Below are positions 1 through 42,698 of a stretch of 42,698 nt of DNA, one piece after another. The stretch covers positions 1 to 42,698 of the forward strand of contig NZ_JADQBF010000099.1 in the NCBI RefSeq assembly GCF_016278775.1, in the 5' to 3' direction. The position numbers were made by a program, and so were the translations under genes. Source of the DNA: Demequina sp. (GTDB lineage Bacteria > Actinomycetota > Actinomycetes > Actinomycetales > Demequinaceae). Under the pieces are notes generated by a model. It worked only from the letters and a program-made list of their open reading frames with translations. It ran no database searches and was not told the DNA's origin. The first letter of the stretch is position 1. Each line of letters starts with the position of its first letter.

Positions 1-549
1 CACCAACGCATCGCCACCGTGACCCTCCCTCCCTCCCTCGACCACTCGCAGTCCGACTTTCTGGATGGCGCGGCAGCCAAGGACCTCATGGCGGGCCTGC
101 CCGCAAGCGTTCCGCAACGGGTGCCTCGCGCGAGGCTCGAGGCGTTCGCAAGCGTGGGCCTGACGCCCTCGCAGATTGCGGTGTGTCCGATCGTCACGCG
201 AGAGCACGCCTACGAGGCGGGAAAGAAGCTGCTGTCACTCCCGCCAGCCGAACGCCCGACGGCGATCGTCTGTCAAGCAGACGTGTACGCGTGGGGCGTG
301 TGGGACGCCGCGAGGGATCTGGGAATGCGCGTTCCGCAAGACGTCTCGATCACGGGCTTCGACGGGTTGACGGAGGGGGTGTTTGCCGCGCTGGACCTCA
401 CGAGCGTGGTCCAGGACGGCACCGAGAAGGGTCGCCTGATCGCGCGGTGGGTGACCCTCGCCTGCGAGGGCCCAGACGCGCCGCCGCCGTTTGACCTGCC
501 GCTCAGCGTCCGCTGGGGCACTTCCGCTGGCCCCGCGCCGCAGTCCTAG
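1..549 (+). CDS. LacI-family regulator, C-terminal ligand-binding part (5' truncated)
   Basis: The reading frame is already open at base 1 and runs about 182 codons to a TAG. The ATG-like starts inside it are not the true start. The C-terminal part (RPTAIVCQADVYAWGV, then VPQDVSITGFDG, then LTSVVQD) matches the periplasmic-binding-protein-like effector domain of LacI/GalR regulators, including the typical 'VPxDVSIxGFD' segment before the last strands. The DNA-binding helix-turn-helix lies outside the window, so neither target nor ligand can be read. Such proteins usually repress sugar-uptake genes. The stop overlaps the end of the convergent rskA gene by four bases. Family assignment is fairly sure; ligand unknown. 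Confidence 0.8.
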   Translation, partial: HQRIATVTLPPSLDHSQSDFLDGAAAKDLMAGLPASVPQRVPRARLEAFASVGLTPSQIAVCPIVTREHAYEAGKKLLSLPPAERPTAIVCQADVYAWGVWDAARDLGMRVPQDVSITGFDGLTEGVFAALDLTSVVQDGTEKGRLIARWVTLACEGPDAPPPFDLPLSVRWGTSAGPAPQS

Positions 550-1271
550 AGGCTGACAGCAGCGACCATCTCGCCCGTGGGTACGGCCGAGCCGCCCCGC
601 GGTTCCTCCGTGATCTCGAACTCAGTGACGTCCTTGAAGTCCGTGTGCATCATGGCCATGAACTTGCCATCGGCGTCCGGCATGAAGGTGGGGCCAGCCA
701 TCATCTGGCCGTCGTCAAGCACGAGCCACAGCTGATACTCCATGCCTTCTGCGGGCGCGGGCGCATCGAGCCCCATGAGCGCCACGCCGCCCATCCGCTC
801 GCTCATCACCAGATGGGAGGAGCCCAGGCTGAGTTCCATGGTGTGTGCGTCGGGCGCCGATGACACCATCATGACCTCGCGCTCGAGTGCCGACGCGTCG
901 GGAGCGTCGTCTGCGGTGGCGAGGACGGCGCCGATGCCCGTCACAGCAATCACCGCTGCGGCTGCAGCGCCGACGAGCGGCCAGCGGCGTCGCTTGCGCG
1001 GTCCGTGAGAGCCGGCGTCGCCAACGACGGTGGGTGGCAGCTGTGCCGTCTGGGCGGCCCTACCCATCACCGCGGCGCGTAGCGTCGCCGGGGGAGCGAC
1101 CGCCTCTGCGTCGACCAAGGTGGCTACGGCGTCGGACATGCGCGCACACTCCTCGCGGCATTCGGTGCATCCGCGCAGGTGATTCTCGAACAACTGACGG
1201 TCAACCTCGTCGACAGCGCCAACGACGTAGGGGCCGAGCAGCGAATGCGGATCGTCAATGGTGTCGTTCAT
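546..1271 (-). CDS. rskA: anti-sigma-K factor RskA-like, membrane-bound
   Basis: A 241-residue anti-sigma factor. The cytoplasmic N-terminus carries the zinc-binding anti-sigma motif H31-x3-C35-x2-C38. A basic patch (RKRRR) and one membrane segment follow at about residues 95-118, then an extracytoplasmic domain of the RskA type (QLWLVLDDGQ). It should hold the SigK factor at the membrane until released by regulated proteolysis, as known for mycobacterial RskA. Its ATG overlaps the sigK stop by four bases (ATGA), so the pair is translationally coupled. The outer domain is unusually rich in methionine (about 15 in roughly 110 residues, with MM and MAMM runs), perhaps a metal- or oxidant-responsive surface (inference). 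Confidence 0.88.
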   Translation of the reverse strand: MNDTIDDPHSLLGPYVVGAVDEVDRQLFENHLRGCTECREECARMSDAVATLVDAEAVAPPATLRAAVMGRAAQTAQLPPTVVGDAGSHGPRKRRRWPLVGAAAAAVIAVTGIGAVLATADDAPDASALEREVMMVSSAPDAHTMELSLGSSHLVMSERMGGVALMGLDAPAPAEGMEYQLWLVLDDGQMMAGPTFMPDADGKFMAMMHTDFKDVTEFEITEEPRGGSAVPTGEMVAAVSL

Positions 1272-1909
1272 CGCTCCTCCTCCCAGGCGTCGCGAAGCTT
1301 GATGAGTCCGTCCCTGATGCGGGCCTTGGCCGTGCCCAGAGGAATGCCGAGCGAGGCGGCCACCTCGCGATGGGTGAAGCCTTTCGCAAATGCGAGGTCA
1401 AGGGCCTCTCGCTGCCGTTCCGTCAGGAGAGCAAGCCCTTCGCGGACGCGCCGTACCTCCCACTCCCGATGCGCCATGTCGACCACCGTGTCGGGTTCGT
1501 CGTGGCTGCCTGTGATCGTGGAGCCGTGGGCCCGAAGTCGGTCAGTGTGTGCCTGCTCGGATCGCACCCTGTCGATCGCGCGACGGTGCGCCATCGTGAG
1601 AATCCAGGTGCGCCCGCTGCCTGCCTCTGGGCGATACCTGGCTGCGCGCCGCCACACCTCGACCAACACGTCTTGGGCGACCTCCTCCGCGATAGCGCGG
1701 TCGCGGACTACCCGCAGCGCGACACCAAAGACGGAAGCCGCTGTCGCGGTATACAACTCGTCGAAGGCCGACTCGTCGCCCCGGCCGACGCGCACCAACA
1801 GTTGGCCGATGACGGCTGAACGGCTGAGCGCGCCCTCGGCGGGGGCCGTCGGCGACGCGGCGGGTGCCGCCGCGTCGCCGACCACCCTCAGGTGCCGTTG
1901 CGAGTTCAC
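1268..1909 (-). CDS. sigK: ECF RNA polymerase sigma factor, SigK-like
   Basis: A 213-residue group IV sigma factor. Region 2 is visible at DESAFDELYTATAASVFGVA through AEEVAQDVLVEVW, and region 4 at LTERQREALDLAF...THREVAASLGIPLGTAKARI. Its partner anti-sigma gene rskA follows with a four-base overlap. I see no cysteine in the whole protein, whereas mycobacterial SigK is reported to carry a redox-sensing cysteine pair, so redox input here would have to come through RskA. It sits 27 bases after the small lipoprotein gene. With two SigK-type promoters upstream of that gene and of dipZ, the operon is probably autoregulated. Assignment to SigK rather than another ECF group rests on the RskA partner and the dipZ context. 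Confidence 0.87.
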   Translation of the reverse strand: MNSQRHLRVVGDAAAPAASPTAPAEGALSRSAVIGQLLVRVGRGDESAFDELYTATAASVFGVALRVVRDRAIAEEVAQDVLVEVWRRAARYRPEAGSGRTWILTMAHRRAIDRVRSEQAHTDRLRAHGSTITGSHDEPDTVVDMAHREWEVRRVREGLALLTERQREALDLAFAKGFTHREVAASLGIPLGTAKARIRDGLIKLRDAWEEER

Positions 1910-1936
1910 AGGGTCTCCTTGAGCGGAAGGCGGGGT

Positions 1937-2095
1937 CTACCCTTCGTCTTCCATCATGGCGTCTTCCGACATCATCGCGTCTTCCGACATGGCTGGCTCT
2001 TCAGACGAGTCGTCGTTGGGATCTCCGCAGCCAGCCAACAGGGCCGCCGTGAGCGCGATGGTGGCTGGGGCCGCGAGCATTCGTGATGTCTTCAT
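1937..2095 (-). CDS. methionine-rich mini-lipoprotein in the sigK operon
   Basis: A 52-residue protein starting at the ATG at 2095, with GGAGG four bases upstream. A longer frame to 2134 exists but would put the signal peptide internal. The lipobox LLAGC (Cys23) ends a classic lipoprotein signal, so the mature protein has only about 30 residues. These are acidic and built from near-repeats of MSEDAM (AMSEDAM-MSEDAM-MEDEG). No known domain. The repeats recall the Met-x-Lys/Glu-Asp pentapeptide proteins found beside some ECF sigma genes. In mycobacteria SigK drives the lipoprotein MPT83, whose fasciclin domain is absent here. Metal binding or sacrificial methionine oxidation are guesses. Confidence 0.75.
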   Translation of the reverse strand: MKTSRMLAAPATIALTAALLAGCGDPNDDSSEEPAMSEDAMMSEDAMMEDEG

Positions 2096-2141
2096 GATTC
2101 CTCCAGGTGTGGGGGTGATGGGGTGTGTCCCCACGGGGGTG

Positions 2142-2168
2142 ATTCGAGGCGACTGCTGTGCTGGATGG
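2142..2168 (-). promoter_or_regulatory. SigK-type promoter before the mini-lipoprotein/sigK/rskA genes
   Basis: Minus strand: CCATCC at 2168-2163, 15 bases, then TCGAAT at 2147-2142. This is one base off the CCATCC / CCGAAT consensus that I recall for the mycobacterial SigK regulon. It lies immediately after the dipZ stop and about 47 bases before the lipoprotein ATG, leaving room for a short leader with a ribosome binding site. Confidence 0.65.
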
Positions 2169-2170
2169 GA

Positions 2171-3865
2171 TCAGCCAAAGGTGAAGGCGTAGGCCTCGAC
2201 CCCTTCGGAGAACTCAAGCGTCATGACATCCTCCACTGGTACTCCCTCGTACAGGTCATACAGGTCGGACGTGCCGTCCACGCGCACGGTGCGGGTGACG
2301 TCTGGTTCGGATGAAAGGGTGACCGTGACCTCGCCGATGCCAGCGAGCACCAGGTGGACGTCCGCCGCGTAGAAGCGCAGGTTGAGGCGCGCGTCGGGGC
2401 CGGCGATGGCCCTCTCGCCTTCGATGGTCCAGGTGCCGTCGTAGGAGAAATGGTGGAGCTCTGGCGTGGGGGTACCGTCGTACGTCGCTCGCTCATCCGT
2501 GGCGACCCCATCGTTCTGGGCGTACGCCAGTCGCTGCCATCCCAGGTACAACTCGGGGGTTCGACCCTGAGTGTGATTGCCCGGATCCGCCTCGACGAGG
2601 TCCTGCGCCGGGGTGTCGAGCAACTCTTGAATGAGGCGCTCGGTGTCCTCGTAGCCACCCTCGCCGTAGTGCACCTGGCGCACCGTTCCCGTCTGGTCGA
2701 TCAGGTAGTGGGCTGGCCAGAACCGCTGGTCCCAGGCCCGCCATGTCTCGAAGTTGTTGTCGATGGCGATCGGGTACTCGATGCCGTAGCGATCAGCGGC
2801 GTCGTCGACATTGGAGACCACCTTCTCGAAGGTGAACTCTGGGGAGTGCACGCCAATGATCGTCAGCCCGTCGTCGCGGTACCGCTCGTCCCAGGCGGTG
2901 AGATACGGGAAGGTGCGCTGGCAGTTGATGCACGAGTAGGTCCAGAAGTCGAGCAACACCACCTCACCCTCGAGGTCCTTGAGGCTGAGCGCCTCTCCTC
3001 CCTCCGTGTTGAGCCATTCCTCGATCCCTACGAACTCGCGGGCTGGGCCGCAATTGGCCAGACGGTCGGAGGTCTGCTCCTCGCAGTCGTCGAACGACAG
3101 CTGGCCGGCCGGGGCCGCGGGCTGGTCCTCCCTGCCCGTGAGGGTGTCCAATTCGCCGCGCACACCGTTGTTGTTCTCGATCCGCTCTTGGATCTCGGCG
3201 AGCGTGCCAGGCACGATGCGCTGCAGTGGCTCAGCGATGTTGGTGGCGATGACCACCGAAGTAAGGATGAGAACCACACCCGATGCGACGCGGATCGCCT
3301 GCAGGCGCTCGCGCACGGCTCTGATGCGTGAGCCGATGCTCTGGCCGGCCACGCCGAATGCGAGCAGCGGGATGGCGATGCCAACGGAGAAGGCCACGGT
3401 CAGCGCCACGAGTCCCCAGCTGAGCCCGTTGGTCGCGGCCAATACGGTGATCGAGGCCAGTATCGGCCCGGCGCAGGGAACGAAGACGAGGCCTAGAGCC
3501 AGGCCCATGACAAAGCCGTTGCCGTCCCTGTTCAGTTGAGGAAGCCTGGTGCCCTGGAACGGGCGCTCCAGGATGTGGCCCACCGCCGGCACGGCCAATC
3601 CCACGCCGACGATCGCGAGCGTCACGATCCCGGCCCACCTGAGGACGTCGGCAGGAAGCCCGAGGCTTGACAACAGGATGCCGCCGAGCAAGGTGAACAC
3701 AGCGAAACTCGTGACGAGCCCTCCGACCACCACCAACGGTCGCCGACGGGATCGCGCCCCCTCTTGAATGGATGACGTCAGGATGGCGGGCAGCACGGGG
3801 AGCACGCACGGGCTGATGGCGGTGATGAGGCCGGACACGATGCCGACGACGGTCAGGGTGAGCAT
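2171..3865 (-). CDS. dipZ: DipZ-like cytochrome c biogenesis / thiol-disulfide fusion protein
   Basis: A 564-residue fusion. The first ~215 residues form a CcdA/DsbD-type membrane domain with the paired-cysteine signatures SPCVLPVLP (Cys20) and FVPCAGP (Cys131). A spacer follows, then a TlpA/thioredoxin-like domain with the active-site Cys312-Ile-Asn-Cys315 in a FWTYSCINCQ context, then the C-terminal beta domain seen in mycobacterial DipZ. It should carry electrons from cytoplasmic thiols across the membrane to extracytoplasmic partners. No ribosome binding site precedes the ATG. A SigK-type promoter ends seven bases upstream, so the message is probably leaderless. In Mycobacterium tuberculosis dipZ also sits between SigK-dependent genes, so the linkage looks conserved. 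Confidence 0.92.
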   Translation of the reverse strand: MLTLTVVGIVSGLITAISPCVLPVLPAILTSSIQEGARSRRRPLVVVGGLVTSFAVFTLLGGILLSSLGLPADVLRWAGIVTLAIVGVGLAVPAVGHILERPFQGTRLPQLNRDGNGFVMGLALGLVFVPCAGPILASITVLAATNGLSWGLVALTVAFSVGIAIPLLAFGVAGQSIGSRIRAVRERLQAIRVASGVVLILTSVVIATNIAEPLQRIVPGTLAEIQERIENNNGVRGELDTLTGREDQPAAPAGQLSFDDCEEQTSDRLANCGPAREFVGIEEWLNTEGGEALSLKDLEGEVVLLDFWTYSCINCQRTFPYLTAWDERYRDDGLTIIGVHSPEFTFEKVVSNVDDAADRYGIEYPIAIDNNFETWRAWDQRFWPAHYLIDQTGTVRQVHYGEGGYEDTERLIQELLDTPAQDLVEADPGNHTQGRTPELYLGWQRLAYAQNDGVATDERATYDGTPTPELHHFSYDGTWTIEGERAIAGPDARLNLRFYAADVHLVLAGIGEVTVTLSSEPDVTRTVRVDGTSDLYDLYEGVPVEDVMTLEFSEGVEAYAFTFG

Positions 3866-3872
3866 GACTGGT

Positions 3873-3899
3873 GTTCGGGGCGGTCGACCCCATGGATGG
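3873..3899 (-). promoter_or_regulatory. SigK-type promoter of dipZ, probably leaderless
   Basis: Minus strand: CCATCC at 3899-3894, a 15-base spacer, CCGAAC at 3878-3873, then seven bases to the dipZ ATG. Hexamers and spacing match the second copy at 2142-2168. With transcription starting about seven bases after the -10, the transcript would begin at or next to the start codon. Confidence 0.65.
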
Positions 3900-3904
3900 G
3901 GTTG

Positions 3905-4483
3905 CTACGGCTGGCGATGCGGAACGGCGTCGAGCCACTCCATCACGCGTTCCTCGAACAGGTCTGCCGCATCCGCGTCGTAGTCGGCGCTCGAGGGGTC
4001 AACAAACATGTGCCGCTTGCCGGCGTAGCGGTGCACGTGCGCCTCTGGCGCGTGCAGCAGCAAGGGCGCCAATTCGGAGGCGGGGACCCAGTCGTCGGGA
4101 TCGGCGACATGGATGCTGAGTCTCACGTTGTGCCGCCATTCGCCCCCGATCTCTTCCGGCGGCATGGCCCCGCCCACCAAGACGCAGTGGCGGATGCGGC
4201 GCCACTCTTGGGCGAGCAACTGGGCAGGAAAGGTTCCGAGCGCGAACCCCATGACCGTGTCGGCGGAGGGATGGTGAAGGGCGGCTCGGCGGGCAATGTC
4301 TTCTATCGCATCGTGGCCGATACGGCCCGCGTGCGCGACGCCGTCGTCGAGGTGAGGGAAGACTTTGCCACCGAACATGTCGGGAGCGTGCACCGTATGA
4401 CCGGCCGCGCGCAGGCGGTCGACGAGGAGGCACAGCCCCTCGGTCAGGCCCTGCGCGTGATGAAATAGCAAGATCTCGGCCAC
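3905..4483 (-). CDS. dienelactone hydrolase family protein lacking the nucleophile
   Basis: A 192-residue alpha/beta-hydrolase of the dienelactone hydrolase family (ILLFHHAQGLTEG at the N-terminus, PPEEIGGEW, IHVADPDDW, YAGKRHMFVDP). The frame stays open to 4774, but that part overlaps the opposite-strand gene. The GTG at 4483 matches the start of the fold, although its GGAG lies only two bases away. The nucleophile elbow reads GFALG, with Ala81 where the family has Cys or Ser, while the Asp (DPDDW) and His (GKRHM) positions remain. It may therefore be a non-catalytic relative or a ligand-binding protein. It ends just upstream of the dipZ promoter on the same strand. Confidence 0.8.
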   Translation of the reverse strand: MAEILLFHHAQGLTEGLCLLVDRLRAAGHTVHAPDMFGGKVFPHLDDGVAHAGRIGHDAIEDIARRAALHHPSADTVMGFALGTFPAQLLAQEWRRIRHCVLVGGAMPPEEIGGEWRHNVRLSIHVADPDDWVPASELAPLLLHAPEAHVHRYAGKRHMFVDPSSADYDADAADLFEERVMEWLDAVPHRQP

Positions 4484-4556
4484 AACTCCAGTGTGCGCCT
4501 CGAAACTGTCGAGCGCGACCGTTGCCGTGGAGTGTTCACGCGTGTCGAGCGCTCGG

Positions 4557-4562
4557 TAGCCT
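4557..4562 (+). promoter_or_regulatory. -10 box, leaderless promoter of the ICMT-like gene
   Basis: TAGCCT stands six bases before the ATG at 4569. No ribosome binding site is visible, which fits a transcript starting at the start codon. Confidence 0.5.
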
Positions 4563-4568
4563 GACCTC

Positions 4569-5048
4569 ATGGCTGACTCAGCGCGGCGCTTCACGTCCAG
4601 GGCATGGGGATGGTTTCTGGTCGCCACCCAGGGGGTGTTGTTCCTCGCAGTGGCCCTCTGGCCGTCGTCGTGGGGACCACAGGTGCCCGCTGCGCGTGAG
4701 GTCGGCGCTGCATTGATCCTGCTGAGCGCCGTCGGTGCCGCGGCCTCCGCTCTCCACTTGGGTCGCGCGCTCACCCCGCTGCCTCACCCCAACGGCACAG
4801 GTATGACGGCCCGCGGGGTGTACCGCTGGGTACGGCACCCGATGTACACCTCGGTGCTGGTCGGATGCGCGGGGGTGGCGACTGCGCGAGGAAGCCTCGC
4901 CGTGTGGGTCGTGACCGGGATCCTGGCGGCCTTCTTCGACGCGAAGACGCGGCTTGAAGAGGGACTCCTCGTCAGCACATACGACGGTTACTCCTCCTAC
5001 GCCGCGCGCACCGGCAAGTTCATTCCCGGCGTGGGACGGCGTCGCTAA
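4569..5048 (+). CDS. isoprenylcysteine carboxyl methyltransferase-like membrane protein
   Basis: A 159-residue membrane protein with four likely membrane segments. The C-terminal half has the methyltransferase signature of the ICMT/PEMT superfamily: GVYRWVRHPMYTS around residue 85, then a re-entrant segment, then E-E-x-L-x3-Y-x2-Y (LEEGLLVSTYDGYSSY). In such enzymes the RHPxY and E...Y residues bind S-adenosylmethionine near the inner face. Bacteria lack prenylated CaaX proteins, so the substrate is unknown; small lipophilic molecules are possible. It is divergent from the hydrolase gene and has its own leaderless-type promoter. Confidence 0.8.
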   Translation: MADSARRFTSRAWGWFLVATQGVLFLAVALWPSSWGPQVPAAREVGAALILLSAVGAAASALHLGRALTPLPHPNGTGMTARGVYRWVRHPMYTSVLVGCAGVATARGSLAVWVVTGILAAFFDAKTRLEEGLLVSTYDGYSSYAARTGKFIPGVGRRR

Positions 5049-5065
5049 CGCGCGCCACTGGTGAG

Positions 5066-5086
5066 GGCGCGAACCGAAAACGCGCC
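5066..5086 (+). terminator. hairpin after the ICMT-like gene
   Basis: Perfect six-base stem GGCGCG / CGCGCC with a nine-base loop, 18 bases after the stop. There is no T-run, as is common for actinobacterial terminators. Confidence 0.35.
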
Positions 5087-5087
5087 G

Positions 5088-5113
5088 TTATCAGATGTGA
5101 GTATGAACGATAA
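5088..5113 (+). promoter_or_regulatory. possible operator dyad upstream of the HTH regulator
   Basis: TTATC (5088-5092) and GATAA (5109-5113) form an inverted repeat with 21 bases from start to start, that is two helical turns. It lies 36 bases ahead of the regulator's -10 box. A self-bound operator is possible, but short dyads arise by chance. Confidence 0.25.
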
Positions 5114-5148
5114 TCCACAATCGGCACCAGGGGTAGGTGTCACTTCCC

Positions 5149-5154
5149 TACAAT
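5149..5154 (+). promoter_or_regulatory. -10 box, leaderless promoter of the HTH regulator
   Basis: TACAAT, seven bases before the GTG at 5162. This is the best -10 match in the window, and no ribosome binding site follows. Confidence 0.55.
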
Positions 5155-5161
5155 ACGAATT

Positions 5162-5716
5162 GTGGGGAGCCTCCAAGCGCAAGTGCTACTGCATCCGGTC
5201 AGGATGCGGGTTGTCCTTGCCATGGGCTCCGAAGATCTCACCACCAAGCAACTCTCCAAGAGCTTGCCAGACGTGGCACAGGCCTCGCTGTACAGGGCCA
5301 TCGCCCGCCTTGTTGATGCCGGGATCATCGCCGTCGTGGAGCGTCGCCAACGCGGCGGTGCCATGGAGCGCGTGTATCGCGTGGTCGACGCACCCGACTC
5401 GGAGCACTCCACGGCCACCGCGCATGGCTTTGTCGCCGCCGCAGACACGCTCGCGCGATCGCTGTCGGTGGACGCGGCGCAATGGGCCGCCTGCCCCGAC
5501 TGGGAACCCCATCAGGCTCACCTGCGACGCGAGGTCCTGCACCTGAACCGCGAGCAACTCGCAGAGTTCACCGCGCGCCTCGAGACGAGTTTCGACCGGG
5601 CGAGCGCCCAAGAGACGCACGACGAGGCGGTCACCATGGTCGTGACGTTCGCGACAATTCCTGCGCCGTCCGATGCGACCAGGGACCGCGGCGAGGACGA
5701 GCCCACGAGCTGGTGA
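5162..5716 (+). CDS. ArsR-like winged-helix transcriptional regulator
   Basis: A 184-residue protein whose first ~85 residues form an ArsR/HTH_20-type winged helix: LLHPVRMRVVLAMGSEDLTTKQLSKSL, recognition helix around ASLYRAIARLVDAGIIAVV, wing ERRQRGGAMERVYRVV. The rest is a mostly helical dimerisation or ligand region (LHLNREQLAEFTARLETSF). No metal-site cysteines are present. The GTG start is fixed by the -10 box seven bases upstream. It converges on an MFS transporter gene 64 bases away. Regulators of this type often control a nearby exporter, but here the two lack a shared promoter region, so that link is inference. Confidence 0.8.
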   Translation: MGSLQAQVLLHPVRMRVVLAMGSEDLTTKQLSKSLPDVAQASLYRAIARLVDAGIIAVVERRQRGGAMERVYRVVDAPDSEHSTATAHGFVAAADTLARSLSVDAAQWAACPDWEPHQAHLRREVLHLNREQLAEFTARLETSFDRASAQETHDEAVTMVVTFATIPAPSDATRDRGEDEPTSW

Positions 5717-5780
5717 ATCGCGTCGGTGTCGCGGCCGCGGGACGGATCGTCGTGGCCCAGCGCGCCTTACGGACTGGCGC

Positions 5781-7409
5781 TCAGTGGCGGAGGCGTCCTT
5801 TGCGATGACGAAGCGCACTGCGAGCCTTCGCCGCACCCTGTGTGAAAGCGACGGCGCGGCCGCGCGGTCTGAGCGCCGTCGGCCTGGTGCGCCGCGCCCA
5901 CGCCTGGCGTCGTTCCCGCAACGCGAAACGCGCCTGAACGGCCACGCGCAGTCGCCGTGGAACCCTGAGTCGCCGCAGCGTGTCGGCGTCCACGGTGGTG
6001 GTGATGGCCCCCGCAATCATGGTGATGGCAAGCGAGGCCACTGGCAACGCCCTTGTGCCCCACGTGGCCACGATGGTGGCGCCGACGACAGGCCCTCCCG
6101 CCACCCCGAAGTTCACCGCGGCGGTGTACATGCTCGCTCCTAGATCAGTGCGCCACGGCGTGTGCCGCATGGCCCAGTTCAGGAGTGCCGCAAGCAACGC
6201 CGCCCAACCGGCCGCCTGCAGCACTTGTGCCGCGATCGCCGACCATGGGGTCGCGAGCGCGAGGAGGCCCCAGGCCCCGACAAGCATCGCCAGACCCACC
6301 CTGACCGCATGGACGACATTGCGCGCAAGCAGCGGCGTCACGGCGAGCGTGGTCGCGACGGCAACAACGCCTCCCAAGGCAAAGAGCAGGGGAATGTACG
6401 CCGAGCTGATGCCCGCCTCGCGGGTGAAGAAGGGGACGATATAGGTCCAGCTGACGCTCATGCCAACAGTGGCGGTAAACGCCACGGCCAGGACCTTGAC
6501 AAACATCCGACGAGACGGAATGTCGCCGCGCGTGTGAGGCGTGTGGTGGCCTCCCACGCGGCGCGTTTCGCGAGGCAGTGCCAGGCTCAGAGCGACGGTG
6601 AGCAGCACCCCGAGTATTGCCAGACCCCAGTACGGAGCCTGCCAACTGAACGTCGTGCCCGTGAGCGTCACAAGCGGCGTGCCTACGACTCCCGCCGCGG
6701 CAGAGCCCACCATGACGCGCGTCACGGTGCGAGCGCGCAGATGGGGCGCGAACAGACTGGCGGCGGCGGGAGCCACCACCGCCCAAAACAGCGCGTGCGC
6801 TGCGGCGGAGATGATGCGGCCGCCAGCCAACTGGATCAGGCTTTGCGAAGACGCGGCAACGATGACCCCCACGGTCCACACGCCCAGCGTGACGGAGAGC
6901 GTGACTCTCTTGCTGACCTTGGAGGCCAGCAACGTCAAGGGAGTAGCGGCCATCACCACAGTCAGCGCGAAGACTGTCACCAGCAGGCCGATCGACGCAA
7001 TGGGTACAGCAAGCCCCGAAGCGATCGACTGACTCAACGCCACGATTGACGCTTCGTTGGCGCCCATTGCGAAGGCGCCGGTCGCAAGGGTTGCCAGCGC
7101 CACCTTGGCGTGGCGTGGCGACAACGCGATCGCCTCGATAGACCGAGTGCCAGCGTCGGCGTCGTCCACCACGACCGCGCTGGCGCTCGCGATGATCGGC
7201 ATCGACGCCGTGGTGACGTCTTCCTGTGGCTCAATGTCATCGTTCATGGAGACGCCGAATGTGTCCGAGTCGGTCACCAGGGGCAACTCTCTCGTGGGGT
7301 CGGGATCGTCGTGGACGATCGGCCCAAGGGTGTCGGACAAGCGCGTACTTCCAAGCGTGGTGCAAGTGACAGATGTGGCGGTGGGGCCCGCTCGCGCGGA
7401 CAGGCGCAC
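5781..7409 (-). CDS. MFS transporter, probable efflux
   Basis: A 542-residue major facilitator with about 12 membrane segments starting near residue 97 (VALATLATGAFAMGANEAS, then LLVTVFALTVVMAATPLTLL). The first-helix and loop 2-3 patterns resemble the AraJ/SotB/YdhP group of drug or sugar efflux proteins. The N-terminus has about 95 acidic cytoplasmic residues and the C-terminus about 60 very basic residues, both unusual for the family. GTG 7409 is preferred because AGGA lies eight bases upstream and TATGAT 26 bases upstream. ATG 7247 is a shorter alternative that still keeps all membrane segments. Substrate unknown. Confidence 0.8.
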   Translation of the reverse strand: MRLSARAGPTATSVTCTTLGSTRLSDTLGPIVHDDPDPTRELPLVTDSDTFGVSMNDDIEPQEDVTTASMPIIASASAVVVDDADAGTRSIEAIALSPRHAKVALATLATGAFAMGANEASIVALSQSIASGLAVPIASIGLLVTVFALTVVMAATPLTLLASKVSKRVTLSVTLGVWTVGVIVAASSQSLIQLAGGRIISAAAHALFWAVVAPAAASLFAPHLRARTVTRVMVGSAAAGVVGTPLVTLTGTTFSWQAPYWGLAILGVLLTVALSLALPRETRRVGGHHTPHTRGDIPSRRMFVKVLAVAFTATVGMSVSWTYIVPFFTREAGISSAYIPLLFALGGVVAVATTLAVTPLLARNVVHAVRVGLAMLVGAWGLLALATPWSAIAAQVLQAAGWAALLAALLNWAMRHTPWRTDLGASMYTAAVNFGVAGGPVVGATIVATWGTRALPVASLAITMIAGAITTTVDADTLRRLRVPRRLRVAVQARFALRERRQAWARRTRPTALRPRGRAVAFTQGAAKARSALRHRKGRLRH

Positions 7410-7435
7410 TCGGGTGTTCCTAGCGCAGGGCCTCG

Positions 7436-7441
7436 ATCATA
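7436..7441 (-). promoter_or_regulatory. -10 box of the MFS gene
   Basis: Minus strand TATGAT, 26 bases before GTG 7409, leaving a leader of about 20 bases that contains an AGGA ribosome binding site. No clear -35. Confidence 0.4.
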
Positions 7442-7455
7442 AGGCCCTTGTTGGC

Positions 7456-8037
7456 TCAACGAATGGCACGCGCAATTGTTGCCCTGAGCAGGCCCCTGTT
7501 GTCCGGGTGGTAGGAGGGTGAGGTGCTCACGATCGTCAACTCCTCCGTGGCGGCGAGTTGGGCGATCACGATGACCGCCAGCAGCACTGGCAAGGACAAC
7601 TGGCCCTGTGTGAGCCCGATGGCGGCAACGACCGCAAGGGCCGCGCCCGATGCCCGGTTGAGGTCGGTATGCATGACGGACCATCGGCGAAAACGACGCC
7701 TCGTGACCGCCAGGTTCGCCGCACGGGTGGCCGCGACGATCCCGGCACCTGCAGCCAGGGCGGGTACGAGCGGAAGCTCCACGGTGGTGAGGACCACAAA
7801 CGCGGCGGCCGCGAAGAAGACAGTGTCGGCCACGGAGTCGAGGCGGGCGCCGCGTTCGCTCGCGGTGCCACTGCGCCGGGCCCACCACCCGTCGGCGACA
7901 TCCGTCGCGCAGCCCGCCGTGAAGAGGGCGAGCGCGACACCGCGATGGGGCGCCATAGCGACGAGCGCGAAGGCGAGCGGAATGCGCGCCACGGTGAGGG
8001 CATCTGGCCCCGTGAGGCGGCTTCGCATTCCTTGCAT
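7456..8037 (-). CDS. CDP-alcohol phosphatidyltransferase family protein
   Basis: A 193-residue integral membrane enzyme with the complete CDP-alcohol phosphotransferase signature D-x2-D-G-x2-A-R-x8-G-x3-D-x3-D, read as DVADGWWAR...GARLDSVAD. The conserved aspartates bind the divalent metal and the CDP-alcohol. About six membrane segments are visible. It should transfer a phosphatidyl group from CDP-diacylglycerol (or a similar donor) to an alcohol in phospholipid synthesis. Which alcohol cannot be told; it is not an obvious PgsA or PIS. The start was moved from 8055 to the ATG at 8037 because a TAGGCT box lies seven bases before that ATG. Confidence 0.85.
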   Translation of the reverse strand: MQGMRSRLTGPDALTVARIPLAFALVAMAPHRGVALALFTAGCATDVADGWWARRSGTASERGARLDSVADTVFFAAAAFVVLTTVELPLVPALAAGAGIVAATRAANLAVTRRRFRRWSVMHTDLNRASGAALAVVAAIGLTQGQLSLPVLLAVIVIAQLAATEELTIVSTSPSYHPDNRGLLRATIARAIR

Positions 8038-8044
8038 GGCCGCG

Positions 8045-8050
8045 AGCCTA
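8045..8050 (-). promoter_or_regulatory. -10 box, leaderless promoter of the phosphatidyltransferase gene
   Basis: Minus strand TAGGCT, seven bases before the ATG at 8037. The same hexamer and spacing occur at ndk, and the same hexamer at smc. Confidence 0.55.
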
Positions 8051-8136
8051 GGCACGCGCGGCCGAATCCGCTAGAGGGCGGGGCTCCGACCCGCGCGGGT
8101 GCTGTGACGCATCCCAAGAAATGATTGACTCTCCTC

Positions 8137-8655
8137 ATGAAGATCGTGTCTGATCCGGAAGTGGTGGAGCGTCCGCAGGTGCCGTACGTGGCGTTCAAGG
8201 ATCGTGTTCCCTTCAGGGGACTCGCCACGCACACGGCTGCGATGCGCACGGAGCTCCAACGGTGGCTGCAAGGTCACCCCGTCGACGTCGGCGGCCCGGC
8301 GTTCCTGCGCCTGCACGTGATCGACCTGTCCGACCGGGCCACCGTGTCTGCGGCGGTCCCCGTGGTGAGCGAGGAGGCGGCACTCGCGGCGGTAGAGGCG
8401 GCGGGGGAGCCGCGCATCGTTGCCGACACGGTGCCAGCCGGGCGTTACGCGACTCTCACCTACATGAACCACGGGATCAAGGCCAACAGGGTGTTGACGC
8501 AATGGTGTGCCGCCCAGGGGCTCGAGATCGAGCGGCTCAGGGACGACACCGGCAACACCTTCACGGCCCGACTCGAGACGTACCTGACGGACCCCGCTCA
8601 GGAGCGCCGCGTCTCCCACCGTCAGGTGAGGCTCGACTTCAAGCTCGCCGACTGA
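8137..8655 (+). CDS. GyrI-like / AraC effector-binding domain protein
   Basis: A 172-residue stand-alone small-molecule-binding domain of the GyrI/AraC effector-binding (SOUL-like) type. It starts VERPQVPYVAFKDRVPF, has a central VVSEEAALAAVEAAGEPRIVADTVPAGRYA block (the typical 'xxxLPaGrYA' strand) and ends LETYLTDP...VRLDF. No DNA-binding domain is attached. Relatives bind hydrophobic drugs or hydrolyse small toxic molecules. ATG 8137 was chosen over TTG 8125, as the homologous region begins there. It has no clear ribosome binding site. Ligand unknown. Confidence 0.78.
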   Translation: MKIVSDPEVVERPQVPYVAFKDRVPFRGLATHTAAMRTELQRWLQGHPVDVGGPAFLRLHVIDLSDRATVSAAVPVVSEEAALAAVEAAGEPRIVADTVPAGRYATLTYMNHGIKANRVLTQWCAAQGLEIERLRDDTGNTFTARLETYLTDPAQERRVSHRQVRLDFKLAD

Positions 8656-8664
8656 CCCCAAACT

Positions 8665-9882
8665 CTATGGCGAGATCGTCACGCGAAGTAGGCGATCATC
8701 GCCGTCGCGAACGTCCCCCCGTCCGTCGGTGTTGCCGGTGAGGAGGTACAACTCGCCGTCTGCGCCGACCGCGACGTTGCGGATGCGCCCCAGCCCGTCG
8801 AGCAGGACGTGCGGGGTCGCGACACCCTCCCCAGTGAGCGGAACCCGCCACACGCGTTCGCCGCGCAACGCCCCCACATAGAGGCCCTCGACGGTCACGG
8901 CCATCCCAGAGGGTGACGCGTCGTCTGTCGCCCACTCGACCACTGGGTACGTCAGGCCGTCGACCGTCTCGCCCAGTTCCGTGCCTTCTGGCGCGCCGTC
9001 GCGCGCCTCGACTATGGGCCACCCGTAGTTGCGACCGGGTTCGATGAGGTTGATCTCGTCAGTAGAGTTCTGGCCGAACTCGGAGGCGTACATGCGCCCG
9101 TCCGCAACCCAACCCATTCCCTGAACGTTGCGGTGTCCGTACGTCCACACGAGGGTACCGAAGGGATTCCCCGGTGCGGCCAGCCCGTCCCCTGCGCCAC
9201 CGTCGGCGACGATGCGCAGAATCTTGCCGGCGAGAGAGCCCTTGTCCTGTGCGAGGTCCGCGTTGCCCGCGTCGCCCGTCGAGACGTACAGGTAGCCGTC
9301 CGGGCCGAAGGCGAGCCTCCCTCCATCGTGATTGCGCGCCTTCGGGATGCCGTCGAGGATGACGGTGGGTGCGCTCAAAGAGTTGCCGTTGAGCGACATG
9401 CGTAGCACCGCATTGCCGTCCGGCCGAGTCTGGTAGGCATACAGCACGGAGGGATCGTCTGGGTGTAGCGCGAGGCCCAGCAGACCCGCCTCGCCTTGGG
9501 GGTCGTTCGCCGACGCGAGGTCTTGGGCGCCAGCTCCCGTGAGGGCGGAGGTGGCGCCGTCCTGTCCGATGCGCAGAATGCGGCCGGCGTCGCGCTCGCT
9601 CACCAGCGCGTCCCCGTCAGGTGTGAAGGCGATCGCCCAGGGCACGTCGAGCCCGGTGGCGACATCGCGCTGACTGGTCACAGTGACCTCTGCGACCCCG
9701 CCGATCACCTGAGGCGCGTCACTTGGTGGAGTTGGCACCGCCCCGTTTGCGGAGATGGGGGGCTGATCGGAAGCGTGTGGCGAGGAATCGTCGGGCGTGG
9801 TGGAGGTGCACGCCGACGTCAGCGCGAGGGCGGCCGCGCACGCAAGAGCGGGTCGCAATCGTTGAGCGGTGCTTCTCACCAT
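8665..9882 (-). CDS. PQQ-dependent sugar dehydrogenase-like lipoprotein
   Basis: A 405-residue exported protein. The lipobox LTSAC ends at Cys25. The rest is a six-bladed beta-propeller of the soluble glucose/aldose sugar dehydrogenase family: LDVPWAIAFTPDG, GLLGLALHPD, NHDGGRLAFGPDGYLYVSTGDAG, YGHRNVQGMGW, NYGWPIVEAR. The histidine in the 'GLALHPD' blade and the GHRN segment are positions involved in cofactor binding and catalysis in characterised members. It should oxidise a sugar or related alcohol outside the membrane, but PQQ synthesis genes are not in the window. The start was moved from TTG 9918 to ATG 9882 because a TAGCGT box stands seven bases before that ATG. Confidence 0.87.
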   Translation of the reverse strand: MVRSTAQRLRPALACAAALALTSACTSTTPDDSSPHASDQPPISANGAVPTPPSDAPQVIGGVAEVTVTSQRDVATGLDVPWAIAFTPDGDALVSERDAGRILRIGQDGATSALTGAGAQDLASANDPQGEAGLLGLALHPDDPSVLYAYQTRPDGNAVLRMSLNGNSLSAPTVILDGIPKARNHDGGRLAFGPDGYLYVSTGDAGNADLAQDKGSLAGKILRIVADGGAGDGLAAPGNPFGTLVWTYGHRNVQGMGWVADGRMYASEFGQNSTDEINLIEPGRNYGWPIVEARDGAPEGTELGETVDGLTYPVVEWATDDASPSGMAVTVEGLYVGALRGERVWRVPLTGEGVATPHVLLDGLGRIRNVAVGADGELYLLTGNTDGRGDVRDGDDRLLRVTISP

Positions 9883-9889
9883 GCCGATC

Positions 9890-9895
9890 ACGCTA
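9890..9895 (-). promoter_or_regulatory. -10 box, leaderless promoter of the sugar dehydrogenase gene
   Basis: Minus strand TAGCGT, seven bases before ATG 9882. No ribosome binding site. Confidence 0.5.
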
Positions 9896-9948
9896 GATCG
9901 AACCCGCCCCGGTGACAACTGCGGCGGTCATGGTCCACCTTCGACGAC

Positions 9949-10335
9949 TCAGACGTCAGAGGCGAGGAGGCTCAGCCAGTTGCCCGCCGGGTCCTTGAAC
10001 CACGCGACATCTGGCATGGTGCCGGACGGGTCCCGCGCCACGCCGTCGTCTGCGGTGAAGGGCAGCCGCTCGAGCGGGACGCCCGCCTCGGCGAGACGCC
10101 GCGCGGTGGCACTCACATCCGCGACGGGGAACATCAGGACTGTGTGCGAAGCGGGGGTGTGATCCTCCTTCTCGTAGACCATGAACGTGGCACCGTGCGG
10201 AAAGGTGAGCTGGAGGAGCGGTGCGCCCGCATCGATGATTGACGTCTCAATGCCGAGCATGTCGCCGTAGAAAGCGGCCGCGCGTTCTACGGAGTCTGTC
10301 GAGAACGAGCCAATGGCCTTGCTGGATCCGAGCAT
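9949..10335 (-). CDS. VOC (glyoxalase/bleomycin-resistance) family protein
   Basis: A 128-residue single-domain VOC protein. It has two beta-alpha-beta3 modules: SFSTDSVERAAAFYGDMLGIE with LQLTFPHGATFMVYEK, then VLMFPVADVSATARRLAEAGVP with WFKDPAGNWLSLLA. Members bind a metal and act as isomerases, dioxygenases or antibiotic sequesterers; the function here is unknown. A strong AAAGGAG stands six bases before the ATG, unlike the leaderless genes nearby. It is divergent from the ileS T-box. Confidence 0.82.
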   Translation of the reverse strand: MLGSSKAIGSFSTDSVERAAAFYGDMLGIETSIIDAGAPLLQLTFPHGATFMVYEKEDHTPASHTVLMFPVADVSATARRLAEAGVPLERLPFTADDGVARDPSGTMPDVAWFKDPAGNWLSLLASDV

Positions 10336-10386
10336 GATGATCTCCTTTCGCCCCTAGTGTCGCTCGCGAGCGCTCTGAGCGCCCGG

Positions 10387-10392
10387 TAAGAT
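10387..10392 (+). promoter_or_regulatory. -10 box of the ileS T-box transcript
   Basis: TAAGAT lies about seven bases ahead of the inferred 5' end of the T-box RNA (about 10399). The -35 is unclear. Confidence 0.45.
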
Positions 10393-10398
10393 GCGTGA

Positions 10399-10660
10399 CA
10401 ACAGCGTCGACCCGGCGATCACCGGTGAGCTTGCGGAAGAACGGGCGTCAGCCTCAGTAGAACCGCACGGGCAGCCCGTCACAGCGGCGTCCTTGTGAAA
10501 GCAGGGGCATGAGTGGTCGGCCGTCCCGCGAGGGGAGGCAGGCAAGCGAGGTGGTACCGCGCAAGGTTCCTTGAGGACATTGTCCCTCGGGTCGGAGCGT
10601 CCTCGCATGAGTTGACCTGATGCCCGTACCGCCAATGCCTGCTTCACCAAAGGAATCACC
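10399..10660 (+). promoter_or_regulatory. T-box riboswitch controlling ileS (Ile specifier)
   Basis: The leader has the conserved T-box core AGGTGGTACCGCG at 10549-10561, whose UGGU (10552-10555) pairs with the acceptor end of uncharged tRNA. A very short stem I (CCGG 10412-10415 / CCGG 10422-10425) presents a CGATCA loop with the codon ATC (10418-10420), matching tRNA-Ile. Downstream pairing (GAGGA ... TCCTC) leads to the start region with AAAGGA six bases before GTG 10661, and no T-run terminator is seen. This is the known actinobacterial ultrashort-stem-I ileS type, which regulates translation: uncharged tRNA-Ile should open the ileS ribosome binding site. Confidence 0.9.
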
Positions 10661-13600
10661 GTGAGCGACGCCCGCTACCCCCTGCATCGTCCCGCTGGAG
10701 AGGTCTCTTCTTCTCCCAGCTTCCCCTCCCTCGAGGAGGACGTGCTCGCGTACTGGAAGGCCGACGGCACGTTTCAGGCGTCAATTGACAATCGCGACGA
10801 CGCTGAGGAATTTGTCTTCTACGACGGCCCGCCCTTCGCGAACGGTCTGCCGCACTACGGGCACCTGCTGACTGGCTACGCCAAGGACGTGGTGCCTCGC
10901 TTCGAGACGATGCGGGGCAAGAAGGTGGAACGCCGGTTTGGCTGGGACACGCACGGCCTTCCTGCAGAGCTCGAGGCCGAGCGCATCTTGGGCATCACCG
11001 ACAAGTCCCAGATCGACGAGATGGGGATCGCCGCGTTCAACAAGGCGTGCCGCGACTCGGTGCTGAAGTACACCGACGAGTGGGAGGCGTACGTCACGCG
11101 CCAGGCCCGCTGGGTGGACTTCGACAACGACTACAAGACGCTCGACGTCACCTTCATGGAGTCAGTGATCTGGGGCTTCAAGCAGCTCTACGACAAGGGG
11201 CTCGCCTACGAGGGCTACCGAGTGTTGCCGTATTGCTGGCGCGATGAGACGCCCCTGAGCAACCACGAGTTGCGGATGGACGACGACGTGTACGCGGACC
11301 GCCAGGACCCCGCGCTGACGGTGCTGCTTCCATTGGTCGACGCGCCAGGCAGCCTCGCGGGCGCCTCCGTGCTCGTATGGACGACGACGCCGTGGACGCT
11401 GCCGTCCAACCTTGCTGCGGCGGTGGGTCCGGACATCGAGTATTCGGTGGTGGTTCCGGTGGAAGGCCCGTTCATCGGACAACGGATGGTGCTCGCGACC
11501 GGCCGCGTGGGCGCGTACGCGCGCGAATTGGGGGACGACGTCAGGGTGGTGGCGACGGTCAAGGGTTCCGACCTCGCCGGGCTGCGGTACGAGCCGCCCT
11601 TCGACTACTTTGCTGGGCGGGAGAACGCGCACCGCATCCTTGAGGCCGACTTCGTGTCGACGGAGGACGGCACCGGCATCGTTCACCTTGCACCCGCCTT
11701 TGGTGAGGACGACATGGCGGTGTGTGCCCAGGCGGACATCGAGCCAGTCATCCCTATCGACTCCAAGGGGCGCTTCACCAGTGAGGTGCCTGACTATGAA
11801 GACCAGCAGGTGTTCGACGCCAACCCGAACATCATCCGCGACCTCAAGGCCGCAGGAACGGTGCTGCGCCACGAGACCTACAACCACAGCTACCCACACT
11901 GCTGGAGGTGCCGCAACCCGCTCATCTACCGCGCCATCGGCTCCTGGTTTGTGCGAGTCACCGAGTTCCGCGACCGGATGGTCGAGCTCAACCAGCAGAT
12001 CACCTGGGTACCCGAGCACATCAAGGACGGCCAGTTCGGCAAGTGGCTCGAGGGTGCGCGCGACTGGTCCATCAGTCGCAACAGGTACTGGGGCACGCCC
12101 ATCCCCGTCTGGGTGAGCGACGACCCTGAGCACCCCCGGGTGGACGTGTACGGCTCGCTTGAGGAGCTCCAACGCGACTTTGGCAGGCTGCCGCTGAACG
12201 AGGCAGGGGAGCCGGACCTTCACAGGCCGTACATCGACGATCTCACCAGGCCCAACCCCGACGACCCCTCCGGCGCGTCGACCATGCGCCGCATCTCCGA
12301 CGTGCTGGACGTGTGGTTCGACTCCGGGTCGATGCCCTTCGCGCAGGTGCACTACCCGTTCGAGAACGAGGAGTGGTTCGAGTCTCACTACCCAGGCGAC
12401 TTCATCGTGGAGTACATCGGGCAGACCCGCGGCTGGTTCTACACGCTGCACGTGCTCGCCACCGCGATCTTCGACCGGCCCAGCTTCTCCACGTGCGTCA
12501 GTCACGGCATCGTGCTGGGAAGCGATGGCCGCAAGATGTCCAAGTCGCTGCGCAACTACCCGGACGTCAACGACGTGTTCCACCGCGACGGTTCAGACGC
12601 GATGCGCTGGTTCCTCATGTCTTCGCCGATCCTGCGCGGCGGCAACCTCATGGTCACGGAGGAGGGCATCCGCGAGGGCGTCCGCGAGGTGATGCTGCCG
12701 CTGTGGTCCACGTACTACTTCTTCACGCTGTACGCGGGCGCGGCAAACGGCGGCGCTGGCGTGCTCGGCAAGGCCATTGACGACGCCAGGGTCGCCTCGC
12801 TGCCGGTCATGGATCGCTACGCGCTGGCCAAGACGGCCGAACTGGTGGAGACCGTGACGGCGCAGATGGAGGAGTTCGACGTCCCCGGCGCGTCCGACGC
12901 CCTAGCGCAATACATGGACCTGCTGACCAACTGGTACGTCCGGACCCAGCGCGACCGGTTCTGGGATGAGGACGCGGACGCGTTCGACACCCTCTACACC
13001 GTGCTGGAAACGGTCACCCGACTCGCCGCGCCGCTGCTCCCGCTCACCACTGAGGAGGTGTGGCGAGGGCTCACGTGCGGGCGCTCCGTGCACCTCACCG
13101 ACTACCCCGTCGCCCCCACGGCGTGGGCGGACTCGACGCTTGGCGGCGCGATGGACCAGGTGCGCGAGGTCGTATCGGTGGCGCACGCGGTGCGCAAGAA
13201 GGCTCAGATTCGGGTGCGCCAGCCGCTTGGGGCCCTAGAGGTCGCGGTGCCGGAGCCTGAGACCCTGCGCCCCTACGTGGCGCTGATCGCGTCAGAACTC
13301 AACGTCAAGACGGTGGTGAGCGTGACCGTTGAGGCCTTCGAGAGGGCCAACCCTGTCGAGGTTCGCCTCACCGTCAACGCACGCGCGGCGGGACCGCGCA
13401 TCGGCAAGGCCGTCCAGGATGCCATCAAGGGTTCCAAGACGGGCGACTGGTCAGAAGTGGATGGCGTGGTCACGTCAGGCGGCATCGCCCTGGAGGAGGG
13501 GGAGTACGAACTCGCCACCGTCATCGGCGGCGGGGGAGACGACGCCGTGGTCGCGGCCGTGTTGCCGTCTGGCGGCTTCGTGGCGCTCGACACCGCGCTC

Positions 13601-13831
13601 ACCCCTGAGTTGGAGGCAGAGGGCTACGCGCGTGACCTCATCAGGTCGATCCAGGACACGCGCAAGGCGGAGGGCCTTAACGTTGGCGACCGGATCGCGC
13701 TGACGTTGACGGTGCCAGCCGAGCGAGTGGCGGCTGTCGAGACTCACCGCGAGCTCATCGCTGGCGAAGTGCTGGCGACGTCGCTCGAGGTGACCGCCGG
13801 GGACGAGTCGGTCACCGTAGCGAAGGCCTAG
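10661..13831 (+). CDS. ileS: isoleucyl-tRNA synthetase, type 2
   Basis: A 1056-residue class I aminoacyl-tRNA synthetase that charges tRNA-Ile. The HIGH motif reads [13 protein letters not shown] near residue 65 and the KMSKS motif [14 protein letters not shown] near residue 625. The editing domain lies between them ([12 protein letters not shown], then [15 protein letters not shown]), and the anticodon-binding helical domain follows. The [11 protein letters not shown] version of HIGH and the long C-terminal extension mark the eukaryote-like type 2 enzyme, a class associated with natural mupirocin tolerance (family knowledge). The GTG start is set by AAAGGA upstream. Expression is under the T-box at 10399-10660. 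Confidence 0.98.
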
Positions 13832-13857
13832 GGGAGGCGCAGTCTGGCGCGCGGGCG

Positions 13858-16800
13858 TCATCGCCAGATGTCGTACACCGTCGCCGCAGACTCGGGGGCC
13901 TGCCGTTGCCTGATGTCCAGGAGCGCCTCGAAGCCTGCAGGCGTCTTCGTGTAGATCAGTTCGCCAGCACCCACGTTGCGGTTCCAGTGATGCGCGTACA
14001 CGACCGCGCGCTCCTTGCGCGCCCCGAAAACCTCAGGCAAGGCATGGAAGGTGACCCCGGCGTCGGCGCCCGCAATGCGACGCAGCACCGTCCAGGCCGG
14101 ACGCAACCACACCGCGGGCAGTTTGGACACGTCGCGGCCAATGACGTAGCGCTGGCGGTCGATGGGGGCGAGGGCCTCGGCCATGCACCGCGCGAACAGG
14201 GTCGCGTCGTCGAACGACGCCCGCGCCAGCCTCACCTCGAAGCTGAGCGACGGCGTCTCCACCACCATGACGTCTTCCGGTTGGGTCTGCACGCTCACGA
14301 GCCTCAGCTCGATGAGCGCCAGCGTGATGGTCCTGCCGATGTCCTTGAGCACCAAGTCGGGATGGTCGCCGCGCATGAGCGTTCGGTAGATCTTGACGCC
14401 GCGTACCACCGCATACGCGGTCCACCCGACAACGCCAGCGGCGATCACGGCAGTGACGATTCGCGCGTCCTGGACTCGGAGCAGTTGCGGCGAGAACACG
14501 GCGGTCGCGATGAGCGCGGCCATGCCCACCAGCGAGCCCCTGAACTCCGCCAGCAACTTGCGCAGGGTCGCGGACACGCTGTGGACCGAGCGCATCGGCA
14601 GGCTGGGCCTCGTGAGGGTGGTGGCCACGCTCGCGTCGTTGTCGTAGGGGTCGCCGATGCGCCACATGGTGCGGCTTTCTGGTCGCCGGGCGATTTGCGC
14701 GAAACTCGCGGCGGTGATGTCCCGGATCGCCTGACGAGCACGGTGTGCGTTGGTGAGGACGCGCGCCATCCCATCGTTGGGCGAGAGCCGCGCGAGCGCG
14801 TTGTCCAATCGGGGATCGACGTGGACGAGTCCCCTGGTGATCCTGCCAACGTGCTCAGGCGCCACCCCATAGTCGGGAGTGATCCCCCATACGGAGCGGT
14901 GGCGCCTGGCAAGGCGACGGACGTCCGCAAACGACGATTGTGGCGGGTTCTTCGTGGGCGGCAGGCACACGACGTCCCAGTTGTGGGCCACCTTGTCCGG
15001 CCATGTGGGATCGAGGCGGATCGCCCGCCCACGGAGCTGTTGAGTGGAAGTGGAGGTCGCCGCAGTGGTGAGATCGATCATGACGGCAAGGGACAGGGCG
15101 TCCCATCCCTCCGCGAAGAGCCCCCTGGTGCCCACCAAGACCTTGATGACTCCTTGTTCAAACGCGGCCGTCACCATGCGCACGTAGGTTCCGCTCGACC
15201 ACCCCCTGCCGTCCGCCTGAACCTCGAGGGCCGTTGCCAAGGGGTGCCGCACTGTCCGGCATCGCGCCTCGAGAACTTGGCCCTCAAGCCAGGTGTTGAA
15301 CCAGTCGATGAGCGGTTGACCGTGGTCTGCGTCCATCCATAGCGTCGTGCCCGTCACCAAGACGGGGTCAAGGTCGTGACTGCGAGGGTCTTGAGTGAGT
15401 TCGGTGAACACGCGCCGAGCGCTACCGCGTTGGGGTCCCTTCGCGTCGCCAGCGAACATCGATCCCGTCTTCTCGAAATCCGTGACCACCACCGCGCGGA
15501 AGCGATCGCCGAGCGCCGACGCCTCGGCATCGAGGATCGCCGCGGCCTGACGCGTCTTGGCGAGCGAGTACGACATCACCGATTCTGCGATGGGTCGACG
15601 CTGCCGCAGTCCCGCTTCCGTGAGGCCCAAGCCGAAAGGGGCGAGCGATTGCTTGAGCTCGGTGAGGCGCTTGTGATCGCTGCGGTCCGCACTGATCTTG
15701 AGGTAGTCGAGCGCGTAGCGCTCGAGGACGGCGAGCGAATCCTCGAAAGTGGGCTCTTGGCGCGCGCTGTACGGGATAGGGAGGCCGGCGGGGAGGCTTG
15801 CGGGGAGTCCCGCTTGGTGGGCGTGCCGCAGGGCGCTTACTGCGAGCGGCGTGTCCTCCCGCAGAAGCGAGTTCCACCGCGACGGCGCATCCGGCCCCTT
15901 TGCCATGCGCCCCTCGACAAGCCACGATCTGAAGGAGGGCAGCGAGCCGATGTCAGTCACAACGTCGGCAAACTGAGACCTCGCCGTTTCGAGAAATTCT
16001 GCCTCATCGTCAGTGGGATCGACGAAGGCAACGAGGTCTCTGTACGGCGCGAGGTCGCCCTCCTTGACCACGGCAGGAGTCGGCACTTCGTACGTGACGT
16101 CTCCGAGGAGTCCGTGGTAGTTCTCGTACTCCGTGCCGTCCTCAAGGCTGGGGAGGGTCGCGGTCAGTCCGATGATGCGTGGTGTGTCGATGCGCGAGAT
16201 GAGATAGGCGAGCACGATCGCCCAGTAGTCGAGCAGGTGGTGGCACTCATCGAGCACCACGGTGCGCACCCCGGAGTTCACCAGAGCGTCGACCAGGGCT
16301 CTCGCGTTGGGGTGCAGCAGCGCACCGATGTCCGAGTCCGGTTCCGTCAAGGCCCTTCGGCGCACGATGCCGATGCGGCGCCTGATCTCCTTGGCGTAGG
16401 CACTCGGGTTGTTCGCTCGCATCGTGTCGAGCCGTTCCCGCACCGCCCCGACGGGAGCGCCGTCATGGGCGCTCAGTTCGAACTCCCACTGGGCCCTGGC
16501 GGCGTCACGGAGGGAGTCAGATGCCGTGTCGACCGTCGAGATGATCTGGTAGGTCAGCGCGGAAATCGACGCGCTCGCGTCGGGCGTGGTGGTGACGAGT
16601 TCGGCGTGCTCGGCGTCGTCGGCGCAGAACATCCTGGCCTTGTCCGCCCACTGACGCTGGATCGTGGTGGTGGGGGCGAAGATCACCGCCCGCTCGCCGA
16701 GGCGATGAATCATCTCGAGGCCAAGAATGGTCTTGCCAGAGCCGGGCGGAGAGACGATGTGGAAGACCTCGCGCGCCTCGGGAGCGTCGAGGCGGTGCCC

Positions 16801-16881
16801 AATGCGATCGAGGATCAGGCTCTGGTAGGTGCGGAACGGGTGGGCGAACCGCATGTGCGCTACGTCCCCTGGCATCCCCAC
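13858..16881 (-). CDS. large SF2 (DEAD/DEAH-like) helicase with C-terminal membrane segments
   Basis: A 1007-residue superfamily 2 ATPase. Walker A is SPPGSGKT (44-51), motif II is DECH (211-214), motif III is LTATLP near 238. The second RecA domain has GTRGLFAEGWDALSLAV and QQLRGRAIRLDP (motifs V and VI). After residue ~700 it leaves the helicase fold. Two hydrophobic segments (about 782-797 and 805-825) lie in an otherwise soluble C-terminal part of about 300 residues that I do not recognise. DNA or RNA translocation is expected, perhaps tied to the membrane. Target and pathway are unknown. GTG 16881 is supported by TAGAGT six bases upstream. It converges on ileS, and no partner nuclease or methylase gene is adjacent. 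Confidence 0.8.
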   Translation of the reverse strand: MGMPGDVAHMRFAHPFRTYQSLILDRIGHRLDAPEAREVFHIVSPPGSGKTILGLEMIHRLGERAVIFAPTTTIQRQWADKARMFCADDAEHAELVTTTPDASASISALTYQIISTVDTASDSLRDAARAQWEFELSAHDGAPVGAVRERLDTMRANNPSAYAKEIRRRIGIVRRRALTEPDSDIGALLHPNARALVDALVNSGVRTVVLDECHHLLDYWAIVLAYLISRIDTPRIIGLTATLPSLEDGTEYENYHGLLGDVTYEVPTPAVVKEGDLAPYRDLVAFVDPTDDEAEFLETARSQFADVVTDIGSLPSFRSWLVEGRMAKGPDAPSRWNSLLREDTPLAVSALRHAHQAGLPASLPAGLPIPYSARQEPTFEDSLAVLERYALDYLKISADRSDHKRLTELKQSLAPFGLGLTEAGLRQRRPIAESVMSYSLAKTRQAAAILDAEASALGDRFRAVVVTDFEKTGSMFAGDAKGPQRGSARRVFTELTQDPRSHDLDPVLVTGTTLWMDADHGQPLIDWFNTWLEGQVLEARCRTVRHPLATALEVQADGRGWSSGTYVRMVTAAFEQGVIKVLVGTRGLFAEGWDALSLAVMIDLTTAATSTSTQQLRGRAIRLDPTWPDKVAHNWDVVCLPPTKNPPQSSFADVRRLARRHRSVWGITPDYGVAPEHVGRITRGLVHVDPRLDNALARLSPNDGMARVLTNAHRARQAIRDITAASFAQIARRPESRTMWRIGDPYDNDASVATTLTRPSLPMRSVHSVSATLRKLLAEFRGSLVGMAALIATAVFSPQLLRVQDARIVTAVIAAGVVGWTAYAVVRGVKIYRTLMRGDHPDLVLKDIGRTITLALIELRLVSVQTQPEDVMVVETPSLSFEVRLARASFDDATLFARCMAEALAPIDRQRYVIGRDVSKLPAVWLRPAWTVLRRIAGADAGVTFHALPEVFGARKERAVVYAHHWNRNVGAGELIYTKTPAGFEALLDIRQRQAPESAATVYDIWR

Positions 16882-16887
16882 GCGACG

Positions 16888-16893
16888 ACTCTA
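16888..16893 (-). promoter_or_regulatory. -10 box, leaderless promoter of the helicase gene
   Basis: Minus strand TAGAGT, six bases before GTG 16881. Confidence 0.5.
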
Positions 16894-16931
16894 GGGGATC
16901 GCGCTCACTCACCGGTGAGCAAGTGCTTCCG

Positions 16932-18128
16932 CTATTCGACGACGGACCCGGTGATCGACATCGACGCACCCAAGAAGAAGATGTCGCGGTAGGGCGCCGT
17001 GTAGAAATCCTCGCCCGTGTTGTCGACGAGCTGCGAGTTGCGGATGGTGAGGGTGCCGGTGCGGTTGTTGGAGACGTAGAAGATCCCTGGACCGCCCTCG
17101 TCGGCGTAGTTCCCAGAGATGACCGTGCCGTCGATGAGGTAGTGGAAGGCATTGCCGTCGCCGTAGATGCCGCCGCCGTTGCCGCCAAGGCCGGACGACG
17201 CGCCAGTGCCCGTCGCTTGATTGTCGAGCAGCAACGAGTTGAGCACCTGGATCGACGCGTGAAGCCCTGAGATGGCGCCGCCGTTGGCGCAAGCGTTGCC
17301 CTCGAATGTGGAGTTCACGATGTAGTGGGTGCTCGCACTCAGCGTGAGCCGCACCGCGCCGCCTCCGGCATCGGAGTGCTGCGCAATGCATCGGTTGTCG
17401 GTGAAGGCCACATTGACCGCCTTGAACTGCCCGCCCCTCATCGCGATGGCGCCCCCGCCTCCTCCGCCGCCGACGCCGTCGAACCCGGCAGGGCCGTTCG
17501 TGGCGTTTCCTTCGGTCAGGGTGATGTTTTGGAAGACGATCAGCGGCGTGGTCTCGTTGTTGCAGTTCGAGCTGAGCCAGCCGAACTCCTCCTCGCACGC
17601 GTTTGCGTAGAAGATTCCGCGTTCGTCGTTTCCGCTGAGCGTGATCTGGCCCCCACCGTCGAGCACCATCTTCTGGACCGGCACGCCGCCTTGCCACGGG
17701 TGCGCGCAGTTGTGGGTATTGCACGTGTAGAGCGTGCGATCCAGCGTGATCGTCACTGGCGAGGGGCCGCAATCGAACACGACGACCCCGCCGCCTCGTA
17801 CGGCGGACGCGAGCGCCGCTGGGGTACAGGACGCTGGCGTTCCGTTGCCCACGACGTGGTCCGGATCGGAGACGTCCTCTTCCCCAGCCGCCGCGGGGAT
17901 GGTGGCCGTCCCGTCCGGGTTGCCCGTTCGCGTGTACACGATCGACGACGCGAGAGCGATGGGCGCGTCAAAGGGGTAGGCGGCCCCAGCGTCGGCCAGC
18001 ACCATCGCCTGATCCGCATCGGGCGAGATGGTGGCATCGTTTTCCACCACCGCGGTGGCGCACGCGACCGTCGTCACCGCCGCGGCGCATGCAAGCGCCA
18101 CGAATCGGACATTCCGGTATCGGCGCAC
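16932..18128 (-). CDS. secreted right-handed beta-helix lipoprotein
   Basis: A 398-residue exported protein. The signal peptide ends in a lipobox-like TVAC (Cys23). From about residue 90 it is a parallel beta-helix: repeated short strands with Gly/Asn turns (FQNITLTEGNA, GGGAIAMRGGQFKAVNVAFTDNR, YIVNSTFEGNACANGGAI, IQVLNSLLLDNQATG, LTIRNSQLVDNTG). The pattern resembles polymorphic outer-membrane protein and pectate-lyase folds. About eight cysteines in the mature part suggest disulfides. No catalytic residues can be named; a surface binding or polysaccharide-related role is inference. The start was moved from 18212 to GTG 18128, which has TACAGT six bases upstream. Confidence 0.78.
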   Translation of the reverse strand: MRRYRNVRFVALACAAAVTTVACATAVVENDATISPDADQAMVLADAGAAYPFDAPIALASSIVYTRTGNPDGTATIPAAAGEEDVSDPDHVVGNGTPASCTPAALASAVRGGGVVVFDCGPSPVTITLDRTLYTCNTHNCAHPWQGGVPVQKMVLDGGGQITLSGNDERGIFYANACEEEFGWLSSNCNNETTPLIVFQNITLTEGNATNGPAGFDGVGGGGGGGAIAMRGGQFKAVNVAFTDNRCIAQHSDAGGGAVRLTLSASTHYIVNSTFEGNACANGGAISGLHASIQVLNSLLLDNQATGTGASSGLGGNGGGIYGDGNAFHYLIDGTVISGNYADEGGPGIFYVSNNRTGTLTIRNSQLVDNTGEDFYTAPYRDIFFLGASMSITGSVVE

Positions 18129-18134
18129 GGGCCC

Positions 18135-18140
18135 ACTGTA
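18135..18140 (-). promoter_or_regulatory. -10 box, leaderless promoter of the beta-helix gene
   Basis: Minus strand TACAGT, six bases before GTG 18128. Confidence 0.5.
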
Positions 18141-18197
18141 TCCGTCAGTCCACAGGCTTGCTCGGTGAGGAAGTCCGCGTCGAGTCCCGCCGCGTGG

Positions 18198-18203
18198 GAG
18201 AGT
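18198..18203 (+). promoter_or_regulatory. possible -10 box of folC
   Basis: GAGAGT, seven bases before ATG 18211, fits only the loose NAnnnT form. GGGAG ten bases before the ATG is a rival reading as a ribosome binding site. Confidence 0.3.
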
Positions 18204-18210
18204 AGTGCCC

Positions 18211-19605
18211 ATGAGCGAAGCCGACCTCGGCCGCCTCAGCCTTGAGCAGGCCGAGCGCGAGATCTACGCCCACATCCTGTCCCGCAATCCGGAACACGAC
18301 TTCGAGCCCAAGCTCGATCGCGTCCTCGAAGCGTGCACGCTGCTGGGCGATCCCCAGCGCGCCTACAAGGTGATTCACCTGACCGGCACCAACGGCAAGA
18401 CGTCGACGGCCAGGATGGCGGAGTCGCTGGTGCGCGCCCACGGGCTGCGCACAGGGCTCTTCACGTCGCCGCACCTTACGTCCGTGCGCGAGCGCATCGC
18501 CATCGACGGCGAGCCGATCAGCCAAGAGGCGTTCGTGCGCTTGTGGTCAGAGGTGGCCCCCTTCATCAGGATCGTGGACGCGCGCTCTGCGGACGCAGGC
18601 GGGCCGCGCATGAGCTTCTTCGAGGTGCTCACGGTGCTCGCCTTCGCCGCCTTCGCCGACGCCCCAGTGGACGTCGCCGTGATCGAGGTGGGCATGGGAG
18701 GGGTCTGGGACGCCACCAACGTTGCCGACGCCGACGTTGCGGTGATCGGGCCGATCGCGCTCGACCATGAGCGGTGGTTGGGCTCCTCGCTGGCCCAGAT
18801 TGCCGCGGAGAAGGCCGGCATCGTGAAGCCCGACTGCGCGGCGATCGTCGCGGAGCAGGCGGACGTGGTGACGGAGACCATCGCTCCCGCGCTGGAGCAG
18901 GCTCGCGTCGTGATCCGCGAGGGCGAGGATCTTGAGGTGGTGGACCGCGCCGCCGCCGTCGGCGGGCAATTGCTGACCCTGCGCACGCCTTCCGCGACGT
19001 ACGAGGGCGTGTACGTGCCGCTGCTCGGGGCGCACCAGGCGCGCAACGCCAGCATGGCGCTCACTGCGGTCGAGGCGCTGTTGGCTGATGGCGGAGACTT
19101 GCGGTCGCTCGCAGGCGACACGGTGGAGGCAGGGTTCGCGGCCGTCACCTCTCCTGGCAGGCTCGAGATTGTGCGCACCTCGCCCACGATCGTGGTGGAC
19201 GCCGCCCACAACCCGCACGGCATCGGCGCGCTGGCCGAGGCGATGGAGGAGTCCTTCGCCTTCTCTACGCTGGTAGGTGTGGTAGCAGTGCTTGACGACA
19301 AGGACGCGGACGGCATTCTCGCGGGACTCGAATCGCTCCTGGACAGCGTGGTGGTGACGCGGTCGAGTTCTCCGCGAGCGATCGATCCGGAGCAGCTTGC
19401 GCGCGTGGCCGTGGCCCACTTTGGCGAGGACCGCGTGGTGACGGCCGCCGACGTTCCGAGCGCGCTCGACGCCGCCGTGCAGCGTGCTGAGCGCGACGAC
19501 GATATGGGCGGCGGGGTGCTCGTCGTCGGCTCGATCACGGTGGTCGCAGACGCCAGAACGCTGCTGGGCGTCGACAAGCCGCAGCGCCACGGGGCACGGT
19601 CATGA
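18211..19605 (+). CDS. folC: folylpolyglutamate synthase / dihydrofolate synthase
   Basis: A 464-residue Mur-ligase-type enzyme that adds glutamate to dihydropteroate and to reduced folates in the cytoplasm. The P-loop HLTGTNGKTSTA is near residue 55, followed by the folate-family TSPHL segment, the metal-site EVGMGGVWDATNV, and the C-terminal domain with VVDAAHNPHG. ATG 18211 was preferred to the in-frame GTG at 18205. The stop overlaps the DUF4233 gene by four bases (ATGA), a neighbourhood common in Actinomycetota. Confidence 0.96.
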   Translation: MSEADLGRLSLEQAEREIYAHILSRNPEHDFEPKLDRVLEACTLLGDPQRAYKVIHLTGTNGKTSTARMAESLVRAHGLRTGLFTSPHLTSVRERIAIDGEPISQEAFVRLWSEVAPFIRIVDARSADAGGPRMSFFEVLTVLAFAAFADAPVDVAVIEVGMGGVWDATNVADADVAVIGPIALDHERWLGSSLAQIAAEKAGIVKPDCAAIVAEQADVVTETIAPALEQARVVIREGEDLEVVDRAAAVGGQLLTLRTPSATYEGVYVPLLGAHQARNASMALTAVEALLADGGDLRSLAGDTVEAGFAAVTSPGRLEIVRTSPTIVVDAAHNPHGIGALAEAMEESFAFSTLVGVVAVLDDKDADGILAGLESLLDSVVVTRSSSPRAIDPEQLARVAVAHFGEDRVVTAADVPSALDAAVQRAERDDDMGGGVLVVGSITVVADARTLLGVDKPQRHGARS

Positions 19606-20009
19606 CTCGGGAAGAGATGGCTCGCGAGCAGCGACCGGCGCTCGTGGTCTTCACGCAGAGCACGCTGCTGCTCGAGTCGCTCGCGACGTTCTTCGCCACC
19701 CTCGTGACGTGGGGACTGAGCCGCGCCGACGTCGTGGATGTGTCGGGCGGGGCTGTGTGGGTGGCCGGATCCGCGCTCGCTGCCGCGTTCGCCTTCGCCT
19801 CTGGTCGCGCCAACACGAGGTGGGGCCGAATCCTGGGCTGGATTCTTCATGCCCCGCTCATCGCTGGTGGGCTGTGGGTGGGAGCGATCGCCTTTGTGGG
19901 CATCATGTTCTTAGGTGTCTACGCGCTCGGGGTCAGACTCGGCGCGCGGATCGACAGGGAACGGGCGGAGCACGCTGGCCACGGCGCCACGCAGGAAGGA
20001 ACCTCGTGA
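19602..20009 (+). CDS. DUF4233 membrane protein
   Basis: A 135-residue protein with four hydrophobic segments (about 20-40, 46-65, 74-88 and 90-110) and charged ends. It matches the DUF4233 family found directly after folC in many actinobacteria. Function unknown. It overlaps folC by ATGA and the next gene by GTGA, so the three are translationally coupled. The N-terminal TREEMAREQRP and the helix 1 motif QSTLLLESLATFF are the most family-like parts. Confidence 0.8.
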   Translation: MTREEMAREQRPALVVFTQSTLLLESLATFFATLVTWGLSRADVVDVSGGAVWVAGSALAAAFAFASGRANTRWGRILGWILHAPLIAGGLWVGAIAFVGIMFLGVYALGVRLGARIDRERAEHAGHGATQEGTS

Positions 20010-20485
20010 ACGGCCTTCTCACTCGCATGGGCCTGGCTTTCGCCGTCGCCGCCGTGGGCCTCGGCATGCTGTTCTACTCTTTCGAGCGGCTGTCTCTCGT
20101 CGAACTGGCTCGCACCCTCGATCAGGGCGAAGGTGGGGCTCCAGGTACGGTTCAGGCGTCGCTCTTCTTCGGCCTGGTGTTGTTCAATTTTGCCGCGCTC
20201 TTCGCCTTGGTGCGATGGGCCAACTACTTGCGCGAGTTCCCCAGGACTCCGCAAGCGCCCGTGTGGTTCTTGGTGGCGCTGCTGGTGATTGGGGGCGGCG
20301 CAATGGTGTGGGCCTTGGCCACGCACACTGGCTGGCTGCGCACGCTCGACGAGGTGCCACTGACCGTCTCGTGGGGCTACATCATGTTCCAAGTAGTGGC
20401 CGCCATGCTGGTGCTGATGGCGCTCGTGCTGTTGGGAGCTCGATGGTCGCCCGGCTACAAGCGCCAGTCGAACTACACGTCGTAG
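20006..20485 (+). CDS. small integral membrane protein downstream of folC
   Basis: A 159-residue protein with four membrane segments: MGLAFAVAAVGLGMLFYSF, SLFFGLVLFNFAALFALV, PVWFLVALLVIGGGAMVWAL and IMFQVVAAMLVLMALVLLG. I do not recognise the family. The GTG start at 20006 overlaps the previous stop (GTGA) and has AGGAAGGAA five to six bases upstream. A longer open frame back to 19484 runs through two real genes and was dropped. The coupling suggests it works with, or is made alongside, the DUF4233 protein. Confidence 0.72.
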   Translation: MNGLLTRMGLAFAVAAVGLGMLFYSFERLSLVELARTLDQGEGGAPGTVQASLFFGLVLFNFAALFALVRWANYLREFPRTPQAPVWFLVALLVIGGGAMVWALATHTGWLRTLDEVPLTVSWGYIMFQVVAAMLVLMALVLLGARWSPGYKRQSNYTS

Positions 20486-20504
20486 AAGCGGGCCCGTCGC
20501 CAGG

Positions 20505-21011
20505 TCAGACGGTGAGTGCCGCGTGCACCTCGTAGGCCGCCAGCACCTCGCGACCGCGCAAGGCGGCGATCTCCATGAGGAACGCGAAGGCAACAGAAGC
20601 GGCACCCGCCCGGGTCAGCAGATCCGCCACCGCTCCAGCGGTGCCTCCCGTCGCCAGGACGTCGTCAATGACGAGCACGCGCTTGCCCTCTATCCCGTCG
20701 GGGCTGAGGCAAAGCTCTGAAGCGCCGTACTCAATTGTCGCGTCTGCCTCCAGCAACTCGCCTGGTAGTTTGCCCTTCTTGCGCACCATCGTCAGCCCCA
20801 CGCCCAGATCTTGCGCGATCACTGGAGCAAAGATGAACCCCCGCGCGTCGACTCCCGCGATGAGGTCAATGCCCTCGCCTACGGGAGGTGTCAGGGCGTC
20901 GCATGCCGCACGGAACCGCTGCGGGCTCGCCAGGATGGGCGCGATGTCGTAGAAGAGAACGCCTTCCACTGGAAAGTCGGGATAGGTGGCGAAGTCATCG
21001 AGCGTGATCAT
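20505..21011 (-). CDS. apt: adenine phosphoribosyltransferase
   Basis: A 168-residue type I phosphoribosyltransferase that makes AMP from adenine and PRPP for purine salvage. The N-terminal hood starts [16 protein letters not shown]. The PRPP-binding loop is [17 protein letters not shown] near residue 110, and KKGKLPGE is the flexible catalytic loop. The frame is open to 21098, but homology starts at ATG 21011, with CAGGAT six bases before it. It is divergent from ndk, with only 43 bases between the start codons. Confidence 0.95.
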
Positions 21012-21017
21012 GTGGCC

Positions 21018-21023
21018 ATCCTG
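21018..21023 (-). promoter_or_regulatory. -10 box of apt
   Basis: Minus strand CAGGAT, six bases before ATG 21011. Its AGGA could instead be a ribosome binding site. It faces the ndk promoter across 18 bases. Confidence 0.4.
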
Positions 21024-21041
21024 GCAGAGCCTCGAACCCGT

Positions 21042-21047
21042 TAGGCT
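21042..21047 (+). promoter_or_regulatory. -10 box, leaderless promoter of ndk
   Basis: TAGGCT, seven bases before ATG 21055. The matching -35 would fall inside the apt promoter region. Confidence 0.55.
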
Positions 21048-21054
21048 CGCTTGC

Positions 21055-21474
21055 ATGACAGAACGCACCCTGATTCTTGTGAAGCCCGACGGCGTCAAGC
21101 GCGGACTGGCAGGAGAGATCCTGCGCCGTATCGAGGCAAAGGGCTACACCCTCGTTGCCATCGATCTACGGACGGCCACCGCGGAGTTGCTGGCCAAGCA
21201 CTACGAGGAGCACGTGGGCAAGCCGTTCTACGAGCCGCTCGTGGAGTTCATGACGTCCGGCCCCTCACTCGCGATCGTGGCCGAGGGGGAGCGCGTCATC
21301 GAAGGCTTCCGCTCGCTCGCTGGCACCACGGACCCCACCGCGGCGCCGCCAGGAACCATTCGCGGTGACCTGGGCCGCCAGTGGTCCACCGCGGTGCTGC
21401 AGAACCTCGTTCACGGCTCGGACAGTCCCGAGAGCGCTGACCGTGAGATCGGCATCTGGTTTCCCGCGCTGTAG
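21055..21474 (+). CDS. ndk: nucleoside diphosphate kinase
   Basis: A 139-residue enzyme of usual length that moves the gamma phosphate between nucleoside triphosphates and diphosphates through a phosphohistidine. It opens [16 protein letters not shown]. The catalytic histidine is His120 in NLVHGSDS. The nucleotide-binding segments RSLAGTTDP and GTIRGDLG are present. ATG 21055 is fixed by homology and by TAGGCT seven bases upstream; a longer frame to 20986 enters the apt gene. A hairpin follows the stop directly. Confidence 0.97.
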
Positions 21475-21510
21475 GGACGACGCCTGGACGCCTGGCTGTG
21501 GCGGTCGTCC
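21475..21510 (+). terminator. hairpin after ndk
   Basis: Perfect seven-base stem GGACGAC / GTCGTCC beginning one base after the ndk stop, with a 22-base G+C-rich loop and no T-run. Confidence 0.35.
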
Positions 21511-21530
21511 GTAGTGCGTTCACCGTTCAC

Positions 21531-21536
21531 TAGGCT
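21531..21536 (+). promoter_or_regulatory. -10 box, leaderless promoter of smc
   Basis: TAGGCT, six bases before GTG 21543. Confidence 0.55.
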
Positions 21537-21542
21537 GAGCCC

Positions 21543-24500
21543 GTGCATCTGAAGACGCTGACGCTACGAGGATTCAAGTCCTTCGCGTCGGCGACCACCC
21601 TGGAGTTCGAGACCGGCATCACGTGTGTGGTGGGTCCCAACGGCTCAGGAAAGTCCAATGTGGTGGACGCGCTCGCCTGGGTGATGGGCGAGCAGGGCGC
21701 CAAGACGTTGCGCGGCGGCAACATGGCTGACGTCATCTTTGCGGGCACGTCCGGCCGCCCACCCTTGGGCCGCGCCGAGGTGTCGCTGACCATTGACAAC
21801 GCTGACGGCGCGTTGCCCATCGAATACTCAGAGGTGACGATTACGCGCACCCTGTTCCGCTCCGGCGGCTCCGAGTACGCGATCAATGGATCGCCGTGCA
21901 GGCTGCTCGACATTCAGGACCTGCTGTCAGATACCGGCCTTGGCCGCGAGATGCACGTGATAGTGGGCCAGGGCCAACTCGACGCCGTGTTGCGCGCCAC
22001 GCCAGAGGAGCGCAGGCACTTCATCGAAGAGGCCGCCGGCATCCTCAAGCATCGGCGCCGCAAGGACAAGGCGCTGCGCAAGCTGGACGCGATGCAGGCA
22101 AACCTGACCCGCGTTCAAGACCTCACGGCCGAGATTCGCCGCCAGTTGGGGCCGCTCGGCAGGCAGGCAGAGGTGGCGCGCCAGGCGCAATCCATTCAGT
22201 CGCAGGTGCGCGACGCCGCTGCGCGGTTGCTCGCCGACGACATCGCGACGCTCGCCTCCGCTATTGCCGAGGAACGTGCCGACGAGTCGGCACTGTTGGA
22301 GCGGAGGGCCCAGGTCGAGAAGGCGCTCGCGGAATCGCGTCACTCCCTCACGGAACTGGAGCGCGCGTCGGCAGAAGCCACGCCTGCACTCACCCGCGCA
22401 AACGACACCTTCTACCGCCTGTCGTCGATCAGGGAGCGGCTTCGCAACCTGGGGGCGCTCGCCGAGGAGCGGGTCCGGATGCTCGGCTCGTCCGTCGACT
22501 CGATGCCGCCCACTGACTTGGTGGACCTGGCCGAGCAACTGGAACGCGCGCATGCCGCGAGGCAGGAGCTTGATGCAGAGGTGCGCGACGCGGCCGAGGC
22601 ACTCGAGCAGGCGGAGAGCGCTCGCGGCGAGGCGGAGCGCGCCGCCGAAGCATCGGAAAGGCACCTTGCCAACCTGTTGCGATCGGTGGCCGATCGCCGC
22701 GAGGGCGTCGCACGACTCGCTGGCGACGTCGCTGCTAGACGGTCGCGCATTGAGGCCATGGAGGCGGAGATCGGCCGCCTGCGCGAGGCTCAGGCGCAAG
22801 CCGACAAGCGTGCGCACGAGGCGAATACCGAGTTCCAGCGACTCGAAACCACGGTGGCCGATGTCGAACGCGGCGAGGAGGACCTCGACTCGGCCCACGA
22901 GGCCGCCGTCGAGGCGTGGGACGCGGCCAAGGAGCGGCTGGAAGAAGTACGGCAGCGGCTACGCGAGGCGGAGCGTCAACGGGACACCTGGTCGGCGAAG
23001 GTCGAGGCGCTCTCACTGTCGCTCGAGCGCAAGGACGGCGTGGGCGAGTTGCTTGCCGCTGGCGTGCGTTCTGTGCGCGGCACCGTCGCGTCGCTGATCG
23101 AAGTCAACGACGGGGCTGAAGACGCGATCGCGGCGGCCTTGGGGCCGCTCGCAGAGGCAGCGGCCGTCGATTCGGTAGGCGACGCCGTCGACGCGATCCG
23201 TTGGCTGCGCGACGAGGATGCCGGCCGCGCCCGCTTTGTAGTGGCCGACCAGGGCGCGAAGGTTGCCAATCCTTCGATCGACTTGCCGGCTGGCGCACGC
23301 TGGGCCTCGGAACTCATTGCGGGTTCGGATGGATTCGCGGCAACAGTCCGGTCCTTCATGTCTTCAGTCGTGGTCGTCGACGATCTCGCGGCCGCGCGTT
23401 CACTGGTCGCGGCGCACGCTGACGTTGTCGCCGTCACCAGGAGGGGCGACCTGCTCGGCGCGAGGAACGCGTCTGGCGGGGCGGGCGATGCCCCCAGCAT
23501 CATGCACTTGCAGGCCGCGTACGACGACGCGTGCGAAGGGCGGGATCAGGCGGTCCGCCTCATCGAGTCGGCGTTGTTCGAGCAGCGTGCGGCCGAAGAG
23601 GCCGAGGCGCAGGCGCACGAGGACCACGACGCCACGCTGGCAAGGCTGAATGAGTCGGACGCGCGCATGTCAGCTGTCGCGGAACAACTCGGCCACCTGT
23701 CCGCCTCCGCACGCTCAGCACGAGCAGATGCCGAGAGGCTCGCCAGCCAAGTGGAGCAGGCCAGCGCGCGCATCGCGAGCGACGAAGAGGACTTGGCCGG
23801 GCTGGTGCAACGGTTGGGCGCCGCGCAGGCGGAGCCGGAGCAGACGGAGGCGGACACGGCGGACGCGCAGCGCCAACGCGACGCCGATGCCGCGGCCTCC
23901 CAGCAGGCGCGCGCCAAAGAAACAGAGGCGCGACTCGCGCTACGCACTGCAGAGGAGCGTGCGCGAGCCCTGGCCGCCAGAGCAGAGAGCCTCGAGCGCA
24001 CCGTGACCGCGGAGCGAGACGCCCGCGCGAGGGCTGAGGAGGCCGCTCAGCGCCGTGAACGTCAGGCCATGGCGGCTCGCGAGGTCATTGCAGGCGTCCA
24101 AGCCACGATGCCGCACATCGACACAGCGGTGGCGAAGGCGGACGACGCCCGCGCCCAGGTGGAGGCCACGCGCGCCGAACGCACGTCCTCGCTATCCGAG
24201 CTGCGCGTTCATGTCGATCAACTCGCCGGCGAGTACGCGAGGCTCACGGACGAGTCGCATCGTGACGAGGTGGCGCGTGCGCAGCAGCAGGTGCGGCTGG
24301 AGCAGTTGCAGATGCGCGCCGTCGATGAACTGGGCCTTGACCCTGAACAGTTGGTCGCCGAGTTTGGCCCCCAACACGACGTTCCCGTGGTCTCCGAGGC
24401 GGGCGAAGAGGACCACGAGCCCTTCGTGCGGGAGGTCGTGGAGAAGCGGCTCCGCACCGCTCAGCGCGCGATGGGTCAACTGGGCCGCGTGAACCCGCTC

Positions 24501-25082
24501 GCGCTTGAGGAGTTTGCGGCGCTGGAGGAGCGTCACAAGTTCCTTCAGGATCAATTGGCGGATATCAAGTCGTCTCGCGAAGACCTCCTGGACATCGTGA
24601 CCGAGATCGATCAGCGCGTCGAGAAGATCTTCACGGAGGCGTTCGTGGACACGGCCGCGCAGTTCGAGCGCATCTTCCCGAGGCTGTTCCCTGGCGGCGA
24701 GGGCAAGCTCGTGCTCACTGACCCCAAGAACATGCTGGAGACAGGCATCGATGTCGAGGCTAGGCCCGCAGGCAAGAAGGTCAAGCGGTTGTCGCTCCTG
24801 TCGGGTGGCGAGCGCTCGCTGACGGCGGTGGCACTGCTGGTGTCGATCTTCAAGGCGCGGCCCAGCCCCTTCTATGTCATGGACGAGGTAGAGGCCGCCC
24901 TGGACGACACCAACCTTGGGCGCCTGTTGGAGATCTTGCGAGAGCTTCGCGACGATTCCCAGCTGATTGTCATCACCCATCAGAAGCGCACGATGGAAGT
25001 CGCGGACGCGCTGTACGGCATCACCATGCGCGGAGACGGAGTCACCACCGTGGTGAGCCAGCGCATGGGGGACCACGCGTAG
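21543..25082 (+). CDS. smc: chromosome segregation protein SMC
   Basis: An 1179-residue SMC ATPase of full length that compacts and aligns chromosome arms with ScpA/ScpB (not in the window). The Walker A head VVGPNGSGKSNVVDAL is near residue 32. Two long coiled coils, rich in Glu/Ala/Arg heptads, flank a hinge at about 500-660. The C-terminal head has the signature LSGGERSLTAVALL and Walker B FYVMDEVEAALDD. The GTG start is supported by a TAGGCT box six bases before it and by homology (MHLKTLTLRGFKSFA). ftsY follows after a small membrane gene, the usual actinobacterial smc-ftsY order. Confidence 0.98.
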   Translation: MHLKTLTLRGFKSFASATTLEFETGITCVVGPNGSGKSNVVDALAWVMGEQGAKTLRGGNMADVIFAGTSGRPPLGRAEVSLTIDNADGALPIEYSEVTITRTLFRSGGSEYAINGSPCRLLDIQDLLSDTGLGREMHVIVGQGQLDAVLRATPEERRHFIEEAAGILKHRRRKDKALRKLDAMQANLTRVQDLTAEIRRQLGPLGRQAEVARQAQSIQSQVRDAAARLLADDIATLASAIAEERADESALLERRAQVEKALAESRHSLTELERASAEATPALTRANDTFYRLSSIRERLRNLGALAEERVRMLGSSVDSMPPTDLVDLAEQLERAHAARQELDAEVRDAAEALEQAESARGEAERAAEASERHLANLLRSVADRREGVARLAGDVAARRSRIEAMEAEIGRLREAQAQADKRAHEANTEFQRLETTVADVERGEEDLDSAHEAAVEAWDAAKERLEEVRQRLREAERQRDTWSAKVEALSLSLERKDGVGELLAAGVRSVRGTVASLIEVNDGAEDAIAAALGPLAEAAAVDSVGDAVDAIRWLRDEDAGRARFVVADQGAKVANPSIDLPAGARWASELIAGSDGFAATVRSFMSSVVVVDDLAAARSLVAAHADVVAVTRRGDLLGARNASGGAGDAPSIMHLQAAYDDACEGRDQAVRLIESALFEQRAAEEAEAQAHEDHDATLARLNESDARMSAVAEQLGHLSASARSARADAERLASQVEQASARIASDEEDLAGLVQRLGAAQAEPEQTEADTADAQRQRDADAAASQQARAKETEARLALRTAEERARALAARAESLERTVTAERDARARAEEAAQRRERQAMAAREVIAGVQATMPHIDTAVAKADDARAQVEATRAERTSSLSELRVHVDQLAGEYARLTDESHRDEVARAQQQVRLEQLQMRAVDELGLDPEQLVAEFGPQHDVPVVSEAGEEDHEPFVREVVEKRLRTAQRAMGQLGRVNPLALEEFAALEERHKFLQDQLADIKSSREDLLDIVTEIDQRVEKIFTEAFVDTAAQFERIFPRLFPGGEGKLVLTDPKNMLETGIDVEARPAGKKVKRLSLLSGGERSLTAVALLVSIFKARPSPFYVMDEVEAALDDTNLGRLLEILRELRDDSQLIVITHQKRTMEVADALYGITMRGDGVTTVVSQRMGDHA

Positions 25083-25108
25083 CGGTCGGCGGGAACGCGC
25101 GCGACCGC
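25082..25108 (+). terminator. hairpin after smc
   Basis: Perfect seven-base stem GCGGTCG / CGACCGC, starting on the last base of the smc stop, with a 13-base loop and no T-run. Confidence 0.35.
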
Positions 25109-25176
25109 CCTGCGTTGAAGTCAATGGACGCGCGCATCGGTCGCGCTTGCCAGATCCTCTCAACGGCGAGAGTATT

Positions 25177-25224
25177 ATGTCCTTAATGTCCGTTATGAAG
25201 GGTCACTCGTGTTTAGCTACATGA
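25177..25224 (+). CDS. possible 15-residue leader peptide
   Basis: Reads MSLMSVMKGHSCLAT and stops at a TGA that overlaps an ATG (25221) of the next gene. Its three ATGs are in one frame because the DNA is a nine-base tandem repeat (TTATGTCCT, TAATGTCCG, TTATGAAGG). It has two TTA codons, rare in this genome. TATTAT at 25173-25178 could be a -10 box, but then the first ATG would precede the transcript start. Only weak evidence of translation. Confidence 0.25.
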   Translation: MSLMSVMKGHSCLAT

Positions 25225-25493
25225 TCGACGTCATTGCCTGGGCGGTCGCGTTCTCGTTCCTGGCCATCATCTTCGCGTTCGCCGCGGAGGGTCGTGGTGC
25301 GCACCTCATGCGCGTCTTGCTGGGCCTCGCCCCGCGCAAGGAGGGGCTCGAAGCCTTCGAGTCGGTGCCGCGTGACGACGGCGACTGGCGCCTCATTGGC
25401 GCCCTCGAGGAGCCTCAGCGCCGTTCCAGGCCGGCTTCCATTCCGCCGACGGTGGAACGGGATCCCTCGCGACGCACCGGCGCGCCAGCGTAG
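25209..25493 (+). CDS. small membrane-anchored protein between smc and ftsY
   Basis: A 94-residue protein with one N-terminal membrane segment (IDVIAWAVAFSFLAIIFAFAA, about residues 6-26) and a charged, proline- and arginine-rich cytoplasmic tail. No family recognised. GTG 25209 has AAGGG about seven bases upstream. ATG 25221 is an alternative start that overlaps the stop of a putative leader peptide. The upstream 126 bases hold the smc hairpin and an unusually A+T-rich repeat. Position next to ftsY hints at membrane or secretion work, but nothing in the protein proves it. Confidence 0.6.
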   Translation: MFSYMIDVIAWAVAFSFLAIIFAFAAEGRGAHLMRVLLGLAPRKEGLEAFESVPRDDGDWRLIGALEEPQRRSRPASIPPTVERDPSRRTGAPA

Positions 25494-25514
25494 GCTTCGC
25501 CGCCCGATCTTTGG

Positions 25515-25520
25515 GACACT
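25515..25520 (+). promoter_or_regulatory. possible -10 box of ftsY
   Basis: GACACT, six bases before GTG 25527. Spacing fits the leaderless pattern but the hexamer is weak. Confidence 0.3.
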
Positions 25521-25526
25521 GACACC

Positions 25527-26660
25527 GTGGATGTCTCCTGGATTCCTGGAAACGCCGACGGCATCGTCGTGGGCCTTGCTGGCCTACTCGCCCTCACGGG
25601 AGCCTGGTGGGGATGGCGCTCGCGCCGTCACAGCCCCCCGCAGGACCGGGCTCGTGGTGGTGCCAGCACCACGACCCCGCCGACCGACACATCCGCGCCG
25701 GCAAACGCTGCTCCAGACACCGTCCGTGGTGCCCCGCCTGCCGAAGTTCCGGAGGACCCCTCCGCGAGGTTCGCGCGCCGGACTTCGCGGGTAGGTGGAG
25801 CCTTCGGCTCCCGCCTCGCGTCGTTCTTTGGCCGCAGTGACTACGACGATTCGGCCTGGGATGAACTCGAAGAGGCACTTCTCACCGCCGATGTCGGCTC
25901 GACGATGACGGAGAAGATCCTGCTGGCCGTGCGCGCTCGCGTCCAAGGGGGAGAGTCCACACCTCACGACGCCGTGCGCGAAGCACTGATCGAGGCCATG
26001 GATCCCGATGCAGACAGGCGTCTCAATGTCGGATCTGCCGGGGCAGGCGACCTTGCGCCAGTCCTGATGGTCGGTGTCAACGGGGTGGGCAAGACCACCA
26101 CCGTAGGCAAGCTCGCACGGGTGCTGGTGGCGGAAGGCTACTCGGTGCTACTCGGTGCAGCGGACACGTTCCGCGCTGCCGCAGCCGACCAACTTGAGAC
26201 GTGGGGAACCCGTGTGGGCGTCGTGACGGTGCGCGCCGACAAGGAAGGCGCCGACCCCGCATCGGTCGCATTTGAAGCCGCGCACGCGGCGCAAGAGCAG
26301 GGCGTGGACGTGGTGCTGGTCGACACTGCCGGCCGACTGCAGAACAAGGCCGGCCTCATGGACCAGCTCGGCAAGGTCGCGCGCGTGGTCGAGAAGGTGG
26401 CGCCCGTGCGCGAGACGCTGCTCGTCCTCGATGCGACCACCGGCCAAAACGGCTTGGTGCAGGCCCGCGTGTTCGCGGAGGCCGTGCCCTTGACGGGGGT
26501 GGTGCTTACCAAGATGGACGGCACGGCCAAGGGTGGCATCGTGCTCGCCGTCCAGAACTCGCTCGGAGTGCCGGTCAAGTTTGTCGGCCTCGGCGAAGGC
26601 GTAGACGATCTAGCACCGTTTGATGTCGAAGCGTTTGTTGACGGACTCCTCGAGGGCTGA
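25527..26660 (+). CDS. ftsY: signal recognition particle receptor FtsY
   Basis: A 377-residue SRP-family GTPase that docks Ffh-ribosome complexes at the membrane. The first 25 residues include a hydrophobic stretch (GIVVGLAGLLALTGAWWGW), then a Pro/Thr-rich linker, the N domain (YDDSAWDELEEALLTADVG) and the G domain with P-loop GVNGVGKTTTVGKLA, DTFRAAA, DTAGRLQNK and TKMDGTAKGG. An N-terminal membrane segment is usual for actinobacterial FtsY. GTG 25527 matches the start of the hydrophobic stretch. Its partner gene ffh lies 5.7 kb downstream. Confidence 0.97.
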   Translation: MDVSWIPGNADGIVVGLAGLLALTGAWWGWRSRRHSPPQDRARGGASTTTPPTDTSAPANAAPDTVRGAPPAEVPEDPSARFARRTSRVGGAFGSRLASFFGRSDYDDSAWDELEEALLTADVGSTMTEKILLAVRARVQGGESTPHDAVREALIEAMDPDADRRLNVGSAGAGDLAPVLMVGVNGVGKTTTVGKLARVLVAEGYSVLLGAADTFRAAAADQLETWGTRVGVVTVRADKEGADPASVAFEAAHAAQEQGVDVVLVDTAGRLQNKAGLMDQLGKVARVVEKVAPVRETLLVLDATTGQNGLVQARVFAEAVPLTGVVLTKMDGTAKGGIVLAVQNSLGVPVKFVGLGEGVDDLAPFDVEAFVDGLLEG

Positions 26661-26727
26661 CAAAAGTTTCCACCCCCTACACACGCTGGACTCAGCGCCG
26701 TAACGCGCGCGCGCCACGCTAGGCGCA

Positions 26728-26745
26728 GCCGACACCTGCGTCGGC
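26728..26745 (+). promoter_or_regulatory. hairpin ahead of the first amt gene
   Basis: Perfect stem GCCGAC (26728-26733) / GTCGGC (26740-26745), loop ACCTGC, ending 30 bases before the GTG. It could be an ftsY terminator or a leader element. Confidence 0.3.
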
Positions 26746-26775
26746 GCTGAGGAAGCTCTTGATGGGGAGGACACC

Positions 26776-28050
26776 GTGGTGATTGATGCGGGCAACACGG
26801 CTTGGATGATCATGGCGACGGCGCTCGTGCTGCTCATGACGCCTGGCCTTGCGCTGTTCTATGGAGGCATGGTGAGCGCCAAGTCGGTGCTCAACATGAT
26901 GATGCTCAACTTCGGGGCGATCGGCGTGGTGGCCGTCGCGTGGAGCCTGTGGGGGTACAGCCTCACGTTCGGCCCCACGTGGGCAGGAGGGATCTTCGGG
27001 GACCCCTCCACCTACTTCGGGCTCAACGGCGTGTCAGATGCCGAGAGCCTGGGGGCGGCAACCGGCGTGCCGTTCTTGGTGATGGTCGCCTTCCAAGCCA
27101 CCTTCGCGATCATCACGGTGGCGCTGGTCTCTGGCGCGGTCGCCGATCGCACCAGGTTTGGCCCCTGGCTGGTGTTCGTCGTCCTCTGGCTCACCTTCGT
27201 GTACGCGGCCGTCGCGCACGCGGTCTGGGGCGGGGGCTTCGCGTCCGCTGACGGAGCGATCGCAGACGCGCTATCGACCCCGATCGACTTTGCAGGGGGA
27301 ACCGTAGTGCACATCAACGCGGGGGCCGCGGCATTGGCACTCGCACTCGTTCTTGGCCCGCGCCTCGGCTTCGGCCGGGTTGCGTTCAAGCCTCACAACA
27401 TGCCGTTCGTGCTCATGGGCTCTGCCTTGCTGTGGTTCGGGTGGTTTGGGTTCAACGCTGGCTCCGAGTTCGCTGCAGACGCCACCGCAGGCCGCGCGTT
27501 CCTCAACACGCTCATCGCGCCAGCGGCGGCGATGCTCGCGTGGTGCCTCGTGGAACGCATCCGCGACGGAAAGCCCACGTCGCTGGGAGCGGCCTCCGGC
27601 ATCGTCGGCGGCCTCGTGGCGATCACCCCAGCCGCGGCCGCGGTGGACACGTTTGGCGCGCTCGCCACCGGGGTTGTCGCCGGGACGCTGTGCGCGCTTG
27701 CCGTGACCCTGAAGTACCGCTGGCGCTACGACGACTCCCTGGACGTCGTGGGCGTCCACCTCGTCGGCGGCATGGTCGGCACGCTCATGATCGGATTCTT
27801 CGCCCATCTTGACGAGGGCACCACTTGGGCACCAGACGGGGCGCTGAACGGGCTGCTCTACGGGGGAGACCTCACGCAATTGGTCTCCCAAGCCGTCGTG
27901 GCGTTCCTTGCCCTCGCGGTGTCCTTCACAGGGACCGCCATCATCGCGCAACTCCTCAAGGTGACGATCGGCTTCCGCGTCAGTTCAGAGGTGGAGAGGA
28001 ACAGCATCGACATCGCCGAGCATGGGGAGGCGGCGTACGAGGAGGCCTGA
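26776..28050 (+). CDS. amt: ammonium transporter (first copy)
   Basis: A 424-residue Amt/MEP channel with about 11 membrane segments, opening AWMIMATALVLLMTPGLALFYGGM. Family signatures present: ADRTRFGPWLVF, the pore segment DFAGGTVVHINAGAAAL with one pore histidine region, FGWFGFNAGS, and DVVGVHLVGGMVGTL with the second conserved histidine. It moves ammonium/ammonia inward. GTG 26776 has GGGGAGG five bases upstream. Unlike the second copy it has no glnK behind it, and I found no convincing GlnR box in the 115 bases before it. The two copies are close in length and in C-terminal tail (AEHGEAAYEEA versus [11 protein letters not shown]). Confidence 0.95.
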   Translation: MVIDAGNTAWMIMATALVLLMTPGLALFYGGMVSAKSVLNMMMLNFGAIGVVAVAWSLWGYSLTFGPTWAGGIFGDPSTYFGLNGVSDAESLGAATGVPFLVMVAFQATFAIITVALVSGAVADRTRFGPWLVFVVLWLTFVYAAVAHAVWGGGFASADGAIADALSTPIDFAGGTVVHINAGAAALALALVLGPRLGFGRVAFKPHNMPFVLMGSALLWFGWFGFNAGSEFAADATAGRAFLNTLIAPAAAMLAWCLVERIRDGKPTSLGAASGIVGGLVAITPAAAAVDTFGALATGVVAGTLCALAVTLKYRWRYDDSLDVVGVHLVGGMVGTLMIGFFAHLDEGTTWAPDGALNGLLYGGDLTQLVSQAVVAFLALAVSFTGTAIIAQLLKVTIGFRVSSEVERNSIDIAEHGEAAYEEA

Positions 28051-28169
28051 CCTCGGCCCCTGGCCACGCCTCACCCGCACGGGATTCTGCCTGCGACATT
28101 GCCGACCCGGTTGTTGACACCGCCCCCGCCTAGTGCCACGGTCTCAGTACAACAATGGGGAGGCGTGAG

Positions 28170-28811
28170 ATGACGACACCGGCAGGCTGGTACGACGACG
28201 GCAGCGGGAGGCAACGCTACTGGGACGGAGCCCAGTGGACCGAGCACTTTGCGCCGGCGGCGCCCGTTCCTTCGGCCCCGTTATCGGGGCCAGCCGTACC
28301 CAGCGCGACCACGGCGGGGTACGGGGCCGAACACTATGGCGCGCTTGGCTCGCAAGCCCCAGCAACGTCGGCGCCGCGCAAGAAGTCGCGAGTCGGCCTC
28401 TACATCGGGCTGGGAGTCGGCGCACTGCTCCTCGTTGGAGTCGGCGTGGTGCTTGCCTTCGTGCTACTGGTCAACAACTTGACCAGTGGACCGCGGGAGG
28501 CGTTCGACTCGCTCGCCGAGGCGTGGCAATCGAAGGACTGCCCAGCCGAGTACAGCGTGTCCATGGGCAGCACCGAGACGACGCTTGACGACTTCTGCAG
28601 TAACGCGGACTACTCGTGGGTCGATGATTACCAAGATTGGGACATCTCGGTGACCGGCGTGGAGCGAGTGAACAACACCGGCACGGTGACCACTCGTGAG
28701 CGATACACCGATGCAGACACGGGCGCTCGTGAGACTGAAACGTGGGAGTACGGCTTCGAAGAGGTCGACGGGGAGTGGTTGTACACAGGAGCTGAACAGA
28801 TCCTCGACTAG
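28170..28811 (+). CDS. DUF2510-domain membrane protein
   Basis: A 213-residue protein. The N-terminus is a DUF2510 domain (AGWYDDGSGRQRYWDGAQWTEHF), a short Trp-rich module of actinobacterial membrane proteins. A Pro/Ala/Ser linker, one membrane segment near residues 80-105 (GLYIGLGVGALLLVGVGVVL...) and an outer domain with an alpha-beta look (WQSKDCPAEYSVS through EEVDGEWLYTG) follow. The outer part resembles small lumazine-binding-like or DUF4878-type domains. ATG 28170 was chosen because GGGGAGG stands six bases upstream; ATG 28155 is in frame. Function unknown. It lies between the two amt genes. Confidence 0.75.
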   Translation: MTTPAGWYDDGSGRQRYWDGAQWTEHFAPAAPVPSAPLSGPAVPSATTAGYGAEHYGALGSQAPATSAPRKKSRVGLYIGLGVGALLLVGVGVVLAFVLLVNNLTSGPREAFDSLAEAWQSKDCPAEYSVSMGSTETTLDDFCSNADYSWVDDYQDWDISVTGVERVNNTGTVTTRERYTDADTGARETETWEYGFEEVDGEWLYTGAEQILD

Positions 28812-28826
28812 CGGCTTCTGCGCCGC
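28811..28826 (+). terminator. short hairpin after the DUF2510 gene
   Basis: GCGGC / GCCGC with a six-base loop, starting on the last base of the stop codon. No T-run; weak. Confidence 0.25.
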
Positions 28827-28879
28827 AACGGGCCAGTTCACCTCGTGCGCAACATGACTTTTACCTGGCTCGCCATTTC

Positions 28880-28917
28880 GTAACGGTGCGGAAACGTTCG
28901 CGCCGTTCAGGGGAAAC
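28880..28917 (+). promoter_or_regulatory. GlnR-type operator upstream of amt-glnK-glnD
   Basis: GTAAC, six bases, GAAAC, six bases, GCCGT, six bases, GAAAC. Three of the four five-base half-sites match the GTnAC-N6-GAAAC-N6-GTnAC-N6-GAAAC arrangement known for actinobacterial GlnR, and all spacings are exact; the third half-site is degenerate. It ends 58 bases before the amt ATG, a usual place for activation of nitrogen-uptake genes under ammonium limitation. Confidence 0.72.
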
Positions 28918-28942
28918 CATTGTGCGGAAGGGTGACTCCTGA

Positions 28943-28958
28943 CTAGCCGAGTGGCTAG
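28943..28958 (+). promoter_or_regulatory. 5' UTR hairpin before the second amt
   Basis: Perfect stem CTAGCC / GGCTAG with loop GAGT, ending a few bases before the AAAAGGAG ribosome binding site. It could modulate translation or mRNA stability. Confidence 0.35.
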
Positions 28959-28975
28959 CGAAAAGGAGAAGCAGA

Positions 28976-30588
<1,613 letters not shown>

Positions 30589-30592
30589 AGCA

Positions 30593-30608
30593 CCCATCTC
30601 ACGATGGG
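30593..30608 (+). terminator. short hairpin between glnK and glnD
   Basis: Perfect stem CCCATC / GATGGG with loop TCAC. It covers the ATG at 30604 proposed for glnD. Confidence 0.35.
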
Positions 30609-32379
30609 CCGTTCGGGAACAGTCCGCGACGGCTCGCACGCTGAGGTCCCGCACCCCCACGGGGTGCGGGACCTCAAGCGTGAGCGGCAAGAGCTCGCGA
30701 TCCGTCTGGCCGACCAGCCGGGGCGCCAGCGTAGGCAGGCGCTTGCCGACCTGGTCTTCGCACGACTCACAGAACACTTTGTCGCTGCTGCTGACGGAGC
30801 GGAAGGGCTGACGCTCGCCGCAGTGGGCAGCGTCGGCCGGGCAGAGGCCGGTCCCCATTCGGACCTTGACTTGGTGCTGCTCCACGATGGCACCTCTGCT
30901 GGCAAGGCTGCGGCGGGCGACGTGGCGCAGCGCCTCTGGTATCCCATTTGGGACGCAGGGCTCCAGTTGGATCACTCCACCCGGTCGCTCACCGAGTGCC
31001 GTCAGGTGGCGTCCAAGGACCTGGCGGCCGCAGCTGGCTTGCTCGACTTGCGTCCGATCGCAGGGGACGAGTCGCTCGCGCAACGGGCGCGTTCAGCGAT
31101 CCTCGCCGACTGGCGCTCGGCAGCACGCAAACGCCTCCCAGAACTTCTCGCAGCGTCACGCGCGAGGGCCGAGCGCTGTGGCGAACTCGCGTATCTCATC
31201 GAGCCCAATATCAAGGAGTCGCGCGGCGGTTTGCGCGACTACGCGAGCCTCACGGCGCTCGCGGCAACCTGGCTCACCGACCGCCCGCACGGTGCCGTCG
31301 ACGACGCCGCACAACACCTCCTCGATGTGCGCGACGCGGTTCACACGGTGTCCGGCAGGGCCTCCACCATCGTTGGTAGGCACGTGGCGCAGGACGTTGC
31401 CGACGCTCTTGGCATGGGGGATACGGACGAGTTGTTGGCTTCCGTAGCGGACGCGGGTCGCACGATCGCCTTCGCGGTTGACACCACGGAGCGGGGAGCC
31501 CGCCGTGCGTTGGAGAAGTCCGGCGTGGGTTCGCGTGCCTTCTTAGCGAAGCGACGCGGCACCGCCCCGCGCCACGTTCACGTCTCGCAAGGGCTCATCG
31601 ATGTGGATGGGGATTTGGCGCTCGCACCCGGCTATTCGGCAGAGGACGATGCGGTGCTCCCATTGCGGGCCGCCGCAGCGGCCGCGTCAACCGGGCTGTC
31701 GTTCACTCCAAGCCTTCTCGAGTCGCTCATGCGCTGTCCAGAATTGGCCAACCCGTGGCCGAGCGAGGCTCTCGACCGCTTCGCGGAGTTGCTCCGCAAC
31801 TCACACCACCTGTTGAGTGTGTGGGAGGCGCTCGACGTGGCGGGACAGGTGGTGAGGTGGTTGCCGGAGTGGGCGCCAGTGAGGAACCGTCCGCAACGCA
31901 ACCCCTTTCACCTGTACACGGTGGATCGACACCAGATCGAGGCGGTGGTACTCGCTGGCAAACTGCGCAAGCACCTGGCCGACCCCGACCTGCTTCTCTA
32001 TGCGGCCCTGTTTCACGACATCGGCAAGCAGGCGGGCGTGGCGGATCACTCGGAGTACGGGGCAGAACTCGTCCCCGGCATCGTGTCGCGACTGGGCCTG
32101 CCCGAGGCCCAAGGAAGAGACCTGCAGACCCTGGTGCGCGAGCACCTCACGCTCGCTGACTTCGCCACCACCCGCGACGCTGAGGACCCAGCGGTGGCGG
32201 CGGAACTCATCGAGCGACTTGGCGGTCGCGCCGACCTGTTCGAGGTGCTGCGGGCGCTCACGGAGGCGGATGCCAAGGCGGCCAGTCCCAAGGCGTGGAC
32301 TGCGTGGCGCGAGCAACTCATTGACGTCCTGACGACTCGGGTGCGCGCCACCTTGGCCGCTGGGCCGCGGGTAGGCTAG
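30604..32379 (+). CDS. glnD: PII nucleotidyltransferase GlnD, short form without ACT domains
   Basis: A bifunctional enzyme that adds and removes a nucleotide on GlnK Tyr51. The nucleotidyltransferase motif AVGSVGRAEAGPHSDLDLVL is near residue 80, helical GlnD domains follow (IEPNIKESRGGLRDY), and the HD hydrolase domain has VDRHQIEAV and LFHDIGK. The protein ends about 40 residues after the helices that follow the HD domain, at 591 residues. Usual GlnD has 700-900 with two C-terminal ACT glutamine sensors, and here ffh starts 29 bases later. The start is uncertain: ATG 30604 lacks a ribosome binding site, while GTG 30664 fits homologues better but sits in the right arm of a 21-bp hairpin. 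Confidence 0.88.
   Translation: MGRSGTVRDGSHAEVPHPHGVRDLKRERQELAIRLADQPGRQRRQALADLVFARLTEHFVAAADGAEGLTLAAVGSVGRAEAGPHSDLDLVLLHDGTSAGKAAAGDVAQRLWYPIWDAGLQLDHSTRSLTECRQVASKDLAAAAGLLDLRPIAGDESLAQRARSAILADWRSAARKRLPELLAASRARAERCGELAYLIEPNIKESRGGLRDYASLTALAATWLTDRPHGAVDDAAQHLLDVRDAVHTVSGRASTIVGRHVAQDVADALGMGDTDELLASVADAGRTIAFAVDTTERGARRALEKSGVGSRAFLAKRRGTAPRHVHVSQGLIDVDGDLALAPGYSAEDDAVLPLRAAAAAASTGLSFTPSLLESLMRCPELANPWPSEALDRFAELLRNSHHLLSVWEALDVAGQVVRWLPEWAPVRNRPQRNPFHLYTVDRHQIEAVVLAGKLRKHLADPDLLLYAALFHDIGKQAGVADHSEYGAELVPGIVSRLGLPEAQGRDLQTLVREHLTLADFATTRDAEDPAVAAELIERLGGRADLFEVLRALTEADAKAASPKAWTAWREQLIDVLTTRVRATLAAGPRVG
30637..30682 (+). terminator. long hairpin overlapping the glnD 5' end
   Basis: A 16-bp perfect stem (30642-30657 with 30661-30676) continues, after a one-base bulge, into five more pairs (CACGC 30637-30641 / GCGTG 30678-30682). 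The loop has three bases. There is no T-run. It could terminate part of the amtB-glnK transcription or hide the GTG at 30664. Confidence 0.6.
32372..32377 (+). promoter_or_regulatory. possible -10 box of ffh
   Basis: TAGGCT overlaps the end of glnD, 31 bases before GTG 32409. GGGAG lies before the GTG, so this would be a promoter with a short leader. Confidence 0.4.
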
Positions 32380-32408
32380 TCGACACCGCCCACGCCGAAG
32401 GGAGAGCC

Positions 32409-34010
32409 GTGTTCGCCAGCCTGTCCGACCGACTGACAGCCACCTTCCGCAACCTCCGTGGCAAGGGAAGGCTCACAGAAGCAGACATCGACGGCACCGT
32501 CCGCGAAATCAGGCGCGCCCTGCTTGACGCAGACGTCGCCCTGGCGGCGGTGACCGCGTTCACCGACCGGATCCGCGCTCGCGCAGTGGGCGTCGAGGTC
32601 TCCGGCGCCCTCAACCCGGGCCAGCAGGTCGTCAAGATTGTCCACGAGGAGCTCATCGAGATCCTCGGCGGGAGCGCGCGGCCGCTGCGCATCGCAAAGA
32701 CCGGGCCGACCGTCATCATGCTGGCGGGGCTGCAGGGCGCGGGCAAGACCACCTTCGCTGGCAAGCTGGCTCATCATCTGAAGTCTCAGGGGCACACGCC
32801 GCTGTTGGTGGCCGCCGACCTTCAGCGCCCCAACGCGGTCACCCAACTCGAGGTGGTGGGCGGGCGTGCAGGCGTGCCCGTGTTTGCACCCGAGCGGGGA
32901 GTGACGCGCGAGGACGAGAAGGTGCGCGGAAACCCAGTGAAGGTGGCTGGCAACGCCATCAAGGAGGCGAATAGGCGCCAGCACTCCGTCGTGATCGTCG
33001 ACACCGCCGGTCGCCTCGGCGTCGACCAAGAGCTGATGAAGCAGGCTGGCGACATCCGCAAGGCGATCGACCCTGACGAAGTCCTCTTTGTCATCGACTC
33101 CATGATCGGCCAAGACGCGGTGGCGACCGCCCAGGCGTTCCAGGCGGGCGTCGCCATGACGGGCGTGGTGCTCACCAAGCTTGATGGCGATGCGCGCGGA
33201 GGCGCTGCTCTGTCGGTGCGCGAGGTCACAGGCGTCCCCATCCTGTACGCGTCTACTGGCGAAAAGCTCGACGAGTTCGAGGTCTTCCATCCAGAGCGCA
33301 TGGCTGGACGCATCCTCGACATGGGCGATGTCCTGTCGCTCATCGAGAAGGCGGAGGCCACGTTCGATCAGGCCGAGGCGCAGCGCATGGCCGACAAGAT
33401 GTCGAAGGGCGAGGACTTCACGCTCACCGACTTCTTGAGCCAGATGCAGCAGCTGAAGAACATGGGCTCGATGAAGAAGATGCTGACCATGCTTCCCGGC
33501 ATGGGGCAGATGCGCGACCAGATCGACAACCTCGACGATCGCGAACTCGCACGCACCGAGGCCATCATCCAGTCGATGACGCCGCTCGAGCGCGACAACC
33601 CCAAGGTGCTCAACGGTTCGCGTCGATCCCGCATCGCGGCGGGGTCCGGCACGTCCGTTGCGCAGATCAACTCGCTCGTGAAGCGCTTTGATGACGCGCA
33701 ACGGATGATGAAGGCGATGGCGGGCGGCGGCGGGATGCCGGGGATGCCGGGGATGGGCGGCATGCCAGCCATGGGGCCAGGCGGGTTGCCGGGAGGCAAG
33801 AAGTCCAAGGGCAAGCAGGCGCCGCAACGCAAGGTGAAGGGTAAGTCTGGAAACCCCGCCAAGCGGGCCGCCCAGGAGCGCGCGGCGCGCGAGCAAGGTA
33901 CGGGCTCGCCTGCGTCGGGAAGCGCGTTTGGCCTGGGGCAACCCGCGCAAGAGGAACCGGCGTTCGATCCGTCGCAGCTTCCTAGCCTGGACAAGTACCT
34001 GCGCGGATGA
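32409..34010 (+). CDS. ffh: signal recognition particle protein Ffh
   Basis: A 533-residue SRP54 GTPase that binds signal peptides and 4.5S/6S RNA and delivers ribosomes to FtsY. The N domain opens FASLSDRLTATFRNLRGKG. The G domain has GLQGAGKTTFAGKLA, ADLQRPNAV, DTAGRLGVDQ and TKLDGDARGG. The M domain has LSQMQQLKNMGSMKKMLTMLPGM and the RNA-binding SRRSRIAAGSGTS. A Gly/Met-rich linker (GMPGMPGMGGMPAMG) and a long basic, low-complexity tail follow. GTG 32409 has GGGAG upstream. The stop overlaps the next gene's ATG by four bases. Confidence 0.98.
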   Translation: MFASLSDRLTATFRNLRGKGRLTEADIDGTVREIRRALLDADVALAAVTAFTDRIRARAVGVEVSGALNPGQQVVKIVHEELIEILGGSARPLRIAKTGPTVIMLAGLQGAGKTTFAGKLAHHLKSQGHTPLLVAADLQRPNAVTQLEVVGGRAGVPVFAPERGVTREDEKVRGNPVKVAGNAIKEANRRQHSVVIVDTAGRLGVDQELMKQAGDIRKAIDPDEVLFVIDSMIGQDAVATAQAFQAGVAMTGVVLTKLDGDARGGAALSVREVTGVPILYASTGEKLDEFEVFHPERMAGRILDMGDVLSLIEKAEATFDQAEAQRMADKMSKGEDFTLTDFLSQMQQLKNMGSMKKMLTMLPGMGQMRDQIDNLDDRELARTEAIIQSMTPLERDNPKVLNGSRRSRIAAGSGTSVAQINSLVKRFDDAQRMMKAMAGGGGMPGMPGMGGMPAMGPGGLPGGKKSKGKQAPQRKVKGKSGNPAKRAAQERAAREQGTGSPASGSAFGLGQPAQEEPAFDPSQLPSLDKYLRG

Positions 34011-35092
34011 TGGCGTACGAGCTGACGGGCCCCATCCTCGCCGACGAGGAGCCGACCGTTGGCAAGGCCTGGGTGGTGGGTGGACGCGTCACCTATGAAC
34101 GGCCCCGGCACACGGACATCACGCGCATCGACGGCTGGGTCATCCCAGGGCTCGTGGACATGCACTGCCACCTCTCCGTGGGCCCCTCCGGACCCGTGGA
34201 CGGTGACCTAGTGGTGAAGCAGGCGTTCACGGAGCGTGACGCTGGCGTGTTGATGGTGAGAGACACTGGCTCGGCGTCGTCGCTCGACGTGCTCGACGGC
34301 CGGAGCGATGTTCCGAAGGTGTACCGCTCTGGCCGGTTCATCGCCCGCCCCAAGCGGTATCTGAAGGGCTACGCCGTCGAGATCGAGCCGGACGAGCTAC
34401 CCGCAGAGGCGGCCCGCCAGGCCAGGGCATCGGGGTCCTGGGTCAAGATCATCGCCGACTGGATTGACCGCGACCTCGGCGCACAGGCGGACCTGGCCCC
34501 CTTGTGGTCCGCACAGCAGCTCGCCGATGCCGTGAAGGCCGCTCAGGCCGAGGGCGGCAGGGTGACAGCCCACACGTTTGCGACGGAGTCGCTCGACGCC
34601 TTGCTTGACGCACGGCTTGACTGCATCGAGCACGGCACTGGCATGACGGACAGTCATATGGAGCGCGCCGCAGCGTCGGGAACGCCAGTGGTGCCCACGC
34701 TGCTCCAGATTGCCAACTTTGCGTCGTTTGCGGCACAGGCAAGCGAGCGCTTCCCCGTGTTCGCGGAACGCATGCAGCGCATGTACGAGCGCAGGCATGA
34801 GCACGTCACCAGGATGTGGGAGGCGGGTGTCACTCTTCTCACCGGCACCGATGCTGGCACCTCCATCGCCCACGGCGACCTCGCGAGAGAGGCATCCGAG
34901 ATGGCGCGGTGCATGCCAGCGGCCGACGTGGTGGCCGGCGCCACCTGGAAGGCCCGGCGTTTCTTGGGTGGCCCCGTGCTGGACGAGGGCGACCCCGCGG
35001 ACCTGGTGGTGCTGTCGGGCGATCCGCGTGAGCTGATCGGCGTACTCATGGCGCCCACTCTCGTCATGCTCGACGGACTCCCCGTCGTCTGA
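34007..35092 (+). CDS. amidohydrolase-family metal-dependent hydrolase
   Basis: A 361-residue amidohydrolase-superfamily TIM-barrel enzyme. The metal ligands are visible in order: HxH in GLVDMHCHLS near residue 48, lysine in SGSWVKIIADW, histidine in TAHTF, histidine in DCIEHGTGM, and the catalytic aspartate in LLTGTDAGT. The small beta-sandwich domain closes the C-terminus (DPADLVVLSGDPR). The set resembles imidazolonepropionase-like/prolidase hydrolases; substrate unknown. It overlaps ffh by ATGA, a coupling also seen in related actinomycetes, without known functional reason. Confidence 0.87.
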   Translation: MMAYELTGPILADEEPTVGKAWVVGGRVTYERPRHTDITRIDGWVIPGLVDMHCHLSVGPSGPVDGDLVVKQAFTERDAGVLMVRDTGSASSLDVLDGRSDVPKVYRSGRFIARPKRYLKGYAVEIEPDELPAEAARQARASGSWVKIIADWIDRDLGAQADLAPLWSAQQLADAVKAAQAEGGRVTAHTFATESLDALLDARLDCIEHGTGMTDSHMERAAASGTPVVPTLLQIANFASFAAQASERFPVFAERMQRMYERRHEHVTRMWEAGVTLLTGTDAGTSIAHGDLAREASEMARCMPAADVVAGATWKARRFLGGPVLDEGDPADLVVLSGDPRELIGVLMAPTLVMLDGLPVV

Positions 35093-35240
35093 CTTCCGTC
35101 CGAACACCACGAGAGCACGGTCACCACCATCCGATTCTCTGGCGGTGGCTCATGGAGGGAATGCGCGGGCGACATCGTGCGTTGCGTTCGTCAACCGGAC
35201 GCTTCTTTGCGGGCGCCGCTGGCACGAGGGAGGAACGCGC

Positions 35241-36614
35241 ATGACGCCAAGCGCCGCGCTCAATACACGTCAGGTCGCCGCCCGCTCCTGGTGGGCTGAC
35301 CTGGTTCAGGGCGCGACGTACGTGGTCGCCGCCACCGGCGTCGCCTTCTTTCTCGCCGACGGAGGGCTTCACACTTTCGCGACGATCGACTACGTGTACT
35401 CGGCCGGTCGTGCGCTGGGCATCGTCGCGGCCGTCTTCATGCTCTTCCAGGTGCTCCTCATCTCGCGCGCGCCGTTCATCGAACGAGGCATCGGTCATGA
35501 CCGCGCGGCCGCTCTGCACACCCGGACCGGCAAGGTCGCGATCATCCTGATGGCCGCCCACGCGGGAATCATCAGCGTGATGAGCGCCTACTACGCAGAC
35601 ATCACTGTGATCGCGCAGTCCACGAGGTTCTTCACCAGCCAGTGGTACCTCGCCATGGCGCAAATCGCCCTGGGTGTGTTCGTGGTCATCTTTGTCACGT
35701 CGCTGCTCATGGTGCGTTCGCGGTGGCGCTACGAGAACTGGCACGCCGTTCACCTGCTGACCTACGTGGGTGTGGCGCTCGCCATCCCTCACCAGTTTCT
35801 TGAGGGCTCCACCTTCCGCGATGGCGGGGCCGCCTGGTGGTACTGGCTGACCCTGTACGTCATCGCGTGGGGCTCGCTGTTGACCTTCAGGGTCGTGGTG
35901 CCGCTCGTGAGGTTCGCAAGGCACGATGTCAGGGTGGCTACGGTGTCGACGCTCAGCGATGGCTCCGCCTCCATCGAGATGAGCGGCAGGCACCTGGATG
36001 GTCTGGGCGCCAAGCCTGGGCAGTTCATGTTGTGGCGCTTTCTTGACCGTGAGCGCTGGCGCGACCCTCACCCCTTCTCGCTGTCGCGGGCCGCGAGCCC
36101 CACCTCGCTGCGCATCACCGTGAAGCCCAGTGGCGACGGTTCGTCTGCAATCGCGGCAGTCGCGCCAGGTACGCGTGTGATGGTGGAGGGGCCGTTCGGT
36201 GTCTTCAGCCGGGTGTCGCGCACCCGCCGCGGCGTCGTGCTCATTGCTGCTGGCATCGGGATCACGCCCATCCGCGCCATGCTCGAGGAACTCGACCCTG
36301 CCCACGGGCCGGTCGACGTGATCGTGCGAGCCCGCAGCGCGGCGGAGGCGCCACTCCTGGACGAGGTCGAGGCGATCGCCGCAGCCAAGGGCGTCCCCGT
36401 GCACGTCGTACTTGGCGGTCGCGGTGACGGCTGGTCATCAACGGAGAGCCCCGCGACGCTCGAAGACCTAGTGCCCGATGTCGCCGAACGCGACGTCTAC
36501 ATCTGTGGTCCCGGCCCATGGGCCGCGACAGTCGAGAAGGAGGCCCGCGCCGCTGGTGTGGGTCGAGATAGTGTCCACCGGGAGGCATTTGCGTGGAGCG
36601 GAGACAAGACATGA
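35241..36614 (+). CDS. ferric-reductase-like transmembrane flavoprotein
   Basis: A 457-residue fusion. The N-terminal ~230 residues have six membrane segments of the ferric reductase/NOX type with histidines for haem (ALHTRTGK, MAAHAGI, NWHAVHLLTYVG, IPHQFLE). Then comes an FAD domain (DPHPFSLSRAASP, FAD-binding HPFS-type) and an NAD(P)-binding domain (VLIAAGIGITPIRAML, IVRARS, YICGPGPW). It should pass electrons from NAD(P)H through FAD and haems across the membrane. ATG 35241 has GGGAGGAA upstream; the frame is open further to 35145. It overlaps the FMN-binding lipoprotein gene by ATGA, so electrons probably go to that protein. Confidence 0.9.
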   Translation: MTPSAALNTRQVAARSWWADLVQGATYVVAATGVAFFLADGGLHTFATIDYVYSAGRALGIVAAVFMLFQVLLISRAPFIERGIGHDRAAALHTRTGKVAIILMAAHAGIISVMSAYYADITVIAQSTRFFTSQWYLAMAQIALGVFVVIFVTSLLMVRSRWRYENWHAVHLLTYVGVALAIPHQFLEGSTFRDGGAAWWYWLTLYVIAWGSLLTFRVVVPLVRFARHDVRVATVSTLSDGSASIEMSGRHLDGLGAKPGQFMLWRFLDRERWRDPHPFSLSRAASPTSLRITVKPSGDGSSAIAAVAPGTRVMVEGPFGVFSRVSRTRRGVVLIAAGIGITPIRAMLEELDPAHGPVDVIVRARSAAEAPLLDEVEAIAAAKGVPVHVVLGGRGDGWSSTESPATLEDLVPDVAERDVYICGPGPWAATVEKEARAAGVGRDSVHREAFAWSGDKT

Positions 36615-37027
36615 CGGCGATGAAGACACTGGTGTGGGCGGGCGCGTCGGCGTCGCTGTTGGCTGCCTGCTCTACGGGCGCAGCGGCCGACAGCACCTCG
36701 GACGCCGCCACCTCCGACCCGGTGGCCGCACCGGCGGATGTGACGTACGAGGACGGCGTCTACGTGGGGCCCCGCATCGAGAACATCAAGGGCGGCTACC
36801 AAGCGCAAGTCACGATCGAGAACGGCGTCATCACGGCGGTCGATCCCGTCGAGGCCGGTACGAGCGACCCGGAGTCTCTGAAGGTCAACGCCTTTGCCGT
36901 GCCGACGATCGTGGAGCGGGTGCTCGAGGCGCAAAGCGCCGACGTCGAGTTCGTGTCCGGATCGTCGTTCACCTCGCCAGCCTTCATCGAGTCCATCGCG
37001 GGCGCGCTGGACGACGCGACGGTGTAG
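36611..37027 (+). CDS. FMN-binding-domain lipoprotein
   Basis: A 138-residue exported protein. The lipobox LLAAC ends at Cys20, then a Ser/Thr/Asp linker and one FMN-binding domain (YEDGVYVGPRIENIKGGYQAQVTIENGVI, then FVSGSSFTSPAF). The motif SGSSFTS (116-122) corresponds to the SGA(T/S)xT site where ApbE attaches FMN through a phosphoester, with Ser119 at the acceptor position. It should carry electrons outside the membrane from the reductase encoded just upstream, with which it overlaps by four bases. Electron acceptor unknown. Confidence 0.87.
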   Translation: MTAMKTLVWAGASASLLAACSTGAAADSTSDAATSDPVAAPADVTYEDGVYVGPRIENIKGGYQAQVTIENGVITAVDPVEAGTSDPESLKVNAFAVPTIVERVLEAQSADVEFVSGSSFTSPAFIESIAGALDDATV

Positions 37028-37029
37028 TG

Positions 37030-37176
37030 ATGCGCGCGTCTCGAGTGGTGGTGGTGGCGACGGCCTGTGCGGCCATCCTTGCCGTGGGCTATGTGCTCGC
37101 GCCAGAGCCGACTCCTGCCCTCGAACTCGTGACGCCAGCCTCGACGCCCGCGGACGACCAGGAAGCCTCTCCGTGA
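37030..37176 (+). CDS. 48-residue signal-anchor peptide before apbE
   Basis: Short gene with ATG 37030 (one overlapping alternative, GTG 37028, is out of frame). It encodes a basic start, a hydrophobic stretch (VVVVATACAAILAVGYVLA) and a Pro/Thr/Asp-rich tail of about 23 residues. It looks like an export signal plus linker with no mature domain. The stop overlaps the ApbE GTG (GTGA). Codon use and operon spacing support a real gene. It may be a small membrane subunit, or the detached signal of ApbE. Confidence 0.6.
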   Translation: MRASRVVVVATACAAILAVGYVLAPEPTPALELVTPASTPADDQEASP

Positions 37177-37964
37177 CGGCGGTGCCTCCCTTCTCGTCAA
37201 CCGTCACCGCCATGGGTATGCCGTTCGTGATTCAACTGCAGATGCCCGCGTCCGAGACAGTGGCGGCCGCCGCTGTCGAGCGCTTCCACGACCAACTCAA
37301 GTGGGCAGACGAGGTCTTCTCTCTCTTCATCGAAGACTCGTACCTGTCGCGCCTCAACCGCGGCGAGATCACCGTTGACGACTGCCCGCAAGAGATGTTC
37401 GAGATCCTCAACGCGTGCGAGTGGTACAGGGCCAAGACGCTGGGTGGTTTCGACGCGCGCCGCCCCGACCACCTCGACCCAAGCGGCATCGTCAAGGGCT
37501 GGGCGGTGGAACGCGGCGCTGCAGCGCTCGATGACATCGGCGCGGCCGCCTGGATGATCGGCGCGAGCGGGGACGTCCTCGTATCGGGGGAGGGGCGCGA
37601 ATGGCGCATCGGCATCTCCGATCCTCGAGTGAGCGGCGACCCGGCAGGGAGGAATGTGGTCGACGTGGTGATGCTCGGCGGCAAACTCAGGGCGCTCGCG
37701 ACGTCTGGCAGTGCCCAGAAGGGCCTGCACATTTGGGATCCCGCGACAGGGGAGGGCGCCGAGCACTATGTCCAGGTATCGGTGATGGCCGACAACATGG
37801 TCGACGCAGATGCCTGGGCCACCGCGATTGCAGCAGGAGGCGAGAGGGTCCTTTCCGCCGCGCTCGATGCGGGCATGCAGGCGATGGCGATCACCACCGA
37901 ACGCGCGGACGGCACCTACGGGGCCTACGCGTCTGAGGGTTGGCCGTCGATACTGCCCGCTTAG
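37173..37964 (+). CDS. apbE: ApbE-family FAD:protein FMN transferase
   Basis: A 263-residue flavinyltransferase that transfers FMN from FAD to Ser/Thr of target proteins. Signatures: TAMGMPFVIQL, FSLFIEDSYLSRLNRGE, FDARRPDHLDPSGIVKGWAVERGA, and the metal-binding MVDADAWATAIAAGG near residue 215. GTG 37173 overlaps the previous gene by GTGA and has AGGAAG upstream. No signal peptide is present, although many ApbE proteins are exported. The target is very probably the FMN-binding lipoprotein two genes upstream. Confidence 0.9.
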   Translation: MTAVPPFSSTVTAMGMPFVIQLQMPASETVAAAAVERFHDQLKWADEVFSLFIEDSYLSRLNRGEITVDDCPQEMFEILNACEWYRAKTLGGFDARRPDHLDPSGIVKGWAVERGAAALDDIGAAAWMIGASGDVLVSGEGREWRIGISDPRVSGDPAGRNVVDVVMLGGKLRALATSGSAQKGLHIWDPATGEGAEHYVQVSVMADNMVDADAWATAIAAGGERVLSAALDAGMQAMAITTERADGTYGAYASEGWPSILPA

Positions 37965-38023
37965 AGTCGGTGCGGCGGTGCTAGCGTGGTGAGCAGACGC
38001 TCAGACGCCGGGAGATGAGCCGC

Positions 38024-38644
38024 ATGGGAGTTCGACACCTGCTCTTCGCATCGCTGGTCATGCCGCTGGTGGCATGCGGCGCCTCGCCGGACGCCGCTGA
38101 GGGGTCTTCGACCGCCACCCCGACGGCCGTGACACTCCTCCCAGATGTGCCAGCGGACCCTACGCCCACGTCCACATCCACGGCAGGAACTGCGGCGGCG
38201 ACGCCCGCATCGGATGAGTGGGGTTTTGGAGACGAATGGGACTACACCGGCGCGGACGGGGCCCAAGGCTCGGGGTGTGCACCGGGGTCGGCGACCTTGC
38301 CTGACGGTGTCTGGTTTGGACTCGCTGATTCTTGGAGCACGTCAAACATCAGCGTTGATCTGGCCTGCTGGTATTCGGGCGCGACGGCCGAGTCCGTTGC
38401 CGCCGCCCGCGGGGACGAAGTGAACAACGACTACTACCTCGTCAATGACGTCTCGACGTTGAGGTCAGTGCCCGTTGATGGAAACGTGCCCGCCAAGAAG
38501 GCGGGATGGGACGATGGCGTCTTCACCCTGTCTGAAGTGATGGCTGACCCGGGCGGATCGCTGCCGACGAACCATCCATACCCGGTGTGGGTCTACGTCA
38601 ACGGTGGGGTCGTCACCGCGGTTGCGGTGCAGTACATCCCCTAG
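38024..38644 (+). CDS. hypothetical lipoprotein
   Basis: A 206-residue exported protein with lipobox LVAC after about 17 residues, a long Ser/Thr/Ala/Pro linker, and a C-terminal domain of about 140 residues (WGFGDEWDYTGADG through VWVYVNGGVVTAVAVQYIP) that I do not recognise. Two cysteines in the mature domain (SGCAPGS, DLACWYSG) could form a disulfide. ATG 38024 has GGGAG about nine bases upstream; ATG 38015 is in frame but too close to it. TAGCGT at 37982-37987 may be its -10 box. Confidence 0.65.
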   Translation: MGVRHLLFASLVMPLVACGASPDAAEGSSTATPTAVTLLPDVPADPTPTSTSTAGTAAATPASDEWGFGDEWDYTGADGAQGSGCAPGSATLPDGVWFGLADSWSTSNISVDLACWYSGATAESVAAARGDEVNNDYYLVNDVSTLRSVPVDGNVPAKKAGWDDGVFTLSEVMADPGGSLPTNHPYPVWVYVNGGVVTAVAVQYIP

Positions 38645-38648
38645 CGGG

Positions 38649-38678
38649 TTGGTGGTCAGGTCGCTTGTCTGGCAGAAT
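38649..38678 (+). promoter_or_regulatory. candidate promoter of rpsP-khpA
   Basis: TTGGTG (38649-38654), 18 bases, CAGAAT (38673-38678), giving a leader of about 115 bases before rpsP. The leader contains two CCCGG copies around TTCATTT but no convincing terminator. Confidence 0.35.
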
Positions 38679-38799
38679 TGGCCGCTGGCGCTCGCGGCCC
38701 TCTACCCGCGCGTGACTATTCGTCTTGTTAGGCGTCCCGGTTCATTTCCCGGACCGATGCCGCCCGACTCACACCGAATGCATAGGAGCAATACCAGAA

Positions 38800-39405
38800 A
38801 TGGCAGCCAAGATCCGCCTGAAGCGCTTCGGCAAGAAGCGCGCCCCTTACTACCGCGTCGTCGTCATCGACTCGCGCGCCAAGCGCGACGGCCGTGCGAT
38901 CGAAGAGATCGGCAAGTACCACCCCACCGAGGAGCCCTCGGTCATCGTGATCGACTCCGAGCGCGTCCAGTACTGGCTTTCGGTGGGCGCACAGCCCTCC
39001 GACCAGGTGCGGGCGCTCCTGAAGCTCACCGGAGACTGGGGCAAGTTCAAGGGCGACAAGGACGCGAAGTCCACCGTCAAGATTGCCGAGGGCAAGGCCA
39101 ACGCGGAGGACGCCATCAAGGCGCACGCCGACCAGGCCGAGAAGCTCAAGGCTGAGAAGTCAGCCGCCAAGGAGAAGGCCGCCAAGGAGGCCGAAGAGGC
39201 CGCCAAAGCCGCCGAGGCCGCAGCCAAGGCGGAGGCAGAGGCGAAGCCGGAAGCCGACGCCAAGCCTGACGCCGACGTCGTCGCAGACGAGTCGTCCGAG
39301 ACTCCCACCGACGAAGGCAACGACGTTGACGTGGAGATCGCAGAGGGCAACCCCAGCGACGCAGACGACAAGGTCGAGGGCACCCTCGACGAGGGGGCGA
39401 AGTAA
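38800..39405 (+). CDS. rpsP: 30S ribosomal protein S16 with long acidic tail
   Basis: A 201-residue S16. The ribosomal domain is the first ~85 residues ([41 protein letters not shown]..., [14 protein letters not shown]). An Ala/Lys/Glu-rich, probably helical stretch then turns into an Asp/Glu-rich tail ending LDEGAK. Actinobacterial S16 often has an extension, but one longer than the core is striking. AGGAG stands 11 bases before ATG 38800, rather far. The KH-domain gene follows three bases after the stop. Confidence 0.96.
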
Positions 39406-39408
39406 CGC

Positions 39409-39639
39409 ATGGTCCTCGAGGCCCTGGAGTTCCTGGTGCGTTCGATCGTCCGCAACCCGGAAGACGTGCGTGTCACCGAGCGTTCTGGGCGTCGCGGAGT
39501 GACCCTCAATGTGGTGGTCCACCCGGACGACCTCCCTCGGGTCATCGGCCGTCACGGCCGCACGGCGAATTCGTTGCGCACCGTCATCGACGCCGTGGCG
39601 CGTGATGACGTCCGCGTCAACATCGTCGACGTCGCCTAG
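39409..39639 (+). CDS. khpA: KH-domain RNA-binding protein (KhpA/YlqC)
   Basis: A 76-residue single type II KH domain with the RNA-contacting loop G-R-H-G in RVIGRHGRTANSLRT. The start LEALEFLVRSIVRNPEDVRV matches the YlqC/KhpA family, which binds RNA with a second KH protein and affects cell division and translation in Firmicutes. It always sits between rpsP and rimM in these bacteria. A strong terminator follows 18 bases after the stop. Confidence 0.94.
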   Translation: MVLEALEFLVRSIVRNPEDVRVTERSGRRGVTLNVVVHPDDLPRVIGRHGRTANSLRTVIDAVARDDVRVNIVDVA

Positions 39640-39656
39640 CCCTTTTCACGTACGCG

Positions 39657-39685
39657 AGGCCCGGCCCCCTGAGGGGACCGGGCCT
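39657..39685 (+). terminator. terminator of rpsP-khpA
   Basis: Stem AGGCCCGG-CCCC / GGGG-CCGGGCCT with a single mismatch and a TGAG loop, followed directly by TT. This is the clearest terminator-like hairpin in the window. Confidence 0.75.
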
Positions 39686-39928
39686 TTCGCGTTGCCGAAC
39701 CTTGGGTCGCAATCGCGAGTCGCCCCTATCCCGGCTGTCGCTTGCCTCGGTTGGTCACTTCTGACCGTGGAGGACGGCAACACGCGTCATTCGGACTGCC
39801 TCCATGGCGTGTCGGGATCGTTCGCGGTCACAAATCTCCACACCGCGGCGTGGCGAGGCGCAGACGCAGGTGGGGCGGCAGATGGGCGCACGCGACTCCT
39901 CGGCGTCCTCACGGCGCTGGCGGCGGCC
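39686..39928 (+). other. non-coding stretch between khpA and rimM
   Basis: No supported gene on either strand; open frames here are G+C-driven and lack homology, ribosome sites or suitable starts. A small dyad GGTCA-CTTC-TGACC lies at 39753-39766. The -10 box of rimM follows at the right end. Confidence 0.5.
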
Positions 39929-39934
39929 TAGTCT
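39929..39934 (+). promoter_or_regulatory. -10 box, leaderless promoter of rimM-trmD
   Basis: TAGTCT, seven bases before ATG 39942, with no ribosome binding site. Confidence 0.5.
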
Positions 39935-39941
39935 TGACTCC

Positions 39942-40472
39942 ATGAAGGTGACTGTTGCGCGCATCGGCCGTGCCCACGGACTCAAGGGCGAGGTGACGGT
40001 CGAACTGAGGACGGACATCCCGGAGCAGCGGCTCAAGCCAGGAGCGACGTTGGAGACGGAGCCCGCGGTCGCGGGACCGCTCACCATTGTGTCTACCCGC
40101 ACTCAGTCGGACCGCTGGTACGTGCGCATCGAAGACATCGAGACTCGCGAGGCGGCAGACTCCCTGCGCGGAGTCGAACTCGTGGTCGAGGCGGACGAGG
40201 ACGAGGAGGACGGCGCCTGGTACGTCCACGAGCTCGTGGGGCTGCGGGCAGAGCGCCCAGACGGCACGCTGGTGGGCGAGGTGGTTGACCTCATGGACAT
40301 GCCCGCCCAGGATCTGCTGATCGTCCGCGAGCCTTCCGGACACCGAGCCATGATCCCGTTCGTCGAGGAGTTTGTTCCCGAGGTGGACGTCGAGGGTGGC
40401 CGCGTCATCGTGACCCCGCCGTATGGGCTGCTTGCAGGCGAGGAGCAGGTGGACACGGGAGAGACGCACTAG
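39942..40472 (+). CDS. rimM: 16S rRNA processing protein RimM
   Basis: A 176-residue 30S maturation factor. The N-terminal RimM barrel starts [21 protein letters not shown], and the C-terminal PRC-barrel has [30 protein letters not shown] and [12 protein letters not shown]. It binds ribosomal protein S19 during head assembly. ATG 39942 is set by homology and by the TAGTCT box; a longer frame exists to 39804. Its TAG shares one base with the trmD GTG. Confidence 0.96.
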
Positions 40473-41197
40473 TGCGTATCGACGTCGTCAGCATCTTCCC
40501 CGAGTTCTTCTCCGTGCTCGATGTGTCCCTGCTGGGCAAGGCCCGCCAGTCGGAGCTGGTGAACGTCCACGTGCACGACCTGCGCGAGTGGGCGGCGGTC
40601 AAGACAGACGGCACGCCCGATGCGCATCGCACCGTGGACGACGCCCCGTTTGGAGGGGGAGCGGGCATGGTGATGAAGGCCGACGTGTGGGGGCGAGCGC
40701 TCGACGACGTGCTCCAGCGAGGCGGCGTCTTGGTCATCCCCAGCCCTGCGGGCATCCCGTTCACCCAGGCGCTCGCTGCCGACCTTGCTGAGGCCGAGCA
40801 GATTGCGTTTGCTTGCGGACGCTACGAGGGCATCGACGCCAGGGTGGCGGAGCACTACGAGGCTAAGGGCTTCCGCGTGCTGGAGGTGTCGCTTGGTGAC
40901 TACGTGCTCAACGGGGGAGAGGTCGCCGCTGCCGCCATGATCGAGGCCATCACGAGGCTGATCCCTGGCTTCATGGGCAACGCGCAGAGCATCGTCGAAG
41001 AGAGCCACGCCGACGGTCTGCTGGAGTACCCGTCGTACACCCGGCCAGCGTCGTGGCGGGGCCTCGACGTGCCCGAAGTCTTGCTCAGCGGCCACCACGG
41101 CAATATCGAGCGGTGGCGTCGCGAGCAGCAGGTGCGGCTCACGCGGCAGCGCCGCCCCGACCTGATGGCAGACCACGACGGCGATGTGGCACAATAG
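40472..41197 (+). CDS. trmD: tRNA (guanine-N1-)-methyltransferase TrmD
   Basis: A 241-residue SPOUT enzyme that methylates G37 of tRNAs with S-adenosylmethionine and prevents frameshifting. The knot motifs [11 protein letters not shown] and [13 protein letters not shown], together with the N-terminal [12 protein letters not shown] and [13 protein letters not shown], are all present. The GTG start overlaps the rimM stop by one base (TAGTG). Usual length and usual neighbours. Confidence 0.97.
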
Positions 41198-41206
41198 CCT
41201 GTTGGT

Positions 41207-41325
41207 GCGCGCGGAGCTGAGACCTGCCACAGGGGGTTCAGCCCTTCCCGCGGCGCAACGTCCTTTATCGAGTGCCGCAAGGCAAGAGATCGTGGATGAC
41301 CTGTGGCAGCTGCGAGGAGTGACAC
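41207..41325 (+). promoter_or_regulatory. structured leader of rplS
   Basis: A perfect 10-bp long-range pair, CTGCCACAGG (41224-41233) with CCTGTGGCAG (41300-41309), encloses 66 bases that include a second stem, GCGGC (41250-41254) / GCCGC (41274-41278). The right arm ends four bases before the GAGGAG ribosome site of rplS. TAGCCT at 41195-41200 could be the -10 box. Binding of L19 or another ribosomal protein is the natural guess. Confidence 0.55.
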
Positions 41326-41673
41326 ATGCACAAGCTCGACGGCGTCAACGCCAGCCAGCTTCGGGATGACATTCCGGCATTCCGCGCCGGAGACACGCTC
41401 AAGGTTCACGTGAAGGTCGTCGAGGGCACCCGCTCTCGCATCCAGGTGTTCCAGGGCATCGTGATCGCCCGTCAGGGTTCTGGCGTGGGCGAGACCTTCA
41501 CGGTCCGCAAGGTTTCCTTTGGCGTGGGAGTGGAGCGCATGTTCCCCCTGCACGCCCCGACCATCGACAAGATCGAGGTCGACCGCCGCGGCGACGTGCG
41601 CCGCGCCAAGCTCTACTACCTGCGCGGTCTGCGCGGTAAGGCGGCTCGCATCCGCGAGAAGCGCGAGAACTAG
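41326..41673 (+). CDS. rplS: 50S ribosomal protein L19
   Basis: A 115-residue L19 at the 30S/50S interface, with [58 protein letters not shown] and [21 protein letters not shown] precedes ATG 41326. It is set off from trmD by a 128-base region that appears to be a folded regulatory leader, and is followed by a strong hairpin. Confidence 0.97.
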
Positions 41674-41695
41674 CCATTACTCCTTCACACGTCGC

Positions 41696-41726
41696 ACCGG
41701 CGGAGAGGCCTGAGCCCTCCGCCGGT
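41696..41726 (+). terminator. terminator-like hairpin between rplS and lepB
   Basis: Perfect 10-bp stem ACCGGCGGAG / CTCCGCCGGT, with two further inner pairs after a bulge. It ends six bases before the lepB GTG and has no T-run. Confidence 0.6.
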
Positions 41727-41732
41727 CGCCGT

Positions 41733-42374
41733 GTGACGGCGTGGTTGCGCGAAATCGGCATCGTGCTGGGCAGCGCACTCGTGCTGTCGCTGTTGCTGAA
41801 GACCTTCGTCTTTCAGTCCTTCTGGATTCCGTCGGGTTCGATGGAGAACACCCTCGAGGTGAAGGACCGCATTCTGGTCTCCCTGTGGCGCCCAGGCCCC
41901 ATGGATCTCCGCCGCGGCGACATCGTCGTGTTCAGGGATCCAGGCGGGTGGCTTGGCCCGTCTTCCGAACCGGAACCCACCGGCCTTGCCAAGGGCTGGG
42001 ACGAGTTCGCCACCTTTGTGGGCCTACTGCCCCAAGATGCGGGCGAACACCTGGTCAAGCGGGTGATCGGCCTGCCGGGCGACACCATCGCTTGCGATAC
42101 CGCGGCCGATGCCGTGATGATCAACGGTGTCGAGTTGATCGAGAACTACGTCAAGCCTGGTACCACGACGTGCACCCACGCGTGGGAGGTCACCGTCCCT
42201 GAGGACCGCATCTGGGTGTTGGGAGACAACCGCTCCAACTCGGCCGACTCGCGCGCCCACCTGGGCGATCCCGGTGGCGGCATGGTCCCCATCGACAACG
42301 TGGTGGGCACCGCGTTCGTGACGGCCTGGCCGCTTGATCACTGGAAGACACTCGGTAATCCCTACTCGGAGTAG
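41733..42374 (+). CDS. lepB: signal peptidase I
   Basis: A 213-residue membrane serine protease that removes signal peptides from exported proteins. One N-terminal membrane segment (IGIVLGSALVLSLLLKTF) leads to the catalytic Ser36 in IPSGSMENTL and Lys109 in HLVKRVIGLPGD, followed by LGDNRSNSADSR. The GTG at 41733 lies just after a strong hairpin and has no clear ribosome binding site. The frame is open upstream to the rplS stop with no ATG or GTG, so the start is slightly uncertain. Confidence 0.95.
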   Translation: MTAWLREIGIVLGSALVLSLLLKTFVFQSFWIPSGSMENTLEVKDRILVSLWRPGPMDLRRGDIVVFRDPGGWLGPSSEPEPTGLAKGWDEFATFVGLLPQDAGEHLVKRVIGLPGDTIACDTAADAVMINGVELIENYVKPGTTTCTHAWEVTVPEDRIWVLGDNRSNSADSRAHLGDPGGGMVPIDNVVGTAFVTAWPLDHWKTLGNPYSE

Positions 42375-42384
42375 GTTGCCCGTC

Positions 42385-42390
42385 TAGGGT
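42385..42390 (+). promoter_or_regulatory. -10 box, leaderless promoter of rnhB
   Basis: TAGGGT, six bases before ATG 42397. Confidence 0.5.
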
Positions 42391-42396
42391 CGAGTC

Positions 42397-42698
42397 ATGG
42401 CCGTCACCCTGCACCACGAGACCAGCTTGTGGGACGCAGGCGCGCGCCTGGTTGCTGGCATCGACGAGGTGGGCAGAGGAGCTTTGGCCGGCCCGGTCAG
42501 CGTTGGCGTGGCTGTGCTGGAACGATGTGCCATCTGGCCAGTGGGACTCGCGGACTCCAAGGAGTTGAGCAGGAACGCGCGAGAGGCGCTGGCCGCCGTG
42601 ATCCCTGACTTTGCGGTGGGGCGTGCGGTCGGCCACGCGAGCCCCGCCGAGATCGACGAGCACGGCATCGTCGCGGCGCTTCGCCTGGCCGGAACCCG
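42397..42698 (+). CDS. rnhB: ribonuclease HII (3' truncated by the window end)
   Basis: The first ~100 residues of RNase HII, which cuts RNA in RNA-DNA hybrids and at single ribonucleotides in DNA. The catalytic Asp-Glu pair is in [13 protein letters not shown] near residue 23, followed by [16 protein letters not shown]. The frame is open to the right edge. Starts at ATG 42397, with a TAGGGT box six bases upstream. It follows lepB as in most actinobacteria. Confidence 0.93.

Follow-up and report, generated by a model that had tools for sequence, protein, structure and literature searches.

Candidate SigK-type promoters before dipZ and a methionine-rich lipoprotein-sigK-rskA operon in Demequina

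Demequina sp. presumably transcribes dipZ and an operon for a methionine-rich mini-lipoprotein, a SigK-type sigma factor and its RskA-type anti-sigma factor from one promoter type, two copies of which lie in the stretch of DNA analysed here (42,698 nucleotides, referred to as the window). The sigma factor is predicted with high confidence to use both sites, in a feedback held by RskA. The whole interpretation, in which both sites are SigK-type promoters and the lipoprotein is added as an oxidant sink, is probably the best explanation of the locus. In outline such a regulon is already known from the available text of PMC7509140; new are its thiol-redox gene content and the short lipoprotein with about 18% Met in the mpt83 slot. 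The features concerned are the following.

2171..3865, (-) strand: dipZ, 564 aa, with a DsbD/CcdA-type membrane domain, an AhpC/TSA-type domain and a C-terminal Thioredoxin_10 domain
1937..2095, (-) strand: mini-lipoprotein, 52 aa, Met/acid-rich, with the lipobox LAGC and GGAGG upstream of the ATG
1268..1909, (-) strand: SigK-type ECF sigma factor according to family matches, 213 aa, GTG start, cysteine-free
546..1271, (-) strand: RskA-type anti-sigma factor with zf-HC2 (HX3CX2C) and RskA_C, overlapping sigK by ATGA
3873..3899, (-) strand: SigK-type candidate promoter of dipZ, CCATCC-N15-CCGAAC, ending 7 nt upstream of the ATG (3865)
2142..2168, (-) strand: SigK-type candidate promoter of the lipoprotein-sigK-rskA operon, CCATCC-N15-TCGAAT, ending 46 nt upstream of the ATG

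Among 77 families the sigma factor matched NCBIfam NF007228 (SigK) best, with 214.6 bits, which is below the cut-off of 226 and led us to name it SigK-type; it was also matched by PDB 4nqw. The overlapping gene after sigK matched PF10099 (RskA_C) with 65.7 bits, over the cut-off, and zf-HC2 with 27.7 bits. The dipZ product shares 65-87% identity with those of Demequina relatives.

Elsewhere in the window two ammonium transporter genes lie close together (26776-28050 and 28976-30253), followed by a glnD-like gene (30604-32379). Two long ORFs on the (-) strand (16932-18212 and 35121-36404) had no Pfam match at 1e-5 and may either encode proteins of an unknown family or be shadow ORFs.

The original prediction had placed the element CCATCC-N15-CCGAAC seven bases before dipZ and CCATCC-N15-TCGAAT between dipZ and the mini-lipoprotein, both on the (-) strand, and had stated that their hexamers and 15-base spacing agree. 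Both elements were found at these places and conform to CCATCC-N15-YCGAAY. A search of the window for CCATCC-N14..18-YCGAAY returned only these two matches, at 3873-3899(-) and 2142-2168(-), both with N15, while 100 shuffles of the window contained 0.14 matches on average and none contained two. The operon site begins 2 nt past the dipZ stop codon. The SigK promoter of mycobacteria is CCATCC / CCGAAT-like with a spacing of about 16-17, and a site of this type is present upstream of the sigma factor's own operon and of dipZ. In the available text of PMC7509140 the sole CCATCC falls in a primer.

Conservation of the sites was followed through 32 congeneric sigK loci (L042-L073). Among named relatives, the closest to the sigK of the window are from D. 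sp. NBRC 110052, D. sediminicola, D. aurantiaca and D. oxidasica. Each dipZ start was taken from a tblastn alignment beginning at residue 1, blind to the motif, except in L047, where dipZ lies in two frames and the start was placed by eye at motif+7; the count omits L050 (a locus without dipZ) as well as L060 and L073 (dipZ cut by the contig end). In all 30 regions (29 congeners and the window) the element has a spacing of 15, and its end lies exactly 7 nt upstream of the start codon. CCATCC/YCGAAY is exact in 16 of the 30, the remainder carrying one or two substitutions; without L047, the element is at this position in 29/29 and exact in 15/29. The pattern common to the 30 regions is CC[AG][TA]C[CT]-N15-[ACT]CGAA[CTG], with an invariant C at -34, -33 and -30 and an invariant CGAA at -12..-9. 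Columns within the hexamers are 87-100% conserved apart from the T in CCATCC (67%) and the final base (77%), and those outside mostly reach 30-70%, with exceptions including -35 (C, 100%), -15 (C, 93%), -6 (C, 80%) and -1 (C, 97%). Because the 7 nt from the -10 element to the start codon offer no space for a ribosome-binding site, the arrangement suggests a leaderless dipZ mRNA.

The site before the lipoprotein gene lies 40-52 nt upstream of the ATG; of the 30 loci, 25 have it in exact form and five with one mismatch. This count omits L050, L053 and L073, in which no Met-rich lipoprotein was seen directly before sigK; there the site before sigK is present nevertheless, exact in L050 and L053 and with one mismatch in L073. 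In G015, G024 and G061 the site was found upstream of sigK with no Met-rich lipoprotein detected between.

The exact motif with a spacing of 15 occurs at 148 sites over 41 Demequina genomes, compared with 297 sites for the spacings N16-N20 together, i.e. 59.4 per spacing or a chance rate of about 1.4 exact sites per genome and spacing. The Poisson tail of this excess is 3e-22, with related genomes treated as independent; due to the kinship among the genomes, this value and the Fisher value given below overstate independence. Of the sites, 147 were examined, 44 at sigK loci and in the window and 109 in stretches whose downstream ORFs were clustered, six being shared. The 53 loci belonging to no ORF cluster are expected if many sites are chance matches.

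Among the recurrent targets, a gene encoding a thioredoxin-domain lipoprotein (trxL) lies downstream of a site in 21 genomes and a CcdA-type gene, identified by eye from sequence likeness, in 10 genomes, usually convergent with trxL. The genome that holds the window (2.52 Mb, 115 contigs; assembly completeness 93.9%) has five exact N15 sites, namely the two window sites, one before the thioredoxin lipoprotein gene (L008) and a further two, at L009 and L010, which fall within long ORFs of unrelated genes. Its trxL (L008/L186) starts 74 nt past the site and encodes the motif WCPTC and a Redoxin domain (51 bits). Tandem pairs of trxL were observed in L113 (G016), L117 (G035), L187 (G003) and L186 (contig C73 of the window's genome), with a site at both copies in L113 and at one copy only in L117, L186 and L187. 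The trxL linkers contain 0 to 15% Met (five rows without a recognisable lipobox were left out), and a Met-rich linker was accordingly rejected as a mark of every motif-linked lipoprotein. Fasciclin (PF02469) has no match in the window's genome and is present in 14 of the 41 Demequina genomes; its MPT83-like lipoprotein gene has an exact site in two of these 14 (L109, L161) and a site with one mismatch in a third. Furthermore, three Demequina genomes have an exact N15 site upstream of the gene for a substrate-binding-type lipoprotein (L089, L144, L162). Other small gene groups downstream of sites were L090/L152/L163, L093/L127 and L107/L110.

Of the 37 genomes with a sigK orthologue, 25 have sites before trxL and/or ccdA and 12 lack an exact site before either gene; none of the four genomes without the orthologue (G009, G013, G021, G027) has such sites (Fisher 0.018). 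The four genomes hold 10 exact sites, none by dipZ, trxL or ccdA, and only G009 among them has a full dipZ (65% identity), with no site upstream. The site of L162 before the substrate-binding-type lipoprotein belongs to G021 and thus speaks against that gene as a SigK target; two genomes with sigK likewise carry a site before this gene. Taken together, the motif is enriched near other envelope genes as had been anticipated, given the N15 excess in the 41 genomes and the sites before trxL, ccdA and some fasciclin lipoproteins. The autoregulated dipZ / lipoprotein / sigK / rskA regulon that had been proposed is supported by sequence, with a site before both sigK's own operon and dipZ, the fixed place of the dipZ site (29/29) and its lack in G009. 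On the opposing side are the 12 sigK genomes without an exact site at trxL or ccdA, the small share of fasciclin genes with an exact site (two of 14) and the 22 of 32 dipZ loci from outside the genus in which no site was recognised before dipZ.

Two other explanations of the sites have to be considered. If both were chance matches, the two additional exact N15 matches of the genome within unrelated ORFs (L009, L010) would be of the same kind; however, the position is fixed across the congeners examined and the excess is specific to one spacing. Together with the shuffles (0.14), these observations rule out a chance origin, the probability of which appears negligible. The sites could also be served by a different ECF sigma factor encoded in the genome instead of the product of the neighbouring sigK-type gene, as five other stretches of the genome match the SigK-type factor at E<=1e-3 (six including its own gene). 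Such an assignment seems very unlikely, however, since a site precedes the sigma operon itself and the four genomes without the sigK-type gene have no site by dipZ, trxL or ccdA.

The mini-lipoprotein in the window, which is expected to be disordered, has a mature part of 30 aa with five Met (16.7%) and 12 Asp/Glu. Across Demequina the family consists of proteins of 52-108 aa with a lipobox and Met/Asp/Glu/Ser repeats, which differ in length from species to species. A separate short gene lies directly before sigK in 29 of the 32 congeneric loci and a second mini-lipoprotein copy after dipZ in 10 of the 32. In the 29 congeners with a mini-lipoprotein directly before sigK the mature parts contain 18% Met on average (14.5-21%), compared with 0.9% over the initial 60 mature residues in a control set of 11 substrate-binding lipoproteins from the window's genome (13 minus L358 and L367, which have no full ORF). 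Within the order, a profile of the mini-lipoproteins found matches in 47 out of 297 genomes; Demequina accounts for 22 of these, and most matches in the others were weak. The profile also matched the linker of trxL from the window's genome (E 1.6e-6). The top NCBIfam match of the mini-lipoprotein from the window was TIGR02953 penta_MxKDx (E 0.0028), a family listed for three of the seven mini-lipoproteins tested, in each case under the cut-off of 41 bits (17.6 in the window, 20.0 in L051 and 27.1 in L341). That the mini-lipoprotein is unique to one species was rejected, the family being genus-wide with look-alikes elsewhere by dipZ and sigK. We found no account of a Met-rich lipoprotein with DipZ/SigK in the open-access literature, nor one combining Demequina, a sigma factor, a lipoprotein and methionine among the top matches of that literature.

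In 32 dipZ loci outside Demequina the slot beside dipZ is occupied by an MPT83-like fasciclin lipoprotein in 19, by a short Met-rich lipoprotein in seven (L327, L332, L338, L340-L343; each cassette includes a sigK-like gene), by a 182-aa Met-rich lipoprotein (L344) and a Met-poor lipoprotein (L339) in one each, and by no convincing lipoprotein in four. A site was recognised before dipZ in 10 of the 32 loci and none in the other 22; the distance to dipZ was taken for 12 loci, 10 of these with a dipZ site, and nine of the 10 sites end 7 nt upstream of the ATG. CCATCC-N15/16-YCGAAY precedes the fasciclin gene in 12 of the 19 fasciclin loci, and in six of the 19 Met makes up at least 8% of the first 70 mature residues, with lower values in the others (L317 7%, L323 4%). 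The notion of Met-rich look-alikes by dipZ without sigK was rejected, as wider stretches place sigK after dipZ. The lipoprotein of L344 (G074), encoded at about 2345-2893 in dipZ orientation, contains 21% Met in its first 70 mature residues, and no sigK was found in the stretch.

Since a lipid-anchored peptide that is one-sixth Met adjoins the DipZ/CcdA/thioredoxin system, the mini-lipoprotein may act at the membrane surface as a sacrificial Met-rich sink for oxidants, a role also proposed for BcrX and MrpX; we put it forward tentatively as the likeliest one, though short of even odds. In the window's genome, whose assembly is 93.9% complete, a single MsrA and a single MsrB were found, neither with a signal peptide recognisable by eye, and MsrP (PF00174) had no match. 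As an extracytoplasmic methionine sulfoxide reductase was not detected there, the sink may be one-way or reduced by some other enzyme. The Met-poor lipoprotein in the slot of L339, the wide Met range of the trxL linkers and the TIGR02953 scores below the cut-off also weigh against a sink. Alternatively, the mini-lipoprotein might be a tether or remnant, consisting of the signal peptide and linker of an MPT83-like fasciclin lipoprotein minus its domain, in which Met drifted up within a disordered acidic linker without any redox role. Similar Met/Asp/Glu linkers in some fasciclin lipoproteins of Demequina and other families (L109, L161, L274, L334, L337) are consistent with such an origin, as is the fasciclin in the slot at 19 of the 32 dipZ loci from other genera. 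Against it speak the presence of a short gene of its own immediately upstream of sigK in 29 of 32 congeneric loci, 14.5-21% Met throughout, a species-specific repeat length and two copies in 10 of the 32 loci, and we consider this origin rather unlikely. The composition, rich in Met and Asp/Glu, would also suit a lipopeptide that binds metal at the surface, e.g. copper or silver, instead of taking up oxidants. However, the genes that recur downstream of the motif serve mainly thiol-redox functions, and no cluster of metal transporters was seen among targets shared by more than one genome, so that metal binding appears less probable still.

According to the alignment to 4nqw, the two cysteines of M. 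tuberculosis SigK, 133 and 183, are replaced by Ser and Ala in the sigma factor of the window, and 28 of the 32 congeners have a SigK-type factor without Cys in the aligned region, while HX3CX2C is kept in all 32 congeneric RskA proteins. As far as the available text of PMC7509140 goes, the two cysteines occur in 94% of ECF18 and 56% of ECF19 members; since only 56% of ECF19 carry them, cysteine-less SigK-like factors as such are already known. In the Nocardia pairing described there, a SigK missing the cysteines goes with a truncated RskA, whereas the cysteine-less factor of the window goes with a full-length RskA. If the switch is redox-driven, the zinc-type site of the anti-sigma factor would be the likelier place of the sensor.

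In the proposed mechanism the membrane anti-sigma factor RskA would restrain the sigma factor until a surface signal, presumably of redox nature, frees it. The freed factor with RNA polymerase would then start dipZ transcription at or beside the ATG, giving the leaderless transcript, and would transcribe the lipoprotein-sigK-rskA operon in a positive feedback loop checked by RskA. Expression of trxL would rise with dipZ and the operon, and in some sister species that of ccdA too. DipZ and CcdA may send electrons across the membrane to lipid-anchored thioredoxins outside, and the mini-lipoprotein would occupy the place of mpt83 in the cassette.

The closest known system, in the available text of the sources, is the conserved mpt83-sigK-rskA cassette with a SigK site in mycobacteria and other Actinobacteria (PMC7509140), dipZ being counted among the SigK targets (PMC3078919). 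Demequina resembles it in the sigK-rskA pair, the conserved site before the cassette and dipZ predicted under SigK, but the window's genome has no fasciclin match and carries the Met-rich mini-lipoprotein in the slot, and in Demequina trxL and, in sister species, ccdA have sites as well.

A second resemblance concerns Brucella, where a Met-rich MXKDX protein under an ECF sigma factor belongs to an HOCl-resistance operon, and an oxidant sink was proposed for BcrX and MrpX (available text of PMC8315932). As in BcrS-AbcS/BcrXQP of Brucella and MrpX of Azospira, an ECF sigma/anti-sigma pair has as neighbours a short exported peptide rich in Met and genes for redox functions of the envelope. However, the sigma factor belongs to another ECF group, the peptide of the window is lipid-anchored and acidic and not MXKDX, and Demequina has DipZ/CcdA/thioredoxin instead of an MsrP match. 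In pneumococcus, CcdA and surface thioredoxin lipoproteins feed a methionine sulfoxide reductase, which is established (PMC3914529, available text). The thioredoxin lipoprotein of L008/L186 would pair with CcdA as in this CcdA-Etrx-SpMsrAB2 system, whereas the window's genome has no extracytoplasmic MsrAB seen and differs by sigma-factor control and by DipZ and the Met-rich lipopeptide as extra components.

In Demequina, which is not known to be pathogenic, the same promoters before trxL, ccdA and a bare Met-rich lipopeptide point to a surface thiol/methionine redox control and open it to study in a laboratory organism. Still more cautiously than for the sink itself, we suggest that the SigK/DipZ cassette may have been rebuilt in several actinobacterial lineages into an extracytoplasmic Met buffer, in which the lipopeptide takes the oxidant and DipZ, CcdA and thioredoxin lipoproteins supply the electrons. 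If true, it would represent the Gram-positive equivalent of the MrpX/MsrPQ systems under ECF control, and it would suggest that the MPT83/DipZ/SigK regulon, together with the Met-rich linkers of some fasciclin lipoproteins, had surface redox defence as its older function.
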